Source: Vibrio agarivorans
Lineage (GTDB): Bacteria > Pseudomonadota > Gammaproteobacteria > Enterobacterales > Vibrionaceae
Length of the DNA stretch: 64,000 nucleotides
Reading direction: 5' to 3'
Assembly (NCBI RefSeq): GCF_030409635.1
Contig: NZ_JAUFQF010000004.1
Span: 1,956,241 to 2,020,240, forward strand
Below, piece after piece: positions 1-64,000 of this stretch. Position 1 is the first letter of the stretch. Each line of letters begins with the position of its first letter. The position numbers were made by a program, and so were the translations under genes. Under the pieces are notes generated by a model. The model worked only from the letters and a program-made list of their open reading frames with translations, was not told the DNA's origin and ran no database searches.

Positions 1-64
1 TCCAGAAGAGATTGTGGAAGAGAAACCGAATCCATTCGATGTTTTAAAAAGCCTAAAGAAGTAA
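1..64 (+). CDS. yceD: YceD (DUF177) C-terminal fragment
   Basis: Only the last 20 codons are in the window (frame starts at base 2), ending in FDVLKSLKK and a TAA at 62-64. The identity rests on position: a DUF177/YceD gene normally sits directly upstream of rpmF in gammaproteobacteria, and the acidic-then-basic tail fits that family. YceD has been linked to 23S rRNA accumulation. It is very likely co-transcribed with rpmF, which starts 31 bases downstream. The fragment is too short for independent proof. Confidence 0.75.
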
Positions 65-95
65 TTCTTTAAGTTCTAACATAGGAGTAGGGTCA

Positions 96-266
96 ATGGC
101 CGTACAAAAGAGCAAGAAATCACGTTCAATGCGTGGCATGCGTCGTTCACACGATGCACTAACTACAGCAGCACTATCTGTAGACGCAACTTCAGGTGAA
201 ACTCACCTACGTCACAACGTAACTGCTGAAGGTTACTACCGTGGCAAAAAGGTTATCAACAAGTAA
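96..266 (+). CDS. rpmF: 50S ribosomal protein L32
   Basis: This 56-residue basic protein starts [20 protein letters not shown] and ends [11 protein letters not shown], which is the classic L32 pattern. L32 is a structural component of the large ribosomal subunit. It has no zinc-binding cysteines, as in the Cys-minus L32 of enterics and vibrios. The start ATG is preceded by TAGGAGTAGGG, a good ribosome binding site. It lies between yceD and plsX, the conserved link between ribosome and lipid synthesis genes, with only 9 bases before plsX, so it is surely in the same transcript. It was missed by an ORF length cutoff. Confidence 0.97.
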
Positions 267-275
267 GGTTGACCT

Positions 276-1301
276 TTGCAAAATTTAACCGTTGCACTTG
301 ATGCAATGGGCGGGGACTTCGGTCCTCGCGTTACAGTGCCTGCCTCCGTGCAGGCACTGTCGCATTTCCCAACGCTAAAAGTGATCTTAGTCGGTGATCA
401 ATCCCTGATTTCCGCACAACTCCTAAAACTTGGCATTAGCGAGCACGCTAGGCTGAGCATTCGTCATACAGATCAAGTCATCTCTAACAACGAAAAACCT
501 TCTGTTGCCCTAAGGCATTTCCAGCAAAGCTCAATGGCTGTATGCCTAGAACTAGTGGCCCAAGGTGAGGCGGGAGCCGTGGTCAGTGCCGGCAATACCG
601 GTGCATTGATGGCACTGTCTCGCTTTAAACTCAAACTTCTTCCTGGTATCGACCGACCTGCATTAGTCTCCGCGCTTCCGACCGCTGGCAACAAGCGAAC
701 TTGGATGTTGGACTTAGGAGCGAACATCTCTAGCGACGCAGATTCCCTGTTTCAATTTGCCGTGATGGGTAGTGCACTCGCAGAAACCGCCCATACTGCA
801 CACCCGCGTGTCGCAATCTTGAATATCGGCGCGGAAGAAATTAAAGGTAATGATTTAGTTAAACGCTGCGCTGAAATGCTGTCTCAAGCGGATGGAATCA
901 ATTACATCGGTTACATTGAAGGGAATCAGATCTTTAATGACAAAGCAGATGTGATAGTGTGTGATGGCTTTGTCGGTAACGTTTGTCTGAAAACCTGTGA
1001 AGGTACAGCGCAACTGTTTGTCGATAAGCTAAAAAACTGGATGGCAAGTTCGTCAATTCGTGGTTGGTTGCTTCGTAGGTTACTCCCTGACTTGTTTAAA
1101 GAATTAAAAACACTGAACCCCGACCAGTATAACGGTGCAAGTTTGCTAGGATTGCGCGGCATTGTCATTAAAAGTCATGGAAGTGCCGATGTTACTGCTT
1201 TTGAAAATGCCATAGGCGAGGCAGTACACGAGGTGAAACGACAGATTCCGAGCCGCATCAGCGATCGTCTGGAAGCGGTATTACTCGAGAGGCATTATTA
1301 G
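276..1301 (+). CDS. plsX: Phosphate acyltransferase PlsX
   Basis: PlsX converts acyl-ACP to acyl-phosphate, the substrate of PlsY in phosphatidic acid synthesis, and is a peripheral membrane enzyme. The 341-residue product has the family start [14 protein letters not shown], the internal [10 protein letters not shown] stretch and [10 protein letters not shown], and is of normal family length. The start is TTG at 276, because no ATG is available before the conserved N-terminus and AAGG precedes it. It begins 9 bases after rpmF and ends 5 bases before fabH, inside the fatty-acid synthesis operon. Confidence 0.97.
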
Positions 1302-1306
1302 TCTTC

Positions 1307-2287
1307 ATGTATAGCAAAATTTTAGGTACAGGCAGCTACCTGCCATCTCAGGTGCGTTCAAACGCAGACCTAGAGAAAATGGTAGAGACAAGCGATGAAT
1401 GGATTGTTACTCGTACGGGTATCAAAGAGCGTCGTATTGCTGCAGAAAATGAAACCGTGGCTGACATGGCTCATCACGCGGCGGAGAATGCCATTGAGAT
1501 GGCGGGTATCGATAAGAATGATATCGATATGATTCTTGTCGCGACAACCAGTGGCTCTCATGCGTTCCCATCAGCGGCGTGTCAGGTTCAAGCACTGTTG
1601 GGCATCAAGCACTGTCCAGCATTCGATATGGCAGCAGCGTGTTCAGGTTTTGTTTATGCTCTATCGGTTGCTGACCAATATATCAAAACAGGGCATTGTA
1701 AAAATATTCTTGTGATTGGTGCAGATGCATTATCAAAAACGTGCGACCCTACTGACCGCTCAACCATCATTTTATTTGGTGATGCGGCAGGTGCAGTTGT
1801 TGTTGGTGCAAGTGAAGAGCCAGGCATTTTATCAACAACCATCAATGCAGATGGTCGTTTTGGTGATCTTCTAAGCCTGAAATACCCGAATCGTAGTGAT
1901 GACATGCCGGGTAGCTTTGAGCACAGTGACGACATCAACAGCTGGCTACACATGGCGGGCAATGAAGTATTCAAAGTTGCGGTGACTCAGCTTTCTCGAT
2001 TGGTGAAAGAAACACTGAAAGAGAACAACATGGATAAATCAGAGCTTGATTGGCTTGTTCCCCATCAGGCAAACCTGCGCATTATTTCCGCGACAGCGAA
2101 GAAATTAGCGATGCCACTCGATCAAGTGGTGATCACCTTAGACCGTCATGGGAATACTTCGGCAGCGACCGTTCCAACGGCACTCGACGAAGCGGTTCGT
2201 GATGGACGAATTAAGCGCGGTCAAACCCTTCTTCTTGAAGCGTTTGGTGGCGGATTTACTTGGGGCAGTGCCCTAGTTAAGTTTTAG
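1307..2287 (+). CDS. fabH: Beta-ketoacyl-ACP synthase III
   Basis: FabH condenses acetyl-CoA with malonyl-ACP to start type II fatty-acid synthesis in the cytosol. The 326-residue protein has the full catalytic triad: Cys112 in AAACSGF, His253 in VPHQANLRI and Asn283 in HGNTSAA. The C-terminal [13 protein letters not shown] is also typical. The length is close to other proteobacterial FabH proteins. It follows plsX by 5 bases and precedes fabD by 50, within a co-directional operon. Confidence 0.98.
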
Positions 2288-2337
2288 GATCTGGGCTCTT
2301 AAAGAGCCTCTATTGACAGTTTTTAAGGAAATAAGAC

Positions 2338-3264
2338 ATGAGCAACTTTGCGATTGTATTCCCAGGTCAAGGTTCTCAAGCGGTTGGTATGCTTGCTGAA
2401 CTTGGCGAACAATATGATGTGGTTAAGCAAACTTTTGCTGAAGCTTCTGACGCGCTTGGTTACGACCTGTGGGCCTTGGTTCAAAATGGTCCAGTGGAAG
2501 ATCTCAATCAGACATTCCGCACTCAACCAGCACTTCTTGCTTCATCAGTTGCTATCTGGCGTGTTTGGCAAGAACTGGGTCTAGAGCAACCTGCGAACTT
2601 GGCTGGTCACAGCCTCGGTGAATACTCAGCACTAGTGTGTGCAGGCGTCATTGACTTTAAACAAGCGATTAAACTGGTTGAGCTTCGTGGTCAACTTATG
2701 CAAGAGGCAGTCCCTGCGGGCGTTGGTGCAATGTATGCGATCATTGGTCTTGCTGATGATGCGATTGCTCAAGCGTGTGAAGAAGCAGCGCAAGGTGAAG
2801 TGGTTTCTCCAGTGAACTTTAACTCGCCTGGTCAAGTGGTTATCGCGGGCAATAAATCTGCGGTAGAGCGTGCTGGAGCACTTTGTAAAGAAGCTGGTGC
2901 GAAACGTGCACTTCCACTGCCAGTATCTGTGCCTTCACACTGTGCGCTAATGAAGCCTGCAGCTGACAAGCTTGCAATTGCGCTTGAAGATATCGAATTT
3001 AATACACCAGCGCTCCCTGTGATCAACAACGTTGATGTTATCGCAGAGACAGACCCTGCGAAAATTAAAGATGCGCTTGTACGCCAGCTATACAACCCAG
3101 TTCGTTGGACCGAAGGCGTACAGCTAATGAATGAGCAAGGCGTAGAGAAGCTACTCGAGCTTGGTCCTGGCAAAGTTCTAACGGGTCTAACAAAACGTAT
3201 CGTTAAGTCGTTAACTGCGGCTGCAGTTAACGATGTTGCATCTCTAGATGCAGTGAAATCGTAA
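2338..3264 (+). CDS. fabD: Malonyl-CoA:ACP transacylase
   Basis: FabD loads malonyl groups from CoA onto ACP for chain elongation. The 308-residue protein shows the N-terminal FPGQGSQ motif, nucleophile Ser92 in GHSLGEYSA and the partner His201 in VPSHCALM, matching the well-studied enzyme in both spacing and length. An AAGGAAATAAG ribosome binding site precedes the ATG. fabG follows after 15 bases, so the two are probably translationally coupled. Confidence 0.98.
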   Translation: MSNFAIVFPGQGSQAVGMLAELGEQYDVVKQTFAEASDALGYDLWALVQNGPVEDLNQTFRTQPALLASSVAIWRVWQELGLEQPANLAGHSLGEYSALVCAGVIDFKQAIKLVELRGQLMQEAVPAGVGAMYAIIGLADDAIAQACEEAAQGEVVSPVNFNSPGQVVIAGNKSAVERAGALCKEAGAKRALPLPVSVPSHCALMKPAADKLAIALEDIEFNTPALPVINNVDVIAETDPAKIKDALVRQLYNPVRWTEGVQLMNEQGVEKLLELGPGKVLTGLTKRIVKSLTAAAVNDVASLDAVKS

Positions 3265-3279
3265 TAAAGGATTAAGAGT

Positions 3280-4017
3280 ATGATGAATCTAGAGGGCAAA
3301 GTTGCTCTAGTAACGGGTGCAAGCCGTGGTATTGGTCGTGCAATCGCTGAGCTACTTGTTGAACGTGGCGCAAAGGTTATTGGTACGGCAACATCGGAAG
3401 GTGGCGCTGCAGCGATCAGTGAATACTTAGGTGATAATGGTAAAGGCCTAGCACTGAACGTAACAAACGTTGAATCGATTGAAGCGACATTAATAACCAT
3501 CAACGAAGAGTTTGGTGCCATTGATATCCTAGTGAATAACGCGGGTATCACACGTGACAACCTACTTATGCGCATGAAAGACAGCGAGTGGGATGACATC
3601 ATCGATACAAACCTAACGCCAATCTTCCGTATGTCGAAAGCGGTGCTTCGTGGCATGATGAAGAAACGTGCGGGTCGTATTATCAACGTTGGCTCTGTTG
3701 TGGGTACGATGGGTAACGCTGGCCAAGCAAACTATGCGGCGGCGAAAGCGGGTGTGATTGGCTTTACTAAGTCGATGGCACGTGAAGTGGCTTCACGCGG
3801 TGTAACAGTGAACACGGTAGCACCAGGTTTCATTGAAACCGACATGACTAAGGCGCTAAATGATGAGCAACGTGCGGCAACTCTGTCGAACGTACCAGCA
3901 GGTCGTTTGGGTGACCCGAAAGAGATTGCCTCAGCCGTAGTATTCTTAGCTTCTCCTGAAGCAGCCTACATAACGGGTGAAACATTGCATGTAAATGGTG
4001 GCATGTACATGGTTTAG
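3280..4017 (+). CDS. fabG: 3-oxoacyl-ACP reductase
   Basis: FabG is the NADPH-dependent short-chain dehydrogenase that reduces beta-ketoacyl-ACP in each elongation cycle. The 245-residue protein has the nucleotide-binding TGASRGIGR, the NNAG motif, the Ser in INVGSVVG and the YxxxK in NYAAAKAG. It opens with two consecutive ATGs (3280 and 3283). AAGGA is better spaced from the first, so I kept that start, which gives one residue more than the usual 244. The 231-base gap to acpP is the longest in the fab cluster. Confidence 0.98.
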   Translation: MMNLEGKVALVTGASRGIGRAIAELLVERGAKVIGTATSEGGAAAISEYLGDNGKGLALNVTNVESIEATLITINEEFGAIDILVNNAGITRDNLLMRMKDSEWDDIIDTNLTPIFRMSKAVLRGMMKKRAGRIINVGSVVGTMGNAGQANYAAAKAGVIGFTKSMAREVASRGVTVNTVAPGFIETDMTKALNDEQRAATLSNVPAGRLGDPKEIASAVVFLASPEAAYITGETLHVNGGMYMV

Positions 4018-4248
4018 TGCTAAAGTTGGTTGAGTTTGGCTAAACTTCACATTGTTACGCTAAACTTGCCAAGTTTTAGTCAAGGTCTGCACATAAAATG
4101 TGCATGATATATGTCAAAAATGAGCTGAATTTCGGTTAAAATCGCTAAAATTGTGGTTTGACCAGCAAGGTCCCCCTTGCAACTTTCAATAGTTCTAATA
4201 AACTACGGAAACATCGCATTTAGGCGACATCTGTAAAGGAAAAGAAAA
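4018..4248 (+). promoter_or_regulatory. fabG-acpP intergenic region with three palindromes
   Basis: This 231-base gap holds several symmetric sequences. GCTAAACTT occurs twice, at 4039-4047 and 4059-4067, exactly 20 bases apart. AAACTTGCCAAGTTT is a 15-base palindrome at 4062-4076. TGCACATAAAATGTGCA is a 17-base palindrome at 4088-4104. GCAAGG-TCCC-CCTTGC at 4165-4180 can form a hairpin. acpP is expected to have its own strong promoter here, with TAAAAT at 4137-4142 as a possible -10. No binding protein is assigned; the palindromes are seen directly, while their use as operators is inference. Confidence 0.45.
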
Positions 4249-4482
4249 ATGAGCAACATCGAAGAACGCGTAAAGAAAATCATTGTTGAACAGCTAGGTG
4301 TAGACGAAGCAGAAGTTAAAAACGAAGCTTCTTTTGTTGACGATCTAGGTGCAGATTCTCTAGACACTGTAGAGCTAGTTATGGCTCTAGAAGAGGAATT
4401 CGACACTGAGATTCCTGATGAAGAAGCAGAGAAAATCACTACTGTTCAAGCTGCAATCGACTACGTAAACAGCGCTCAGTAA
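4249..4482 (+). CDS. acpP: Acyl carrier protein
   Basis: ACP carries growing acyl chains as thioesters on 4'-phosphopantetheine. The 77-residue acidic protein has the GADSLD motif with the modified serine at position 37 (36 without Met), and the sequence is nearly identical to other gammaproteobacterial ACPs. A GGAAAAGAAAA purine stretch precedes the ATG. It is followed by a strong terminator, so acpP can be made as a short, abundant transcript separate from fabF. Confidence 0.99.
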
Positions 4483-4493
4483 GATACTCTCCC

Positions 4494-4522
4494 AGGCGGC
4501 CATCTGGCCGCCTGTGTTTTTT
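4494..4522 (+). terminator. Rho-independent terminator after acpP
   Basis: AGGCGGCC (4494-4501), loop ATCT, GGCCGCCT (4506-4513) form a perfect GC-rich 8-bp stem, followed by GTGTTTTTT. It lies 11 bases after the acpP stop codon and separates acpP from fabF. Confidence 0.93.
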
Positions 4523-4575
4523 ATACTCTCTTCTAACCCCTCTTAGAACCAATTTACATCCCGGAGAATAAGATC

Positions 4576-5817
4576 GTGTCCAAGCGTCGCGTCGTTGTCA
4601 CTGGCATGGGTATGTTGTCACCAGTTGGCAACTCTGTAGAATCTTCATGGAAAGCCCTGCTAGAAGGTCAAAGTGGTATCGTAAATATCGAGCACTTTGA
4701 TACCGAAAATTTTGCCACTCGTTTTGCAGGTCTTGTAAAAGACTTCGATTGCACTGAGTACATGTCTAAAAAAGATGCACGTAAAATGGATTTATTTATC
4801 CAATACGGTATCGCAGCTGGCATCCAAGCACTGGATGACTCTGGGCTAGAAGTTAACGAAGAAAACGCACACCGCGTCGGTGTTGCAATTGGCTCTGGTA
4901 TTGGCGGCTTAGACCTAATCGAAACTGCACACACAGCACTAGTAGAAAAAGGTCCACGTAAAGTTAGCCCATTCTTTGTTCCTTCAACTATCGTTAACAT
5001 GGTTGCAGGTAATCTCTCTATTATGCGTGGTTTGCGTGGTCCGAATATCGCGATCGCAACGGCGTGTACAACAGGTCTTCACAACATTGGCCACGCTGCT
5101 CGTATGATTGCATACGGCGATGCAGAGGCAATGGTTTGTGGTGGTTCTGAAAAAGCATCCACGCCACTAGGCATGGCGGGTTTTGGCGCTGCAAAAGCGC
5201 TTTCGACTCGTAATGATGAGCCGCAAAAAGCGTCACGTCCTTGGGATAAAGAGCGCGATGGCTTTGTACTGGGTGACGGTGCAGGTGTGATGGTACTAGA
5301 AGAGTACGAACACGCTAAAGCGCGCGGTGCAAAAATTTACGCTGAACTGGTTGGTTTCGGTATGTCAGGTGATGCTTACCACATGACGTCACCAAGCGAA
5401 GACGGTTCTGGTGGTGCACTTGCGATGGAAGCGGCAATGCGTGATGCGGGTATCGAAGGTACTCAAGTTGGCTATGTAAACGCACACGGTACGTCGACAC
5501 CGGCTGGCGATGTTGCTGAGATCAAAGGCATCAAGCGTGCTCTAGGTGAAGAGGGGGCTAAGCAAGTACTTGTCTCTTCAACTAAGTCTATGACGGGCCA
5601 CCTACTTGGCGCAGCAGGTTCTGCAGAAGCGATCATCACAGTGATGTCACTTGTAGACCAAAAAGTACCGCCAACGATCAACCTAGACAACCCAGAAGAG
5701 GGCCTAGACATTGATCTAGTTCCTCACGTCGCTCGCGATGTAAACATGGAATATGCTCTGTGTAACTCGTTCGGCTTCGGTGGCACAAACGGTTCATTGA
5801 TCTTCAAGAAAATCTAA
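4576..5817 (+). CDS. fabF: 3-oxoacyl-ACP synthase II
   Basis: FabF elongates acyl-ACP and controls the temperature-sensitive C16:1 to C18:1 step. The 413-residue thiolase-fold protein has the nucleophile Cys164 in ATACTTG, the first active-site His in NAHGTSTP and the second in GHLLGAAGS, plus [10 protein letters not shown] near the C-terminus. It starts with GTG at 4576 behind CCGGAGAATAAG. The length matches the family. It is separated from acpP and pabC by terminators, though read-through is likely. Confidence 0.98.
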
Positions 5818-5842
5818 TCAAGGTCTCTGACACTTGTCTACC

Positions 5843-5880
5843 AACGGCTTGATGCTTTAGCATTGAGCCGTTTTGTTTTA
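5843..5880 (+). terminator. Terminator after fabF
   Basis: AACGGCT (5843-5849) pairs with AGCCGTT (5866-5872). A second inner stem, TGATGC with GCATTG, uses a TTTA loop. It is followed by TTGTTTTA. It lies 25 bases after the fabF stop and just ahead of pabC. Confidence 0.85.
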
Positions 5881-5902
5881 TCTGTCATAAGGGAATAGGT
5901 GA

Positions 5903-6718
5903 ATGATTTGGATTAATGGTGAGCCGCGCGATACTACGAATGTGACTGACCGTTCTTTTCAGTATGGTGACGGCGTGTTTACCACTGTATTAGTTAAAGA
6001 TCAGAAACTCATTCATTGGGATGCTCATCAACAGCGATTGATCGCAGGCCTATCTCGACTTCACATTACTCCGCCAGATTGGCATTTGGTGAGCGCTTGG
6101 ATTGGTTCAGCCTTAAAGCGCGCGCCTTCTGATAGCCTTTCAGGTATTAAGGTACACGTCAGCCGCGGCTCAGGTGGCAGAGGATATAGCCCGCTTGGAT
6201 GTCAAAATACGCTCGTCACTGTTAGTGGCTTTGCTTACCCGAAGCATTATTTAGAGTGGTTTGAGCAAGGTGTTGAACTGGGGATTTGTCACCAGACGTT
6301 AGGCATCAACCCGTTGCTTGCGGGAATTAAGCACAATAATCGCCTGGAACAAGTTTTACTCAAATCAGAAATGGACCAAGCAGGATTTGCTGATGGTATT
6401 GTGTGCGACCTTGACGGATACGTGACGGAAACCACCATGGCTAATCTGATTTGGCGTAAGGGCGAGTGTCTTTTTTCACCGAAAATTGACCGTGCAGGCG
6501 TTGAAGGCACTGCGCGTAATTATATGCTAGCGCGTGCAGCAGACCTTGGGCTGAGCGTTGAGTTAAGTCGCTACAAAATGCAATCTTTGCTCGAAGCGGA
6601 TGAGGTCTATATCACCAATGCGGTATTGGGCATTGCGCCCGTGCGGAAAATCGAGCAACATGCTTTCTCATTTTCTAACCTCGCTGAACAACTACGCAAG
6701 AGTTATATGTCGTGTTAA
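5903..6718 (+). CDS. pabC: Aminodeoxychorismate lyase
   Basis: PabC is a fold-type IV PLP enzyme that releases pyruvate from 4-amino-4-deoxychorismate to give p-aminobenzoate for folate. The 271-residue product has FQYGDGVFTT near the N-terminus, the PLP lysine in AGIKHNNRLEQ and the TNAVLGIAPVR region near the C-terminus. AAGGGAATAGGTG precedes the ATG. Its last 7 bases overlap mltG, indicating translational coupling in the pabC-mltG-tmk-holB order conserved in enterics and vibrios. Confidence 0.95.
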   Translation: MIWINGEPRDTTNVTDRSFQYGDGVFTTVLVKDQKLIHWDAHQQRLIAGLSRLHITPPDWHLVSAWIGSALKRAPSDSLSGIKVHVSRGSGGRGYSPLGCQNTLVTVSGFAYPKHYLEWFEQGVELGICHQTLGINPLLAGIKHNNRLEQVLLKSEMDQAGFADGIVCDLDGYVTETTMANLIWRKGECLFSPKIDRAGVEGTARNYMLARAADLGLSVELSRYKMQSLLEADEVYITNAVLGIAPVRKIEQHAFSFSNLAEQLRKSYMSC

Positions 6719-7725
6719 AAAAATTTGTTTTCTTTATATTGCTGTTGGCTGCCCTTGCGGGTGGCGCTTTCTATTACGCACAGCAACAGTTAAATCAGTT
6801 TCTTGCTCAACCACTACAAATTGAGCAGCAAGAGATCCTGCAGGTCCGTCGTGGCGCTAATATCAACAGCGTCATTAATCAAGCGCTCGATGCAAACTGG
6901 ATTGAGCCGTCACCGTTTAGCCGTTTAGTACGTCGTTTACATCCAGAGTTAGTCGACATTAAAGTCGGTACGTTTGCTATTGATGAAACTATGTCTCTGC
7001 AGAACATGTTAGAGCTCGTTGTGTCGGGTAAAGAGCACCAATACTCGATTACTTTCGTTGAGGGCAGTCGTTTCGATGAGTGGCGAGTGTTACTCAAGGA
7101 TGCTCAGGGTTTAGAGTTGGTAACGACTGAGATGAGCGAAGCTGAGATCGCCAAAAGTCTGGGTGTTGAACGCGATAAATTAGAAGGGCTATTTTTGGCG
7201 GAAACGTACAATTATACCCATGGTACCAGTGATCTAGATATTCTGCGCCGTGCCCATCGTTCTCTACAGCAAAATCTCGATAACTTTTGGCAGTCTAAGC
7301 AACCAAAACTTCCGTTGAAAACGCCTTATGAGGCCCTGATTCTCGCTTCAATTATTGAAAAAGAGACCTCGGTTGCAGAGGAACGTGGTTTAGTGTCGGC
7401 GGTCTTTGTTAATCGCCTTAATCGCGGCATGAGACTGCAAACTGACCCAACGGTGATTTACGGTATGGGTGATAAATACCAAGGGCGTATTGGCCGTAAG
7501 GGGTTAGATACACCGACACCTTACAACACCTATATTATTAATGGCCTGCCACCCACACCCATTGCGATGGTGGGTACTGCTTCTCTTCATGCAGCACTAA
7601 ACCCTGAAGAGAGCGACTATATTTACTTTGTCGCCAGCGGCAAAGGTGGACACGTATTCTCAAAGACGCTGGCGGAGCATAATCGCGCTGTCCGTGCCTA
7701 CTTAAAACACATAAGAAGTAAATAA
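6712..7725 (+). CDS. mltG: Endolytic murein transglycosylase MltG
   Basis: MltG (YceG) cleaves nascent peptidoglycan glycan strands and sets their length. The 337-residue protein starts with a single membrane anchor (about residues 3-20, [16 protein letters not shown]) followed by a periplasmic domain. The catalytic Glu is in ASIIEKET (Glu218), with downstream [10 protein letters not shown] and [11 protein letters not shown] motifs. The start is GTG at 6712, inside the end of pabC. The stop TAA shares one base with the tmk start (TAATG). Confidence 0.96.
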
Positions 7726-8363
7726 TGAGCCAAGCAAAATTTATTGTCATTGAGGGTCTTGAAGGCGCGGGAAAGAGCACTGCGATCCAGCGTGTGTTGG
7801 ATACACTGTCAATGCATGGGGTGAGCCAAATTGAGCAGACTCGAGAGCCAGGTGGCACCAAGCTAGCGGAAGCGTTGCGTACCCTTGTCAAACAAGAACA
7901 TGAAGGTGAAGCTCTGATCGATACCACAGAGTTGCTCATGATGTATGCCGCTCGTGTTCAATTAGTTGAAAACAAAATCAAACCAGCGTTGGCAAGTGGC
8001 GCATGGGTGGTTGGCGACCGTCACGATATGTCTTCTCAGGCGTATCAAGGTGGTGGCCGTGGCATTGCTGCTGAAACCATGTCGGCATTGCGTGATATTT
8101 CTCTTGGGGGTTTTCGTCCAGATTTAACGATCTACATGGATATTGATCCTCGTGTTGGCTTAGAGCGAGCTCGTGGGCGAGGAGAGTTGGATCGGATTGA
8201 AAAAATGGACATCAGCTTTTTCGAACGAACGCGCGAACGATACTTGAGCTTAGCGCGAAACGATAAAACGGTTATCGTGATTGACGCTAGCCAAAGCATT
8301 GAAGCCGTGGGTGCCGATATTGAAGCCGCTCTTCTCGAGTGGTTAAACAAGGAGTCGGTGTGA
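7725..8363 (+). CDS. tmk: Thymidylate kinase
   Basis: Tmk phosphorylates dTMP to dTDP for DNA synthesis. The 212-residue product has the P-loop GLEGAGKST at the N-terminus, the TREPGGT motif and the [16 protein letters not shown] lid and base-binding region. Start and stop codons overlap both neighbours (TAATG with mltG, GTGA with holB), so the three genes are tightly coupled. Confidence 0.97.
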
Positions 8364-9310
8364 CCACACTGTATCCGTGGATAGAGCCACTGTGGAAGCA
8401 GTGGCAACCTACCCTTGAACAAGATAACTTTTCGCAAGCGATACTCCTCAGCGCGCAAGCTGGTATGGGAATCGATCAGCTGGTTAAACTATTGGCGAAA
8501 ACACGGCTGTGCAAATCATCCAACGATGAGCCTTGTGGATTCTGTCATAGCTGCGATCTGTTTGATGCCGGCACTCATCCAGATTTTCATAAGCTTGCTC
8601 CTATTGAGGTCGGTAAATCGATTTCAGTTGATCAAATTCGCCAATGTCAGCAGTGGGCTCAACAAAGCTCACAGCTTTCAGGTGTTCGCGTTATCTGGAT
8701 TGATCAGGCTGACGCAATGACAGAGTCAGCAGCAAATGCTTTGCTGAAGTCACTCGAAGAGCCGTCGGAAAGTTGCTCTTATGTATTGAGTGTCGAAAAG
8801 GTTAATCAGCTACTTCCAACCATTATTAGTCGCTGTCAGCAGTGGTCTGTAGCGATACCACCACACCAGCAAGCTAAGCAATGGTTGTTGAATGAGGCAG
8901 GAGACAAAGATCTCGATCTTGCGCTGCGCCTAGCTGGAGGATCTCCATTAAACGCACGACAGCTGATCGATGATAAGAAGGTTGCTTCGTATCACAAGCT
9001 TGAGCAAGCATTGTTACAAGCACTCGAAATCAATACCCTGTTTGCGTGGCATGATGCCGCTAAGTTGCTTTCTGACGATTATACACAGGGATTAACCTGG
9101 CTGTGGTATCTGTTGACCGATGCGCAAAAACAGTTATTTGGCATAGAGAGTGAAGGGACGTTGCCCGGGGCACGTCGTGTTGGAGAGTTAACTAGAAGTG
9201 ATAAGCTATACTCACAAACGAATGCACTTGTTCAGCTGCTTAAGCAATTTCATGACCATTCTGGCCTAAATAGAGAGTTGTTAACCTTAGACTGGTTGAT
9301 GGCGTTTTAA
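8360..9310 (+). CDS. holB: DNA polymerase III delta prime subunit
   Basis: HolB is part of the clamp loader that places the beta sliding clamp on DNA. I chose GTG at 8360, overlapping the tmk stop as GTGA, because AAGGAG lies 6 bases upstream and the product then begins [14 protein letters not shown], which aligns with the HolB start. An in-frame GTG at 8339 would only add seven residues. The 316-residue protein has the zinc-binding cysteine cluster (C-x8-C-x2-C-x2-C at CGFCHSC), the AGTHPDF motif and the sensor region [11 protein letters not shown]. It lacks a usable P-loop, as expected for delta prime. Confidence 0.95.
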
Positions 9311-9319
9311 GAGAGTTTC

Positions 9320-10087
9320 ATGTTTATAGATTCACACTGTCATTTAGACAAACTAAATTACGATGATTTGCACCTTGATGTTGGTGATGTGATTGCAAAA
9401 GCAGAACAAGCGAACGTTACTGAGTTTCTTTCTGTTGGTGTCACAATGGCCTCTTTTCCTAAGATGTTGGCCTTAATTGAGCCGTTTTCTCAGGTGCATG
9501 TGTCCTGCGGTGTTCATCCCCTCGATGTCGAAAGTGATTTCAATCTAGAGCAGTTCAAACAATATGCTCAGAATGACCGAGTGGTTGCCATTGGAGAAAC
9601 AGGGTTAGATTATCACTATCAGCCCGAAACAGCGGAGCTACAAAAAGCTCGATTTATAGAACAAGTGAAGGTAGCGGTTGAACTGAATAAGCCGCTAATC
9701 ATCCACACAAGACAAGCTCGAGAAGACACGTTAGCTATCTTACGTGAATACGGCGCGGATAAATGTGGTGGTGTGATCCACTGTTTTACAGAAGATCTCG
9801 ACTTTGCGCAGCAAGCGATGGCGCTCGGCTTTTATATCTCTATCTCTGGGATCGTGACGTTTAGACAAGCTACGGAACTAAAAGAAGTAGTGAAAGCGGT
9901 TCCGCTAGAACGACTGCTTATTGAGACGGACTCTCCTTACTTGGCACCGGTTCCTCACCGCGGAAAAGAGAACCAGCCAGCGTATGTTGTTGAGGTTACG
10001 GCTTATATCGCGCAGCTAAAAGGGGTCTCTTTGAGCGAGATTGGTGAAATCACCAGCAATAACTTCAGAAATCTTTTTTTGCGATAG
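9320..10087 (+). CDS. ycfH: TatD-family metal-dependent hydrolase YcfH
   Basis: This is a TIM-barrel metal-dependent hydrolase of the TatD DNase family (255 residues, normal length). Metal-binding signatures are visible: DSHCHLD at the start, GETGLDYHY, PLIIHTRQA, GVIHCFTE and ETDSPYL. TatD enzymes act as 3'-5' exonucleases; for the YcfH branch the physiological substrate is not settled. It follows holB by 9 bases, ends the tmk-holB operon and is followed by a strong terminator. Confidence 0.93.
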   Translation: MFIDSHCHLDKLNYDDLHLDVGDVIAKAEQANVTEFLSVGVTMASFPKMLALIEPFSQVHVSCGVHPLDVESDFNLEQFKQYAQNDRVVAIGETGLDYHYQPETAELQKARFIEQVKVAVELNKPLIIHTRQAREDTLAILREYGADKCGGVIHCFTEDLDFAQQAMALGFYISISGIVTFRQATELKEVVKAVPLERLLIETDSPYLAPVPHRGKENQPAYVVEVTAYIAQLKGVSLSEIGEITSNNFRNLFLR

Positions 10088-10106
10088 AAAATAATTTAAC
10101 AAATCA

Positions 10107-10133
10107 AGAGCGCTTTCAAGCGCTCTTTTTTTT
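10107..10133 (+). terminator. Terminator after ycfH
   Basis: AGAGCGCTT (10107-10115), loop TC, AAGCGCTCT (10118-10126) and a run of T to 10133. It closes the long fab-to-ycfH gene block. Confidence 0.93.
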
Positions 10134-10533
10134 GCGTCATATCAAGTTTCCATAATTTGGTTTAATTATCGCTCACACTGTTGCTGAGAAAGTAAGCGTT
10201 TTCCAGAAATGTAAATTTGTAGCGAAAAATATGTTTTCGGGTGGATTTATTTACGCAGTAAAATTAATGTCATCTGGTTGTAAGTTACTGAATATATGAG
10301 TTTATGCAATAAAATGGTCATGGATTTTTGCGATTATTTATTGTGATCTAAATAGTACTTTGGAATTAAATTTCGTTGTTCGCTAGAAAATGAGAGAGGG
10401 GTCAATATATATTTAGAGCCGGAAAATATAATGCAATAAGTGGTTACATTTTCATTGGGTGCTAACATCAGAAGGCTACGGGGGTGTGCCGTTAGGACTC
10501 AGTAATTACAATAACTTTATCAGGAGCATAACT
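10134..10533 (+). promoter_or_regulatory. ptsG upstream region and structured leader
   Basis: This 400-base stretch has no gene. It contains CGAAAA-ATATG-TTTTCG, a perfect inverted repeat at 10223-10239, and a CRP-like site TGTGATCTAAATAGTA at 10342-10357 (perfect left half, weaker right half). Close to the gene a hairpin forms from CTAAC (10462-10466) with GTTAG (10491-10495) and GGC (10474-10476) with GCC (10488-10490), leaving a 7-base bulge and an 11-base G-rich loop. CAGGAGC at about 10520 is the ribosome binding site. CRP control of ptsG is known in enterics; here it is inferred from the half-site. Confidence 0.5.
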
Positions 10534-11961
10534 ATGTTTAAGAACCTTTTTGCAAACCTGCAAAAAGTCGGTAAGTCTTTGATGCTGCCAGTATCAGTTC
10601 TTCCGGTCGCAGGTATCTTGCTGGGTGTTGGTGCAGCCAACCTTGGTTTTATCCCAGAAATCGTTTCGAACCTAATGGAACAAGCTGGTGGTTCAGTATT
10701 TGGCCAAATGCCACTTCTATTCGCTGTGGGTGTTGCACTAGGCTTCACTAACAACGATGGTGTTGCAGGTCTAGCTGCAATTGTTGGTTACGGCATCATG
10801 GCTGCTACTCTATCAGTGATGGCTGGCGTAATGGGTGTTGATAAAATCGATACAGGCGTTCTAGGTGGTATCCTTGTCGGTGGTGTGGCTGCTTGGGCAT
10901 TTGCACGTTTCTTCAAAATTCAACTTCCAGAGTACCTAGGCTTCTTCGCTGGTAAGCGTGCAGTGCCAATCATCACTGGTTTCGCTGCGATTGGTCTTGG
11001 TATCGTGCTTTCTATTATCTGGCCACCAATCGGCGCTGGTATCGGTGCATTCTCACACTGGGCTGCTGAACAGAACCCACAAGTTGCATTTGGTATCTAC
11101 GGTATCATCGAGCGTTCTCTAATTCCGTTCGGTCTTCACCACGTTTGGAACGTACCGTTCTTCTTCAAAGCGGGTTCTTGTGTGAACGCTGCAGGCGAAG
11201 CGAACAACGGTGTTCTTACTTGTTATCTAGTGGCTGATGAAGCTTCACGTGCTGCTGGTAATGGCTTCGGTCAGCTAGCTGGTGGTTACATGTTTAAGAT
11301 GTTCGGCCTTCCTGCTGCTGCAATTGCTATCGCTCACTCTGCTAAGCCAGAGAACCGCGCGAAAGTAATGGGTATCATGGTATCTGCTGCTCTAACGTCT
11401 TTCCTAACAGGTATCACTGAACCAATCGAATTCTCATTCCTATTCGTTGCTCCAGTACTATACGGAATCCACGCTCTACTAGCGGGCTCTGCATACGTTG
11501 TAGCTAACACTCTAGGCTTTGTTCACGGTACTTCATTCTCACACGGTCTAATCGACTTCCTAGTTCTTTCTGGTAACGCTCAGAAGATGGGTCTGATGGT
11601 TGCTGTTGGTCTTGTTTACGCAGCTATCTACTACGTAGTATTCCGCGCTGCAATCAAAGCAATGGATCTAAAAACACCAGGTCGTGAAGATGAAGAAGAA
11701 TCTGCTAGCGCAGTTCAAGGTTCTGAAATGGCAGCTGAACTAGTTTCTGCATTCGGCGGCAAAGCAAACATCACTGGTCTTGACGCATGTATCACTCGTC
11801 TACGTGTCGCAGTTGCTGACACTGAAGCGGTTGACCAAGACAAACTAAAACAACTAGGCGCAGCAGGCGTAGTAGTTGTAGCAGGTGGTGTCCAAGCTAT
11901 CTTTGGTACGAAATCTGACAACCTTAAAACTGACATGGATGAGTGGATTAAAAACAACTAA
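10534..11961 (+). CDS. ptsG: PTS glucose transporter subunit IIBC
   Basis: PtsG imports and phosphorylates glucose using phosphate from EIIA-Glc. I start it at the ATG at 10534 behind CAGGAGC; the open frame extends to a TTG at 10459, but those 25 residues look like leader RNA. The 475-residue protein has the membrane IIC domain (about residues 1-385, with [14 protein letters not shown] and the [12 protein letters not shown] loop) and a C-terminal IIB domain with phospho-Cys419 in [11 protein letters not shown]. Its place after ycfH matches E. coli and other vibrios. Confidence 0.96.
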
Positions 11962-11986
11962 TCCAAGACTATGTTAGTCAATGATT

Positions 11987-12020
11987 AAAAAGAGAAGCTT
12001 CGGCTTCTCTTTTTGTTTTT
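11987..12020 (+). terminator. Terminator after ptsG
   Basis: AAAAAGAGAAGC (11987-11998), a TTCG tetraloop, and GCTTCTCTTTTT (12003-12014), followed by GTTTTT. The stable TTCG loop and 12-bp stem make this very convincing. The A-rich left arm would also work on the other strand. Confidence 0.95.
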
Positions 12021-12039
12021 AGAGAGGGGCGCTGCGCTT

Positions 12040-12197
12040 GGAGGATTGAAGTTAGAGGATCGAACCAGGTAGGTTTAGGGTAAGTGACAGAATATAGAAT
12101 ACGACTTTACCCTCTGTATTCTGAACTCTGTATTCTTCTTAATCCTTAATCCTTAATCCTTAATCCTTAATCCTTAATCCTTAATCCTTCAACCTCC
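12040..12197. repeat. Dispersed heptamer-array element, copy 1
   Basis: Located between convergent ptsG and rrtA. From outside in: GGAGGATTGAAG (12040-12051) mirrors CTTCAACCTCC (12187-12197); AGAATAT-AGAATAC (12089-12102) mirrors GTATTCT at 12116-12122 and 12130-12136. Seven perfect tandem copies of TTAATCC fill 12139-12187. Bases 12103-12139 are identical to 44728-44764. The last repeat unit supplies the stop codon of rrtA. The symmetric layout suggests a long folded RNA on either strand. Confidence 0.85.
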
Positions 12198-12726
12198 ATA
12201 TCGCCAACAGCAACCCCACAACCACCCCAAACATATGCGCATCCACAGCAACTGATGCTTGAATGAGTTGAGCAGTGCTCTCTGAAGCGCCGTATAACTG
12301 CTCCCATGCAACTTTTGCGACAATACCTGCAACCAGTAACCAACTGCTTTTTAAGCCGTTTAGAGCTTCATTCAGCGCGAAATAGGCAAAGACGCTATGA
12401 AGAACACCGGAAAGGCCGGCATATTCTTGAACTGGCGTAAGAAAGTTAAGCAAACCAATGATGATGGATGAGGCAGTAAAAACCACAGCTAAACTTCGAG
12501 GCTGAGGTTTAAAAATAAACGTCATAACCCATAATGCTGCAAGATTCATCAGCAAGTGATAGTGATTAGTATGGGTAAAGTGACCAGAGACAACACGCCA
12601 CCATTGGCCATCTACTATGTATTGTCGTTGCCAAATTGCGTAAGATTGCGGGTATTCCAGCTGCAGCAAACACACAACGATGCTTACAGACATCACAAAG
12701 AGGTAGGGTTTTAGTTTATGTCTCAC
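12181..12726 (-). CDS. rrtA: Rhombosortase (rhomboid-family protease)
   Basis: This 181-residue, six-helix membrane protein belongs to the rhomboid protease superfamily, rhombosortase branch, which processes proteins carrying a C-terminal GlyGly-CTERM anchor. Visible motifs are HFTHTNHYHLLMN (helix 2), the catalytic serine in YAGLSGVLHS and the catalytic histidine in VDAHMFG. The start used is GTG at 12726, overlapping the divergent DTW gene by 9 bases; the ATG 12 codons in (12690) is an alternative but would cut into the first helix. The C-terminal Lys-Asp-stop is encoded by a heptamer array. No GlyGly-CTERM substrate is in the window. Confidence 0.85.
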   Translation of the reverse strand: MRHKLKPYLFVMSVSIVVCLLQLEYPQSYAIWQRQYIVDGQWWRVVSGHFTHTNHYHLLMNLAALWVMTFIFKPQPRSLAVVFTASSIIIGLLNFLTPVQEYAGLSGVLHSVFAYFALNEALNGLKSSWLLVAGIVAKVAWEQLYGASESTAQLIQASVAVDAHMFGVVVGLLLAIWRLKD

Positions 12727-13350
12727 CAGTTATCCCATGATTCACGTTATTGCCACCAGTGTGGAAAAGCCAACCAAGCGTGCATCTGTGAGTACATAGT
12801 CTCCATTGATGCCAGCGTAGAACTGATCATATTACAGCATGAATCAGAACAAAATCATCCACTTGGTAGTGCTCGCATTCTTGATTTGTCACTGGCTCGG
12901 ACTCATCTGTTTATTGGCGAAGATTTTTCGCAGCATGAGCAGCTTAATCTCTTGCTTGCTGATAAGCGCTATCAGCACGCTATTCTTTACCCGAGCGAGC
13001 TGGCGGTAGATCTCACTCAATTTGCGTCACAGATTGCGCCTGAGATGAAATACCGAGTAATTCTTCTTGATGGCACTTGGAAAAAAGCCTACAAGATGTG
13101 GCAGTTATCTAAAAATTTACACTCAGTACCGTGTGTGGCTCTACCGAAGAGCTTAAAAGGTGAATATCAAATTCGTAAAGCGCCATCCGACAATGCGCTC
13201 TCAACCGTTGAAGCGGGCTATCATGCTCTGTCCATTCTCGAGCCGAACACGAATTTCGTGCCGTTGGTTGATGCTTTCAAGCAGATGATTCAGTTTCAGA
13301 TCGATCAAATGCCACCTGGTGTGTTTGAACGAAATTACTTATCAAAATAA
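12718..13350 (+). CDS. DTW-domain tRNA-uridine aminocarboxypropyltransferase
   Basis: DTW-domain enzymes transfer the 3-amino-3-carboxypropyl group of SAM to tRNA uridine (acp3U); the E. coli member is TapT (YfiP). The 210-residue protein has an N-terminal zinc-type cluster (CHQCGKANQACIC) and the DTW signature in ILLDGTWKKAYKM, followed by LPKSLKGEYQIRKAP. The size is near that of TapT. The ATG at 12718 lies inside the start of rrtA on the other strand. The exact tRNA and position modified cannot be told from sequence. Confidence 0.8.
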   Translation: MSHQLSHDSRYCHQCGKANQACICEYIVSIDASVELIILQHESEQNHPLGSARILDLSLARTHLFIGEDFSQHEQLNLLLADKRYQHAILYPSELAVDLTQFASQIAPEMKYRVILLDGTWKKAYKMWQLSKNLHSVPCVALPKSLKGEYQIRKAPSDNALSTVEAGYHALSILEPNTNFVPLVDAFKQMIQFQIDQMPPGVFERNYLSK

Positions 13351-13399
13351 CCTGCTTGTCTTTGAAAACCCCTGGGTACTTGGTGTGATCTCTCAATTA

Positions 13400-14713
13400 T
13401 TAGAGGTGCGCTGAGAACATCTGCTGGTGGAGTCTTTTCGCCCGACCATCAGTCATCGCAGCGATATAATCACAGATAACCCGCATTTGCTGTTTGTTGT
13501 CATCTGCTTGCCGCCATAACTGTTGCTGATTGATGGGCAGCAGGCGCTCGGGATCGGCACTTAAGGCTTCAAACAAGTCCATAATGATCTGCTGTCCTTT
13601 ATATTCGGCAACCTGAACATCGGGTACTTGAATCACATATTGGCTGACAAAGCGCTTGAGAATATCGAGTGCAATCGCCATTGGTCGTGTTAATACGGCA
13701 TTGTAAGCCAATAAGTCACTGTCAAAGCGTTTATCAACACACTCTAAAGAGATGCTCGTCAATAGAGCATTGACCATACCGCCGATAGCATCCTTGCGCT
13801 GGTAGTGATGACCAGAAAAGAGCATGTCGCTGACGGAATTGATGTGCTTTTCAAACCACTCATCTTCGCACTCAGCTAATAGAGTCGCAGCCGCTTCTTG
13901 CCACTGTTGTCGTGAGACCATGCCAAGCACGATAGCATCCTCGAGATCGTGCACGCCATAGGCGATATCGTCAGCCAACTCCATAATCGAGCAATCTAAT
14001 GACTTGTAGAGTGTCTTATGATGGGTCGACTCTGGGCTTGGGTTATCGCGAAAGCATGAAAACAGAGCTTTATCTTGGTCGCTTAATGGCTGGCAAACCC
14101 AGTCGAATATGGCTTGGTCACAATCGTATATGCCTTTAGCTGGCATCCAGTCTTTGGCTTTGATTTGACGAGGTGAGGGTGGTGCACTGGGCGTAATTTC
14201 GCGCCTTGCATGAGTAAGGAGGGTTGGATATTTAATTAAGCCAAGTAGGGTACGCCTTGAGAGGTTCATACCAAACTGTTCGGTATAAGGTTCAAGCTTG
14301 GTGACAATGCGAAACGTTTGAGCATTACCCTCAAAACCCCCGTATTCGCGCATCATGTAGTTGAGGGCAATCTCACCGCCATGGCCATATGGAGGATGAC
14401 CGATGTCATGCGCAAGGCAGATCGCGTCGATTAAAGAATCAGATGGCAACAACTCGCGAGCATCGGGTTGCTTTTTCTTAATTTGAGCCACGATACCGGA
14501 GCCCAATTGAGCCGCTTCGAGGGAATGAGTCAGCCGAGTGCGATGGAAGTCGTCGATGCTGCTACCATGCACTTGAGTTTTGGCTTGCAGGCGGCGAAAA
14601 GCCGCAGAGTGAAGAATTCGAGCGCGATCTCGTTGAAAAGGACTGCGATGATCATCGCGGCGAATCTTATGCTCGTCGTCGTGGCGGTCATTCCATAGAA
14701 GGCTCATTGGCAT
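13400..14713 (-). CDS. dgt: dGTPase-family HD triphosphohydrolase
   Basis: The 437-residue protein is a dNTP triphosphohydrolase with an HD domain: LTHSLEAAQLG carries the first metal His, HDIGHPPYGHGGE the HD pair, and a distal aspartate follows in the ELADDIAYGVHD segment. The N-terminal RSPFQRDRARILHSAAFRRL is typical of this branch, which is shorter than E. coli Dgt (about 505 residues). Such enzymes degrade dGTP or other dNTPs. Some Vibrio and Shewanella-type relatives act in phage defence by depleting dGTP; that role here is inference. AAGGA lies about 10 bases before the ATG. It is in line with yfbR, another nucleotide-pool HD enzyme. Confidence 0.9.
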   Translation of the reverse strand: MPMSLLWNDRHDDEHKIRRDDHRSPFQRDRARILHSAAFRRLQAKTQVHGSSIDDFHRTRLTHSLEAAQLGSGIVAQIKKKQPDARELLPSDSLIDAICLAHDIGHPPYGHGGEIALNYMMREYGGFEGNAQTFRIVTKLEPYTEQFGMNLSRRTLLGLIKYPTLLTHARREITPSAPPSPRQIKAKDWMPAKGIYDCDQAIFDWVCQPLSDQDKALFSCFRDNPSPESTHHKTLYKSLDCSIMELADDIAYGVHDLEDAIVLGMVSRQQWQEAAATLLAECEDEWFEKHINSVSDMLFSGHHYQRKDAIGGMVNALLTSISLECVDKRFDSDLLAYNAVLTRPMAIALDILKRFVSQYVIQVPDVQVAEYKGQQIIMDLFEALSADPERLLPINQQQLWRQADDNKQQMRVICDYIAAMTDGRAKRLHQQMFSAHL

Positions 14714-14749
14714 AACAGCGGTATCCTTTTTATTATGCAGCGTATGGGG

Positions 14750-15334
14750 TTACGTTATCTCATCGAGTGACAAATTGAAACTAGGCACAAAAACTTCGAG
14801 AAAATAGGTCATTTCATCCGTTTTTCGCTCATTGAGGGTAATATCCAAGCGTTTTTTCGCTAACTCAAACTCGTGATTTCCAGCGGCTATCTCCTCTAGG
14901 CATTTAAGATAAGCACAGAGTGTATCGGCTTGTTTAACGATAAGTGCGTCTTCTGGATGAGCGTCGTGAGAAATCAGAAAGGGAGCGAAGTCTTGTTGAA
15001 ACTCTTCGGGCAGCATTGAGAGCAGCTTTTGCTCGGCAGCAGCTTCAATCTTTTTATACTCTTTCGCGATCTCGGGGTTGTAGTATTTAACTGGGGTCGG
15101 CAAATCTCCGGTGAGCACTTCACTGGTGTCATGATACATGCCCAGTAATGCAATACGTTCAGGGTTTAACTTGCCGGAAAATTTTTTGTTCTTAATCACC
15201 GCGAGCGCGTGCGCCACAAAGGCGACCTGTAGGCTATGCTCTGAGATGTTTTCTACAGATACCGAACGCATCAACGGCCAACGCTGAATAAGCTTCATGC
15301 GTGCTAAGTGGGCGAAAAAATGACTGGTTTCCAT
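14750..15334 (-). CDS. yfbR: 5'-deoxynucleotidase YfbR
   Basis: YfbR removes the 5' phosphate from deoxynucleoside monophosphates. The 194-residue HD-domain protein has [13 protein letters not shown] and [19 protein letters not shown], plus a later [16 protein letters not shown] segment. I start at the ATG at 15334, since GGAGGGAGAC is directly upstream; the longer open frame begins with a TTG that would place this ribosome binding site inside the gene. It lies just upstream of dgt and downstream of alaA, the same partner (yfbQ) as in E. coli. Confidence 0.95.
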
Positions 15335-15374
15335 GTCTCCCTCCAACAGTCGTAATCATGCTGTGGTGTAAAAC

Positions 15375-15404
15375 AACAAAGGCACTCAAACGAGTGCCTT
15401 TGTT
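15375..15404 (-). terminator. Terminator after alaA
   Basis: AACAAAGGCACTC (15375-15387) pairs with GAGTGCCTTTGTT (15392-15404) around an AAAC loop. Read leftward the stem is followed by GTTTTAC, so it terminates alaA before yfbR. On the + strand it is followed by TTATAA. Confidence 0.85.
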
Positions 15405-15464
15405 TTATAAAGTCAATGTACATAGCGCATGTACAAACCGATTGATTATCTTAATGTTAGCGCC

Positions 15465-16679
15465 TTATTGTGAATAAGTAGACAAGAATCTCTCAAAGCG
15501 GCCAATTGCGGTTTCCAAATCATCGATATGTGGCAGTGTCACGATTCGGAAGTGATCCGGTTTTGGCCAGTTAAAGCCCGTTCCTTGTACGAGTAGCACT
15601 TTTTCTTGAATCAAGAAATCAAGTACCATTTTTTGGTCATCTTTAATGCTGTAGCGCTTAGTATCAATTTTCGGGAATAGGTACATCGCACCTTTTGGCT
15701 TAACACAAGAGACCCCCGGAATTTGGTTGATCAACTCGTAGGCTTTGTCACGCTGTTCAAGCAAGCGCCCGCCAGGAAGAATCAGCTCGTTGATGCTTTG
15801 ATACCCACCGAGTGCGGTTTGAATGGCATGCTGCATGGGGACGTTGGCACACAGTCGCATAGAGGCGAGCATGTCTACACCATTGATATAGCCCTGTGCG
15901 AGATGTTTTGGACCGGTAAAGAACATCCAACCACCACGAAAGCCACAGACACGATAGGCTTTCGACAAGCCATTGAAGGTCGCCACCAGTACATCATCTG
16001 CTAGTGTCGCGATAGAGGTATGAACCGTACCGTCGTAAAGGACTTTATCGTAAATTTCATCAGCAAAAATGATCAGCTTATGCTGACGCGCAATCTCAAT
16101 GATATCGAGTAGGTAATCGCGACTATAGACAGCGCCGGTTGGGTTGTTCGGGTTAATTATGACAATACCGCGCGTTTTGGGTGTAATTTTGCTGCGAATA
16201 TCATCCAAGTCAGGGTACCAGTCGGCCTCTTCATCGCACATATAATGGACGGCTTTGCCACCTGACAGAGCAACTGATGCAGTCCAGAGTGGATAGTCAG
16301 GCGAAGGTACAAGCATTTCGTCGCCGTTGTTGAGTAAGGCTTGCATTGCCATCACGATCAGCTCAGAAACACCGTTACCGATGTAAACATCTTCGACATC
16401 GAGACTGTGAATCCCTTTTTTCTGATAGTGCTGAACCACAGCCTTACGTGCTGAGTAGATACCTTTAGAGTCACAATAACCCTGAGAAGTCGGTAGGTTG
16501 CGTATAACGTCAACGAGGATTTCATCTGGGGCATCAAAACCAAATGGAGCTGGGTTGCCGATATTCAGCTTAAGAATTTTATGCCCCTCTTCCTCCATTT
16601 TTTTAGCATGTTTAAGTACTGGCCCACGTATGTCATAGCATACATTATCGAGTTTGCTCGACATGCCGATATTTTGCAT
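15465..16679 (-). CDS. alaA: Alanine aminotransferase AlaA
   Basis: AlaA is the main pyruvate-glutamate transaminase making alanine. The 404-residue fold-type I PLP enzyme matches the AlaA/YfbQ pattern: LNIGNPAPFGFDAPDEI, INPNNPTGAVYS, FADEIYDKVLYDG, and the PLP lysine in NGLSKAYRVCGFRGGWM. Length is the family norm. It reads leftward, divergent from menF across 324 bases, and has its own terminator before yfbR. Confidence 0.96.
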   Translation of the reverse strand: MQNIGMSSKLDNVCYDIRGPVLKHAKKMEEEGHKILKLNIGNPAPFGFDAPDEILVDVIRNLPTSQGYCDSKGIYSARKAVVQHYQKKGIHSLDVEDVYIGNGVSELIVMAMQALLNNGDEMLVPSPDYPLWTASVALSGGKAVHYMCDEEADWYPDLDDIRSKITPKTRGIVIINPNNPTGAVYSRDYLLDIIEIARQHKLIIFADEIYDKVLYDGTVHTSIATLADDVLVATFNGLSKAYRVCGFRGGWMFFTGPKHLAQGYINGVDMLASMRLCANVPMQHAIQTALGGYQSINELILPGGRLLEQRDKAYELINQIPGVSCVKPKGAMYLFPKIDTKRYSIKDDQKMVLDFLIQEKVLLVQGTGFNWPKPDHFRIVTLPHIDDLETAIGRFERFLSTYSQ

Positions 16680-17003
16680 TGTTTAACCCTGAATAACTAA
16701 CCGTTTTCATTATTAAACCATATAAAACCGGAGCTTGATAGAATAAAAATCTACAAGATTGTGCTATTTGATAAAATTGCAGCAACACAGATAGGTTGCG
16801 AGTCGCTTGAATCATGAGCAAATTGGAACAAATATGCGGCGTTTGATCTTGAAACCGAGTACTTCTCTTGATTTGAATCGATGCAATCAATACATTAGCG
16901 TTCTATTAATAGAAAAGAGATATCGCCGTCAAGACGTTAGCCGTTGATCACTCAGCGACTTTTGAACATCAAACGTCAATGTTAGAGCGATGAGGACACC
17001 GAA
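16680..17003. promoter_or_regulatory. alaA-menF divergent intergenic region
   Basis: This 324-base stretch should hold promoters for both alaA (leftward) and menF (rightward). The one clear symmetric site is the perfect 14-base palindrome TTCTATTAATAGAA at 16901-16914, a candidate operator of unknown binder. I see no convincing -35/-10 pair, riboswitch or small gene; an 81-codon leftward frame here has no coding support. Confidence 0.4.
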
Positions 17004-18323
17004 TTGGATTTCGCGACTGCCATAGCAACCTTAATTAGTCAGATTGAAGCCAACGCCGATGGGCAAGTGCGATTTGCACAGTCTATTGGGCAAAGGTGGG
17101 CTTTAAAGCAAGATGAATTAGTGGACTGGCTCGACGCTCAATCTCTTTATCCAAAATTTTATTGGCAAGATCGTGACGATACCGAACAGGTCGTGGCGTT
17201 AGGCCAAATGTACACCTTTCAGCACCCTGCTCCGGCTTACACTATTCTTGGTGAGCAACAGAGAGTGTGGGGGGGACGCGCGTTCTCTCCTTCTGCAAAG
17301 AGTAGCAAGCGATGTTTATCTTCGTTGTTCTTTTTGCCCATTATCGAACTGATCGCAAAAGATGGGCAACTGACCCTAGTCGTTAACTGTAATCGCTCCA
17401 AAAGTGACGCGATTAAAGCCCTGCGTTCTTTGGTGTTGAATTTCTCGCCTCTTGGGACCCCAAAAGTGGATGTTGCTGTCTCAACGCATTGTCCTGAAAA
17501 GGCACAGTGGGTTCAGTTAGTTGATAAGGCGTTGCGTGACATTGATGATGATAAGTTCAAAAAGGTGGTTTTAGCGCGCAAGACAACACTAGAACTGAAA
17601 GACAAAGTTTCAGCAGCTCAGATAATCAAATTGAGCCGAAAATCTAACCACAATAGTTTTCATTTTCTGTTCGCGATGGACGCGGAGCACAGTTTTATCG
17701 GTTCAACGCCAGAGCGTTTATATCGCCGCTTAGGTCGAGTGCTGAATACTGAAGCGTTAGCTGGAACGATTGGTCGAGGTCAGTCAGCCGATGAGGATCA
17801 CGCGTTAGCAAATTGGCTCAGTGGGGATGTGAAAAACCTCAACGAAAACCAGTTTGTGGTTGATGACATTCTAGAACGTTTAGATGGGCTTACAGACAGT
17901 GTCCATGTTGAGGAGCAGGCCAAATTGATTCGCTTGCGTCGAGTTCAGCATCTAAAACGCGCGATATATGCCAACTTGAAAGACGACGTGAAAGGGGTTG
18001 AGTTACTCAACGCATTGCAGCCGACCGCTGCGGTAGCAGGACTCCCTCGGCATTCGTCTATGCAATTTATCGAAGAAAACGAACCCTTTGTTCGCGGTTG
18101 GTATGCCGGTTCAGTCGGCTATTTAAGTCATGAAAAAGCGGAATTTTGCGTGGCCATTCGTAGTGCGCTCGTAGTAGAACAAGCCATTCATTTATTCGCC
18201 GGGGCAGGCATTGTACCTGGCTCACAAGCTGATCATGAGTGGCTAGAATTAGACAAGAAGTTGTCAACGTTGCTGACTTTGCTCGTTGATGAAAAAACCG
18301 AAGATGTAGGAGTTTATCAGTGA
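17004..18323 (+). CDS. menF: Isochorismate synthase MenF
   Basis: MenF converts chorismate to isochorismate, the first committed step to menaquinone. The 439-residue chorismate-binding enzyme has KKVVLARKTTLEL, FIGSTPERLYRR, TEALAGTIGRG and the C-terminal FAGAGIVPGSQADHEWLELD block. It starts with TTG at 17004 behind GATGAGGAC, and the stop overlaps the menD start as GTGA. Placement at the head of men genes argues for MenF rather than an EntC-type enzyme. Confidence 0.95.
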   Translation: MDFATAIATLISQIEANADGQVRFAQSIGQRWALKQDELVDWLDAQSLYPKFYWQDRDDTEQVVALGQMYTFQHPAPAYTILGEQQRVWGGRAFSPSAKSSKRCLSSLFFLPIIELIAKDGQLTLVVNCNRSKSDAIKALRSLVLNFSPLGTPKVDVAVSTHCPEKAQWVQLVDKALRDIDDDKFKKVVLARKTTLELKDKVSAAQIIKLSRKSNHNSFHFLFAMDAEHSFIGSTPERLYRRLGRVLNTEALAGTIGRGQSADEDHALANWLSGDVKNLNENQFVVDDILERLDGLTDSVHVEEQAKLIRLRRVQHLKRAIYANLKDDVKGVELLNALQPTAAVAGLPRHSSMQFIEENEPFVRGWYAGSVGYLSHEKAEFCVAIRSALVVEQAIHLFAGAGIVPGSQADHEWLELDKKLSTLLTLLVDEKTEDVGVYQ

Positions 18324-20014
18324 GTACACATCAATCGACACTCAACCGGACTTGGTGTCGTGTCCTTCTTGAGGAGTTGTCTCGATTAGGTGTCAAGGAT
18401 GTTTGTATTGCTCCCGGCTCACGATCAACGCCATTAACGCTAGAGGCTGATCTTCATCCGTCATTGTCGGTGCATACCCATTTCGATGAGCGCGGTTTAG
18501 GCTTTTTTGCACTAGGGCTAGCAAAAACCAGCGAACAGCCTGTGGCAGTGATTGTCACATCAGGCACAGCAGTAGCGAACTTGCTCCCAGCGATTGTTGA
18601 GTCTGGTTTAACCAGCGAAAAACTGGTGGTCTTAACCGCTGACAGGCCACAAGAGCTGATTGATTGTGGTGCTAATCAGGCAATCAATCAAAGTGGCATT
18701 TTCTCCCAACACGTTACGCAAAACCTGTTTCTACCGAGTCCAAATACATCGTACACCTGGCTGCTATCAACCATTGATCACGCGATGTTTGAACAGCGAG
18801 AATTTGGCGGAGCAATTCACATTAATTGTCCGTTTCCCGAGCCGCTTTATGGTGAGGTGGATACAGAGCTTCAGCTAGCAGGGTATCCAGAATTACAAAA
18901 TTGGCTTAACAGCACCAGCTCTTACTGCAAGATAGAGCACCGTGATGTGAGTGCGACACTTGATTGGTCATTGGCTCACAAGCGTGGCGTGTTAGTGTTA
19001 GGACGATTGAAGCCCGAACAGGCGACGAATGCCAAGCGCTTGGCCGAGCAGATAGGCTGGCCAGTGTTAAGCGATCCCCAATCGGGCGTGAGCAGCAACT
19101 GGCGCCATTATGATTTATGGCTACAAACTGAAAAAGGGCAGCAAGTACTGCAAGGGTGTGAGTGCATTGTTCAGCTTGGTGACCGTGTTGTTTCAAAACG
19201 TTTGAACCAGTGGATAGCCCAACAAGTGCGAGAATACGGTGTTACATATAAAGTTGTGAGTGCCTCACATCAACGCCTCAACCCAGATCATGTACCGCAA
19301 AATCGCCTTATTACCTCGATTGATGGTTGGCTTGCGCTGCTCAATGATCGTATCGAAGGGCATCGTTCGCCTTGGTATGATTTTGATTTTACATGGCATA
19401 TAAGCGTTCAGCAGCAGGTTGAGCATTACTGTGATAGTGAACAAGCCACTGAGCTCTCAGTTGCGCGCTGGATAACGCAACAAAAGCACGCTTCGGATGT
19501 GTTCATTGGCAACAGCATGATTGTTCGCTTGATTGATATGGTCGGCTTTGCGCAAGGGCAACAGGTTTACACCAATCGCGGAGCGTCAGGTATTGACGGA
19601 CTCGTTGCTACGATGGCAGGCGTACATGCACACATCCAAAAACCGATGATCTGTCTATTGGGTGATACTTCCCTATTGCACGACCTTAACTCATTAGCTC
19701 TATTGTCAAAGACGAGGATCGCGAATGTTGTACTCGTGACCAACAATGATGGTGGCGCTATTTTTGACCTGTTACCTGTACCAGAGCAGCAAAAATTACG
19801 TTTGTATCAAATGCCTCATGGCTTTGATTTTCAACATGCCGCTGCGCAATTCAATCTGGGATACGAAAACGTATCAACGATGGCTCAACTTGAGCACAAT
19901 GTGGCAAAGCACATTCAACATGGCGAAGGCACGCTGTTAGTTGAAGTCACCACTCCGCCCAATCAAGCCTCCGAGCAGCTAAAAGCGCTAATAGCGAAGC
20001 TGAATGCTCTATAG
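18320..20014 (+). CDS. menD: SEPHCHC synthase MenD
   Basis: MenD is a thiamine-diphosphate enzyme joining isochorismate and 2-oxoglutarate. The 564-residue protein has CIAPGSRSTPLTLEA near the N-terminus, the VTSGTAVANLLPA segment and the ThDP-binding GDTSLLHDLNSL with TNNDGGAIFDLLP. It starts with GTG overlapping menF by 4 bases, and its end overlaps menH by 11 bases, so all three are translationally linked. Confidence 0.97.
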   Translation: MSTHQSTLNRTWCRVLLEELSRLGVKDVCIAPGSRSTPLTLEADLHPSLSVHTHFDERGLGFFALGLAKTSEQPVAVIVTSGTAVANLLPAIVESGLTSEKLVVLTADRPQELIDCGANQAINQSGIFSQHVTQNLFLPSPNTSYTWLLSTIDHAMFEQREFGGAIHINCPFPEPLYGEVDTELQLAGYPELQNWLNSTSSYCKIEHRDVSATLDWSLAHKRGVLVLGRLKPEQATNAKRLAEQIGWPVLSDPQSGVSSNWRHYDLWLQTEKGQQVLQGCECIVQLGDRVVSKRLNQWIAQQVREYGVTYKVVSASHQRLNPDHVPQNRLITSIDGWLALLNDRIEGHRSPWYDFDFTWHISVQQQVEHYCDSEQATELSVARWITQQKHASDVFIGNSMIVRLIDMVGFAQGQQVYTNRGASGIDGLVATMAGVHAHIQKPMICLLGDTSLLHDLNSLALLSKTRIANVVLVTNNDGGAIFDLLPVPEQQKLRLYQMPHGFDFQHAAAQFNLGYENVSTMAQLEHNVAKHIQHGEGTLLVEVTTPPNQASEQLKALIAKLNAL

Positions 20015-20834
20015 CCGTTATCTATCTGCCACAAAAAACACCAATAGAGGCCCATTACCTCTATTGGTGTTTCTACATGGCTTTTTGGGGAGTAGTGAGG
20101 ACTGGCTGGAGAGCGTTAAGAGCTTTGATGAGTTCCCGCGCCTGTTGATCGACCTGCCCGGTTTTGGAGCGAGTCGACACCTAAAGTCTCAAGATATGCC
20201 TTCTTGTTTGAGTGCTATCGAAACCACGCTAAAAAAGTATACGACCACGCAAACCAAAGTGGTGCTGGTGGGCTACTCTATGGGGGGGCGCATTCTACTC
20301 CAAGGACTCGCGAAGCAGGTTTTTTCTCATCTGAGTGTTATTGGTTGTGTGGTGGAGGGAGCACACTTCGGCTTACGTGATCAAGATGAGCGAGCCGCTC
20401 GCTATACCAATGATGAACGCTGGGCGCAGCGCTTTGAAGGCGAACCGATTGAGCAAGTGTTGAACGATTGGTATCGACAGGGGGTGTTTTCTTCACTGAA
20501 TGATGACCAAAGACAAACTTTGGTCAAGCTTCGCAGTGATAACCTTGGGAAGTCTATAGGGGCAATGCTACGCGTTACATCGCTCGCTCATCAAAATTAT
20601 TTGCTCCCCAACTTGCGCAAACAGTCAGTACCAATATGGTATTTATGCGGCGAGAAAGACGATAAATTTAAACAGCTTGCTGCCCAAAGTGGACTTCCAG
20701 TCACCATAGTGCAGGGGGCAGGACACAACGTCCATCACGAGTGCCCAATACTGTTTTCTGAGGCACTTAGAGCGATAGTCGAGCGTTTTTCACAGACTGA
20801 TAAAGCCTCGAACAAATACTCAAACAATCATTGA
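20004..20834 (+). CDS. menH: SHCHC synthase MenH
   Basis: MenH removes pyruvate from the MenD product. This 276-residue alpha/beta hydrolase has the oxyanion region FLHGFLGSSEDW, the nucleophile Ser in GYSMGGRILLQG and the catalytic His near the C-terminus in GAGHNVHHE. It overlaps the end of menD by 11 bases. The order menF-D-H-B-C-E equals that in E. coli. Confidence 0.94.
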   Translation: MLYSRYLSATKNTNRGPLPLLVFLHGFLGSSEDWLESVKSFDEFPRLLIDLPGFGASRHLKSQDMPSCLSAIETTLKKYTTTQTKVVLVGYSMGGRILLQGLAKQVFSHLSVIGCVVEGAHFGLRDQDERAARYTNDERWAQRFEGEPIEQVLNDWYRQGVFSSLNDDQRQTLVKLRSDNLGKSIGAMLRVTSLAHQNYLLPNLRKQSVPIWYLCGEKDDKFKQLAAQSGLPVTIVQGAGHNVHHECPILFSEALRAIVERFSQTDKASNKYSNNH

Positions 20835-20871
20835 ACAATATCTGAACCAATAATTTAGCTAGGAAATACTC

Positions 20872-21738
20872 ATGGCAAAAACAGTCGGAATTAGCGAAGA
20901 AGAGCTATACGCACCAGTTAACTGGCAAGATTGCACGGCAGAATTTGAAGACATTCATTACCACAAATCTGAAGATGGGATCGCGAAAATCACCATTGCA
21001 CGTCCTCAAGTTCGCAACGCGTTTCGTCCGCAAACTGTAAAAGAGATGATCAACGCATTAGCGGATGCACGTTATGATGAGTCTGTCGGTGTAATCATTT
21101 TGACAGGCCTAGGTGAAGATGCCTTTTGTTCTGGTGGCGATCAAAAAATTCGCGGTGATTACGGCGGCTATCGTGATGATTCTGGTACTCACCATCTGAA
21201 CGTGCTGGATTTCCAGCGTCAAATCCGCACCTGTCCTAAACCTGTGATTGCTTCTGTTGCGGGTTGGGCTGTCGGTGGTGGCCATGTACTTCACATGATG
21301 TGTGATCTTACAATTGCCGCTGAAAATGCACAGTTCGGTCAGACCGGGCCGAAAGTAGGTTCATTTGACGGTGGTTGGGGCGCTTCTTACATGGCACGCA
21401 TTGTTGGCCAAAAGAAAGCACGTGAAATCTGGTTCTTGTGCCGTTTCTATGATGCACAAGAGGCACTGGATATGGGTTTAGTGAACACAGTTGTCCCGGT
21501 CGCTGATCTAGAAAAAGAGACGGTTCGTTGGTGTCGTGAAACTCTACAGCACAGCCCAATGGCGCTTCGTTGCTTGAAAGCGGCCCTAAATGCTGACTGT
21601 GATGGCCAAGCCGGTCTACAAGAGTTAGCGGGTAACGCGACAATGATGTTCTATATGACGGATGAGGGTCAAGAAGGACGCAACGCATTTAACGAAAAGC
21701 GTCGTCCAGACTTCAACAAATTCCCGCGTAACCCATAA
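20872..21738 (+). CDS. menB: 1,4-dihydroxy-2-naphthoyl-CoA synthase
   Basis: MenB cyclises O-succinylbenzoyl-CoA to form the naphthoquinone ring system. The 288-residue crotonase-fold protein shows [35 protein letters not shown] and the [18 protein letters not shown] block with the catalytic Asp, plus [12 protein letters not shown] at the C-terminus, all typical of MenB. TAGGAAATACTC precedes the ATG. A 162-base gap separates it from menC, the largest inside this operon. Confidence 0.97.
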
Positions 21739-21793
21739 ACGGAACTGAACTCCGAAGGGCACGCCTTGTCCTACTAAAAGGCTTGTCTTACGA

Positions 21794-21830
21794 GCAGCCC
21801 CCTAAAAGAGCCTTGCTCCTAGGAGGCTGC
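21794..21830 (+). other. menB-menC intercistronic hairpin
   Basis: GCAGCC-c-CCTA (21794-21804) pairs with TAGG-a-GGCTGC (21820-21830), ten pairs with one internal mismatch around a 15-base loop. No T-run follows, so it looks like an RNA stability or processing element rather than an intrinsic terminator. Confidence 0.5.
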
Positions 21831-21900
21831 ATCGAGATTGAGCAACACTCGTGATTAACCTCTCAACCCTTTTCTATACTATCGACTAGCTGGAGCTCCC

Positions 21901-22887
21901 ATGCGTTCTGTAAAACTTTATCTCTATCAACTTCCTATGGACAGCGGGGTGATTTTACGTGATAAAAAACTCACAGAGAGAGTCGGTTATGTGGTTGAAC
22001 TAAACGATGGTTCTCACCAAGGGCGGGGGGAGATAGCTCCACTCCCAGGATTTAGTCATGAGAGTCTAGATTCACTTTATCAGGTGGTGATTGATGCCTG
22101 TAAGAGCTGGGTGGCAACTGGAGAGTTTAACTTAGCCGAATTGCCAGCGAGCGCCGCGTTTGGTCTATCTATCGCTCAGATGGAACTGTCGGGCTTGTTA
22201 CCTGATGAAGGCAATTATCAAGCAGCACCGCTATGTGCGGGTGATCCTGATGAGTTACTGCCAGTGTTAGAGAAAATGACAGGCGATAAGGTAGCTAAAA
22301 TCAAGGTAGGTCTCTATGAGCCTATCCGTGATGGAATGATCGTTAACCTATTTCTTGAGTCTATCCCAGAGCTTAAACTACGCTTGGACGCGAACCGAGC
22401 GTGGACTCTTGATAAGGCACGTAAGTTTGCTGACTACATTGCGCCCTCATTGCGTCGCCGTATCTCATTTCTTGAAGAGCCTTGCCAGCAACCAAGTGAT
22501 AGCCTAACGTTTGCGATTGAAACTGGTATTGCCATTGCTTGGGATGAGACTCTACAAGATGCGGTTAAAAAGCATGACTTTCGTCTTGAGGATCTCACTG
22601 GCGCAAAAAGCGTGGTGATCAAGCCAACACTTATTGGTTCGGTAGAGTCGTGTATTGCGTTAATTGAAAAGGCGCACGCACTGGGTATTCGCCCAGTATT
22701 GAGCTCGAGTTTAGAATCTAGCTTAGGGTTAACGCAAATTGCGCGTCTTGCTGCTTGGCAAACGCCGACGGTGACGCCGGGTCTCGATACAATAGGTCTT
22801 TTCCAGCGTCAGTTAGAAGTGGCTTGGCCGGGTTGTGACCTGCCGTTAGATACGTTACAGGCACACAGTCTAATTTGGCAGAGCTAA
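21901..22887 (+). CDS. menC: O-succinylbenzoate synthase MenC
   Basis: MenC dehydrates SHCHC to O-succinylbenzoate. The 328-residue enolase-superfamily enzyme has the KxK pair in VAKIKVGLYE, the metal ligands in LRLDANRAW, FLEEPCQ and IAWDETLQD, and the second lysine in SVVIKPTLIGS. AGCTGGAGCTCCC precedes the ATG. Its stop codon overlaps the menE start as TAATG. Confidence 0.95.
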   Translation: MRSVKLYLYQLPMDSGVILRDKKLTERVGYVVELNDGSHQGRGEIAPLPGFSHESLDSLYQVVIDACKSWVATGEFNLAELPASAAFGLSIAQMELSGLLPDEGNYQAAPLCAGDPDELLPVLEKMTGDKVAKIKVGLYEPIRDGMIVNLFLESIPELKLRLDANRAWTLDKARKFADYIAPSLRRRISFLEEPCQQPSDSLTFAIETGIAIAWDETLQDAVKKHDFRLEDLTGAKSVVIKPTLIGSVESCIALIEKAHALGIRPVLSSSLESSLGLTQIARLAAWQTPTVTPGLDTIGLFQRQLEVAWPGCDLPLDTLQAHSLIWQS

Positions 22888-24320
22888 TGAAGGGTTTACC
22901 TTGGTTAACGTTTGTGAGTCAAAAGCCTGATGTGGTCGCATTAACTGCGCCTGATGGCGATTTAACATGGTTGACGTTATCAAAAAAAATCTCTGATATC
23001 GCCGCGCAGATAAAAAGACAAGGCGTCACTGCTGGCGATGTTGTCACAATTGTGGGCAAAAACAACGTTGATGCTTTGTTGGTGTATTTGGCCAATATTC
23101 AACTTGGCGCGATAACCGCTTGGATAATGCCTGAACCGTGGTCGCGAACGCAAAATAAGCTAGAACAGTTGTACTCGCCTGATAACACACAGCTCAAACG
23201 ACGTTATGTATTTTCTCATCTAGAGGATTTCCGCGTTTTGGATGCGGAAGTTCGTGAGAACTTGACTAAACATTATGTCCTTCTCGAAATTAATTCCAAG
23301 GCAGGAAGCCAAGCATCCCTGCACAACGTATCGTTCGATGCAGATAATATAAGTAGTCTTATCTTTACGTCGGGCTCTATGGGAAACCCAAAAGCGGTTG
23401 TCCATCGTTACGCGCAACATGCCGCTTCTGCGAAGGGGTTACTCAATAAGTTTGAGTTTCATCCTGAGGATACTTGGCTACTGAGCTTACCCATGTACCA
23501 CGTTTCCGGACTGGCGATTGTTCATCGCTGGTTGTTGGCAGGGGCGTGTTTAAAGCTGGGACATGGCAACCTCACTCATGATATCGAGGGGGTGACTCAT
23601 GCCTCATTGGTGCCGACACAGCTTAAACGATTACTAGAAAAAGGTATAGCAACGTCACTACGACGTGTCTTGCTTGGTGGTGCTCATATCCCTGTTGAAC
23701 TCGCGATACAAGCTCAACGGCAAGGTATTGATACTTGGCTTGGCTATGGCATGACCGAGATGGCGTCAACCGTAACGGCGAAACGCGTGGATAGTGAGGT
23801 TGGCGTTGGGGAAGTATTACCTCTACGCCAGCTAAGATTAGTCGATAATCGTGTTCAAGTAGCAGGGGAGACGCTTGCTGCGGGTTATTATCGTCAAGGT
23901 GCTCTAGTCGCAATAGGCGACAGTGATGGTTGGTTTGATACCAAAGATCTTGCCCATAATCATAATGGGAATCTGGTTATTGATGGTCGTGCTGATAACT
24001 GCTTTATCTCTGGTGGAGAGAATATTCATTGCGAAGAGATCGAGGCAGTAGCCAATCGTTTTGCAGGCGTTATTCAGTCGATGACAGTCCCTATCGAAGA
24101 CGATCAGTTTGGCGCTCGTCCGATGCTGCTTATCCAGCCGAGTGATACCTTTAACCTAGATGAGTTTAATGCTCACTTGGCCACTCACTTGGTTAACTTC
24201 AAACAACCTAAACATATTGAAGCGCTGCCAGCAAGCCTGTTAGAGGGAGGCATTAAACTGTCTCGATACCAAGTGAAAAGTTGGGTTTCTAAGCACTTTG
24301 TCAAACTGAAGGTTATGTAA
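22887..24320 (+). CDS. menE: O-succinylbenzoate-CoA ligase MenE
   Basis: MenE activates O-succinylbenzoate with ATP and CoA. The ANL-superfamily protein (477 residues from the ATG at 22887) has the P-loop-like SLIFTSGSMGNPKAVVHR, the LGYGMTEMAS motif, WFDTKDLA and the hinge in DGRADNCFISGGENI, with the catalytic lysine in GGIKLSRYQVKSW. I chose the ATG overlapping the menC stop; an in-frame TTG at 22875 would add only four residues. Confidence 0.94.
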   Translation: MKGLPWLTFVSQKPDVVALTAPDGDLTWLTLSKKISDIAAQIKRQGVTAGDVVTIVGKNNVDALLVYLANIQLGAITAWIMPEPWSRTQNKLEQLYSPDNTQLKRRYVFSHLEDFRVLDAEVRENLTKHYVLLEINSKAGSQASLHNVSFDADNISSLIFTSGSMGNPKAVVHRYAQHAASAKGLLNKFEFHPEDTWLLSLPMYHVSGLAIVHRWLLAGACLKLGHGNLTHDIEGVTHASLVPTQLKRLLEKGIATSLRRVLLGGAHIPVELAIQAQRQGIDTWLGYGMTEMASTVTAKRVDSEVGVGEVLPLRQLRLVDNRVQVAGETLAAGYYRQGALVAIGDSDGWFDTKDLAHNHNGNLVIDGRADNCFISGGENIHCEEIEAVANRFAGVIQSMTVPIEDDQFGARPMLLIQPSDTFNLDEFNAHLATHLVNFKQPKHIEALPASLLEGGIKLSRYQVKSWVSKHFVKLKVM

Positions 24321-24427
24321 TAGCACTAAATCGAATTTCATTTATTACCATCACAGCGATAACCTGCAAAGCGGCTATATGGTGTTGCAAAGCGATAGCA
24401 AGTTGCGTAGTTGATGAGGGAAGGTGA

Positions 24428-24601
24428 GTGAAAGGGATATTACTAGTACTGTTAGTCGGTTCGGTGGTCATTGCACTTGTGTCAGAACAACTGGTGCGTG
24501 CAATCGCCGAGTTGACGGGGTTTATCAGCTTGGTAGCTCTTATCTTGCTCACTAAGAACAAGACAAGAGCTAAGGTTAAGTTTGAAGCAGAAGACCTCTA
24601 G
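24428..24601 (+). CDS. Small two-helix membrane protein, unknown
   Basis: A 57-codon frame starts with GTG at 24428 behind AGGGAAGG and has an in-frame stop just upstream, fixing the start region. The product (MKGILLVLLVGSVVIALVSE...) has two hydrophobic segments, about residues 3-18 and 31-41, joined by a short polar loop, then a charged tail ending KFEAEDL. I do not recognise it. It could be the last gene of the men transcript. Its TAG and the TAG of the opposing gene share the palindrome CTAG, so the two convergent genes overlap by 4 bases. Confidence 0.6.
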   Translation: MKGILLVLLVGSVVIALVSEQLVRAIAELTGFISLVALILLTKNKTRAKVKFEAEDL

Positions 24602-26469
24602 CGGTAATCACCTCTTAATTTTGTCACCTTCTCGCGTAACAGAGCCGTTGTCGCTTGGGCTGGTGGCACAGGTTCTCCTGCCTCAACTTCCAGTTTTGAC
24701 CAAAAGCGGCTTGGTAGCCCCTTACATGCACGTCCTTTGTAGCGACTAAAGTAGCTTCCCCATAACCCCTTAATAGCTAATGGAATCACCGGTACAGGGC
24801 TGCGGCGCAGTATGATATCCATGCCACGCATAAACTCTTGTACTTCTCCATCATGAGTCAGTTTCCCTTCAGGGAAAATACACACAATATGCCCTTGTTG
24901 CAGAGCTTCTTCGACTTCACTAAACGCACGTCGAATAGAGCCACGGTTAGTGGCGGAAATGGGAATAACCCCTGCACGTTTTAGAAAGCGACGAATGGGT
25001 TTAAAGTTCGCGTAGTCTTCTTCCATCACAAAGCGGATCAGGCGAGGGCAAACAGCGCTTAGTAGTAATGCGTCCATATAGCTGACATGATTGCAGACGA
25101 TCAATGCGCCTCCATGTTCAGGAATATGCTGAAGATTCTTATGCTTCACGCGATACATGGTGTGGGTAAGCACCCAGACGAGAAAGCGGACTGCGAAGAT
25201 CGGCACGCGCATAAAAATCTTCAGTGCTATAAGAACGTTAAGTAGTGCGATCACCTTAAACAGTTGCACGATATTAAGCTCTAGCACGCTCAACATGACA
25301 ATGCCCATGACTGCGCTACCAACCATGAATAGCGAGTTGTAAATATTGAGCCCTGCGATCACTTGCGCACGCTGCTTTTCATCGGCTCGCTGCTGCAATA
25401 GTGCATATAGAGGAACGATAAACACGCCACCAGAGGCCCCAAGCAGCAATAAGTAAAGGAACATCGGCCACATGGCTTCGTAACTGACAAACTCTGTCAG
25501 AGAATGGAAGCGAGGTAAATCAGCAGGTACTGACTGCGCCATTAACCATCCGAAAACTGTAATCCCAATACTGCCGATAGGGACAATGCCGATATCGATT
25601 CGGTTTTTAGACAGCTTATCGCAAGCAAGTGAACCTAGCGCAATACCTACAGAGAAGAGCGCAAGTAGGAAAGAGACCGATGCTTCAGTTCCATTCAAAT
25701 GGACCTTAGTGAAATTTGGGAACTGAGTAAGATAGACTGCCCCTAGAAACCAGAACCAACTGATGGCAATCACTGACCAAAAGATGGTGCGATCCTTTGC
25801 CACGATACCTAATGTGATTTTTGTTTGAGTGTAGGGTTGCCATTTGAACTTGAGGTTAGGGTCACTGGCGGGTGCAAGCGGAATATAACGGCTAGATAAA
25901 TACCCCGCAACGGCAAAAACTACCACAGCAATGGCGGCAACGTATCGTGCGTTTTCTGCTGATGCAATCATGCCCGCCCCGATCGTGCCGAGTAATATGG
26001 CAAGAAAGGTGCCTGTCTCAACTAACGCGTTACCCGATAGCAGCTCTTGTTGTTTCAATTGCTGAGGAAGCAAAGCGTATTTTACTGGGCCAAAAAAAGC
26101 AGATTGGGTTCCCATTAAAAACAGCAACAGCAGCAATATGGCGTAGCTCTCAGTGATAAAGCCGATGGCTCCAAGCAGCATGATGCTGATTTCAAATAAT
26201 TTAACCTTGCGAATAAACCAGGACTTCTCATATTTGTCAGCCAACACACCAGCGGTCGCCGAAAAAAGGAAGAACGGCAGTATAAAAAGACCAGCTGCTA
26301 GATTAATGAACAAGTTGCTCGACATCGGAAGCGCGGCACTACCAGCGAAGGCAACAAAGATAAGAAGCACATTCTTGAAGATGTTGTCATTAAAAGCGCC
26401 AAAAAATTGAGTAACAAAATAAGGAAGAAAGCGCTTAGATTGAAGAAGTTGAGCTTGGTAGTTTGCCAT
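24598..26469 (-). CDS. LplT-like MFS / PlsC-like acyltransferase fusion
   Basis: The 623-residue protein combines an N-terminal 12-helix MFS domain (residues about 10-425, with FFGAFNDNIFKN and FFGPVKYALLPQQ, as in lysophospholipid flippase LplT) and a C-terminal 1-acylglycerol-phosphate acyltransferase domain with H-x4-D in NHVSYMDALLL (His461, Asp466) and the FPEGKLTHDG motif. In E. coli flipping (LplT) and reacylation (Aas) of lysophospholipid are separate proteins; here transport and acyl transfer are fused, and no AMP-ligase domain follows. It sits 13 bases after a TetR gene and is probably co-transcribed with it. The exact lipid is inferred. Confidence 0.85.
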   Translation of the reverse strand: MANYQAQLLQSKRFLPYFVTQFFGAFNDNIFKNVLLIFVAFAGSAALPMSSNLFINLAAGLFILPFFLFSATAGVLADKYEKSWFIRKVKLFEISIMLLGAIGFITESYAILLLLLFLMGTQSAFFGPVKYALLPQQLKQQELLSGNALVETGTFLAILLGTIGAGMIASAENARYVAAIAVVVFAVAGYLSSRYIPLAPASDPNLKFKWQPYTQTKITLGIVAKDRTIFWSVIAISWFWFLGAVYLTQFPNFTKVHLNGTEASVSFLLALFSVGIALGSLACDKLSKNRIDIGIVPIGSIGITVFGWLMAQSVPADLPRFHSLTEFVSYEAMWPMFLYLLLLGASGGVFIVPLYALLQQRADEKQRAQVIAGLNIYNSLFMVGSAVMGIVMLSVLELNIVQLFKVIALLNVLIALKIFMRVPIFAVRFLVWVLTHTMYRVKHKNLQHIPEHGGALIVCNHVSYMDALLLSAVCPRLIRFVMEEDYANFKPIRRFLKRAGVIPISATNRGSIRRAFSEVEEALQQGHIVCIFPEGKLTHDGEVQEFMRGMDIILRRSPVPVIPLAIKGLWGSYFSRYKGRACKGLPSRFWSKLEVEAGEPVPPAQATTALLREKVTKLRGDYR

Positions 26470-26482
26470 TTGTACTTAATCC

Positions 26483-27079
26483 TTAAGATTGCCAAGTGGC
26501 AAGGTAATTGGTTAAAAGATCTTGAATCAATTGCTTACCGTCGATAGGCTCAGCGGCAAAGAATTTATCATCGACTGATAATAGAGTGATACCGTGAACG
26601 CCGGCCCAAAGTACTCGGCTCGCTTGAACGACTTCGGCGTTGGTTTTCTCAGGGCTAATCGCTTTGAGTAAGCCCTCAAGCATACTGGTCATGCCATCGA
26701 TGCGCTTGGTTTGCCACTCGGGTAAATCTTCTCCATTCATATTGTGCTGAAAAATCAACTGCCAGCGATTAGGATTATTGAAAGCAAAATCATGATAGCA
26801 ATAAGCGAGTTCATACAATGCTTGTCGATCATCAGATTCGCTAGCAACAATTTGAGCTGATTGCTTGGCCAACTCATCAAGGGTTTCGGCAACGACACGT
26901 AACAGCAATAGATTGTAGTTGCCAAATACGTTAACAAGGGTGCTCGGGACATAGCCGATCATCGTTGCTACTTTTCTCAGGCTCAGTTCGTTGTGTGAGT
27001 GATCTTGGAGAAATGCCTTAACACTTTTAAGTGTTAAGGCCGTCAGCTCTTCTCTGGTATGGTCGTTTCTGCGCGCCAT
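26483..27079 (-). CDS. TetR-family transcriptional regulator
   Basis: The 198-residue protein has an N-terminal TetR helix-turn-helix (about residues 10-58, with LSLRKVATMIGYVPSTLVNV) and a helical ligand domain of the WHG type (WAGVHGITLL). It probably controls itself and the downstream lipid-handling fusion gene. A GAACA-A-TGTTC palindrome lies 17 bases upstream of its start. The ligand is unknown; an acyl or phospholipid effector would fit the context. Confidence 0.9.
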   Translation of the reverse strand: MARRNDHTREELTALTLKSVKAFLQDHSHNELSLRKVATMIGYVPSTLVNVFGNYNLLLLRVVAETLDELAKQSAQIVASESDDRQALYELAYCYHDFAFNNPNRWQLIFQHNMNGEDLPEWQTKRIDGMTSMLEGLLKAISPEKTNAEVVQASRVLWAGVHGITLLSVDDKFFAAEPIDGKQLIQDLLTNYLATWQS

Positions 27080-27095
27080 TTTGCGGTCTCTTGGT

Positions 27096-27106
27096 GAACA
27101 ATGTTC
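27096..27106. promoter_or_regulatory. Candidate operator of the TetR regulator
   Basis: GAACA-A-TGTTC is a perfect 11-base palindrome located 17 bases before the TetR start codon, in the gap shared with the rightward Tim44-like gene. Position and symmetry suit TetR autoregulation; binding is inferred. Confidence 0.4.
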
Positions 27107-27293
27107 GATATTTTATGAAGCTGGTTGATGTACGTCAATCTTGTCATACATTGAGCGGGTGGAATCTCACTCTTCAGACGCAAACGTTTTTGCAATATCC
27201 TGATACATCAATTCGATCTTGCTCAGTTCCCAAACCGTACTTATAAAGTTAATATGATCGCGACTTTGCAACAATTCATTATCAAGGAACTGC

Positions 27294-28196
27294 ATGAAAC
27301 GTCTTCTATCACTTATCGCACTGATCATTGTGTCTGTATCAGTCGCACCGTACGCTGAAGCCAAACGCTTTGGTGGCGGTAAGTCTTTTGGTAAGAGCTT
27401 TAAAACAGCCCCTGCGCCAAAGCAACAACAGCAGAATACGAACACACTGCGCCGTGACCAAAACCAGACCCAAAACGCGACCGCAAATTCTGGGCGTAAA
27501 GGATTGATGGGCGGCTTAATGGGTGGTCTTCTTGCTGGTGGTCTTCTAGCCGCGTTTTTTGGTGGAGCGTTTGAGGGTATTCAGTTCATGGATATTCTTA
27601 TCCTTGGCCTCATTGCATTCTTTGTGTTTAAACTGATGAGAGGGTTGCTGGGTAATAAACAAGGTAGCATGAACCAACACCGTTCTCAGCCTGCATTCGG
27701 TGGTCACTCACCACAAGCAGAACAAGCGAACCGTCAAAGCTTTGAGCAACAACCTGCGTTTACCGCGGAAAAGCCTCAAGGTACGCAAGGGTTTGGTTTT
27801 GGTGCGCAAACAGACGTGCCACATAACTACCCACCGGGCTTTGATCAATCTGCATTCCTCAATGGTTCGCGTGAGCACTACCGTGTTTTACAAGGTGCAT
27901 GGAACCATAATGAGCTAGAAACGATTCGAGAGTATGTGTCACCAAGCTTATTTGACGATTTGATGAGTGAACGTGCGAAACTGGAAGGTGAACAACATAC
28001 GGATGTGATGTATGTGGACGCAGAGATTGTGCGTGCCGATCATGACGCAAGCACTGCCCAGCTTAGCCTTCAGTTTACTGGTCGTTACCGTGATGCGATT
28101 GAAGGCATTGAAGAAGACATCAATGATATTTGGCACTTGGAACGCGACTTAACGGTCCCGAATGCCCCTTGGTTGATTGTTGGTATTCAAAGCTAA
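27294..28196 (+). CDS. Tim44-domain membrane protein
   Basis: The 300-residue protein starts with a signal or anchor segment (RLLSLIALIIVSVSVAPYAEA), then a Gly/Lys and Gln-rich linker (KRFGGGKSFGKSF, KQQQQN), a Gly-rich transmembrane hairpin (about residues 72-116), another linker, and a C-terminal Tim44-like fold (about residues 185-298, with HYRVLQGAWNHNELETIREY). Tim44-like proteins of bacteria are uncharacterised membrane-associated proteins, and the domain resembles the lipid-binding part of mitochondrial Tim44. Function unknown; the family call is fairly secure. Confidence 0.82.
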   Translation: MKRLLSLIALIIVSVSVAPYAEAKRFGGGKSFGKSFKTAPAPKQQQQNTNTLRRDQNQTQNATANSGRKGLMGGLMGGLLAGGLLAAFFGGAFEGIQFMDILILGLIAFFVFKLMRGLLGNKQGSMNQHRSQPAFGGHSPQAEQANRQSFEQQPAFTAEKPQGTQGFGFGAQTDVPHNYPPGFDQSAFLNGSREHYRVLQGAWNHNELETIREYVSPSLFDDLMSERAKLEGEQHTDVMYVDAEIVRADHDASTAQLSLQFTGRYRDAIEGIEEDINDIWHLERDLTVPNAPWLIVGIQS

Positions 28197-28220
28197 ATCG
28201 CCATGAAGTCGATAATTTCG

Positions 28221-28248
28221 CGCCCGAGCTCAAAGCTTGGGCGTTTTT
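28221..28248 (+). terminator. Terminator after Tim44-like gene
   Basis: CGCCC-G-AGCT (28221-28230), loop CAA, AGCT-T-GGGCG (28234-28243), then TTTTTC. The inner G and T form a wobble pair. It is 24 bases after the stop. Confidence 0.88.
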
Positions 28249-28315
28249 CTTTCTATTCCAGCTAGAGTGCATTAACGTATAAGCAAACAATAATGAAAGT
28301 AAAGGAGTGAGAACA

Positions 28316-28633
28316 ATGAGTGAGTTTAAGTATCAGCAACTTACCCAGCAGCAGCAAGATCAATTGGATGCACAGGTATTTCGCAAACTACTTACGCACC
28401 TAGATGCGAACAAAGATGTTCAAAATATTGATTTGATGATATTGGCTGGGTTCTGCCGCAATTGCTTTAGTAAATGGTATAAAGCAGAAGCAGAACAACA
28501 GGGGTTAGATATTGATATCGACGACGCTCGTGAGCGAGTGTATGGCATGACATATGATGAGTGGAAAGAAAATCATCAACTACCGGCTACCCCTGAACAG
28601 CTCGCCGCTTTTGAAGCTAAAAGTACGAAATAG
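28316..28633 (+). CDS. DUF1244 protein
   Basis: The 105-residue protein has the DUF1244 core: VFRKLLTHLDANKDVQNIDLM, GFCRNCFSKWY with two conserved cysteines, and VYGMTYDEWKENHQ. I start at the ATG at 28316, preceded by AAAGGAGTGAGAACA; the frame opens three codons earlier at a GTG without a ribosome binding site. The function of the family is unknown; the CxxC-like pair suggests a metal or redox site. It is a single-gene unit between two terminators. Confidence 0.88.
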   Translation: MSEFKYQQLTQQQQDQLDAQVFRKLLTHLDANKDVQNIDLMILAGFCRNCFSKWYKAEAEQQGLDIDIDDARERVYGMTYDEWKENHQLPATPEQLAAFEAKSTK

Positions 28634-28640
28634 AAACATA

Positions 28641-28668
28641 AAAAATGCAGCTCGATAGCTGCATTTTT
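28641..28668. terminator. Bidirectional terminator, DUF1244 / yciK
   Basis: AAAAATGCAGCT (28641-28652), loop CGAT, AGCTGCATTTTT (28657-28668). The A-rich left and T-rich right arms let it stop both the rightward DUF1244 transcript and the leftward yciK transcript. Confidence 0.93.
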
Positions 28669-28725
28669 CGTTTGAGGCTACAAACCTAATTTTGGGCTAT
28701 AAACCGACAATGCTGAACGTTGTAT

Positions 28726-29466
28726 CTATTTGGGTTGTGCGTCAATACACTGGCCATGCACAGACTGTCCTTCAGGTGCCATTAAATAAAGGTACAGTGG
28801 CATAATATCGAGTGGCGTTTTTAATAAATCTGCATCTTCTGCAGGGAAGGCCGATGCGCGCATGGCGGTGCGTGTACCGCCTGGGTTAATGGCGTTCACT
28901 CGAATAGGTGAATCACTAAACTCATCAGCAAGAATCTGCATCATACCCTCGGTCGCAAACTTTGAAATTGAGTAAGCTCCCCAAAAGGCGCGCCCTTGAT
29001 GACCAACAGTTGAAGAGGTGAAGATTATACGAGCATCATTGCTCTTTTTGAGCACAGGAATCAGGGCTTGGGTCATAACAAAGGTCGCTTTGACGTTGAC
29101 CTGCATGACCTCATCAAACATTTTTTCTTCAATTTGGTCGAATGGGCTAATCACGCCGAGTGCGCCAGCGTTATGTAAAACGCCATCTAGCTTACCAAAC
29201 TGACCTTCGATAGTATCCGCCATATCGAGGTAGTTTTGCTTACTCGCTCCCATCATATCAAGCGGGACGATAGCAGGTTTAGGATACCCCGCAGATTCGA
29301 TCTCATCATACGTCTGTTCCAGTTTTTTCACCGTGCGACCCAATAGTATGACGGTTGCTCCGTGTTGTGCGTAACTGATAGCCGCTTGTTTACCGATACC
29401 GGCACCTGCACCAGTAACTAAGATGACTTTTCCCTCAAGGGCATTAGATGAGACTGAATAATCCAC
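28726..29466 (-). CDS. yciK: YciK-family short-chain oxidoreductase
   Basis: The 246-residue SDR has the cofactor motif TGAGAGIGKQAA, HNAGALG, the catalytic Ser in IIFTSSTVGHQGRA and YxxxK in AYSISKFA, followed by INPGGTRTAMRASAFP, which is diagnostic for YciK. The substrate is not known. A GACTGTCC word (28763-28770) lies in its 3' end, encoding part of GQSVHGQC where E. coli YciK has an unrelated sequence of similar length. Confidence 0.9.
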   Translation of the reverse strand: MDYSVSSNALEGKVILVTGAGAGIGKQAAISYAQHGATVILLGRTVKKLEQTYDEIESAGYPKPAIVPLDMMGASKQNYLDMADTIEGQFGKLDGVLHNAGALGVISPFDQIEEKMFDEVMQVNVKATFVMTQALIPVLKKSNDARIIFTSSTVGHQGRAFWGAYSISKFATEGMMQILADEFSDSPIRVNAINPGGTRTAMRASAFPAEDADLLKTPLDIMPLYLYLMAPEGQSVHGQCIDAQPK

Positions 29467-29549
29467 CGTGATATTCCTTTATGTTCTGTTATCAAGCTTG
29501 TTACAAGTCGATTTTTTGCAACGCAACCTGATTGTCAGTTGTCTTTATT

Positions 29550-29579
29550 TTGATGTGAACAGTACAATAGCCTTACTAT
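29550..29579 (+). promoter_or_regulatory. Possible sigma70 promoter ahead of sohB
   Basis: TTGATG (29550-29555), an 18-base spacer, and TACTAT (29574-29579) form a fair sigma70 match on the + strand, 150 bases upstream of sohB. The rest of this 263-base gap is AT-rich with nothing else recognised. Confidence 0.35.
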
Positions 29580-29729
29580 AAAGAAGAAAACAATATCAGT
29601 ACTGAGTTTTATTGAACGATATAGCGTTATTTGACACTAAAGAGTGTACTTTCGTTTATTTAATGTACAAATAGTGCGCGCGTTCAGACTTCATTACGCT
29701 AGATATCCAAACTCAAAGAGGGAATCATT

Positions 29730-30791
29730 TTGGAATTTTTGTTGGATTATGGGCTGTTTCTCGCCAAGATTGCCACTTTTGTCGTTGCTCTCGTCGTTGT
29801 ATTAGTGATAGCTAAGACAGCCACGAGCAAACAAGGCGTCGCAAAGGGTGAGCTAGAAATTACTGATCTTACCGAAGCGTATAAACAGAATGTCGAGCAA
29901 CTCGAGCATCATCTGCATGACTCTGCATTTATTAAGGCACGAGACAAAGCGGAAAAGAAAGCGAATAAAGAGAAAGTGAAAGCGCGCGAAAAAGAGATTA
30001 AGCAAGCCGATAAAGCGAATGAGCTTGATAGCAAGCGCGAGCCACACCTTTTCGTGCTCGATTTTAACGGTAGTATTGATGCGAGAGAAGTTGCCTCACT
30101 GCGAGAGGAAATTACCTCGGTATTATCAGTTGCTCGAGAAGGTGACGAGGTATTGGTTCGTTTAGAGTCCGGTGGGGGTATGGTTCATGCCTACGGTTTA
30201 GCTTCCTCACAATTGGATCGCATTAAAGCCGCTGGCTTACCCTTAACTATTTCGGTTGATAAAGTCGCAGCTAGTGGCGGTTATATGATGGCTTGTATCG
30301 GCGATAAAATTGTTTCGGCACCTTTTGCCATTGTTGGTTCTATTGGCGTGATTGCCCAGCTACCGAACTTTAATAAGCTGCTAAAAAAGTATGATATTGA
30401 ATACGAGCAACTAACCGCAGGGGAATATAAGCGCACCTTAACTATGTTTGGTGAGAACACTGATAAGGCACGTGATAAGTTTAAACAGGAGTTAGAGGAA
30501 ACTCATGGCCTGTTTAAAGATTTCATTCGAGAGCGACGCCCTGAACTTGACCTTGAACAAGTTGCAACCGGAGAGCACTGGTTTGGTACGACAGCAAAAG
30601 AAAAGGGCTTAGTAGATGAAATTAATACTTCAGACGATTTGATTGTCGCAGCATGTAAAGAAAAAACAGTTCTCTGCGTTCGTTATGTACAGAAAAAGAA
30701 AATTACAGACAAGTTGGCTGGGGTAGCGGGAGATGCTGCTGAAAACGTTTTCTTGAAGTTAATTCAACGAGGCCAAAAGCCAGTTATATAG
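29730..30791 (+). CDS. sohB: Inner-membrane serine peptidase SohB
   Basis: SohB is an S49-family (signal peptide peptidase-like) protease facing the periplasm. The 353-residue protein has an N-terminal membrane helix (about residues 7-27), a Lys/Glu-rich coiled stretch (residues 60-100), and the peptidase domain with the Ser182 nucleophile in KVAASGGYMMAC and the probable general-base lysine in AGEYKRTLTMFG. Length matches E. coli SohB. AAAGAGGGAATC precedes the ATG-like TTG start at 29730. Confidence 0.93.
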   Translation: MEFLLDYGLFLAKIATFVVALVVVLVIAKTATSKQGVAKGELEITDLTEAYKQNVEQLEHHLHDSAFIKARDKAEKKANKEKVKAREKEIKQADKANELDSKREPHLFVLDFNGSIDAREVASLREEITSVLSVAREGDEVLVRLESGGGMVHAYGLASSQLDRIKAAGLPLTISVDKVAASGGYMMACIGDKIVSAPFAIVGSIGVIAQLPNFNKLLKKYDIEYEQLTAGEYKRTLTMFGENTDKARDKFKQELEETHGLFKDFIRERRPELDLEQVATGEHWFGTTAKEKGLVDEINTSDDLIVAACKEKTVLCVRYVQKKKITDKLAGVAGDAAENVFLKLIQRGQKPVI

Positions 30792-30899
30792 AGGTGGTTG
30801 GTTATATAGTGCTAATTTGCTGACGCGGCATGGCCGCCATATTTTTGTCACTGCGGGACAAAGCATGCAACTTCTCTAATATCGAATATTACAAATAAT

Positions 30900-30929
30900 A
30901 AAAAAGGCTCCTATCTAGGAGCCTTTTTT
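30900..30929. terminator. Bidirectional terminator, sohB / hns
   Basis: AAAAAGGCTCCT (30901-30912), loop ATCT, AGGAGCCTTTTTT (30917-30929): a perfect 12-bp stem with A and T flanks between convergent sohB and hns. Confidence 0.93.
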
Positions 30930-30943
30930 GAAGCTTGAGCAAT

Positions 30944-31354
30944 TTAGATTGCGAAGTCTTCTAGTGATTTACCTTCATCAAGCGCAGCTTGAATTACAGA
31001 AGGTGTGCGGCCTTGGCCTGTCCACGTTTTTTCTTCGCCACTGGTATCTACATATTTGTATTTAGCAGGGCGTGGTGCACGTTTTGCTTTTGGTTTTGCT
31101 TTACCGGCTTCGCCAGATAGAGCAGAAATAAGCGCGTCAACGTCAATACCGTCTTTAGAAATTTGAGCAGCGATGGCAGCAAGTTTCGCTTCTTGTTCAG
31201 CTTGAGCAGCCTGTTCAGCTTCAGCAGCTTCACGACGCTCATCAGTTACGATGGTTAGTTTTTCCAAGGCTTCTTCAAGTTGCTCTAGAGTTAGCTCACG
31301 AGCAAATGCACGAAGGCTACGGATGTTTAATAGTGTTTTTGTTAGTTCCGACAT
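30944..31354 (-). CDS. hns: H-NS family nucleoid protein (VicH type)
   Basis: H-NS coats AT-rich DNA and silences acquired genes. From the ATG at 31354 the protein is 136 residues and starts MSELTKTLLNIRSLRAFAREL, like Vibrio VicH; the longer frame starting four codons earlier is less likely because its extra codons contain the ribosome binding site GGGAAGAG. The N-terminal half is a coiled-coil oligomerisation region (about 1-65). The C-terminal DNA-binding domain carries the TWTGQGRTP hook motif and ends KSLEDFAI. Confidence 0.95.
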   Translation of the reverse strand: MSELTKTLLNIRSLRAFARELTLEQLEEALEKLTIVTDERREAAEAEQAAQAEQEAKLAAIAAQISKDGIDVDALISALSGEAGKAKPKAKRAPRPAKYKYVDTSGEEKTWTGQGRTPSVIQAALDEGKSLEDFAI

Positions 31355-32059
31355 GACTCTTCCCATTTTTAATTAAGTCAACATAGTTGATGATATACCC
31401 AATATCTTAGTATGACAATATTCTATCTTGATATAAACGTAATTAACGTAAATTAATTAGAGGTTAATACAAATATAGAAGTCGGTGTGGACTTTTTAAG
31501 ATTAGAATAAATACTTTATTTATCAAGATAAATGAAAAATCAAACCAAGACTAAAAGCTGTATTGATTAAACACATGTAACAGATTGTAACCCTTGTCAC
31601 AGTCGCGAACGTAAACGTAGATTGATATAGCGGTTTAAAAAAACGTTTACTGATATGTCCATCTTTACAGGAAAGATAGCAATCAAGATAGCGCATGGTG
31701 GTGTTAAGTTATCTGTTGTGATTCATTCATGTTCGAGCGGTATAGCTTATACGTCAACAAAAGAAAGATAAAATAAGCAAAATTGTTATGGAACTGTTTT
31801 TTAGTTTGCTTGGGAGAGGTGTAGTTTGCTTGTATGTATGCCATATGCCGTTCAATATTGTTTTTGAGGCCTATCATTAGACACGCATTCAATAATTAAT
31901 GATTGAATTGTCAACATAGTGACAAGTTTTGCATCATTTGAACGGAGTAATGTGTTGCAAATCAAATTTTGATGAGTAGAATAGCCCAGACCTAATGCTC
32001 TGTAAGAGTTAAAATGTTGTGAACTTGAGGTTGCGACAGTTTTTATTCTTAGGAAGAGC
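31355..32059. other. AT-rich non-coding stretch upstream of hns
   Basis: About 700 bases without a supported gene. The hns promoter must lie at the left end. The only clear symmetric feature is GTAAACGT (31611-31618) facing ACGTTTAC (31643-31650) across 24 bases. A 62-codon leftward frame (31704-31892) lacks a ribosome binding site and looks random. The right end runs into the riboswitch transcript start, which I cannot place. Confidence 0.4.
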
Positions 32060-32198
32060 GGTAGAGGCGCGATATCTGATGAGTAGCGTTTGTTGGGGTG
32101 ATGCCAATGAACAAACGTGAAAGGCTCTGTCGCCGAAGTAAATCTTGTCTATCAAAGCAGATTTGCTGGGGTTGCTATCAAATAGAAGCAACACTGCC
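32060..32198 (+). promoter_or_regulatory. Lysine riboswitch (L box) aptamer
   Basis: The stretch carries the conserved blocks of the lysine aptamer in order: GGTAGAGGCGCG, AGTAG, GGGGTGATGCCAATGA, GTGAAAGG, GTCGCCGAAG and ATTTGCTGGGGTTGC. Helices can be paired: GCGTTTGTT with AACAAACGT, AAATCT with AGATTT, GTTGCT with AAGCAAC, and closing stem GGTAG (32060-32064) with CTGCC (32194-32198). It binds free lysine and should turn the downstream transporter gene down when lysine is plentiful. The 180-base expression platform before the lysW start shows no clear intrinsic terminator, so the mode of control is undecided. Confidence 0.93.
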
Positions 32199-32378
32199 AT
32201 AGTCTATACTCACACTAGCATGTGGGATAGGAATTACTATGGAGCGCTACTGTAGGGTTGGGTGAGGCTTTCGCACACCTTTCTTTATCTGATGAGTACT
32301 TATTGTTCAACAAGGTACTTATGTCACTGCAGTAGATCTCTAACCACATAAATACAATTAATTTGGTTTTTGAAGATC

Positions 32379-33980
32379 ATGAATTTAATCGACTTTGCAT
32401 CGTCACCCATCTCTTTATTACCCCCTTTGGTGGCTTTAACACTTGCGATCGTGACACGTCGCGTTTTGGTTTCACTAGGTGTGGGTGTGGTCCTGGGTGC
32501 AATCCTTCTTAACGACTACTCTCTTTCATCGGCTGCAGGCTATGTAGGCTCAGTTGTCTCTGGCGTCTTTATTGAAGATGGCGGTATCAATGAATGGAAC
32601 ATGAGTATTGTTGGTTTCCTTGTTCTACTAGGCATGATGACAGCACTGCTAACGCTGTCAGGCGGTACGCGCGCATTTGCTGAGTGGGCACAATCACGAG
32701 TAAAAAGTAAGCGCGGCTCTAAACTATTGGCAGCGTTCTTAGGTGTATTCATCTTTATCGATGACTACTTTAACAGTCTTGCTGTTGGTGCAATTTCGCG
32801 TCCAGTAACTGACCGTTACTACGTTTCTCGCTCAAAACTTGCTTATATTCTTGATTCTACCGCAGCACCAATGTGTGTGCTTATGCCAGCATCGAGCTGG
32901 GGCGCATACATTATGACTATCGTTGCGGGCATCTTGGTTTCTCACGGTGTAACTGAGTATTCAGCGATCGGCGCATACGTGCGAATGATTCCAATGAATT
33001 TCTACGCTGTATTTGCACTGTTGATGGTATTTGCTGTGGTTTGGTTCCAACTAGATGTTGGCCAAATGCGTAAGCACGAAATCGAGGCATCTCAAGGTCA
33101 CGGCTTTGAAAATGAAAAGTCTGATGACGAAGCATCAGCGCACGAGATTACTGAAGAGCTCGATATTAAAGAGAGTGAAGGCGGTAAAGTGTCTGATCTG
33201 GTACTACCGATTGTATCTCTTATTGCAGCGACAGTGGTTGCGATGTTGTACACCGGTGGTGTTGCTCTAGCAGACGAAGGTGAAGCGTTTAATCTTCTAG
33301 GTGCTTTCGAGAATACGGATGTGGGTCGCTCATTGATTTACGGTGGTATTGTTGGCCTAGCAGTCTCTCTATTTACTGTGTTTAAGCAGGGTCTACCTGT
33401 TGCTGATATTTCACGTACGCTGTGGATTGGTGCTAAATCGATGTTTGGTGCAATCTTAATCCTGGTATTTGCATGGAGTATTGGTAGTGTTATCGGTGAT
33501 ATGAACACAGGTAAATACCTATCTACACTTGCTGAAGGCAATATCGGTACACATTGGTTACCAGTGATTCTATTCCTTCTTGCTGGTCTAATGGCATTCT
33601 CTACCGGTACTTCATGGGGTACTTTTGGTATTATGCTTCCTATCGCAGGCGATATGGCAGCAGCAACTGATATCGCTCTGATGCTACCAATGTTGAGTGC
33701 GGTTCTAGCGGGCTCTGTATTTGGTGACCACTGTTCTCCAATTTCAGACACGACAATTTTGTCGTCGACAGGTGCTCGCTGTAACCATATCGATCACGTA
33801 GCGACTCAGCTTCCTTACGCTCTATCTGTTGCTTTGATTTCTTGTGTGGGTTACATCGCTCTTGGCTTTACTTCTTCTGTTACTATGGCATTTATTGCCT
33901 CAGCAGTAGCATTTGTAGTGGTTTGTTTTGTTCTATCAACACTATCAAAGTCAAAAATGGCGAGCTGCGCAAAAGCGTAA
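32379..33980 (+). CDS. lysW: NhaC-family transporter, probable lysine permease LysW
   Basis: The 533-residue protein is a polytopic NhaC-superfamily transporter (about 12 helices, signatures FIFIDDYFNSLAVGA, SSWGAYI, STGTSWGTFG and GDHCSPISDTT). By family name it would be called a Na+/H+ antiporter, but a lysine riboswitch lies directly upstream and NhaC-type genes with this control were proposed as the lysine transporter LysW in comparative genomics. A cytosolic acidic insert (about residues 228-270) separates the halves. I start at the ATG at 32379; a TTG three codons earlier is possible. Confidence 0.85.
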   Translation: MNLIDFASSPISLLPPLVALTLAIVTRRVLVSLGVGVVLGAILLNDYSLSSAAGYVGSVVSGVFIEDGGINEWNMSIVGFLVLLGMMTALLTLSGGTRAFAEWAQSRVKSKRGSKLLAAFLGVFIFIDDYFNSLAVGAISRPVTDRYYVSRSKLAYILDSTAAPMCVLMPASSWGAYIMTIVAGILVSHGVTEYSAIGAYVRMIPMNFYAVFALLMVFAVVWFQLDVGQMRKHEIEASQGHGFENEKSDDEASAHEITEELDIKESEGGKVSDLVLPIVSLIAATVVAMLYTGGVALADEGEAFNLLGAFENTDVGRSLIYGGIVGLAVSLFTVFKQGLPVADISRTLWIGAKSMFGAILILVFAWSIGSVIGDMNTGKYLSTLAEGNIGTHWLPVILFLLAGLMAFSTGTSWGTFGIMLPIAGDMAAATDIALMLPMLSAVLAGSVFGDHCSPISDTTILSSTGARCNHIDHVATQLPYALSVALISCVGYIALGFTSSVTMAFIASAVAFVVVCFVLSTLSKSKMASCAKA

Positions 33981-34001
33981 GCTAGCTCGCTCTATTTAGA
34001 T

Positions 34002-34037
34002 AACGCCAGCCCGATTATTGCGGGCTGGCGTTTTTTT
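34002..34037. terminator. Bidirectional terminator overlapping the LysR gene end
   Basis: AACGCCAGCCCG (34002-34013), loop ATTATTG, CGGGCTGGCGTT (34021-34032), then TTTTT. It ends lysW. The stop codon of the opposing LysR gene is in the loop, and one arm encodes its last residues (NASPQ), so the terminator is shared with coding DNA. Confidence 0.92.
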
Positions 34038-34920
34038 GTACCTGATGTTGCTCTAAACGACTTTTTAGATAGTCGATGAACAGCTTGGTACGTGTATGTT
34101 CGCGGTCAAGGTTAGGGTAGTAGGCATAAATTGTTAGCTCTTCTGCCATGATATCGGGCAATACGCGTACTAACTGGCCAGATTCGACTTCCTGTTCAAT
34201 CATAAACTCGCTGACGATCATAATCCCCATTCCTGATTTTCCTGCATAAAACAGAGCTTCCGGATTGGTTGTCGAAAAATTACCGCTCACCATAACTCGT
34301 TGATTGTTTGATACGCGGTACTCGCGCTCCGGACTTTCACCCCAAATTAAGACATTGTGATGTTTAAGTTCATCAATGGTATTAGGGCAACCATGTTGTT
34401 CGATATAGCTAGGCGCGGCATAAAAGGCAATTTTTCGTTCTAATAACGGCATCTGTTTCACGCTAAGTGAATTTAATTGTTCTAGCTCACGAGAGATAAA
34501 CACGTCTAAGTTCATTTCTGGCAATTGACCAGGATCGGTGGTGGTGAGTTGAATGCGAATTTCAGGGTATAAATCGAGAAAGTCTTTGAGGTATTTAACC
34601 AGAAACTTAGAGCCAACGGCTACCGTTGCCCCCACCCTAAGCAAGCCTTTCGGAGAGCCCGACACTGAACGTGTATCGTCCAACATCGTTTGCCACTGCG
34701 CCATAGACTCTTTGCAACCTTGATAGAAGAGAGCGCCAGCTTCAGTTTGGGACAGCGAGCGTGTGGTTCGTTTCAATAGTTGGGTTCCAACACGGTTTTC
34801 GAGCCAATGTATGCGCTTACTCACAGCAGAGTTCGTGGTGTGAAGACGTCGCGCAGCCCCATTAAAACTGCCTTCTTCAACCACTTTTACATAGGTGTTC
34901 ATACACTCTAACCAGTCCAT
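34015..34920 (-). CDS. LysR-family transcriptional regulator
   Basis: The protein (301 residues from the ATG at 34920) has an N-terminal winged HTH (EEGSFNGAARRLHTTNSAVSKRIHWLE) and a LysR substrate-binding domain. It is divergent from the Bcr-type exporter at 35008 and probably controls it. The frame extends 14 codons further to an ATG at 34962; I prefer the shorter start because LysR proteins normally begin a few residues before the HTH. The effector is unknown. Confidence 0.9.
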   Translation of the reverse strand: MDWLECMNTYVKVVEEGSFNGAARRLHTTNSAVSKRIHWLENRVGTQLLKRTTRSLSQTEAGALFYQGCKESMAQWQTMLDDTRSVSGSPKGLLRVGATVAVGSKFLVKYLKDFLDLYPEIRIQLTTTDPGQLPEMNLDVFISRELEQLNSLSVKQMPLLERKIAFYAAPSYIEQHGCPNTIDELKHHNVLIWGESPEREYRVSNNQRVMVSGNFSTTNPEALFYAGKSGMGIMIVSEFMIEQEVESGQLVRVLPDIMAEELTIYAYYPNLDREHTRTKLFIDYLKSRLEQHQVQKNASPQ

Positions 34921-34962
34921 ACGCGTCTTATTGATTCCTAGTGGGAAATAATCTCTTTCCAT

Positions 34963-34979
34963 AGTGACTGATTATCACT
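34963..34979. promoter_or_regulatory. Candidate LysR operator between lysR and bcr genes
   Basis: AGTGA-CTGATTA-TCACT is a 17-base dyad in the gap between the divergent LysR and MFS genes, 29 bases before the MFS start. It also contains a T-N11-A pattern typical of LysR sites. Binding is inferred from position. Confidence 0.45.
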
Positions 34980-35007
34980 GATAGAACAATAATATAGACT
35001 CTCTTTT

Positions 35008-36228
35008 ATGAAACGAGATTCCAATTATTTTAATAAAACGCCACTGTTGCTAGCGATGATGATCATCGCTACAGGGCAGGTCGGTGTAAGTATTTACTTA
35101 CCTTCACTTCCGCTAATGAGTGCGTCGTTGGGCGTGGACGCGTCACAAATTCAGCTGGTGGTCACCCTTTTCTTGGTAGGCTTTGGCGCTTCACAGCTGT
35201 TTTATGGCCCCTTATCTGACGCCATTGGCCGCCGGCCCGTGTTCTTATTGGGACAGTCTATTTATCTTATCGGGACAGTCCTGTGTCTTACCTTTACCGA
35301 AAGCTATATCGCACTAATCGCAGGACGCTTATTACAAGGTTTAGGAGCCGGCAGTGCATCGGTATTAAGTCGCAGCGTGTTGCGTGATAGCTATGACGGC
35401 TCTCAGCTAACCAAAGCTTTGTCCTATATGTCTGTCACGGCTTCAATATTACCCATCATCGCACCGGTGTTTGGTGGCTGGATTGCTCACCATTTAGGCT
35501 GGGAAGCCGTATTTAGTTTCGTGCTTGTTTATCTGCTCGCGATTTTTACCGTAGGTTGGTGGATATTGCCTGAAACTCTCCCTTATGCAAAAAGACGATT
35601 TAAACCGAGTGAGTTACTGGGTAACTACGGCAAACTACTTGGCAACTGGCAGGTAATACAAAGCGCAAGCTACAACTGGATAACTTACCTCGGTGCCGTC
35701 GTGACGCTAAGTCTGTTTCCTTTTCTAATGCAAAAGCAGTTAGGGATGTCGGCCGCTGAATACGGCACAATTATGTTGATCCCGTCATTAGGCCTCCTTA
35801 TCGGGACAGTCGCACTCAATATCTTTAGTAAACGACTCTCGCAAGAGCACATGCTGGCCGCGGCGATAGCGATAATATTCATGTCTGGCGTGAGCTTATT
35901 GGTTTCAGATTTCAATTCAACAAACCTAGTACTTGCATTTACGGCATTTGCGTTCGCGCAGGGGATCTCTTTTCCTATTTCTATCGCGAAACTCTTGGCT
36001 CCACACAAAGATCAAGTTGGTGCAGTGTCAGCGTTGTCTGGTTCGATTCAGATGGTGCTCGCAGGGGCTGTTGGTGGGTTATTGATAGAGTACTGGGTAT
36101 CAAGTCAATCCGCTCTAGGTGGTTTGTACATTTTGAGTGCAATGAGTATGTTGTTTTTTATGCTATCGGTATCGGTTCGCAAGTGGGTGAAACCTCGTAC
36201 CCCGATATTAACTCGTGACGACCATTAA
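35008..36228 (+). CDS. Bcr/CflA-family MFS drug exporter
   Basis: The 406-residue, 12-helix MFS protein has the DHA1 pattern: GQVGVSIYLPSLPLM in helix 1, the loop 2-3 motif LSDAIGRRPVFLLG and the antiporter motif GAGSASVLSRSVLRD in helix 5. It likely exports toxic compounds by proton antiport. A divergent LysR gene lies upstream. Three GGACAGTC words (35251, 35273, 35804) are embedded in frame, two with the longer CTTATCGGGACAGTC context encoding LIGTV. Confidence 0.88.
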   Translation: MKRDSNYFNKTPLLLAMMIIATGQVGVSIYLPSLPLMSASLGVDASQIQLVVTLFLVGFGASQLFYGPLSDAIGRRPVFLLGQSIYLIGTVLCLTFTESYIALIAGRLLQGLGAGSASVLSRSVLRDSYDGSQLTKALSYMSVTASILPIIAPVFGGWIAHHLGWEAVFSFVLVYLLAIFTVGWWILPETLPYAKRRFKPSELLGNYGKLLGNWQVIQSASYNWITYLGAVVTLSLFPFLMQKQLGMSAAEYGTIMLIPSLGLLIGTVALNIFSKRLSQEHMLAAAIAIIFMSGVSLLVSDFNSTNLVLAFTAFAFAQGISFPISIAKLLAPHKDQVGAVSALSGSIQMVLAGAVGGLLIEYWVSSQSALGGLYILSAMSMLFFMLSVSVRKWVKPRTPILTRDDH

Positions 36229-36343
36229 CAGTCTGAAGGCGGCATTTTATGTGCTTGTTAATGTGGTGCAACTACAGAGTAAAAGTCGACTAATTCGATA
36301 GTATCTTCTGAATAATGTCGTTAAAATCGCGCGTTTTTTATTT

Positions 36344-37249
36344 ATGGCGATCGTTATGACAATTCTAATGCTTCTTCAAATCGGCCTTTCTATTGGTGGG
36401 GCTATATTTATTTTTATGCTGGTGAAAGCGTGGCGCGAAAAGCGTACCAGCGAGAAAAGCACTAATGTAATGGCGATAGGTGCCATTGGTGGATTTGCCA
36501 ATTTTTGTGACACGTTGGGTGTAGGTAGCTTTGCTATTAAAACAGCGGGTTATAAGCAATTTAATCTGGTGGATGACAAGGATCTACCCGGAACGCTTAA
36601 TGCTCAAGCGGCGTTGGCTACAGTGGCACAAGCACTAATCTTTCTTACCGCAGTCGAAGTTGACATGACCACAATGGTAAGCTTAATTGTCGCAGCGTGT
36701 CTTGGCGCAACGATTGGTGCAAGAATTGTATCGGGTTTAGATCGTCAGATGATTCGTTTGATCATGGGCTGTGCCCTAATGATCGTCGCGCTGTTAATGC
36801 TAGCGGGGCGTTTAGAGCTGTTTCCATTGGGCGGAACGGAGCTAGGTCTATCAGGAACTAAGCTTGCTATCGCAATTGTGGGTAACTTTATTTTTGGTGC
36901 ACTGATGACCGTTGGCATCGGGCTTTATGCTCCTTGTATGACGATGATCTATCTGCTTGGAATGAACCCTATCGCAGCATTCCCGATTATGATGTGTTCA
37001 TGTGCATTCTTGTGCTTCTTCTCTGCGGGTAACTTTATCCAGCGTAAAGCACTTAATACCAGAGCGGCGCTATCCGTTGCTATTACTGGCCCGATTGCCG
37101 TCCTTATCGCGGCATTTATAGTTAAGTCTCTAGACCTAGACACCCTCGCGTGGCTTGTGACTTTTGTAGTGCTTTATACCTCGATAACGATGTTCCGTTC
37201 ATGGTCAAACTCGAGAAACCAAAGTCATGCGCAAACTTTGATTGACTAA
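36344..37249 (+). CDS. TSUP-family (TauE/SafE) permease
   Basis: The 301-residue membrane protein has the TSUP/DUF81 repeat architecture: about eight helices, with GAIGGFANFCDTLGVGSFAIKT in the first half and GIGLYAPCMTMIYLLGMNPIAAFP in the second. Family members export sulfite, sulfoacetate and similar anions; the substrate here is unknown. An ATG four codons downstream (36356) is another possible start. It is followed by a terminator and then the RAYT locus. Confidence 0.85.
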   Translation: MAIVMTILMLLQIGLSIGGAIFIFMLVKAWREKRTSEKSTNVMAIGAIGGFANFCDTLGVGSFAIKTAGYKQFNLVDDKDLPGTLNAQAALATVAQALIFLTAVEVDMTTMVSLIVAACLGATIGARIVSGLDRQMIRLIMGCALMIVALLMLAGRLELFPLGGTELGLSGTKLAIAIVGNFIFGALMTVGIGLYAPCMTMIYLLGMNPIAAFPIMMCSCAFLCFFSAGNFIQRKALNTRAALSVAITGPIAVLIAAFIVKSLDLDTLAWLVTFVVLYTSITMFRSWSNSRNQSHAQTLID

Positions 37250-37599
37250 GGTGTTCTTGGAAGGACAGTCTACTTAAGCCTTTTGCTTAAACATTATAGA
37301 TAAGTAGAACGCGAATAGTGCTTGCTGGTTTACCACCATCAAGCACTTTTTCATTATGAGCGAATCAATACGTTGAGGTGCTCTTGTTCTTGTTCTTATA
37401 AGGACAGGCTAGTTAAAAGGGGAATTGTTGCTTAAAAGGACAGTCTAAAATGGCGGAGGGTGTCATCATTTCATTATTAACCGTGTTGCCTGTGGTGGAT
37501 TTTTAGTGATATTGCTCGATATTTTAAATCTATTGGTAGAGGCATCAGCTAGGATACTTATCTTGGTCAGTTACTTAACTATCATATGGATGTTTAGCA
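37250..37599 (+). repeat. RAYT upstream region with three palindromic words
   Basis: This 350-base gap holds the TSUP terminator and three copies, all in the same orientation, of CTTNNAAGGACAGTC-type words: GGACAGTC at 37263-37270, a variant GGACAGGC at 37402-37409 and GGACAGTC at 37438-37445. On the minus strand each reads GACTGTCCTTNNAAG (the variant GCCTGTCCTTATAAG). TTAAGC-CTTTT-GCTTAA follows the first copy. These are the inferred RAYT recognition words. Confidence 0.75.
37317..37351 (+). terminator. Terminator after the TSUP permease gene
   Basis: AGTGCTTG (37317-37324) pairs with CAAGCACT (37340-37347), and TGGT (37326-37329) with ACCA (37335-37338) above one mismatch, followed by TTTTT. 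Confidence 0.85.
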
Positions 37600-38565
37600 A
37601 TGACCACTGCACGCAAAAAACTCGTCGATACTAACATTACACCTTATTACCATTGCGTATCTAGGTGTGTCAGGCAGTCATTTTTGTGCGGTCACGATAA
37701 AACCTCCGGGAGAAGTTATGAGCATCGCAAACAGTGGGTTGAAAACAGAATTAATCTGCTAACAAAAGTCTACTGCATTGATGTCTGTGCTTATGCGGTT
37801 ATGAGTAACCATTACCACTTAGTTGTGTTTATCGATAAAGCCGGGGCTGAGGAGTTGACGCCATATGAAGTAGTCAATAGATGGGCCATAGGCCACAAAA
37901 TACCGGATATGGTGAAGCGCTGGCAAATGGGCACAGTTGAAAAACCAGCAGAGCTCAAAACTTGTAACAGGTTAATTGAAAGCTGGCGCATAAGATTATG
38001 CGATTTAGGTTGGTTCATGAAGGAGCTCAACTACGATATTGCTAGAAAGGCGAATGAAGAGGATGACTGTAAAGGTCACTTTTGGGAAAGTCGGTATAAA
38101 AGTCAAGCATTGTTAGATGAGTCAGCTTTGATTGCAGCAATGGCGTATGTTGATCTCAACCCTGTACGAGCTGGTGTAAGTAAAAATGCCTTAGCTTCGG
38201 ATTTTACATCCATAAAACGACGGGTGATTGCGCTTGAAAATAATCAAGATACCGCACCCAATTTGGCTGTATTTGTCGGTAGAAATCAGCAGAAAGTCAG
38301 AAAAGGAATTCCTTTTACACTTGCAGAATATGTTGACCTTCTTTGTTGGAGTTCGACGCAAAACCGGCAAGGAAAGGCATCAATTCAAAAGGATATACCC
38401 AGGCTTTTAGGCGGTTTGAATTTGGAACAATCAAATTGGTTAGCTGCGGTGACATTAATTGAAAGGAAGCGGGCGAAGTTTGTTGGATTAAGAAGTAGCC
38501 TGGATAAGCAGCGTGGCAAGATGAGCATTAGCCGAGTGAATGGTGTGAAGCTTGACGTGTTGTAG
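37600..38565 (+). CDS. REP-associated tyrosine transposase (RAYT)
   Basis: The 321-residue protein is a Y1/HUH-type single-strand transposase related to IS200/IS605 TnpA. It has the HUH metal motif in MSNHYHLVV (His71 and His73), a likely nucleophile Tyr145 in KELNYDIAR, and the RAYT hallmark GHFWESRYKSQALL (residues 159-172) followed by YVDLNPVRAGV. It has no insertion-sequence ends or passenger gene; instead it is flanked by inverted copies of a GGACWGTCC word, as RAYTs are by their REP sequences. The extended C-terminus (about 120 residues) is typical of the longer RAYT group. It appears intact. Confidence 0.88.
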   Translation: MTTARKKLVDTNITPYYHCVSRCVRQSFLCGHDKTSGRSYEHRKQWVENRINLLTKVYCIDVCAYAVMSNHYHLVVFIDKAGAEELTPYEVVNRWAIGHKIPDMVKRWQMGTVEKPAELKTCNRLIESWRIRLCDLGWFMKELNYDIARKANEEDDCKGHFWESRYKSQALLDESALIAAMAYVDLNPVRAGVSKNALASDFTSIKRRVIALENNQDTAPNLAVFVGRNQQKVRKGIPFTLAEYVDLLCWSSTQNRQGKASIQKDIPRLLGGLNLEQSNWLAAVTLIERKRAKFVGLRSSLDKQRGKMSISRVNGVKLDVL

Positions 38566-38599
38566 AGGTTTAACGTTCATGGATATTTAGTAAACTAAG

Positions 38600-38802
38600 T
38601 AGTTAATTTGGGACTGTCCTTACAAGCTATCACTCAAAGGTTTGATATTAATTAGAGTGCAACCGCTCTACATATGCACAAAGGTAATGGCAGGAACTTG
38701 GTGAAGTAAAGTATTTTACTTTGGATAGACTGTCCTCTCAAAGGCTAGGTTATGTTCTTTGAACCTGGGTGACTTATCGGGACTGTCCTTTCAAGAGCCC
38801 GA
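38600..38802 (+). repeat. RAYT downstream region with three palindromic words
   Basis: GACTGTCC occurs at 38612-38619, 38728-38735 and 38781-38788, in the opposite orientation to the upstream copies. The first and third continue as GACTGTCCTTNNAAG. The third lies inside an inverted repeat, ATCGGG (38777-38782) with CCCGAT (38798-38803), and the second between CTTTG and CAAAG. No gene is present in this 237-base gap. Confidence 0.75.
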
Positions 38803-38973
38803 TCAAGCCCCCTCAACCTTAGACAGTAAATCACCACGCACAATATCAATCGCCTTTAAAGCAATTTCAGGTGATATCTCATTGGTTTCTAATAGATAAA
38901 TCAGATCCACCGCCAGTTTAACCTCGGCGGGTGCTTGCTCTAAACCACTTGATTGTGTGTTTTCATTGCTCAT
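38803..38973 (-). CDS. ybaM: YbaM family (DUF2496) small protein
   Basis: A 56-codon frame encodes APAEVKLAVDLIYLLETNEI followed by SPEIALKAIDIVRGDLLSKV, the DUF2496 pattern of E. coli YbaM. In E. coli ybaM also follows priC; here its start overlaps the end of priC by 11 bases, supporting a real gene. Function unknown. It is too short for a length-filtered ORF list. Confidence 0.85.
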   Translation of the reverse strand: MSNENTQSSGLEQAPAEVKLAVDLIYLLETNEISPEIALKAIDIVRGDLLSKVEGA

Positions 38974-39493
38974 TTATATGACTCTCTCTGTCGGTTATTT
39001 GGTTTTCAATTTTGATTCTTGCTGCGCGGCAGCGTTCTAGACGTTGCTGGGTGGCTTCGATGACTTGTTGGGACTGTCCTTGTAAGGTGGCGGTTTGGAG
39101 CATTTTCTGTAGGCGAGTTTCCCACTCTTGGTGTTGTATCAAGTCTTGGTGAAGGACATGTATTGGCTTACGGAAGTGACTTGAATGCTTTGGTTCTTGT
39201 GAACGGATAGTCGACGTCGACAACTCGCGTTGAATCGCACTGATTTGGCTGATGAGCTTCTCACTCAAATATTCAGCCCGTTCGTGAGTGAGTGTCCCTT
39301 GCTCTTGCTCACGTTTAATTGAATCTACAATATGCTGAGATTCCACCACACATGGCTGTAACAGACGCGAGCGAGTTTGAAAGAGCTGCTCGTCGAAGAG
39401 GGCAAGGTGGTGCTCTCCTCGTTGTTTATCAAGTTCAGAAGCTTGAACAGATAGTGCTGTAAGCATTTTATCTATTTTTGATAGCTCTACCAT
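38963..39493 (-). CDS. priC: Primosomal replication protein PriC
   Basis: PriC helps reload the DnaB helicase on stalled forks lacking PriA sites. The 176-residue, almost entirely helical protein has an N-terminal KMLTALSVQASELD, the central KPIHVLHQDLIQHQEWETRL and a basic QQRLERCRAARIKIE tail, matching the divergent PriC family. The ybaM partner strengthens the call. A GACTGTCC word (39072-39079) is in frame and encodes LQGQSQQ. Confidence 0.85.
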   Translation of the reverse strand: MVELSKIDKMLTALSVQASELDKQRGEHHLALFDEQLFQTRSRLLQPCVVESQHIVDSIKREQEQGTLTHERAEYLSEKLISQISAIQRELSTSTIRSQEPKHSSHFRKPIHVLHQDLIQHQEWETRLQKMLQTATLQGQSQQVIEATQQRLERCRAARIKIENQITDRESHINEQ

Positions 39494-39508
39494 TGCAGCG
39501 TCTCTTTA

Positions 39509-40279
39509 CTAAAACCAAGCGTCAAAGGCTAGTTTAACCGACAAAACGATAACCACAGTAACAAAAACAGGACGAATAAAACCTGCACCAAAGCGAATGG
39601 CGGAATGCGCGCCAACATAAGCGCCAAGCATTAAGCAGACTCCCATGGTTAAACCGAGCAGCCAGTTGATGTGACCAAGGATGGCAAACGTCACTAGTGA
39701 CGTAAAGTTACTAGTAAAGTTCATCGCTTTAGCAAGGCCAGACGCCAGCAATATATTGAGTCGATACAAAGCCATTGAACTGACTGTCCAAAACGCCCCC
39801 GTACCAGGGCCTGCAACGCCATCATAGAAACCTAGAGTAAAACCTTGCAGATATTGTTTCTTATTCACCTTTGAGCACTTGGCTGGCAGTGTGTTCTTAT
39901 TCGCGTGCTTTGATTTCGGCCACAGGGTATAAACAGCCGTCATTAATATGATGAGCGGCAGTGCTTTTTCTAGCCACTCGGTACTGATGGCATCAACAAC
40001 CAGTGTTCCCGTAATCGCGCCAATGAGCGTAGCAATAAAAGCGGGTATCCAGAAGCTAGGTTCGAACAAACGCTTCTTATAATAAGTAAAAGCAGCAGTA
40101 GAAGACGCAAAACTGGCTGCAAGCTTGTTTGTACCTAAAGCAATATGCGGAGGCAACCCAAGAGAGAGAAGGGCAGGGACAGTTAGCATACCGCCACCGC
40201 CAGCAACGGCATCAATAAAACCAGCAACAAATGCGACTAAAGCAAGCACGACCAGCATGCTTGGTTCGAGAAATTCCAT
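39509..40279 (-). CDS. yfcA: TSUP-family permease, YfcA type
   Basis: The 256-residue inner-membrane protein has the YfcA pattern: FVAGFIDAVAGGGGMLTVPALL in helix 1, LGTNKLAASFASS, and GFYDGVAGPGTGAFW in the second half. Substrate unknown. It is in the leftward dinG-yfcA-priC-ybaM cluster, 10 bases after dinG. It is a different TSUP subfamily from the gene at 36344. Confidence 0.88.
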   Translation of the reverse strand: MEFLEPSMLVVLALVAFVAGFIDAVAGGGGMLTVPALLSLGLPPHIALGTNKLAASFASSTAAFTYYKKRLFEPSFWIPAFIATLIGAITGTLVVDAISTEWLEKALPLIILMTAVYTLWPKSKHANKNTLPAKCSKVNKKQYLQGFTLGFYDGVAGPGTGAFWTVSSMALYRLNILLASGLAKAMNFTSNFTSLVTFAILGHINWLLGLTMGVCLMLGAYVGAHSAIRFGAGFIRPVFVTVVIVLSVKLAFDAWF

Positions 40280-40289
40280 AGATTAATTC

Positions 40290-42365
40290 TTATTTATGTA
40301 TAGTGCGTTTAAACGGAGGCAACGAGTCAAGGAGAGCTTTTCCGTAACGCTTTGAAACGACGCGTCGATCAAGCAGGTAGACTTTACCAGAGTCTTTCTC
40401 TTTACGCAGTAATCGTCCAACTGATTGGATGAGCTTTTTGCTCGCCTCAGGCACCGCGATTTGCATAAATGGATTGCCGCCACATCGCTCAATATATTCA
40501 GAATGCGCTTGCTCTACTGGAGACGTCGGCACACCAAACGGTATCTTGGTAATGATGAGATTGGTTAACTCATCACCCGGTAGGTCAAGACCTTCTGAAA
40601 AGCTGCCTGTTCCAAAAAGAACACTTGTTTTACCACACTGCACTAGTGTTTTATGTTTTTTTAGAATTTCTGCACGCGAAGAATCCCCTTGGACTTGTAG
40701 CGCCCAGCCTTTTTTTGTAAACAATGTGGCGAGTTTTTCCGCTACTTGGTTCATTTGCCAGTAAGATGAGAATAAAACTAAGTTGGCCTGCTTGTCCTCA
40801 ATTAACTTAGGCAGAATCTCTATAAGATATTCAGTAAACTGAGGAGCTTGTGGCTCGTGCTTCATCACAGGCACGATCAGTTCTGCTTGATTTGGGTAAT
40901 CAAATGGTGAAGCCAGGGCAAGAAACTTAACCCCATCTTCCGCACGCTCGCTGATCCCCGCTTGGCGGCAAAAATAGCTGAACTGATTTAATGCTCGTAG
41001 TGTAGCTGACGTTACAACGGCACCAATGCAGCGACTCCATATTTGTTGATCCAGTTGCCAGCCAACCTCGAGCGGAGACACGGAAACGACAAAATCCCCC
41101 TCACGCTCTTTACTCACTTCTAGCCAACGAGCCAGTGGAGCGCCTTTTTCTCTTTTAGGCTCAGCCATCAGGTTCCAAACTTGGGCCAAGTTGTCACAAC
41201 GTTGGATATAGAAGCCTAGCTCTGCAAGGGCAGGCTCGGCAAGGCGAGAAGAAAGCTCCCCCTCTTTAACACGCTCAGAAATAAGGTCAGCAATTTTAGC
41301 TGTACATTGTGCAAGCTTTTGTGTGCTGGTTTTTAATCCTTTTGCTTCTTCAAACAACCACTCCGGCAAGTCGCCATCTTCAAAGCGGTAGATTCCCTCA
41401 TCAAAGTGTTCAGGGTTAAACTGGTTAGTCATTTGGGTGAGCGTCGGAACAATCACCTGAATCGCTTCTTGTAGATCATTTTGGAAACGACTTGCACGCT
41501 TCACATCGGCCAGGCTAGCGTGTTTTGAGATAACTTGATTAAGACGCTCAAGCCAAGTTGCAGCTCCTTTTAAGCTCGCCGCTGCAGAAGAGTGTTCACG
41601 TGCGACATGCGGTAAATGATGTGCTTCATCAAAAACATAAATAGTGTTTTCAGGCTCAGGAAGAATGACACCGCCGCCTAGATCTGCATCTGCCATAACT
41701 AAGCTGTGGTTGGCAATTATTACATCGGCGCGATCAAGATCCGATCTTGCTTTTGAAAACGGGCAGCCACGATGTGCTGGCAAACTGTTATTACAAGAGT
41801 GTTTATCACTAACAATGAGCTGCCAAATATCGTCTTTAATTGGCTTTGGCCAGCTATCTCTATCTCCGTCCCATTTGCCATCTGATAGGGCTTTATAAAG
41901 ACGTTCTAGCAACTCAATATCTTTCGCTTTGGGTTTGCTGTCGAACATTGCCACTTGGCCACCGTCTTCACCACTCGCGGCAGCGAGTTTCTCCGCACAG
42001 CAATACCTTTGACGACCTTTTGCCAGTCGAAACTCGAAATCAAGATCGGTGATTCGTCGATATAGCGGCAAGTCTTTATCAATCAACTGCTCTTGCAGGG
42101 CAACGGTTGCGGTAGAAATGACCACCTTGCGGTTGTTTAACACGGCCACTGGAATTGACGCCATCAAATACGAAAGAGACTTACCGATTCCAGTGCCAGC
42201 TTCAGCCACAATCATACGAGTAGATTTGTGGTATTCGCCACAAAGTGATTTAGCAATCTCAGCAACCAAGTAGTTTTGCGAGCGTCTAGGAACAAAATTA
42301 TCGAGCTGAGCCTGTAGATTTTGATAACTGGTACGAATGGATTTTTGAATGTTTGGAGTCAGCAT
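40290..42365 (-). CDS. dinG: ATP-dependent DNA helicase DinG
   Basis: DinG is an iron-sulfur 5'-3' helicase related to XPD that resolves R-loops and damaged forks. The 691-residue protein has Walker A EAGTGIGKSLSY, the cysteine set for the 4Fe-4S cluster (CC in RYCCAEKL, then HSCNNSLPAHRGCPF), the DEAH box VFDEAHHLPH and the C-terminal SVGRLLRKEKDSG helicase motif VI. It reads leftward from the porin regulatory region. No clear LexA box was seen in front of it. Confidence 0.93.
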   Translation of the reverse strand: MLTPNIQKSIRTSYQNLQAQLDNFVPRRSQNYLVAEIAKSLCGEYHKSTRMIVAEAGTGIGKSLSYLMASIPVAVLNNRKVVISTATVALQEQLIDKDLPLYRRITDLDFEFRLAKGRQRYCCAEKLAAASGEDGGQVAMFDSKPKAKDIELLERLYKALSDGKWDGDRDSWPKPIKDDIWQLIVSDKHSCNNSLPAHRGCPFSKARSDLDRADVIIANHSLVMADADLGGGVILPEPENTIYVFDEAHHLPHVAREHSSAAASLKGAATWLERLNQVISKHASLADVKRASRFQNDLQEAIQVIVPTLTQMTNQFNPEHFDEGIYRFEDGDLPEWLFEEAKGLKTSTQKLAQCTAKIADLISERVKEGELSSRLAEPALAELGFYIQRCDNLAQVWNLMAEPKREKGAPLARWLEVSKEREGDFVVSVSPLEVGWQLDQQIWSRCIGAVVTSATLRALNQFSYFCRQAGISERAEDGVKFLALASPFDYPNQAELIVPVMKHEPQAPQFTEYLIEILPKLIEDKQANLVLFSSYWQMNQVAEKLATLFTKKGWALQVQGDSSRAEILKKHKTLVQCGKTSVLFGTGSFSEGLDLPGDELTNLIITKIPFGVPTSPVEQAHSEYIERCGGNPFMQIAVPEASKKLIQSVGRLLRKEKDSGKVYLLDRRVVSKRYGKALLDSLPPFKRTIHK

Positions 42366-42883
42366 ATTTTGCCCTATTTGATCAACCCGCCGAGTCTAGC
42401 ACATCTCTCTGCAGATTCGATAATGAACAAAATGGATGACTTTTTACTAAATAAGTGACCAGTGTCACAAAAATAGAGTGAACCTTTCACTGAGAAACAT
42501 TTGGGATGCGTGTTGAGTTATTAAATGTTGCAGGAATATTAACTTTCAGTTTTATGTATTATAAAAATGCGCAATGTTAGTTGCTTGTTAGGGTTTTAAG
42601 CTAAAAATTATATAAATTACAGGATTAGCATTTACTAAATTAAATCTGCTAGTTTTCTCGTAAAATCAAGCGTCACGCCTTTAAGTTACTGTTTTTATTT
42701 GAATTTTAGTTTTTATTATGTTGCCTTTTATATGATTTGACATGCGAGATATTCTTTTGCAATCTAAATCCCGTCATTTACTCGGTGACGACATCGGACC
42801 AATAGAGTTTGAGTTGTCATCAAAAAAACTAAAAAGGGAACCTGGATTCGGTATCCCTAATCTAAGAAAAGGCAGTGGAAATT
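42366..42883 (+). promoter_or_regulatory. Porin upstream region
   Basis: This 518-base gap between dinG (leftward) and the porin is AT-rich. It contains a near-consensus CRP site at 42454-42469 (listed separately) and, close to the gene, AGGGA-A-CC facing GG-TA-TCCCT at about 42836-42862, a hairpin that may shape the mRNA leader. A 70-codon frame ending inside the porin gene is spurious. Confidence 0.5.
42454..42469. promoter_or_regulatory. CRP binding site upstream of the porin gene
   Basis: AGTGA-CCAGTG-TCACA matches the TGTGA-N6-TCACA consensus at 9 of 10 positions. It is 415 bases before the porin ATG and 89 bases before the dinG start, so the porin or an upstream transcript is the likelier target. 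Confidence 0.65.
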
Positions 42884-43924
42884 ATGAAAAAGACGCTATT
42901 AGCTCTAGTGGTTGCAGCGGCAGCTACTTCTGTGAATGCAGCAGAGATTTATAAGTCAGAAGATGGATCTGTTAACTTTTATGGTCAACTTCGTACAGAA
43001 TTGAAATTTTCTGAGGATTCGGATGGCGACTGGAATGAAGACCTAAGCTCAGGTTCTTCGCGTATGGGTATTGACGGAAGTTACGCACTTACTGATTCTC
43101 TTGATGTATTAGGTTTGGTTGAAGTCGGTGTTCGAGACAACACTGATGTAAACGTTCGTCAGCACATATTTGGCTTTTCTGGTGATTTCGGTACTATCAA
43201 GTTGGGTAAACAATGGACAACATCTGATGATGTTTATGGTGCTGATTACTCATATTTCTACGGCGGTTCAGCATTACGTTATTCAACACTTAACGGTGCT
43301 TTACATGATTCTCAGATAAAATATGCTTACGATGCAGAGCAGTTTTGGCTAAAAGCCGGCTGGGGTCTCAACGAAGGTGAGTCGAACCAAGATCTTTATG
43401 AATTATTCGTAGGTACGTCTTTCGATGCTCTAGACTTGCACGCAGGTGTTGGTTTGAATAAAGATTACGCATTTGGTGAAGACGATGATGCTGGAGTCGA
43501 CGGAGCAGAAGTTGAGAACCTATTCTTCGAACTGACTGCAGAGTACAACATTGGCGATCACCTAATTGGTTTCACATATTACAATGCTGAACTTTCAAAC
43601 GGTAATGGTTCAGAGAAAATCAAAGAAAATGGTTACTCACTCGCTGGCATCTATCAAGCAACAGCAAAAACAGCGTTGTATGCTGGTTATGAATTCACAG
43701 ATCAAGAGTCTTCAGGCTTTGCAATGAATTACGATGAAGATGGTACTGTGATCTATGTGGGTGTAGAGCACAAGTTTAATAGTTGGTCTCGTGTATATGC
43801 TGAATACGGCTACGGTGACGGTACAACGTTAGGTTACTCGAACAAAGGATCTGACCAAGAAGTTGAAGCACAAGTTGCTGATAGTGAGAGTAACTTCGGT
43901 ATCGGTGCACGTTTTTACTGGTAA
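42884..43924 (+). CDS. Outer-membrane porin
   Basis: The 346-residue protein (start ATG 42884 behind GTGGAAATT) has a signal peptide, KKTLLALVVAAAATSVNAAE, then a trimeric-porin barrel with alternating strands (SVNFYGQLRTELKF, FGTIKLGKQWT), and acidic loops. It allows passive diffusion of small solutes. It belongs to the OmpU/OmpL-like gram-negative porins. Unusually the last residue is Trp (GIGARFYW) rather than the common Phe of the barrel-assembly signal. Low-complexity acidic loops fit a marine halophile. Confidence 0.88.
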   Translation: MKKTLLALVVAAAATSVNAAEIYKSEDGSVNFYGQLRTELKFSEDSDGDWNEDLSSGSSRMGIDGSYALTDSLDVLGLVEVGVRDNTDVNVRQHIFGFSGDFGTIKLGKQWTTSDDVYGADYSYFYGGSALRYSTLNGALHDSQIKYAYDAEQFWLKAGWGLNEGESNQDLYELFVGTSFDALDLHAGVGLNKDYAFGEDDDAGVDGAEVENLFFELTAEYNIGDHLIGFTYYNAELSNGNGSEKIKENGYSLAGIYQATAKTALYAGYEFTDQESSGFAMNYDEDGTVIYVGVEHKFNSWSRVYAEYGYGDGTTLGYSNKGSDQEVEAQVADSESNFGIGARFYW

Positions 43925-43946
43925 TCAATCTGTTTGACTACTTCCC

Positions 43947-43971
43947 AAAGCCCAGCGTAAGCTGGGCTTTT
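43947..43971 (+). terminator. Terminator after porin gene
   Basis: AAAGCCCAGC (43947-43956), GTAA loop, GCTGGGCTTT (43961-43970), then TCTGTTCTT. The stem is perfect; the T-run is short. Confidence 0.85.
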
Positions 43972-43990
43972 CTGTTCTTGAGGGATTATA

Positions 43991-44680
43991 ATGAAAATAC
44001 AAGCAGTTACATTTGCTACCACACTTTTAGTGAGTGCTTCCTCACTGGCCGCTTCTCTATCAGTGAAAGATACTGTTGACCTACTAGTCGTCAATATGGA
44101 AAAGCCCGCCCTTTCTGGCCAACTTTTTAAATCCTCCAAAAGTGTCAAGCTGGCTGAAGGGAAAAACCAAGTCGTTTTCCAATATGAACCGGTTATTGAA
44201 ACTAATAGTGAGCGCAAGAAAGTCTATGGCCAAACCCAGGTCGTCACCTTTACTGTCTCTGAAGATCAAGATGTGCAATTCGAAATGCCAAGCTACCGCT
44301 CAGTGCGCTCAGCAGAAAAAGGCTTAAAAGAGTTAGACTTCAAGATTATTGACCAAAACGGCAAAGAAGTTGAAAAGACGCTAGACGTATTAAAATCAGA
44401 TGGCATTCAGCTAGGGCGGAACCATATAGAAGAGGTTAGAGAGTACAACATCAACGGCGGCCCAGCTGCAGTCGCCATTTCCTACGTTGCTGTCGACAAC
44501 ACAGCAAAAGCCGCTGTCCCTACCGTTTTACCAGAGCCAGAAATTGCCCCAGAGCCTGCTATACCTGTTCAGCTGCCAGAGCTAGACTCAAAAGAACTCC
44601 AACAGCTAAAAACTTGGTACACAGAAGCCTCACAAGAAGATCGCAAAGCCTTCCGTAAGTGGCTGATCGACTTCGAGTAA
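43991..44680 (+). CDS. DUF2057 (YccT/CsgI-like) exported protein
   Basis: The 229-residue protein has a signal peptide (KIQAVTFATTLLVSASSLAA) and the DUF2057 core with LLVVNMEKPALSGQLFKSS, GKNQVVFQYE and PSYRSVRSAEKGLKEL. A Pro/Glu-rich linker follows (PTVLPEPEIAPEPAIPVQLP), then a short acidic-basic tail (TWYTEASQEDRKAFRKWL). The E. coli relative YccT (CsgI) affects curli assembly; no curli genes are here, so the role is open. It lies 66 bases after the porin, beyond its terminator. Confidence 0.85.
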   Translation: MKIQAVTFATTLLVSASSLAASLSVKDTVDLLVVNMEKPALSGQLFKSSKSVKLAEGKNQVVFQYEPVIETNSERKKVYGQTQVVTFTVSEDQDVQFEMPSYRSVRSAEKGLKELDFKIIDQNGKEVEKTLDVLKSDGIQLGRNHIEEVREYNINGGPAAVAISYVAVDNTAKAAVPTVLPEPEIAPEPAIPVQLPELDSKELQQLKTWYTEASQEDRKAFRKWLIDFE

Positions 44681-44700
44681 GTCGATATTTAGATTTTTTT

Positions 44701-44785
44701 AGAATACAGAATACAGAATACGAGACCGACTTTACCCTCTGTATTCTGAACTCTGTATTCTTCTCCAACTTTCAACCTAGCCCCA
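44701..44785. repeat. Dispersed heptamer-array element, copy 2
   Basis: Between convergent DUF2057 and bioA. Three tandem AGAATAC units (44701-44721) mirror GTATTCT at 44741-44747 and 44755-44761, giving a hairpin. Bases 44728-44764 are identical to 12103-12139. The right side continues TTCTCCAACTTTCAACC, the start of the CCAACCT array seen fully in copy 3. With no ordinary terminator here, the element may itself end both transcripts. Confidence 0.85.
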
Positions 44786-44786
44786 C

Positions 44787-46070
44787 CTACCCAAAACAAC
44801 CATCATTCCCCAACGCCCCCTCAATCGCCCCCACCAACTTAGCAATATCCTCATACTGACTAATATAAGGCGGCATCATATAAATCAAGCGCCCGAAAGG
44901 ACGAATCCAAACCCCATTTTCCACAAAATGGCGTTGAATCTGTTCCATGTTCACAGGCTCATTCGTTTCGACCACACCGATGGCCCCTAACCAACGAACG
45001 TCTTTTACTCGAGAATGCGTGGTTAATGTAGGTAATAACTCAGCAAATGCGAGTTCAATATTCTGTACCTGATGTCGCCAGTCGCCACACTGTAAGATGG
45101 CCATACTGGCGTTGGCAACGGCGCAGGCGAGAGGGTTACCCATAAAGGTTGGACCGTGCATAAAGCAACCTGCTTGACCACCGCACACGGTGTTGGCAAC
45201 CTCTGGCGTGGTTAAGGTCGCTGATAGCGTCATGTAGCCCCCAGTCAGGGCTTTGCCGATACACAATATATCAGGCTGTATGTCAGCATGTTCACAGGCA
45301 AACATTTTACCAGTTCGACCGAAACCGGTGGCGATTTCGTCCAAGATCAATAGCACGCCATAGTGATCGCAAAGATCGCGCACGCCCTTGAGAAATTGCG
45401 GGTGATAAATACGCATCCCGCCTGCACCTTGTACGATTGGCTCCAATATCACAGCAGCAATTGACTGATGATTGGTTTCCAATTGAAGCCTAAAGTCATT
45501 TAAGTCTTGGTCATTCCAATCGTCCTCAAAACGGCAGTTCGGCGAATCGGCAAAAATATGCTCTGGTAAAAAGCCTTTATATAAGCTGTGCATTGAATTG
45601 TTAGGGTCCGTCACCGACATCGCAGCGAAGGTGTCACCATGATAGCCATGGCGTAACGTCAGAAATTTGGGTCTAGACTGTCCTTTTGCATGCCAATACT
45701 GCAATGCCATCTTCAAACTGACTTCTACTGCGACAGAGCCAGAATCGGCCAGAAAAATGTGCTCAAGATTATCAGGGGCTAGATTGAGTAACTTTTTCCC
45801 TAGTTCAATGGCGGGCTCGTGAGTGATTCCACCAAACATCACGTGTGACACAGTATCAATTTGTTTGTGAGCAGCCGCATTAAGAATCGGGTGGTTATAA
45901 CCATGGATAGCCGACCACCAAGAAGACATTCCATCGGTGAGTTCAGTTCCATCTTCCAGTGTCAGCGTCACACCTTGGGCTGATGCCACCGGGTAACAGG
46001 TAAGAGGAGTAAGCGTTGAAGTGTAGGGATGCCAGAGGTGCTGGCGGTCGAAGGCAAGATCCATAGCCAT
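44787..46070 (-). CDS. bioA: DAPA aminotransferase BioA
   Basis: BioA converts 7-keto-8-aminopelargonate to 7,8-diaminopelargonate, using SAM as amino donor, in biotin synthesis. From the ATG at 46070 the protein is 427 residues, starting MAMDLAFDRQHLWHPYTS. It has SSWWSAIHGYNHP, FLADSGSVAVEVSLKMALQY, ILDEIATGFGRTGKMFACEH and the PLP lysine in GKALTGGYMTLSAT. A TTG five codons upstream is less likely. A GACTGTCC word (45676-45683) encodes the KGQSR that replaces KGEAR of E. coli. Divergent from bioB. Confidence 0.96.
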   Translation of the reverse strand: MAMDLAFDRQHLWHPYTSTLTPLTCYPVASAQGVTLTLEDGTELTDGMSSWWSAIHGYNHPILNAAAHKQIDTVSHVMFGGITHEPAIELGKKLLNLAPDNLEHIFLADSGSVAVEVSLKMALQYWHAKGQSRPKFLTLRHGYHGDTFAAMSVTDPNNSMHSLYKGFLPEHIFADSPNCRFEDDWNDQDLNDFRLQLETNHQSIAAVILEPIVQGAGGMRIYHPQFLKGVRDLCDHYGVLLILDEIATGFGRTGKMFACEHADIQPDILCIGKALTGGYMTLSATLTTPEVANTVCGGQAGCFMHGPTFMGNPLACAVANASMAILQCGDWRHQVQNIELAFAELLPTLTTHSRVKDVRWLGAIGVVETNEPVNMEQIQRHFVENGVWIRPFGRLIYMMPPYISQYEDIAKLVGAIEGALGNDGCFG

Positions 46071-46130
46071 AGTAAAATATACCAAAGTCTAAAAATTAAA
46101 CAGATGTCAACTTTATAAAGGTGCAATGTG

Positions 46131-46158
46131 TTGACAGTGTAATGCGTGTAGGTAGACT
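46131..46158 (+). promoter_or_regulatory. Sigma70 promoter of bioBFCD
   Basis: A perfect TTGACA (46131-46136), 16-base spacer and TAGACT (46153-46158) lie 42 bases before bioB. On the minus strand a second TTGACA (46105-46110) faces bioA. Such bio intergenic regions are normally repressed by BirA; I could not make out a convincing TTGTAAACC-type operator. Confidence 0.65.
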
Positions 46159-46199
46159 AGCCAACAACTAGTTTAGAAAACTCATAAAAAGGAATCAGT

Positions 46200-47252
46200 G
46201 TGGAAGTTCGTCATAATTGGACAGTGGAAGAAGTCCGTTCCCTTCTGGCAAAGCCATTTATGGATCTGTTGTTTGAGGCGCAGTTGGTTCACCGTCAATA
46301 TCAACAAACCAATCACGTTCAGGTGAGTACATTACTTTCAATCAAGACCGGTGCTTGCCCGGAAGATTGTAAATACTGCCCGCAAAGTGCTCGCTATACC
46401 ACCGATGTCGAGAACGAACGCTTGATGGAAGTGGAGCGCGTATTAGACGCAGCAGGGAAAGCGAAGGCGGCGGGCTCAACACGCTTCTGTATGGGGGCTG
46501 CATGGAAAAACCCGAAAGAACGCGATATGCCATTGCTGACGAATATGATCAAAGGCGTAAAAAATATGGGCTTAGAAACCTGTATGACGCTAGGTATGTT
46601 GACGCCAGATCAAGCCGAAACCCTTGCAGATGCGGGTCTTGACTATTACAACCACAACCTCGATACCTCGCCAGAATTCTACGGCAATATTATTACGACA
46701 CGTACTTACCAAGATCGCTTAGATACCTTATCGCACGTCCGTGATGCCGGAATGAAAATATGCTCAGGTGGCATTATTGGTATGGGTGAGAGCGCTAATG
46801 ACCGAGCGGGTCTCTTGGTGGAGCTTGCCAACCTGCCAACGCATCCTGAAAGCGTGCCGATTAATATGCTAGTCAAAGTGAAAGGCACGCCACTGGCTGA
46901 AGCCGAAGACGTTGACCCATTTGATTTCGTGCGTTTAATTGCCGTAGCGCGCATTATGATGCCGGGCTCTGCAGTTCGTTTATCTGCTGGTCGTGAAAAC
47001 ATGAACGAGCAGATGCAAGCGCTGTGCTTTATGGCGGGTGCGAACTCTGTCTTCTATGGTTGCAAGTTGTTAACGACACCAAATCCAAGTGAAGATAAAG
47101 ACATGCAGCTATTTGCAAAATTGGGTATCAACAGCCAGCAAGTTTCGCAAAAGCCAGACGAAGTTGAAGAAAGCGATCTCCTTGATCGCGTTGTTGAACG
47201 TGTTGCTGCTCGTCCAACCAAAGACGACCTGTTTTACGATGCCAGCGCCTAA
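46200..47252 (+). CDS. bioB: Biotin synthase BioB
   Basis: BioB is the radical-SAM enzyme that inserts sulfur into dethiobiotin. The 350-residue TIM barrel has the CxxxCxxC cluster in [18 protein letters not shown], the [12 protein letters not shown] motif, and RLSAGRENM carrying the arginine ligand of the 2Fe-2S cluster. It starts with GTG at 46200 behind AAAAGGAATCA. The end overlaps bioF by 14 bases. Confidence 0.98.
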
Positions 47253-48399
47253 CTTTGCTTCACGCATCAACCAAGCGTTAACCCAACGACGAAAACAGGG
47301 GTTGGATCGTAAAATCCTCCCCGTGATTGGTGGCAATCAATCGGAGTTAGAGTGGAATGGTCGACGCTTTTTCAATTTTTCGAGCAATGACTATTTAGGC
47401 CTTGCCCACGATGCTGAGTTGTTAAAAGCTTGGCAGCAAGGTTTGAGTGTTTATGGCTCAGGGAGTGGTGCTTCGCCATTAGTGACAGGCTTTAGCCACG
47501 CACATAATAATCTCGAATCTGCGCTGTGTGACTGGCTTGGGTTCGAGCGAGCGATTCTGTTCAATTCGGGTTTTAGTGCGAATCAAGCATTGCTATTTAG
47601 CCTGCTGGAGAAAGGCGACTGTCTACTTCAAGATAAACTCAATCATGCTTCTTTAATTGAGGCGGGTATGTTGTCGCGTGCAACAATGCGCCGCTTTAAA
47701 CACAATGATTCCAAGCATCTTAGCTATATGCTCAACAGTGAACACGCCACGTTAGTCGTAACGGAAGGGGTGTTTAGTATGGATGGAGACTGTGCTCCAT
47801 TGGCCGAGCTACAAAACACCTGCATTGATAAAGCTTGGCTCGCGGTAGACGACGCTCACGGCATTGGTGTGCTGGGCGAAGAAGGGCGAGGCAGTTGTGA
47901 TGCCGCCCAGATGACACCAGACATTCTAGTGGTGACTTTTGGAAAGGCGTTTGGTCTTTCGGGAGCGGCGATCCTGTGCAATCAAAACACCGGTGACTAT
48001 TTAACTCAATTTGCGCGCCATCATGTTTACTCAACCGCAATGCCGCCTTCACAGGCCTACGCCTTAACGCATGCAATAGAGATGATTCGCACACAAAATT
48101 GGCGACGAGAAAAACTCAATGAATTGAGTGCGACCTACGCGGAGTTACTGGTTGATCTTCCTCAATATCGTCAAACGCAAACTCCAATTAAGCCGTTTGT
48201 GATGGGTGACAGTAGCCGTACCGTTAATGCAGCGGACTATCTTCGTCAGCAAGGATTATGGCTCACCGCCATTAGGCCACCAACCGTTGCCAAAAATAGC
48301 GCACGATTGCGAGTGACGTTGACGGCAAATCATAGTAAGAAACAAGTGAAAACCTTGGCAGCAGGATTGCGCCAAGCGATAGAAAGGCAAGAGGATTAA
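47239..48399 (+). CDS. bioF: KAPA synthase BioF
   Basis: BioF condenses pimeloyl-ACP/CoA with alanine to give 7-keto-8-aminopelargonate. I start at the ATG at 47239, inside the end of bioB, giving 386 residues beginning [14 protein letters not shown]; the open frame extends 50 codons further, but that part is bioB read in another frame. Signatures: [40 protein letters not shown] and the PLP lysine in [12 protein letters not shown]. Confidence 0.96.
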
Positions 48400-48401
48400 T
48401 C

Positions 48402-49208
48402 ATGAATGCTGTTACGGCTTTAGATATTGCCTTAGATGAGAAGCAGGCGATCGCCGATGCGTTTGGACGTGCGGCGGAAACGTACGATCGACATGCCGAA
48501 TTTCAACGTGATGTTGGGCATCGCCTGTTGGATAAACTACCACAAGACTTAAACGGAAAACGCATTTTAGATTTAGGGTGCGGCACGGGGTATTTTAGTC
48601 AAAAGTTACTTGAGCGCGGTGCAACGGTAGTTTGCGGTGACTTGTCGTTAGCTATGCTTGACGTTGCCAAGCGCCGTTGTAATGACAGCAAGCGGGCTGC
48701 TTTTTATCAGGTAGACGCCGAATGTTTGCCCTTTGATAGAGGAGAGTTTGACTATGTTTTCTCAAGCCTTGCCCTGCAGTGGTGTGAGGATTTATCGCTC
48801 CCATTAAGTGAAGCAAAGCGTGTAACTAGGCAGGGTGGACAGGTCCTTTTTAGTACTTTGTTAGAAGGATCATTATATGAGCTAGCTATGGCTTGGTCAG
48901 AAATTGATTCATATCAACACGTAAATGATTTTATTTCACCCAATCGGTTAAAAATTGCGTTAGCTCAATCACATTGTGCTAACCATGACCTAGACTTGCC
49001 GACCATTACAGTTTGGTACCCGACTGCATTTGCAGTGATGCGGGACCTTAAGGGGATTGGTGCGACGCATGTGAGTGGTCGCGGTCAGGGTTTAACGAGT
49101 AGAAAAACCTTGAACCAAGTCGAAATGGCTTACCAAAAGTTTAAAAATCAGCAAGGTCTTTTACCTGCAACTTATCAAGTTTGTTTAGGGGTTATACAGC
49201 ATGATTAA
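48402..49208 (+). CDS. bioC: Malonyl-ACP O-methyltransferase BioC
   Basis: BioC methylates malonyl-ACP so that the fatty-acid enzymes can build pimeloyl-ACP methyl ester. The 268-residue class I methyltransferase has [19 protein letters not shown], the SAM motif [13 protein letters not shown] and [16 protein letters not shown]. It starts 2 bases after bioF and overlaps bioD by 8. No bioH-type esterase is in the window. Confidence 0.95.
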
Positions 49209-49881
49209 TGCTTTCTTTATTGCTGGTACGGATACTGATGTAGGAAAAACAGTGGCTTCGAAAGCCATCCTACAAGCGATGAATGCGAAAGGAAAACGCA
49301 CTATTGGATACAAACCGGTTGCTGCGGGTAGCGAAAAGACCGATGAAGGCGTACGCAATTCAGATGCTCGCCATCTACACTCTGTTTCTACCGTTGAAGT
49401 CTCTTATGAGGATGTGAATCCATATCCGCTGCTTCTTCCAGCATCACCTCATATTGCTTCTAAAGCGGAAAATATTGAGATTGAGTTTCCTTTGATTTCT
49501 GAAAAGCTAGAGCAGCACAAGCAAAATGCGGATGTTGTTTTAGTTGAAGGTGCGGGTGGCTGGCGTGTACCAGTCAATGACACTGACTCTTTCTCTAGCT
49601 GGGTTAAAGAAGAGAAGTTACCTGTGGTTTTGGTTGTTGGTATTAAGCTGGGTTGTCTAAGTCACGCAATTCTAACGGCTGAAAGCATTATTGCTGATGG
49701 TCTAGAGATCGTGGGTTGGGTTGCGAACCGTGTTAACCCGGGTATTGAAAACTACTCTGAAGTGATTAAGTGCCTTGAAGCGCGTATTCCTGCACCTAAG
49801 ATGGGTGAGATTCCTTATACGCCAAATCCTAAGCGCAAAAACTTAGGTAAGTATATCGATCTGTCTCCTTTAGAGCTGTAA
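49201..49881 (+). CDS. bioD: Dethiobiotin synthetase BioD
   Basis: BioD closes the ureido ring of dethiobiotin with ATP and CO2. The 226-residue P-loop protein has [38 protein letters not shown] and the NRVNPGI nucleotide-binding region. It overlaps bioC by 8 bases and ends the bioBFCD operon, which is closed by a terminator. Codon use toward its 3' half looks more expression-optimised than in bioC, which may be chance. Confidence 0.97.
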
Positions 49882-49915
49882 CTTGCTCATTTCAAAGCAA
49901 AGTAACATGAATAAG

Positions 49916-49948
49916 AAAAGCCAGAGGTTTATACCCTCTGGCTTTTTT
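49916..49948 (+). terminator. Terminator after bioD
   Basis: AAAAGCCAGAGG (49916-49927) pairs with CCTCTGGCTTTT (49935-49946) around a 7-base loop, followed by T to 49948. The A-rich left arm also lets it act on the small leftward gene. Confidence 0.93.
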
Positions 49949-49966
49949 AATACAGGTCTTTTCTAA

Positions 49967-50140
49967 CTATTGTTCTGATGATAAGCCCATTAACGCATAC
50001 TGAGTTTCGGCAATTTGTTGCTCTTTATCCTCATCTAATGCTTTGATCCCTAGCTGTTTCTTTGCCTCGTTTTCTGACACGCCTAAGTGGCAGCATAGTA
50101 GGTCAATCGCCATCTGATATTCGTTGTTAACTTGTGACAT
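49967..50140 (-). CDS. Small hypothetical protein (57 aa)
   Basis: A 57-codon leftward frame starts with ATG behind AAGGATTGTAAG and ends TAG. The product MSQVNNEYQMAIDLLCCHLG, then a short helix-forming VSENEAKKQLGIKAL, then DEDKEQQIAETQYALMGL, is soluble, acidic and likely helical, with a CC pair at residues 16-17. The layout (small, AIDLL, predicted two to three helices) vaguely recalls YbaM-like proteins, but I do not recognise the family. It is convergent with bioD and shares its terminator. Confidence 0.65.
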   Translation of the reverse strand: MSQVNNEYQMAIDLLCCHLGVSENEAKKQLGIKALDEDKEQQIAETQYALMGLSSEQ

Positions 50141-50299
50141 CTTACAATCCTTATAAACACTTCCAACTCATCTCTTACAGCAATGTAGTAGGTCGAGAGG
50201 GTAGACTCAATACGACTTAAGTCTAATGAGTGGGGAAGGAGAGAGGAAGAAGGATTGAGGGAGGTGACTGGTTGATTTTTATGTAAAGATGTAACTCTA

Positions 50300-50470
50300 C
50301 GGAATCTGGAATACAGATTTCAGAATATAGAGTCATCATAGTAACCTTCTGTATTCTGTATTCTGTATTCTGTATTCTGTATTCTTCTCCAACCTCCAAC
50401 CTCCAACCTCCAACCTCCAACCTCCAACCTCCAACCTCCAACGTTCAACCTTCAACCTTCAACCTCCACT
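50300..50470. repeat. Dispersed heptamer-array element, copy 3
   Basis: GGAATACAGATTTCAGAATAT (from 50290) forms a degenerate left arm. The right side has five tandem TGTATTC units (50350-50384), then seven perfect CCAACCT units (50389-50437), one with a single change, and three TCAACCT units to 50465. Left of it, GGAAGGAGAGAGGAAGAAGG is a purine-rich counterpart of the pyrimidine array. The two arrays of different heptamers are adjacent. It lies between the 57-aa gene and htpX. Confidence 0.88.
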
Positions 50471-50665
50471 CCCCATTCCTCGAAACCTTCCCGTTAACAA
50501 CTCGTAACATTCTCCACAAAATGTTGCAATTCTTCACTTAACCTTGAAAACAAAAAATTAGACTATATATAACTGTGTAGCATGGGGTTTTCGTGCTTAA
50601 CAGACCACCCAATGTCGGATGTGGTCATCATGAGCCTCAATAGACGTTATCCAACGGAGAAAGGA

Positions 50666-51538
50666 ATGAAACGCGTATTACTCTTTCTAGCAACGAACTT
50701 AGCCGTCGTACTGGTTTTAAGTGTTGTTCTTAATATTGTTTATGCCACAACAGGTATTCAGCCAGGTAGCCTAAGTGGTTTGCTGGTTATGGCTGCCTTG
50801 TTTGGTTTTGGTGGCGCGTTGATCTCTTTGATGATGTCTAAGAGCATGGCGCTACGTTCTGTTGGTGGTATGGTTATCGAAAGCCCACGCAACGAAACAG
50901 AACATTGGTTGATGGAAACGGTATCTCGTCAGGCTCAACAGGTAGGCATTGGTATGCCGACTGTGGCGATTTACGATAGCCCTGATATTAACGCTTTTGC
51001 GACGGGTGCCAAACGCGACGACTCGCTAGTGGCTGTTTCTACCGGTCTTTTGCACAACATGACTCGAGATGAAGCAGAAGCGGTTCTGGCGCACGAAGTT
51101 AGTCACATTGCGAATGGTGATATGGTCACCATGACGCTGATGCAAGGTGTTGTGAACACGTTCGTGATCTTCCTGTCTCGTTTTATCGCCAACATTGTTG
51201 CGTCAAACCGTGATGAAAACGGCGAAGGCGGCACGAGCATGATGGTGTATTTCGGTGTGTCTATGGCGCTGGAATTAGTCTTTGGCTTCCTAGCGAGCTT
51301 TATTACCATGTGGTACAGCCGTCATCGTGAATTTCATGCAGATGCGGGCGCTGCGCAATTGGTTGGTAAGCACAAGATGATTGCTGCGCTTGAGCGTCTT
51401 AAAGTTAGTCACGAGCCTCAACTTGAGGGCTCAATGATGGCGTTCGGTATCAACGGAAAGCGTTCAATGACTGAGCTTCTGATGAGCCACCCACCGCTTG
51501 ACAAGCGTATTGAAGCGCTTCGTCAGCAGCAGTACTAA
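50666..51538 (+). CDS. htpX: Membrane metalloprotease HtpX
   Basis: HtpX degrades misfolded inner-membrane proteins. I start at the ATG at 50666 behind GGAGAAAGGA, giving 290 residues beginning [19 protein letters not shown]; the open frame to 50582 is not needed. Two N-terminal helices precede the zinc motif HEVSH in [14 protein letters not shown], and [17 protein letters not shown] supplies the third ligand. It is normally under CpxR or heat-shock control, not evident here. Confidence 0.95.
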
Positions 51539-51569
51539 GTCTTTTTTTATTTACGCTGCAAACCGTAAT

Positions 51570-51605
51570 AACAACAAGGCCGAGCTTAAGCTCGGCCTTG
51601 TTGTT
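51570..51605. terminator. Bidirectional terminator, htpX / lipoprotein
   Basis: AACAACAAGGCCGAGC (51570-51585) and GCTCGGCCTTGTTGTT (51590-51605) form a 16-bp perfect stem with a TTAA loop between two convergent genes. Confidence 0.92.
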
Positions 51606-51629
51606 TCCTATTGAGATAAAATGAACAAC

Positions 51630-52115
51630 TTATTGGCACTTCTCGACCATGACAGAGAATGGTGCTCCCGTGTCATCAAACTTCATACTCCAAACGTACT
51701 GTCCAGGCTCTAAGATTTCCACTTCGGTATCTTTTGCATACCCACCAAACTTCAACGCTTTTTCTTGGCCGATGGTCATGCTGCGCTCGTCCGCAGTAAA
51801 CTGAGGGCTCCAGCTTGAGCTGGCAAACTGCATCTTGTATTTGCCAGCCGATTCTTGAGTCACAGCTTGGTAAAGGTTGTCGCCCTTATATTTGTATTCT
51901 CTATCGGGAATATGTTTCCAATCTGAAAATGTGCCGACAACAAATAAAGTATCTTTGATTGGACCTGCTTCAGTGCTATCAGGTAATGAACAGTTACTCA
52001 TTATTTCGTAGTTATTGTACTCAACAGCAACGACTTCTTTTTTAGATGTGCTTTGACAACCGATTAATAAAGAGCTCATAGCGATTAGTGTTATTGGTAA
52101 GGCAGAGGGTTTCAT
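51630..52115 (-). CDS. Small lipoprotein with a pullulanase-type binding module
   Basis: The 161-residue protein has a lipoprotein signal peptide with the lipobox LIGC (Cys20). The rest is a single beta-sandwich-like module: VVGTFSDWK, then NLYQAVTQESAGKYKMQFAS and SSWSPQF. The same pattern (NGW...LY...AGxYxxxFAxxxWS) occurs twice at the C-terminus of the pullulanase encoded divergently at 52596. I infer a starch- or glycogen-binding surface lipoprotein working with the pullulanase; no catalytic domain is present. Confidence 0.7.
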   Translation of the reverse strand: MKPSALPITLIAMSSLLIGCQSTSKKEVVAVEYNNYEIMSNCSLPDSTEAGPIKDTLFVVGTFSDWKHIPDREYKYKGDNLYQAVTQESAGKYKMQFASSSWSPQFTADERSMTIGQEKALKFGGYAKDTEVEILEPGQYVWSMKFDDTGAPFSVMVEKCQ

Positions 52116-52595
52116 TGGGTTATCCTTGTTTATTATTTTGTTCTATTTATTTTTATACCAAGATTGTAGCTCTAGGTAATTAACAGTTAGAAAACGTGAT
52201 GGTTGGCGCTAAGTGTGCAAAAGTTGCTCGTTTATACTGTTTTGTTACCCATTTCCCCCCATAAAGCCTCGGTTCAGCCTTGTTTGTACAGAATGTGACC
52301 TGCACTGCTGGGGTTGAGTGTTTGGGGCGTACTTAATTGAGCTAAGGGGAGTAGCTGGGGCGTAGGTTGTTTTTTGAAAGAGATCAAAATATGTAGGTCT
52401 GCAAAGCGTGATCCTTTGTTCATAAATTAATATTTCGTGCTTCTAAATCACTTAATTAAATCTTGGTCACAATCTGCTTGTTCTTATTGTTATTAATATT
52501 TTTGTGCGCTTTAAACACGACGATTCTCTGTGCCTACATGCAAACCATATCGTTGGCGTAAATATAAAAATAACCGAAAGGATAGGATTTAATTA
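52116..52595 (+). promoter_or_regulatory. pulA upstream region with MalT-like boxes
   Basis: This 480-base divergent gap contains four direct repeats resembling the MalT box GGGGAKGAGG: GGGGTTGAGT (52310-52319), GGGGCGTACT (52324-52333), GGGGAGTAGC (52346-52355) and GGGGCGTAGG (52357-52366). Two or more positions differ from consensus in each. MalT activation of pullulanase genes is known in Klebsiella and in vibrios; the match here is only suggestive. The rest is AT-rich with no gene. Confidence 0.4.
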
Positions 52596-55500
52596 ATGGA
52601 AATTAGAATTAGTAAGCTGGCCAAATATACAATGCCAATGTTTGTTGCTGTGGCGATGTCAGGCTGTGGTAGTGATAGTGACACGACCCCAGGAGGGGGT
52701 GGTGACAATAATGTGGATGGGCTATACAACGCTCAAGAAAATGAAGTTGTTATTTACTACAAACGCGACTCAGACGAAGCTCGTAATGCTACCGGTTACG
52801 ATGGTTGGGGCTTACACCTATGGAATGGCGAAGGTTGCACCAGTACCGATCTTGAGGCGATGGGTATCGCATCTGGTGGCACTGATTGGAATGACCCAAT
52901 GCTAGCAACGGGTATGAGTAATACTTATGGCGCTTATTATGTTCTAAAAGTCGATCCTAACGCTTCTGATCCACATGAGTGTATGAACTTCATTTTACAT
53001 AAAGGTGATGAAAAAGCGTTTGGTAGTGCGAACAGCAAAGTAGAACTTCGCAACCTTGATGATTCTCAAGGTGTATTTGGCTTCCATGGCAGTAGCCAAC
53101 TTTACTACGAGCCGATTGCTGAGCGTCCGGTAATGATTGATGGACAGAAAGCACACTGGTTAGATGCAACAACGATCGGCTGGGAATCTGTGGCGAGTGC
53201 CGACAAGATTGAACTGCGCTACGACCAAGACAACAAGATCGTGATGAATGATGAAACTAAGTCGGTCGAAGGCGGAACGGTTATCGAATTATCGCAGGGG
53301 AGTGGTTTAAGTGATGAGCTTAAAGCGCGTTTCCCACATTTATCTGATTTGGCAACGGCTGATATCGACTTGAGTGATGAAGTTTTACGATCAGTTCTTA
53401 AATCACAAATTGTCTTAGTGGCATATAAGTCTGATGGTTCGACCCTTGCTGCAACCCAAATTCAGAAAGCCGGAGTATTGGATGCAGTATTCGCTGATGA
53501 AGACGCGGGTAATGCTATCGATGCTGATCTAGGAGCGATCGTAGAAGGAAACGACGCGACATTTAAGTTGTGGGCACCAACAGCTCTAAGCGTCAATGTG
53601 ACAATTTATGACGACACCTTAAAAATGGAAGAAACGCTGACAATGACTGAGGACCCTATTACAGGTATTTGGTCGTCGGATCCAGTTTCGGGAGTGGTTG
53701 GAAAATTTTATCGCTATGGTGTCGAGGTATATCACCCAACACTGGAGAGAATTTTATCCTTACCTGTAACTGACCCTTACTCCATGAGTTTATCGGCTAA
53801 CTCTACGCACTCTCAAGTTGTTGACCTAGAGTCTGATACATCACTTATGCCAGATGGTTGGGGTGAAGAAGGTCACGTTCGTCCAAGTGTAGACAAAGAT
53901 GTCGACCATGTATTATACGAATCACACCTGCGAGACTTTAGCTTTAGTGATGAAAATGGAACTGAAGCACTTAACGGTAAATATCTAGCTCTAACGGAAG
54001 AAGACCGTGAGTCTGTGACACACCTAAAGGCATTGCAAGAAGCTGGCTTAACGTCTCTTCATATCCTTCCTGCATTCGATATCGCGACCGTTGATGAAGT
54101 GAATCGTGTTGACATTACAGACACGATTGGTGACTTGTGTAAGTTGAACCTAGAAGCTGCTGTGTGTGGTGTTGAAGATGATGCTGCTGTAATCGAAGAC
54201 GTGTTAGCAAGTTATGATCCTTCTACACCAGATGCTCAAGCATTGATGAATGATCTGCGTGGTCTCGATAGCTTTAACTGGGGTTATGATCCTTTCCATT
54301 ACACTGTGCCAGAGGGCAGTTACGCGACTAATGCTCATGGCGCTGCACGTATTAAACAGTTCCGTCAAATGGTCAAGGCGACTCACGATATGGAACTGAA
54401 GCTGATCATGGACGTGGTGTATAACCATACCAATGCATCGGGTGATAGTGATAAGTCTGTACTGGATAAAATTGTCCCTGGATATTACCACCGCTTGAAC
54501 GTCAACACCGGTGACGTTGAGATGTCGACTTGTTGCGATAACACGGCAACCGAAAACTTGATGATGGGTAAGCTGATGGTTGACTCATTAGTGGTTTGGG
54601 CACGTGATTACAAGGTTGACGGCTTCCGCTTCGACTTAATGGGTCACCAACCGAAAGACCTGATGGTTGAGGCATTAAAGGCGGTTCGTGAATTTGATGG
54701 TAACACCTTGTTCTACGGTGAGGGCTGGGACTTTGGTGAAGTAGCTAACAACGCCCGCTTTGAGCAAGCAACACAGATCAACATGGCAGGTACAGAAATC
54801 GGTACTTTCTCAGACCGTTTACGTGATGCTGTTCGTGGTGGTAGCCCATTCGATGGCGGTGAAGATACCGATGGTTTACGTTCTCTTCGTTATAATCAAG
54901 GCTTTGGTAACGCTGCCTACGTAAACTCGGAAGCGGAGAGTAAATATACAAGTGATGAAATGAGAGCTAATCACTTGCACAACCAAGACATTATCCGTGT
55001 AGGTATGGCGGGTAACTTAGCTGATTTCGTGCTACTTGATTATGAAGGCAACACTCAGCTTGGTAAAACAGTAGATTACAACGGCGCACCAGCAGGTTAC
55101 ACGGTTCATCCATCAGAAAACATCTCTTATGTGTCTAAGCACGATAACCAAACGCTATGGGATATTAACGCTTATAAGATTGATGAGGGTACAAGCTCGG
55201 CAGATCGTGCACGTATGCAAACGGTCGGCTTATCGACAGTGATGTTAGGTCAAGGTATTCCATTTATTCACATGGGTTCCGAGCTACTGCGCTCTAAGTC
55301 AATGCAGCGTGACTCTTACGACTCTGGTGACTGGTTCAACCGCGTTAAATTTAACGGTGACGACAACAACTGGAATGTGGGCTTACCGCGCGAAGACAAA
55401 GATGCTGACAACTGGAACTTGATTAAAGAGATCATCGGTGATTCAACAGCAGAGCCATCAGTTGATGATATCGAACTGACCAAACAGCAGTTCCTAGAGT

Positions 55501-56573
55501 TACTAACCATCCGTAGCTCTAGTGAGTTGTTCCGTTTAGAGTCTGCTTCTGACGTCATGAACCGAGTTGACTTCCGAAACGTAGGCGAAAAGCAAGAACA
55601 AGGCTTGATTGTCATGTCGATTGATAACAAAGGCTTTAGTATTGACGATGACTACAGTGCAATTGTTGCGGTTATCAACTCGACTGCTGTAGAGAAAGAG
55701 TTCTCAATCTCTGATGCGGTGAACTTTGACTTGCACCCAGTGCAACAAGAGTCAGAGGATAGTGTTGTTCGAAGCGCTTCTTTCTCAGACAAAACCTTTG
55801 CTGTTCCTGCTTTAACAACGGCCGTGTTTGTTCAGACTGACGGTACTGGTCTTCCAGTAGACGAAAGCAACAAAGATTTTGAATCAATTCCACCATACGG
55901 TGATACCGTTGTGTATGTGAAAGGTTCAATGAATGGTTGGGGAGAAAGTGATGACTGGGCGATGAGCTTTGAAGGAAACGGTTTGTACTCCGTAACTGGA
56001 TCGCTTGAAGCTGGAACGTATCAGTTTAAGTTTGCAGATGCTGCATGGAGTAACCCGAATATCGGTTGTGACAATGCAACTCAAGCGTCGGGAAGTCTTG
56101 ACTTGGGTACGGGGGGCGATTGTGAGGTAACAATCAATGAATCAGGTAAATATACCTTCACTCTGAATGCAAGCCATGAGCATTCAAGCTCTGTAGACAA
56201 GCCAGTATTGTCTGTGACTCAGGCTGCTGATGCACCAACATTTGGTGATACAGCTCTGTATCTTCGTGGAGATGTAACCGACAGCAATTGGGGAGCAATA
56301 GAAACGGCGAAATTCACTTATGATGCGAATGATGTTTACTCTTTAACAATTGATTTGGTCGCAGGTAGTTTTCAAATGAAAGTTGCTGATGATGCTTGGA
56401 GCGAAGGTACAAACTTCGGTGGTACAGGTTCAGTGGTGTTTGGCGAGCCAATTGATATGGAAGAAGGATCGAATGACAACCTTGCTATCGAAATCCCAGC
56501 AAATGGTAGTTATACCTTCCACTTCAATGCCATTGATAAAGTAAATCCTATCATGACGGTAATAGCGAACTAA
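52596..56573 (+). CDS. pulA: Pullulanase-type alpha-1,6-glucosidase lipoprotein
   Basis: PulA hydrolyses alpha-1,6 branches of pullulan and starch outside the cell. The 1325-residue protein has a lipobox VAMSGC (Cys24), a Gly-rich linker, a pullulanase-associated PUD domain (about 45-165, YDGWGLHLWN), N2/CBM48 domains (about 200-400), and a GH13 barrel: FNWGYDPFHY near 560, DVVYNHT near 606, nucleophile Asp in GFRFDLMGHQ near 679, acid Glu in YGEGWDFG near 710, and SKHDNQTLWD near 848. The pullulanase C-domain is followed by two binding modules (about 1102-1200 and 1217-1325). The double C-terminal module is an addition relative to Klebsiella PulA. Confidence 0.93.
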   Translation: MEIRISKLAKYTMPMFVAVAMSGCGSDSDTTPGGGGDNNVDGLYNAQENEVVIYYKRDSDEARNATGYDGWGLHLWNGEGCTSTDLEAMGIASGGTDWNDPMLATGMSNTYGAYYVLKVDPNASDPHECMNFILHKGDEKAFGSANSKVELRNLDDSQGVFGFHGSSQLYYEPIAERPVMIDGQKAHWLDATTIGWESVASADKIELRYDQDNKIVMNDETKSVEGGTVIELSQGSGLSDELKARFPHLSDLATADIDLSDEVLRSVLKSQIVLVAYKSDGSTLAATQIQKAGVLDAVFADEDAGNAIDADLGAIVEGNDATFKLWAPTALSVNVTIYDDTLKMEETLTMTEDPITGIWSSDPVSGVVGKFYRYGVEVYHPTLERILSLPVTDPYSMSLSANSTHSQVVDLESDTSLMPDGWGEEGHVRPSVDKDVDHVLYESHLRDFSFSDENGTEALNGKYLALTEEDRESVTHLKALQEAGLTSLHILPAFDIATVDEVNRVDITDTIGDLCKLNLEAAVCGVEDDAAVIEDVLASYDPSTPDAQALMNDLRGLDSFNWGYDPFHYTVPEGSYATNAHGAARIKQFRQMVKATHDMELKLIMDVVYNHTNASGDSDKSVLDKIVPGYYHRLNVNTGDVEMSTCCDNTATENLMMGKLMVDSLVVWARDYKVDGFRFDLMGHQPKDLMVEALKAVREFDGNTLFYGEGWDFGEVANNARFEQATQINMAGTEIGTFSDRLRDAVRGGSPFDGGEDTDGLRSLRYNQGFGNAAYVNSEAESKYTSDEMRANHLHNQDIIRVGMAGNLADFVLLDYEGNTQLGKTVDYNGAPAGYTVHPSENISYVSKHDNQTLWDINAYKIDEGTSSADRARMQTVGLSTVMLGQGIPFIHMGSELLRSKSMQRDSYDSGDWFNRVKFNGDDNNWNVGLPREDKDADNWNLIKEIIGDSTAEPSVDDIELTKQQFLELLTIRSSSELFRLESASDVMNRVDFRNVGEKQEQGLIVMSIDNKGFSIDDDYSAIVAVINSTAVEKEFSISDAVNFDLHPVQQESEDSVVRSASFSDKTFAVPALTTAVFVQTDGTGLPVDESNKDFESIPPYGDTVVYVKGSMNGWGESDDWAMSFEGNGLYSVTGSLEAGTYQFKFADAAWSNPNIGCDNATQASGSLDLGTGGDCEVTINESGKYTFTLNASHEHSSSVDKPVLSVTQAADAPTFGDTALYLRGDVTDSNWGAIETAKFTYDANDVYSLTIDLVAGSFQMKVADDAWSEGTNFGGTGSVVFGEPIDMEEGSNDNLAIEIPANGSYTFHFNAIDKVNPIMTVIAN

Positions 56574-56600
56574 CACGTCAAGTTCCAACTCAAGAATGAA

Positions 56601-56636
56601 ACCTCGCTCCTCGGAGCGAGGTTTTTTTGTTTTTTT
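56601..56636 (+). terminator. Terminator after pulA
   Basis: ACCTCGCTCC (56601-56610) and GGAGCGAGGT (56613-56622) form a strong stem (effective loop CCTCGG), followed by TTTTTTGTTTTTTT. Confidence 0.93.
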
Positions 56637-56684
56637 ATCACTGATCGTTCTATTTTCTTTTAGGTATAAGCCAGTTAAGAAAAG

Positions 56685-56758
56685 TTGTACAAAATTATTT
56701 TTGTACAACTTTTTAAAGCTGAACTATGTTTACTTGTACAAGAATATATTTTGTACAA
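56685..56758 (+). promoter_or_regulatory. Array of four TTGTACAA operators
   Basis: The perfect 8-base palindrome TTGTACAA occurs at 56685-56692, 56701-56708, 56734-56741 and 56751-56758, as two pairs with 16 and 17 bases between starts. The first pair is part of a longer inverted repeat, AAAAGTTGTACAAAA facing TTTTTGTACAACTTTT. A possible promoter uses TTGTAC (56701-56706) as -35 and TATGTT (56725-56730) as -10. The array sits directly ahead of the eight-gene operon. From memory, MerR-type light regulators of the LitR/CarH class bind TGTACA-like sites; that link is inference. Confidence 0.7.
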
Positions 56759-56782
56759 AGCAACCATCAAGAGGTAGTCGTC

Positions 56783-57205
56783 ATGGATGTCGAAAGTGTT
56801 GCGGAGTTCTACCAGCAACTTGGCAAGAACAATTTGGATACGCTGGGGGATATCTACCATCAGGATGTGGTATTTGAAGACCCTGCTCATAAGATGCATG
56901 GCCTCACGACGCTTGAGAGGTATTTCGTGTCGATGTACAGCAATGTGACTGATTGTCGCTTTCTAATATCCTCTGCAGATCAGGTTGAGGACAGAGGCTA
57001 CATTCGCTGGTTGATGTTTTTGACTCATCCAAAGCTTTCTTCTGGTAAAGAAATTCAAGTGGAAGGGATGACTTTTGTGCAGTTCTCAGAAGGCAAGGTT
57101 ATTCATCATAAGGACTATTTCGATCTTGGCGCCATGCTCTACGAGCGTCTTCCTCTGTTAGGGCGTGTGATAACGTCCATCAAACGTAAGTTGGGCCAGT
57201 CATGA
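56783..57205 (+). CDS. SnoaL/NTF2-like protein
   Basis: The 140-residue protein has the NTF2-like cone fold pattern (VAEFYQQLGKNNLDTLGDIY, VVFEDPAHKMHG, GMTFVQFSEGKVIHHKDYFD) found in SnoaL-like cyclases and isomerases. I start at the ATG at 56783 behind AAGAGGTAG; the frame opens 19 codons earlier inside the operator array. It is first in an eight-gene operon and overlaps the next gene as ATGA. Substrate unknown. Confidence 0.82.
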   Translation: MDVESVAEFYQQLGKNNLDTLGDIYHQDVVFEDPAHKMHGLTTLERYFVSMYSNVTDCRFLISSADQVEDRGYIRWLMFLTHPKLSSGKEIQVEGMTFVQFSEGKVIHHKDYFDLGAMLYERLPLLGRVITSIKRKLGQS

Positions 57206-57942
57206 GTACGGTACTAATCACCGGTGCGACGTCGGGCATTGGTGAGCAACTCGTTAAGGACTATTCCGCAAAGGGTTGGCAGGTGATTGCTTGTGGTCGT
57301 AACCAAGAAAAACTCGCCCAGCTAGAAAGCCTCAGCGGGTTAATCCACTCCCTTCAGTTTGATGTTTCTGATAGGGCGCAGACTCAGCAAGCGCTTTCGA
57401 CGTTACCCGCACTCCCAGACTTGTGGATCTTTAACGCAGGGAGCTGTGAGTATATTGATGAAGGTGTTATAGACAGTGACGTGATGTCGCGTGTAATGGA
57501 TATCAATTTCCATGGCGTTGTGCGCTGCATAGAGGCGGTACAACACCAATTTGCTAAAGGTATGCGCGTTGCTTTCGTGGGGTCTATTGCAAGCGAAGTC
57601 GCTTTGACTCGCTCTGAAGCCTATGGCGCGTCAAAAGCCGCCTTAAGTTACTTTTCTCGTAGTTACCGCAACGACATAGCGCATAAAGGCGTAGCGGTAT
57701 CTGTGATTTTTCCGGGCTTTGTGAAAACGCCCCTCACAGATAAAAACGACTTTGATATGCCAATGTTGATCAGTGTTGAGGAAGCATCGAAAAAGATTAT
57801 AGAAGGATTAAGCCGTGGTAAAGAATACATCTATTTCCCGCGACGATTTACGTGGATTTTGAGAGTGATTGGGACGCTGCCGTATCAGTGGCAGGCAAAG
57901 ATCACTGCTAAGTTGGTTGGGGTTAAGGAGAACGGACAATGA
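57202..57942 (+). CDS. Short-chain dehydrogenase
   Basis: The 246-residue SDR has TGATSGIGEQLVKDY, FNAGSCEY, the Ser in VAFVGSIASEVAL and YxxxK in AYGASKAAL, then FPGFVKTPLTDKNDFDMP. The C-terminal tail (FPRRFTWILRVIGTLPYQWQ) is typical of the SDR found beside DUF1365 and Cfa-like genes. It likely reduces a lipid or carbonyl intermediate. It overlaps both neighbours by 4 bases. Confidence 0.88.
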   Translation: MSTVLITGATSGIGEQLVKDYSAKGWQVIACGRNQEKLAQLESLSGLIHSLQFDVSDRAQTQQALSTLPALPDLWIFNAGSCEYIDEGVIDSDVMSRVMDINFHGVVRCIEAVQHQFAKGMRVAFVGSIASEVALTRSEAYGASKAALSYFSRSYRNDIAHKGVAVSVIFPGFVKTPLTDKNDFDMPMLISVEEASKKIIEGLSRGKEYIYFPRRFTWILRVIGTLPYQWQAKITAKLVGVKENGQ

Positions 57943-59231
57943 AAATTGCCATCATAGGTAGTGGAATATCAGGGCTTACGTGTGGGTATCATTTGGCATC
58001 AGAGCATGAGATCACAGTTTTTGAAGCCAATGACTATATTGGTGGCCACACGGCGACAAAAAGTGTCGAAGTGGAGGGAAAACGCTTCGATGTAGACACG
58101 GGTTTTATTGTGTATAACGATCGCACCTACCCGAACTTCATTAAAATGATGAACGAAATCGGGGTCAAAGGGATCCCCACTCAGATGAGTTTTTCGGTGC
58201 GTAACGATGGTAACGGCTTAGAGTATAATGGACATACCGTCTCTACTTTATTTGCACAAAAGCGTAACTGGCTTTCACCGAAATTCTATCGTTTTATCTA
58301 CGAAATATTGCGATTTAATAAGTTAGCGAAAGCGTGTGCGGATGTGACGCAAGATGACGATATAACGCTTGGCGACTTTTTATCGCAGCATAATTTCACT
58401 AACTATTTTTGTGAAAATTATATCCTGCCGATGGGGGCTGCTATTTGGTCGTCAACATTGGCGGACATGCGTGCTTTCCCATTATCATTCTTCCTTCGCT
58501 TCTTCTTAAATCACGGCCTACTTGATGTTACCAACAGACCACAATGGTATGTAATTGAAGGTGGCTCACATGCGTATATTGAGCCTCTAACGGCGGCCTT
58601 TAAAGATAATATTCGCCTTAATACACCAGTCAGTCGTGTGACGCGAGATAATGCCGGCGTTGTTGTTGAATCGAAGGGCGAATCAGAGCGTTTTGACCAC
58701 GTTATTTTTGCTTGTCATAGCGACCAAGCACTGCGTCTACTCGGGGATGCAAGTGAGGTAGAGCAGCAGGTACTTACGGATATGACTTATCAAGCGAACG
58801 AGGTGATCCTGCACACCGATGATGCCCTTTTGCCAAAGCGCCGCTCAGCTTGGGCATCATGGAACTACTACTTATCGGGACAGTCTGGAGAAGAGCAGCG
58901 TCTTCCTGCACTGACCTACAACATGAATATCTTGCAGCATATCGAAGCGCCTTCCACTTTTTGTGTCTCCTTAAACTCATCCCAAAAGATTGACCCTAAG
59001 AAGATTCTGAAAACCTTTATCTATGATCACCCAGTGTTTACCACCCAGTCGATTGCGGCTCAAGCACGTAAGAGCGAAGTGAGTGGGGTAAACAACACCT
59101 GGTTCTGCGGTGCGTATTGGCACAACGGTTTCCACGAAGATGGTGTTCGCAGTGCACTCGATGTGGTTAAAGGTCTCAATGACTATGCTCATGAACGTGA
59201 TCATGAACAAACCCGTCTTGGGGCGGCTTAG
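57939..59231 (+). CDS. FAD-dependent amine-oxidase-like oxidoreductase
   Basis: The 430-residue flavoprotein has the FAD motif IIGSGISGLTCGYHLA (residues 4-19), FEANDYIGGHTAT, and DTGFIVYNDRTYPNF, as in NAD(P)-binding amine-oxidase/desaturase-like proteins next to DUF1365 genes. The probable role is oxidation or desaturation of a membrane acyl chain. A GGACAGTC word (58878-58885) in the context CTTATCGGGACAGTC is in frame, encoding LSGQS. ATGA overlap with the SDR gene; 25 bases before DUF1365. Confidence 0.87.
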   Translation: MKIAIIGSGISGLTCGYHLASEHEITVFEANDYIGGHTATKSVEVEGKRFDVDTGFIVYNDRTYPNFIKMMNEIGVKGIPTQMSFSVRNDGNGLEYNGHTVSTLFAQKRNWLSPKFYRFIYEILRFNKLAKACADVTQDDDITLGDFLSQHNFTNYFCENYILPMGAAIWSSTLADMRAFPLSFFLRFFLNHGLLDVTNRPQWYVIEGGSHAYIEPLTAAFKDNIRLNTPVSRVTRDNAGVVVESKGESERFDHVIFACHSDQALRLLGDASEVEQQVLTDMTYQANEVILHTDDALLPKRRSAWASWNYYLSGQSGEEQRLPALTYNMNILQHIEAPSTFCVSLNSSQKIDPKKILKTFIYDHPVFTTQSIAAQARKSEVSGVNNTWFCGAYWHNGFHEDGVRSALDVVKGLNDYAHERDHEQTRLGAA

Positions 59232-59256
59232 GTGTGATGATGAGTAGGAGTACACG

Positions 59257-60015
59257 ATGAGAAGCCGTATCTATGTGGGGGATGTAAGGCACAGACGTTT
59301 TTTGCCAATCGAACATCACATCAACTACACCCTGTTTATGCCTTGTATTGATTTAGATGAGTTAGATGCACTGACTTCATCTGTGGTGGCATTTGGTCAA
59401 CGCTGGTGGCACTGGGCTCGATTTAAGCGCAGTGATTATCTTGGACAGGGCAGTCTTAAAGAGGCGGTGCAAGAGAAAGTGTTTGAGCTATCGGGTGAAC
59501 GGATAACAGGCCGTGTGGAAGCCGTGATACATCTGCGCTATTTCGGTGTCTATTTTAGCCCGGTCAATTTTTATTACCTTTATGATGAACAGGGTTCTTG
59601 GCGTTACCTGCTTGCAGAGGTGAGTAACACACCTTGGAATGAGCGCCACTACTACGCCTTGCCTGCCGATCCTGGCCAGAGCGGAGAGAACTGGCAGCAT
59701 GATAAAGCGTTTCACGTTTCTCCGTTCAACCCTGTTGACCAAGTGTACAAATGGAAGCTCAAACCACTTGGAGATAAGCTCCACGTTCACTTGGAATGTC
59801 ACAAGCAATACAAGGCGTTTGACGCCACGATGGCGATGAAACAAAGCCCTTTCAGTTCGAGAAACCTTGCATGGCTGTTGGTGAAAACACCGATTCAGAC
59901 CGTGAAAGTGATGTGGGGTATCTATTGGCATGCACTCAAATTGTGGGTCAAAGGCGTCCCTTTATATTCTCACCCGAAATATGACCAACAAAAGACAAAT
60001 AAGGAGAGTTGGTAA
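59257..60015 (+). CDS. DUF1365 protein
   Basis: The 252-residue protein has the DUF1365 markers: YVGDVRHRRFLPIEHHINY, RYFGVYFSPVNFYYLYD, EVSNTPWNERHYY and HVSPFNPVDQVYKWKL. The family always travels with the FAD oxidoreductase and the Cfa-like methyltransferase, and is thought to assist in the same lipid modification; its activity is unknown. TAGGAGTACACG precedes the ATG. Stop overlaps the next start as TAATG. Confidence 0.93.
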   Translation: MRSRIYVGDVRHRRFLPIEHHINYTLFMPCIDLDELDALTSSVVAFGQRWWHWARFKRSDYLGQGSLKEAVQEKVFELSGERITGRVEAVIHLRYFGVYFSPVNFYYLYDEQGSWRYLLAEVSNTPWNERHYYALPADPGQSGENWQHDKAFHVSPFNPVDQVYKWKLKPLGDKLHVHLECHKQYKAFDATMAMKQSPFSSRNLAWLLVKTPIQTVKVMWGIYWHALKLWVKGVPLYSHPKYDQQKTNKESW

Positions 60016-61256
60016 TGATGAATGCGACGACGTTAACTTTCCCTCAGCAGATGACACGCATTGATCGCAGTGCTCGTCAATGGTTGATGGGAAAATTAGA
60101 AGCACTCCCAGTAGGGCACTTAACCATTGTTGAGCGTTATTTCGAGCAGCAACAAGTGACCACGATTGGTCAGCGCCAAGACGCGGAGGTCACGGCTACC
60201 ATCATTATTAACGAAGGACGATTTTTTGCTCGCATGTTGAAAGGCGGGAGTATTGCCGCAGGCGAGGCATTTATGGATGGTTGGTGGGAGAGCCCTGACC
60301 TCACAGCCGTGATGGAGCTCATGGCACGCAATATGAGCACGCTAGATGCTATGGAGACTCAATCTGGATGGTTGACTCAAATGGCTTATAAAGTGGGTCA
60401 CTGGCTCAACCGCAACACCTTGAGTCAGTCGAAAAAGAATATTGGTGCCCACTACGATTTAGGCAATGACATGTACGAGCTGTTTTTAGACAAAAACATG
60501 CTTTATTCGTCTGCGCTCTATCTCAACACTTTTGATTCACTGGAACAGGCACAAATTAACAAAATGGAACGCCTTTGTCAGCAACTGCAACTGCAGCCGA
60601 GCGATCGTGTGCTTGAAATTGGCACAGGTTGGGGGGCGATGGCGATTTACATGGCACAGACTTATGGTTGTCATGTGACGACAACCACCATATCGGAAGA
60701 ACAGTTTGCCTATGCAGAGTCTGAGGTTAAACGCTTGGGTCTTGAATCACAGGTAACGTTAATAAAACAAGACTATCGTTTGCTGGAAGGGGAATTCGAT
60801 AAAGTGGTGTCGATTGAAATGATCGAGGCGGTAGGTAAGCAATTCTTAGCGTCTTACATAGCAAAGTGTCAGTCATTGCTGGTCAAAGGTGGTCGCTTTG
60901 CCATTCAAGCGATTACGATTGCCGACCAAAGGTTTGAGAGCTACAGCCAGAACGTCGACTTCATTCAAAAGTATATTTTCCCTGGCGGCTTTCTTCCGTC
61001 TGTTTCTAAACTGGCAGAGACAGCAACGAGACGCAGCGATTTTGTGATTCGTGATGTGTTTGATATAGGTTTAGATTACGCCAAGACACTCAATGAATGG
61101 CACGAGCGCTTTAACCATCAAGAGCAAGCGATTCGCAGTCTTGGTTATGATGAACGTTTTATACGTATGTGGCGCTATTACCTCTGCTATTGCGAGGGCG
61201 GTTTCAAAGCAAAAAGTATCAGTACGGTACAAATGACATTTGAGCGCCCGTTATGA
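60015..61256 (+). CDS. Cfa-family SAM-dependent methyltransferase
   Basis: The 413-residue protein is of the cyclopropane-fatty-acyl-phospholipid synthase family: NIGAHYDLGNDMYELFLDKN, the SAM site VLEIGTGWGAMAIYMAQ, SIEMIEAVG, IQKYIFPGGFLPS and the C-terminal YYLCYCEGGFKAKSI. It methylates double bonds of membrane phospholipid acyl chains. The partner genes suggest a specialised product, such as a methylated or furan fatty acid, rather than a plain cyclopropane ring; that is inference. I start at the ATG at 60015, 7 bases after AAGGAGA; a TTG at 60009 is less likely. Confidence 0.9.
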   Translation: MMNATTLTFPQQMTRIDRSARQWLMGKLEALPVGHLTIVERYFEQQQVTTIGQRQDAEVTATIIINEGRFFARMLKGGSIAAGEAFMDGWWESPDLTAVMELMARNMSTLDAMETQSGWLTQMAYKVGHWLNRNTLSQSKKNIGAHYDLGNDMYELFLDKNMLYSSALYLNTFDSLEQAQINKMERLCQQLQLQPSDRVLEIGTGWGAMAIYMAQTYGCHVTTTTISEEQFAYAESEVKRLGLESQVTLIKQDYRLLEGEFDKVVSIEMIEAVGKQFLASYIAKCQSLLVKGGRFAIQAITIADQRFESYSQNVDFIQKYIFPGGFLPSVSKLAETATRRSDFVIRDVFDIGLDYAKTLNEWHERFNHQEQAIRSLGYDERFIRMWRYYLCYCEGGFKAKSISTVQMTFERPL

Positions 61257-61783
61257 CTATGAGCCTCGTCCAACGCTACGCTGTTGTGATCATTTCTGTT
61301 TGGTTTCAAGCGATTTGGTTCTTAGCGGTCGTTGGGCGAGAGTCAACCTTAATAGTTCTCATCGTTACACTCATATTGGGCGGTTGTTTGGCTTCACGTT
61401 TGTACCAAATTGGCTGGATAGGCTTGAGTTTATTAGTGGCTCTTGGCTTTGCCGTTGATACATTGAATACCTTTCTCGAACTGCTTCAGTTTCAAACGCC
61501 TTGGCTGCCAGTATGGCTGCTCTGTTTATGGCTCGCTTTCGCACTCTACGCATTTATTTTACTCCCTCAACTAAACCGTTTTCCGAAATGGACCGTACTA
61601 TGTGTAGGTGGGTTGGGTGGTAGCTTAAGTTATCTTGCCGGACTCAAGTTTGGAGCTGTTACTACGACATTCAGCACTAAGTCTTTTGTCAGTGTCCTCT
61701 TTGTTGAATGGGTATTAATGTTAGCAATAGCGTCACTTCTCGTTGCACGCTTTCCTCTAGTGCAAAAGGAAATAAGGGAATGA
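61253..61783 (+). CDS. DUF2878 membrane protein
   Basis: The 176-residue protein is very hydrophobic, with about six helices (VVIISVWFQAIWFLAVVG, LTLLVTLILGG-like, LSLLVALGFAVDTL, PVWLLCLWLAFALY). It matches the DUF2878 family, which is found in the same lipid-modification cluster in vibrios and related bacteria. Function unknown. It overlaps the methyltransferase gene by 4 bases; a second ATG two codons in is possible. Confidence 0.85.
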   Translation: MTMSLVQRYAVVIISVWFQAIWFLAVVGRESTLIVLIVTLILGGCLASRLYQIGWIGLSLLVALGFAVDTLNTFLELLQFQTPWLPVWLLCLWLAFALYAFILLPQLNRFPKWTVLCVGGLGGSLSYLAGLKFGAVTTTFSTKSFVSVLFVEWVLMLAIASLLVARFPLVQKEIRE

Positions 61784-61784
61784 C

Positions 61785-62354
61785 ATGAGAAATTTAGCTG
61801 TCTTACTGACACTTGTTTGGAGTTGCCTAAGTGTGGCTCAACCTGCCTCTTTACAACCCGATCTTTCTGACGTTGAACAATGGAAAAGGGTCGGGTCAGC
61901 GGATCTGGATTGGCTGTTCTTCGATGTTTATCAATCCAATCTGTTCACCCCAGACGGACAATACCGCCTTTCTCACGATGTATCACCTCACCCGCTCGCG
62001 CTGACCATCATTTATGAGCGAAGTATTTCATCCAGTCAGTTGGTGGAGGCCACTTGGGACCAATGGCAGAAAATGGGGTTTAAATCGTCTCTCTTTGAAG
62101 ATTGGTTGGCTCAACTCGAGACTATTTTCCCAAATGTTAATGACGGAGACTCGCTGATGTATATCAGTGATGGGGAAGCGGGTGTCTTTAAGTTCAAGCG
62201 CAGCGGCAGTGAACGCTGGATTTCAGTGGGAAAAATTGACGATGAAAATTTCAGTGATGCGTTTCTTTCTATCTGGCTGTCATCAAAAACTCAATACCCA
62301 AAACTAAGACGCCAACTGATTGGCATGAATATGAACACGAATAGGAATAACTAA
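61785..62354 (+). CDS. Chalcone-isomerase-like periplasmic protein
   Basis: The 189-residue protein has a signal peptide (LAVLLTLVWSCLSVAQPAS) and a chalcone-isomerase-like domain (VGSADLDWLFFDVYQSNLFT, ALTIIYERSISSSQLVEATW, DGDSLMYISDGEAGVFKF). Bacterial members with this fold bind acyl chains or act as lipocalin-like carriers; catalytic chalcone isomerase residues are not expected. It starts 1 base after DUF2878. Confidence 0.85.
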   Translation: MRNLAVLLTLVWSCLSVAQPASLQPDLSDVEQWKRVGSADLDWLFFDVYQSNLFTPDGQYRLSHDVSPHPLALTIIYERSISSSQLVEATWDQWQKMGFKSSLFEDWLAQLETIFPNVNDGDSLMYISDGEAGVFKFKRSGSERWISVGKIDDENFSDAFLSIWLSSKTQYPKLRRQLIGMNMNTNRNN

Positions 62355-62876
62355 ATGCTGAAACGCTGGTTTATTGCCTCTCTACTTGTACTGGTTGCTG
62401 CCTGCAGCGCAGATTTGGAAGATTACGCTCAAACAACGCCACCTTTTGCACTGTTCGAATTTTTCGAGGGTGAGACTCAAGCTTGGGGTATGGTTCAGGA
62501 TTACACCGGTAAGCAAACTCGACGTTTTGATGTGAAGATAGTGGGGTCGATTGATGGAGACACACTGACACTGGTGGAAGACTTTACGTTCGCTGACGGA
62601 GAGATCTCTCAGCGTATTTGGACCATCAAAAATCAAGGTGGTGGGGCTTACATAGGCACAGCCGATGATGTGATTGGTGAAGCTCATGGTCACGAGGAAG
62701 GCAATGCACTCTACTGGGAGTACGAAATGGCGTTGTCAGTTGATGGAGACGTTTATCATGTTACGTTTGAGGATTGGATGTATCGTCAAGATGAGCGCCA
62801 TATGTTCAACGTCGCAGTGATAAAAAAATTCGGTATCGAAGTCGGGAAAGTGACCCTGTTTTTTGTTAAGCGCTAG
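62355..62876 (+). CDS. DUF3833 lipoprotein
   Basis: The 173-residue protein starts with a lipoprotein signal peptide with lipobox VAAC (Cys17) and has the DUF3833 pattern: FFEGETQAWGMVQDYTGKQT, RRFDVKIVGSIDGDTLTLVE and YWEYEMALSVDGDVYHVTF. It is likely a lipocalin-like outer-membrane lipoprotein. It is the last gene of the operon and starts directly after the previous stop. Confidence 0.87.
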   Translation: MLKRWFIASLLVLVAACSADLEDYAQTTPPFALFEFFEGETQAWGMVQDYTGKQTRRFDVKIVGSIDGDTLTLVEDFTFADGEISQRIWTIKNQGGGAYIGTADDVIGEAHGHEEGNALYWEYEMALSVDGDVYHVTFEDWMYRQDERHMFNVAVIKKFGIEVGKVTLFFVKR

Positions 62877-62895
62877 ACAACAGTAAAACAATCGA

Positions 62896-62931
62896 GGGGG
62901 GCATTGGCGAGAGCGCATGTCTCCCTTTTTT
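62896..62931 (+). terminator. Terminator of the lipid-modification operon
   Basis: GGGGGGCAT (62896-62904) pairs with ATGTCTCCC (62917-62925), with two G-T wobbles, and GCG (62907-62909) with CGC (62914-62916); followed by TTTTTT. Confidence 0.8.
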
Positions 62932-63419
62932 ATTTGGTTTGATTAATGAACTGCGGCGGTCACTTTGCTCATTCACCATGAGTCACGTAATTATCATACA
63001 AATTGATCTGTATCAAAAAAGCTGTGGGATAGATCAGCTTTTACTGCCGCTGTGTTAGCAATTAAGTGGTGGTTTTGTTAAATTTTTGCCGATAAAAGCA
63101 GCACAAGATGCTGCTTTTATCGTTTCGTTCAGCGAAATTGGCACAGCAAACTAGTCTGACCAATAAAATTTGCGTAAATATTTTTGAGTTTGATTTCTCA
63201 GTAGCATTTTATGCTGAATTTTATACTAAAACGGAAAGTTATGGGGTGGTTGGTTACATTTTTGTGGCAAATTGCTTCGATGGTTGGTAATGTGTGCCGT
63301 AATCTTTGTGTGATTAAGGGATTTTTAGGTCTTTTTATACAGCCTAAGCCCATAGCTTTCCGTTCAAGCTTGCGCACAAAGTAGTCATGGATGCAAAAAT
63401 ATAACTTGGAGTTAAATGC
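62932..63419 (+). promoter_or_regulatory. oppA upstream region
   Basis: This gene-free stretch contains a perfect FNR-type box (63003-63016, listed separately), a hairpin AAAAGCTG (63017-63024) with CAGCTTTT (63035-63042), and a stronger hairpin GATAAAAGCAGC (63091-63102) with GCTGCTTTTATC (63110-63121). The second has no T-run beyond its own arm and could be a regulatory hairpin or the end of a short RNA. A 60-codon frame at 63108-63290 has no ribosome binding site and begins in the hairpin. Confidence 0.5.
63003..63016. promoter_or_regulatory. FNR-type box upstream of oppA
   Basis: TTGAT-CTGT-ATCAA is a perfect match to the FNR consensus TTGAT-N4-ATCAA. It is about 400 bases before the oppA start. 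Oxygen-dependent control of the opp operon would follow if the promoter is nearby; ArcA or CRP could also touch this sequence. Confidence 0.6.
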
Positions 63420-64000
63420 ATGTATAAGAATAAAATCACTCGCGCTCTATTCTTGGGTGCGGGCCTGTCACTTGCGCTTGCTGGTTGTGGTGAAAAGCCA
63501 GAAGAAACACAAGCTGCTCAACCTAAAGCAACAGAATCTGAGGCGCCAGCCGTTCAAGAACTAGTCCGTGGTAACGGTACTGAAGTTGCTTCTCTAGACC
63601 CTCACAAAACGGAAGGTGTTCCAGAGTCTCACGTAATTCGTGATCTTCTGGAAGGTCTAGTAAACCAAGATGCTGACGGTAACACTATTCCTGGTGTTGC
63701 AGAAAGCTGGCAAACGACAGACAACAAAACTTTCACTTTCAATCTACGTAAAGACGCTAAGTGGTCTAACGGTGACCCAGTTACTGCTGAAGACTTCGTA
63801 TACAGCTTCAAGCGTGCTGTCGACCCTGCAACTGCCTCTCCTTATTCTTGGTATGTTGAATACACTCGTATGGACAACGCAAAAGCGATTATCGCAGGTG
63901 AAGCAGATAAAGAGACTCTAGGCGTGCGTGCTATCGACGCAAACACACTAGAAGTGACTCTTGAAAAGCCAGTTCCATACTTTGTTGCAATGATGGGCCA
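63420..64000 (+). CDS. oppA: Oligopeptide ABC transporter binding protein OppA (5' part)
   Basis: The gene runs off the window; 193 codons are present. The ATG at 63420 has GGAG 8 bases upstream. The product has a lipoprotein signal peptide (LFLGAGLSLALAGCGEK, lipobox LAGC), an Ala/Glu/Pro linker, and the SBP family 5 start: RGNGTEVASLDPHKTEGVPE, DLLEGLVNQDADGNTIPGVA, FNLRKDAKWSNGDPVTAEDF and YSFKRAVDP. OppA captures peptides for OppBCDF, whose genes should follow. Confidence 0.93.
   Translation, partial: MYKNKITRALFLGAGLSLALAGCGEKPEETQAAQPKATESEAPAVQELVRGNGTEVASLDPHKTEGVPESHVIRDLLEGLVNQDADGNTIPGVAESWQTTDNKTFTFNLRKDAKWSNGDPVTAEDFVYSFKRAVDPATASPYSWYVEYTRMDNAKAIIAGEADKETLGVRAIDANTLEVTLEKPVPYFVAMMG

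Follow-up and report, generated by a model that had tools for sequence, protein, structure and literature searches.

Described RAYT systems and their target DNA

RAYT-like transposases are described with several arrangements of repeats. In REPtrons, such as E. coli tnpA-REP, the repeats are GTAG REPs and REPINs (PMC2817692, PMC8266576). TIRtrons (TIRYTs) consist of a RAYT-like gene with terminal inverted repeats (TIRs) of the motif GGGGWSAS instead of GTAG REPs, and some TIRs form dimers or clusters within a genome (Di Nocera et al. 2013, PMC3733652); the portions of that paper used here make no mention of Vibrio or of GGAC words. IS200/IS605 elements, in the source portions used here, are without terminal inverted repeats, and their subterminal hairpins are recognised.

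In the survey of TnpA-Y1 proteins, as far as the sections used here extend, 20 of 26 TIRtron examples belong to subclass 2.1, whereas automatic and manual searches gave no REP-like sequences near the genes of subclass 2.3, which have a median length of 325 and a median HUH-Tyr distance of 110 (Quentin et al. 2018, PMC6006769). These sections recognise no target DNA for the RAYT branch analyzed here, and there was therefore nothing to assay; the link between RAYT and word described below was likewise unrecognised for this branch there. Our literature search for GGACTGTCC and GGACACACACC gave no RAYT paper among the matches listed; most subscription journals lie outside its coverage, and the word may be in print.

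A RAYT gene flanked by inverted words

The window, which is the whole 64-kb stretch of marine Vibrio DNA that we analyzed, contains a RAYT gene with the following words in its flanks and in the adjoining priC gene:

37256..37270, plus strand: upstream word CTTGGAAGGACAGTC
37395..37409, plus strand: upstream variant word CTTATAAGGACAGGC
37431..37445, plus strand: upstream word CTTAAAAGGACAGTC, closest to the RAYT gene; candidate left unit end
37600..38565, plus strand: RAYT gene, 321 aa, with intact motifs for HUH (HYH at residue 71) and Tyr 183
38612..38626, minus strand: downstream word CTTGTAAGGACAGTC
38728..38743, minus strand: downstream word CTTTGAGAGGACAGTC, with CTT one base further out
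38781..38795, minus strand: downstream word CTTGAAAGGACAGTC, within the 23-base palindrome 38773-38795; candidate right unit end
38963..39493, minus strand: priC, downstream neighbor of the RAYT gene (Pfam PF07445, E 1.7e-41)
39064..39086, minus strand: word CTTACAAGGACAGTCC within priC, part of a full 23-base palindrome

With HYH at residue 71 and YVDLNP at 183, the protein has the HUH motif and the Y---NP tyrosine motif of class 2 TnpA-Y1, and NHxH and YxD(L/M)N are matched by 162 of 164 RAYT relatives. Its structure model adopts the Y1 transposase fold, a feature shared with IS200/IS605, and is nearest to the REP-bound E. coli RAYT; a search of solved structures by sequence gave no relevant match. 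The length of 321 aa and the HUH-Tyr distance of 112 agree with subclass 2.3, as do, in the model, a helical stretch that separates the HUH strand from the strand preceding the Tyr helix and, in relatives, the presence of several copies per genome. Judged by length, distance, and modelled helix, the protein appears compatible with TnpA-Y1 subclass 2.3.

The octamer GGACAGTC has 13 exact matches in the window when both strands are counted, 10 of which fall within 35251-39789, compared to a mean of 1.11 and a maximum of 4 in 100 dinucleotide shuffles of the window. The count, positions, and orientations given in an earlier note on this DNA were thus right, and so was its description of a RAYT flanked by inverted words: the copies in the intergenic flanks are all directed towards the gene, including one at 38728 (minus strand, CTTTGAGA-GGACAGTC) that was missing from its extended list. 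Among the ten clustered words, those at 35251, 35273, and 35804 lie in an MFS transporter open reading frame (ORF), 39072 lies in priC, and 39782 lies in a TauE-family ORF, where the nearest relative (G007) also has the octamer. The proposed main form, a degenerate palindrome of about 23 bases, was not borne out. While CTTNNNNGGACAG has 10 matches in the window and CTTNN(A/G)(A/G)GGACAG has six, all six around the RAYT, the full palindrome CTTNNNNGGACWGTCCNNNNAAG occurs at only two places (38773-38795 and 39064-39086), so most copies are one-sided, directional words. The two single words that we tested hardly fold (0 and -0.5 kcal/mol).

The same genomic place in G007 holds a RAYT with inverted GGACAGTCC words, and a second RAYT in the window's genome is likewise flanked by inverted words. 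Could the flanking copies be a coincidence of base composition, with the remaining copies due to coding? Each of the two RAYTs of the window's genome has 5 words within 500 bp, where 0.03 would be expected; this refutes coincidence for the flanking words, and the idea as a whole is scarcely tenable.

The word around related RAYT genes

To define the family, we kept 180 genes that had a tblastn segment of at least 250 columns, a start within the first five query residues, and a stop codon; setting identical copies aside left 164 units, with fragments and frameshifted genes excluded. The sample includes 95 further regions among the matches listed (at most 9 per genome), and multi-copy genomes weigh more, against which we set a repeat count of the 74 units under 80% identity.

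GGACA-NN-C words are inverted around the 164 genes, mostly 100-300 bp outside the gene. At 100-200 bp upstream, inward GGACA occurs at 13.05 per kb (214 words) and outward GGACA at 0.55 per kb (9 words); at 200-300 bp downstream, there are 146 inward and 9 outward, and beyond 400 bp from the gene GGACA is near background. These counts also refute coincidence for the flanking words. Both sides carry words in 130 of 164 units, one side only in 27, and neither in 7. Among the 74 units under 80% identity, inward words number 228 and outward words 8, both sides carry words in 60, and GGACA is the most strand-biased 5-mer. Distant Planctomycete relatives have GGTGCCAGGCACC-type palindromes instead.

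Words on both sides of most units resemble the terminal inverted repeats of TIRtrons and differ from what is published for subclass 2.3. The last part of GGGGWSAS (GGACAS with W=A and S=C) fits the GGACA-C/G of the words here, but GGACA usually follows two bases other than GG, with G at -1 in 32% of 260 ends. Instead of the GT(A/G)G head on a hairpin and the many genome-wide copies that define REPs, we found words that read GGACA.

Some words are paired. Inverted doublets occur in 16 of 223 genomes, compared to one for the reversed control, and some are perfect hairpins close to RAYT genes. Genome G144 has four identical 30-bp hairpins and one variant within 3.4 kb (-14.8 kcal/mol), while the window's genome has one GT-type doublet that we read as such. 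Repeated hairpins that each consist of two inverted words are a REPIN-like arrangement, whose link to RAYTs is one of co-occurrence: 12 of the 16 doublet genomes have a RAYT match and 4 have none. The flanking words in most relatives, together with nearby hairpins in some genomes, suggest that the enzyme has this word as its target.

Unit ends

Near-identical copies share a unit whose ends fall at or near the words. Left ends in relatives fall at a median of 130.5 bp before the start codon and right ends at a median of 199.5 bp after the stop codon. The latter are less sharply defined than left ends, and several right ends in V. tapetis read GTGTGTCT. At each end the word is accompanied by inner bases specific to the unit, and the host DNA outside is unrelated between copies. 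The words multiply as short tandem copies of the junction: when words are compared in pairs, their outer 8 bases match at 7 or more positions in 122 of 422 same-side pairs versus 11 of 545 opposite-side pairs. Beside the proximal words, direct repeats of at least 8 bases occur in 4 of 130 units (1.6 expected), which gives no clear target-site duplication; inverted repeats of at least 8 bases occur in 11 of 130 (3.0 expected).

At one place G003 has the unit and G167 lacks it, its stretch there being uninterrupted. We rejected this site as a clean insertion, as host segments are repeated on the unit's right: in G003, host sequence picks up again about 1.4 kb past the gene, 72 bases are repeated, and a further host segment intervenes. 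Another flank query had no match in G167, which shows little.

The words might instead be operator sites, bound as double strands by the RAYT or another regulator that thereby controls the gene's expression, with their position at unit ends incidental. Such sites would suit words that flank the gene at a distance of 100-300 bp on either side and persist in G007 though the flanks differ. Downstream words, however, are about as common as upstream words and strictly inverted, they sit at or near shared-unit boundaries, and there are also doublets of words and, 31 kb away, a cluster with no RAYT, which makes operators unlikely.

Genome-wide distribution and RAYT-less genomes

Across the whole 4.9-Mb genome, GGACAGTC occurs 72 times versus 101 for its reversed control, and GGACAGTCC 13 times versus 15. 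We therefore rejected a genome-wide REP population in the window's genome. The earlier note had made its case depend on a genome-wide excess, and on that count the octamer goes against it; no such excess appears because the excess is restricted to RAYT neighborhoods. Of the 12 genomic copies of the longer form CTTNNNNGGACAGTC, 10 fall in a 34-kb span in the window region. The note's proposal of a RAYT with a REP-like substrate thus stands in part: the word is tied to the RAYT here, at the second RAYT, in G007, and around most of the 164 genes, but it is not spread as REPs are.

The comparison with RAYT-less vibrios that the note had called for came out in its favor, the extended word and its sister GGACACACACC being near background in the RAYT-less relatives searched. 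Extended words number 10 in 34 kb here versus 9 in 18 RAYT-less genomes combined, which also argues against coincidence. GGACACACACC occurs 239 times in 26 genomes with a RAYT match and 40 times in 44 without; counting against the link, G004 has no RAYT match and 7 GGACACACACC words, most within 35 kb.

These counts bear on a further explanation, in which the words would be a repeat of the host's own, made without any part played by the RAYT units, and the units would insert into it much as ISPpu9 inserts into REPs. The 4 doublet genomes without a RAYT match would fit it. Against it are the near-background counts in RAYT-less genomes, the unit-specific inner bases beside the word at both ends with unrelated host DNA outside, and the tendency of word type to follow the RAYT tree; we consider a host repeat very unlikely.

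Words inside neighboring genes

Four further extended words, whose membership is uncertain, lie in coding sequence:

35244..35258, plus strand: extended word CTTATTGGGACAGTC in the MFS ORF (35008-36228)
35266..35280, plus strand: extended word CTTATCGGGACAGTC in the MFS ORF
35797..35811, plus strand: extended word CTTATCGGGACAGTC in the MFS ORF; G007 has just the octamer at this site
58871..58885, plus strand: extended word CTTATCGGGACAGTC in a FAD-dependent oxidoreductase ORF (57939-59231)

At the MFS sites, relatives that lack the words encode identical or similar residues, which, like the absence of a genome-wide octamer excess, would be expected if chance and codon usage explained the words. 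Yet codon draws preserving the MFS protein gave three words in 0 of 4000, in a test that was designed after seeing the data and covers 7 genes, 6 of them octamer bearing. We withdrew coding coincidence for the MFS words after these draws and the extended-word counts in RAYT-less genomes. When priC is aligned with 19 relatives, a 9-residue gap of the window's priC falls inside the word's codons.

A speculative and rather doubtful reading is that the RAYT writes its own recognition word into its neighborhood, including working genes that are left unbroken, as a localized single-strand DNA editing in which the clade-drifting dinucleotide would act as an address code. Three MFS words with the protein sequence largely kept, a priC word at a 9-codon in-frame gap, and others up to 31 kb away are the observations that would suit it.

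The middle dinucleotide and the protein tree

The middle dinucleotide NN is GT in the window unit and mostly CA or GG in other units. NN is identical on both sides in 75 of 130 units (shuffled mean 45, maximum 62) and differs in 55. Labelling each unit by its commonest NN and omitting 12 of 164 units that were unlabelled or had rare labels, we counted 26 changes on the protein tree versus 50 shuffled (minimum 45). NN thus tends to follow the RAYT protein tree; the GT grouping comes from a FastTree tree that carries a long-branch warning. A one-residue code at position 149 was promising in a small alignment and fails over the labelled units, where residue C goes with CA in 72, GG in 7, TA in 4, GA in 4, and GT in 1. 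We found no single residue that sets NN among alignment columns scored without kinship correction.

A probable TIRtron-like unit

Together, the sequence comparisons make it probable that the word is the cognate DNA site of the RAYT, being both the terminal inverted repeat and a local REP-like element of what would be a TIRtron-like unit. The end sequence would be directional, about CTTNNAA-GGACAGTC here and, in the family, an A/T-rich outer stretch followed by GGACA-NN-CACC, and would stand inverted at or close to the two ends of a unit with one HUH transposase gene. The example of E. coli TnpA-REP suggests that the enzyme may cut single strands at or near the words, so that the whole unit would be moved now and then and the word with a few adjoining bases would be copied nearby more often. 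Such local copying could give rise to the clusters, arrays, and REPIN-like hairpins. Because a RAYT also occupies this site in the nearest relative, the unit in the window would be an old copy that has stayed where it was.

Such a unit would differ from TIRtrons in its shorter, directional word, in a dinucleotide that tends to follow the tree, and in a protein that fits subclass 2.3. With REPtrons, as portrayed in the parts of the papers used here, it shares inverted copies around the gene, hairpin doublets, apparent coevolution of word and protein, and, for some genomes, local accumulation around the gene; unlike REPtron repeats, the single words tested hardly fold, are without a GTAG head, and are not genome-wide in the window's genome.

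With a candidate site for each clade, RAYT function becomes directly testable with oligonucleotides. Inverted unit ends, local arrays, and REPIN-like hairpins side by side in one family bear on the origin of REP populations.

Words clustered around the RAYT gene

The octamer GGACAGTC occurs 13 times in the window, whereas 100 dinucleotide shuffles averaged 1.11 and never exceeded 4; 10 of the 13 lie within 35251-39789, around a RAYT (HUH/Tyr single-strand transposase) gene at 37600-38565. Both the clustering and the inverted orientation claimed in the earlier note were upheld; words upstream are on the + strand and those downstream on the - strand, and therefore point at the gene.

37263, +, octamer upstream of the RAYT gene
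37402, +, one-base octamer variant upstream
37438, +, octamer upstream
38612, 38728, 38781 and 39072, -, octamers downstream

In the window copies, CTT is usually found seven bases ahead of the word, as in the extended word CTTNNNNGGACAGTC. The same note's degenerate 23-base palindrome did not hold as the general form: complete copies stand at two sites only, which rules out a palindrome in most copies.

Words inside coding sequence

Several words lie within genes, including the RAYT neighbors priC and an MFS open reading frame.

35244-35258, 35266-35280 and 35797-35811, extended words in the MFS ORF
39064-39086, full 23-base palindromic word in priC, at the site of a 9-residue gap
58871-58885, extended word in the coding sequence of the gene at 58878

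In an alignment of priC (38963-39493) with 19 relatives, the in-frame gap of the window's priC falls within the codons of the word, in a region that varies among relatives. At the three MFS sites, 11 relatives have identical or similar residues encoded by other codons, and the octamer of the third site is also found, without CTT, in the nearest relative, G007. No gap is seen in the gene at 58878, whose residues at the word are shared by the closest protein (95% identical, Vibrio agarivorans). We made 4000 random codon draws preserving each protein, a test devised post hoc, after the data had been seen. Draws of the MFS gene averaged 0.05 for the octamer and 0.006 for the extended word, with three in 0 of 4000; a single extended word appeared in 12 of 4000 draws for priC and in as many for the gene at 58878. 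By this post hoc test, the MFS extended words exceed what codon choice explains, and the words in genes fit a possible local rewriting by the RAYT.

Genome-wide counts

Counted over the whole 4,907,847-base genome against reversed controls, neither the octamer (72 versus 101) nor GGACAGTCC (13 versus 15) was in excess. The excess that the earlier note had proposed to look for is thus absent, and the octamer counts rule out the word as a genome-wide REP. The genome has three RAYT genes.

R1, window copy
R2, contig 1, 53% identical to R1
R3, contig 2, 47% identical to R1

Within 500 bp of R1, and likewise of R2, lie 5 octamers (0.03 expected each), with 9 and 6 more, respectively, at 0.5 to 50 kb (1.45 expected); one upstream word of R2 faces away from the gene. 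The R3 flanks carry GGACAGGC words. The extended word occurs 12 times in the genome (reversed control, 2), and 10 of these fall within 34 kb, a span running from the MFS gene to a far site about 31 kb past the window RAYT. At this far site, beyond the window (contig 4, around 2025362-2025516), four CTTNNAA-GGACAG(T/G)C words are grouped, two of them forming an inverted pair. G007 has 4 extended words, none farther than 26 kb from its RAYT, and the 18 searched relatives lacking a RAYT match hold 9 altogether (0 to 2 apiece).

Words of related RAYT genes

Of 227 genomes of the genus, 76 had RAYT matches, a few of them marginal, and matches were also found in other bacteria. Across 164 distinct complete genes, GGACA pointed inward 214 times versus outward 9 times at 100 to 200 bp upstream, and 146 versus 9 times at 200 to 300 bp downstream, falling near background more than 400 bp from the gene. 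The commonest words within 450 bp were GGACACAC (275), GGACAGGC (105), and GGACAGTC (38), followed by GGACATAC (36), GGACAGAC (32), and GGACACTC (20). The bias persisted among 74 units (a RAYT gene with its flanks) below 80% identity: 228 versus 8 at 100 to 300 bp, words on both sides in 60, with GGACA ranking first among all 5-mers in strand bias.

Words flank both sides in 130 of the 164 units, one side in 27, and neither in 7, of which five are Planctomycete genes and the other two come from a single gammaproteobacterial MAG. Some Planctomycete relatives (L086-L109) have GGTGCC-A-GGCACC-type palindromes by the gene in place of GGACA words. In a Granulosicoccaceae MAG (L078), the 600 bp upstream of the RAYT gene contain 11 inward GGACAGGC words.

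The main middle dinucleotide (NN of GGACA-NN-C) is common to both sides in 75 of the 130 units (shuffled mean 45, maximum 62). On the protein tree of 152 units it requires 26 changes (shuffled mean 50, minimum 45). Three GT genes, namely the window RAYT, R2, and that of G007, group closely in this tree, which carries a long-branch warning; L232, a fourth unit with GT, is placed elsewhere.

Unit ends and hairpins

Similarity between near-identical units drops at or near the words. In Vibrio tapetis, nine copies share the left end GGACACACACCAAATAGT, preceded by unrelated host DNA, and end on the right in GTGTGTCC, GTATGTCC, or, in several, GTGTGTCT. The mean of 260 proximal ends has A/T-rich outer bases and then GGACA-NN-CACC. 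Extra words on a side are often junction copies, most often 20 to 40 bp apart; at least 7 of the outer 8 bases are identical in 122 of 422 same-side pairs versus 11 of 545 opposite-side pairs.

In G144, microsatellite-like tandem repeats adjoin unit ends: L209 has on its left about nine copies of an AGCACCAAA-type repeat whose bases resemble those inside the unit, and L171 has on its right a 17-base host repeat in about eight copies. L214 (G020 contig 3) is a direct tandem of two nearly identical units 1270 bp apart. Beside the left end of L042, a Vibrio tapetis unit, lies host DNA of about 60 bp that recurs, altered, past the right end.

Of 223 genomes, 16 contain doublets of the form GGACACAC-N2..24-GTGTGTCC (reversed control, 1), and 12 of the 16 have a RAYT match. 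In G144, a 30-bp hairpin occurs in four identical copies plus one variant within 3.4 kb, adjoining a RAYT; the identity spans about 44 bp, and the hairpin has a predicted fold of -14.8 kcal/mol. The window's genome has a GT-type doublet (-9.1 kcal/mol) about 12 kb from R2. The word GGACACACACC was counted 239 times in 26 genomes with a RAYT match versus 40 times in 44 without (Mann-Whitney P = 7e-6). A counter-example is G004, which has no RAYT match and 7 GGACACACACC words, most within 35 kb. The stretch holding them (contig 45, 156257-191223) is possibly a relic of a lost unit.

Presence and absence of units

G007 has a RAYT 60% identical to that of the window between the same neighbors (priC 67% and MFS 75% identical). 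Its words, two GGACAGTCC upstream and two GGACAGTCC plus one GGACAGGCC downstream, have the same inverted arrangement. In G003, one unit breaks sequence that runs uninterrupted in G167. The G003 site also has 72 repeated host bases, with other host DNA in between; units therefore come and go, though not cleanly there.

A probable terminal and local repeat

The word is real and RAYT-linked. In vitro work on TnpA-REPs describes single-stranded REPs cut at CT or CA, with a GTAG head that can contribute to site choice (PMC8266576). By analogy, GGAC may take the role of the head and an inverted word pair that of the hairpin. In three marine gammaproteobacteria, Nunvar et al. described REPs clustered by rayt genes; their proposal was that flanking repeats multiply (PMC2817692). 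It is most plausibly both the terminal repeat and a local REP-like element of a TIRtron-like unit (a RAYT-like gene between terminal inverted repeats), whose protein fits TnpA-Y1 subclass 2.3.
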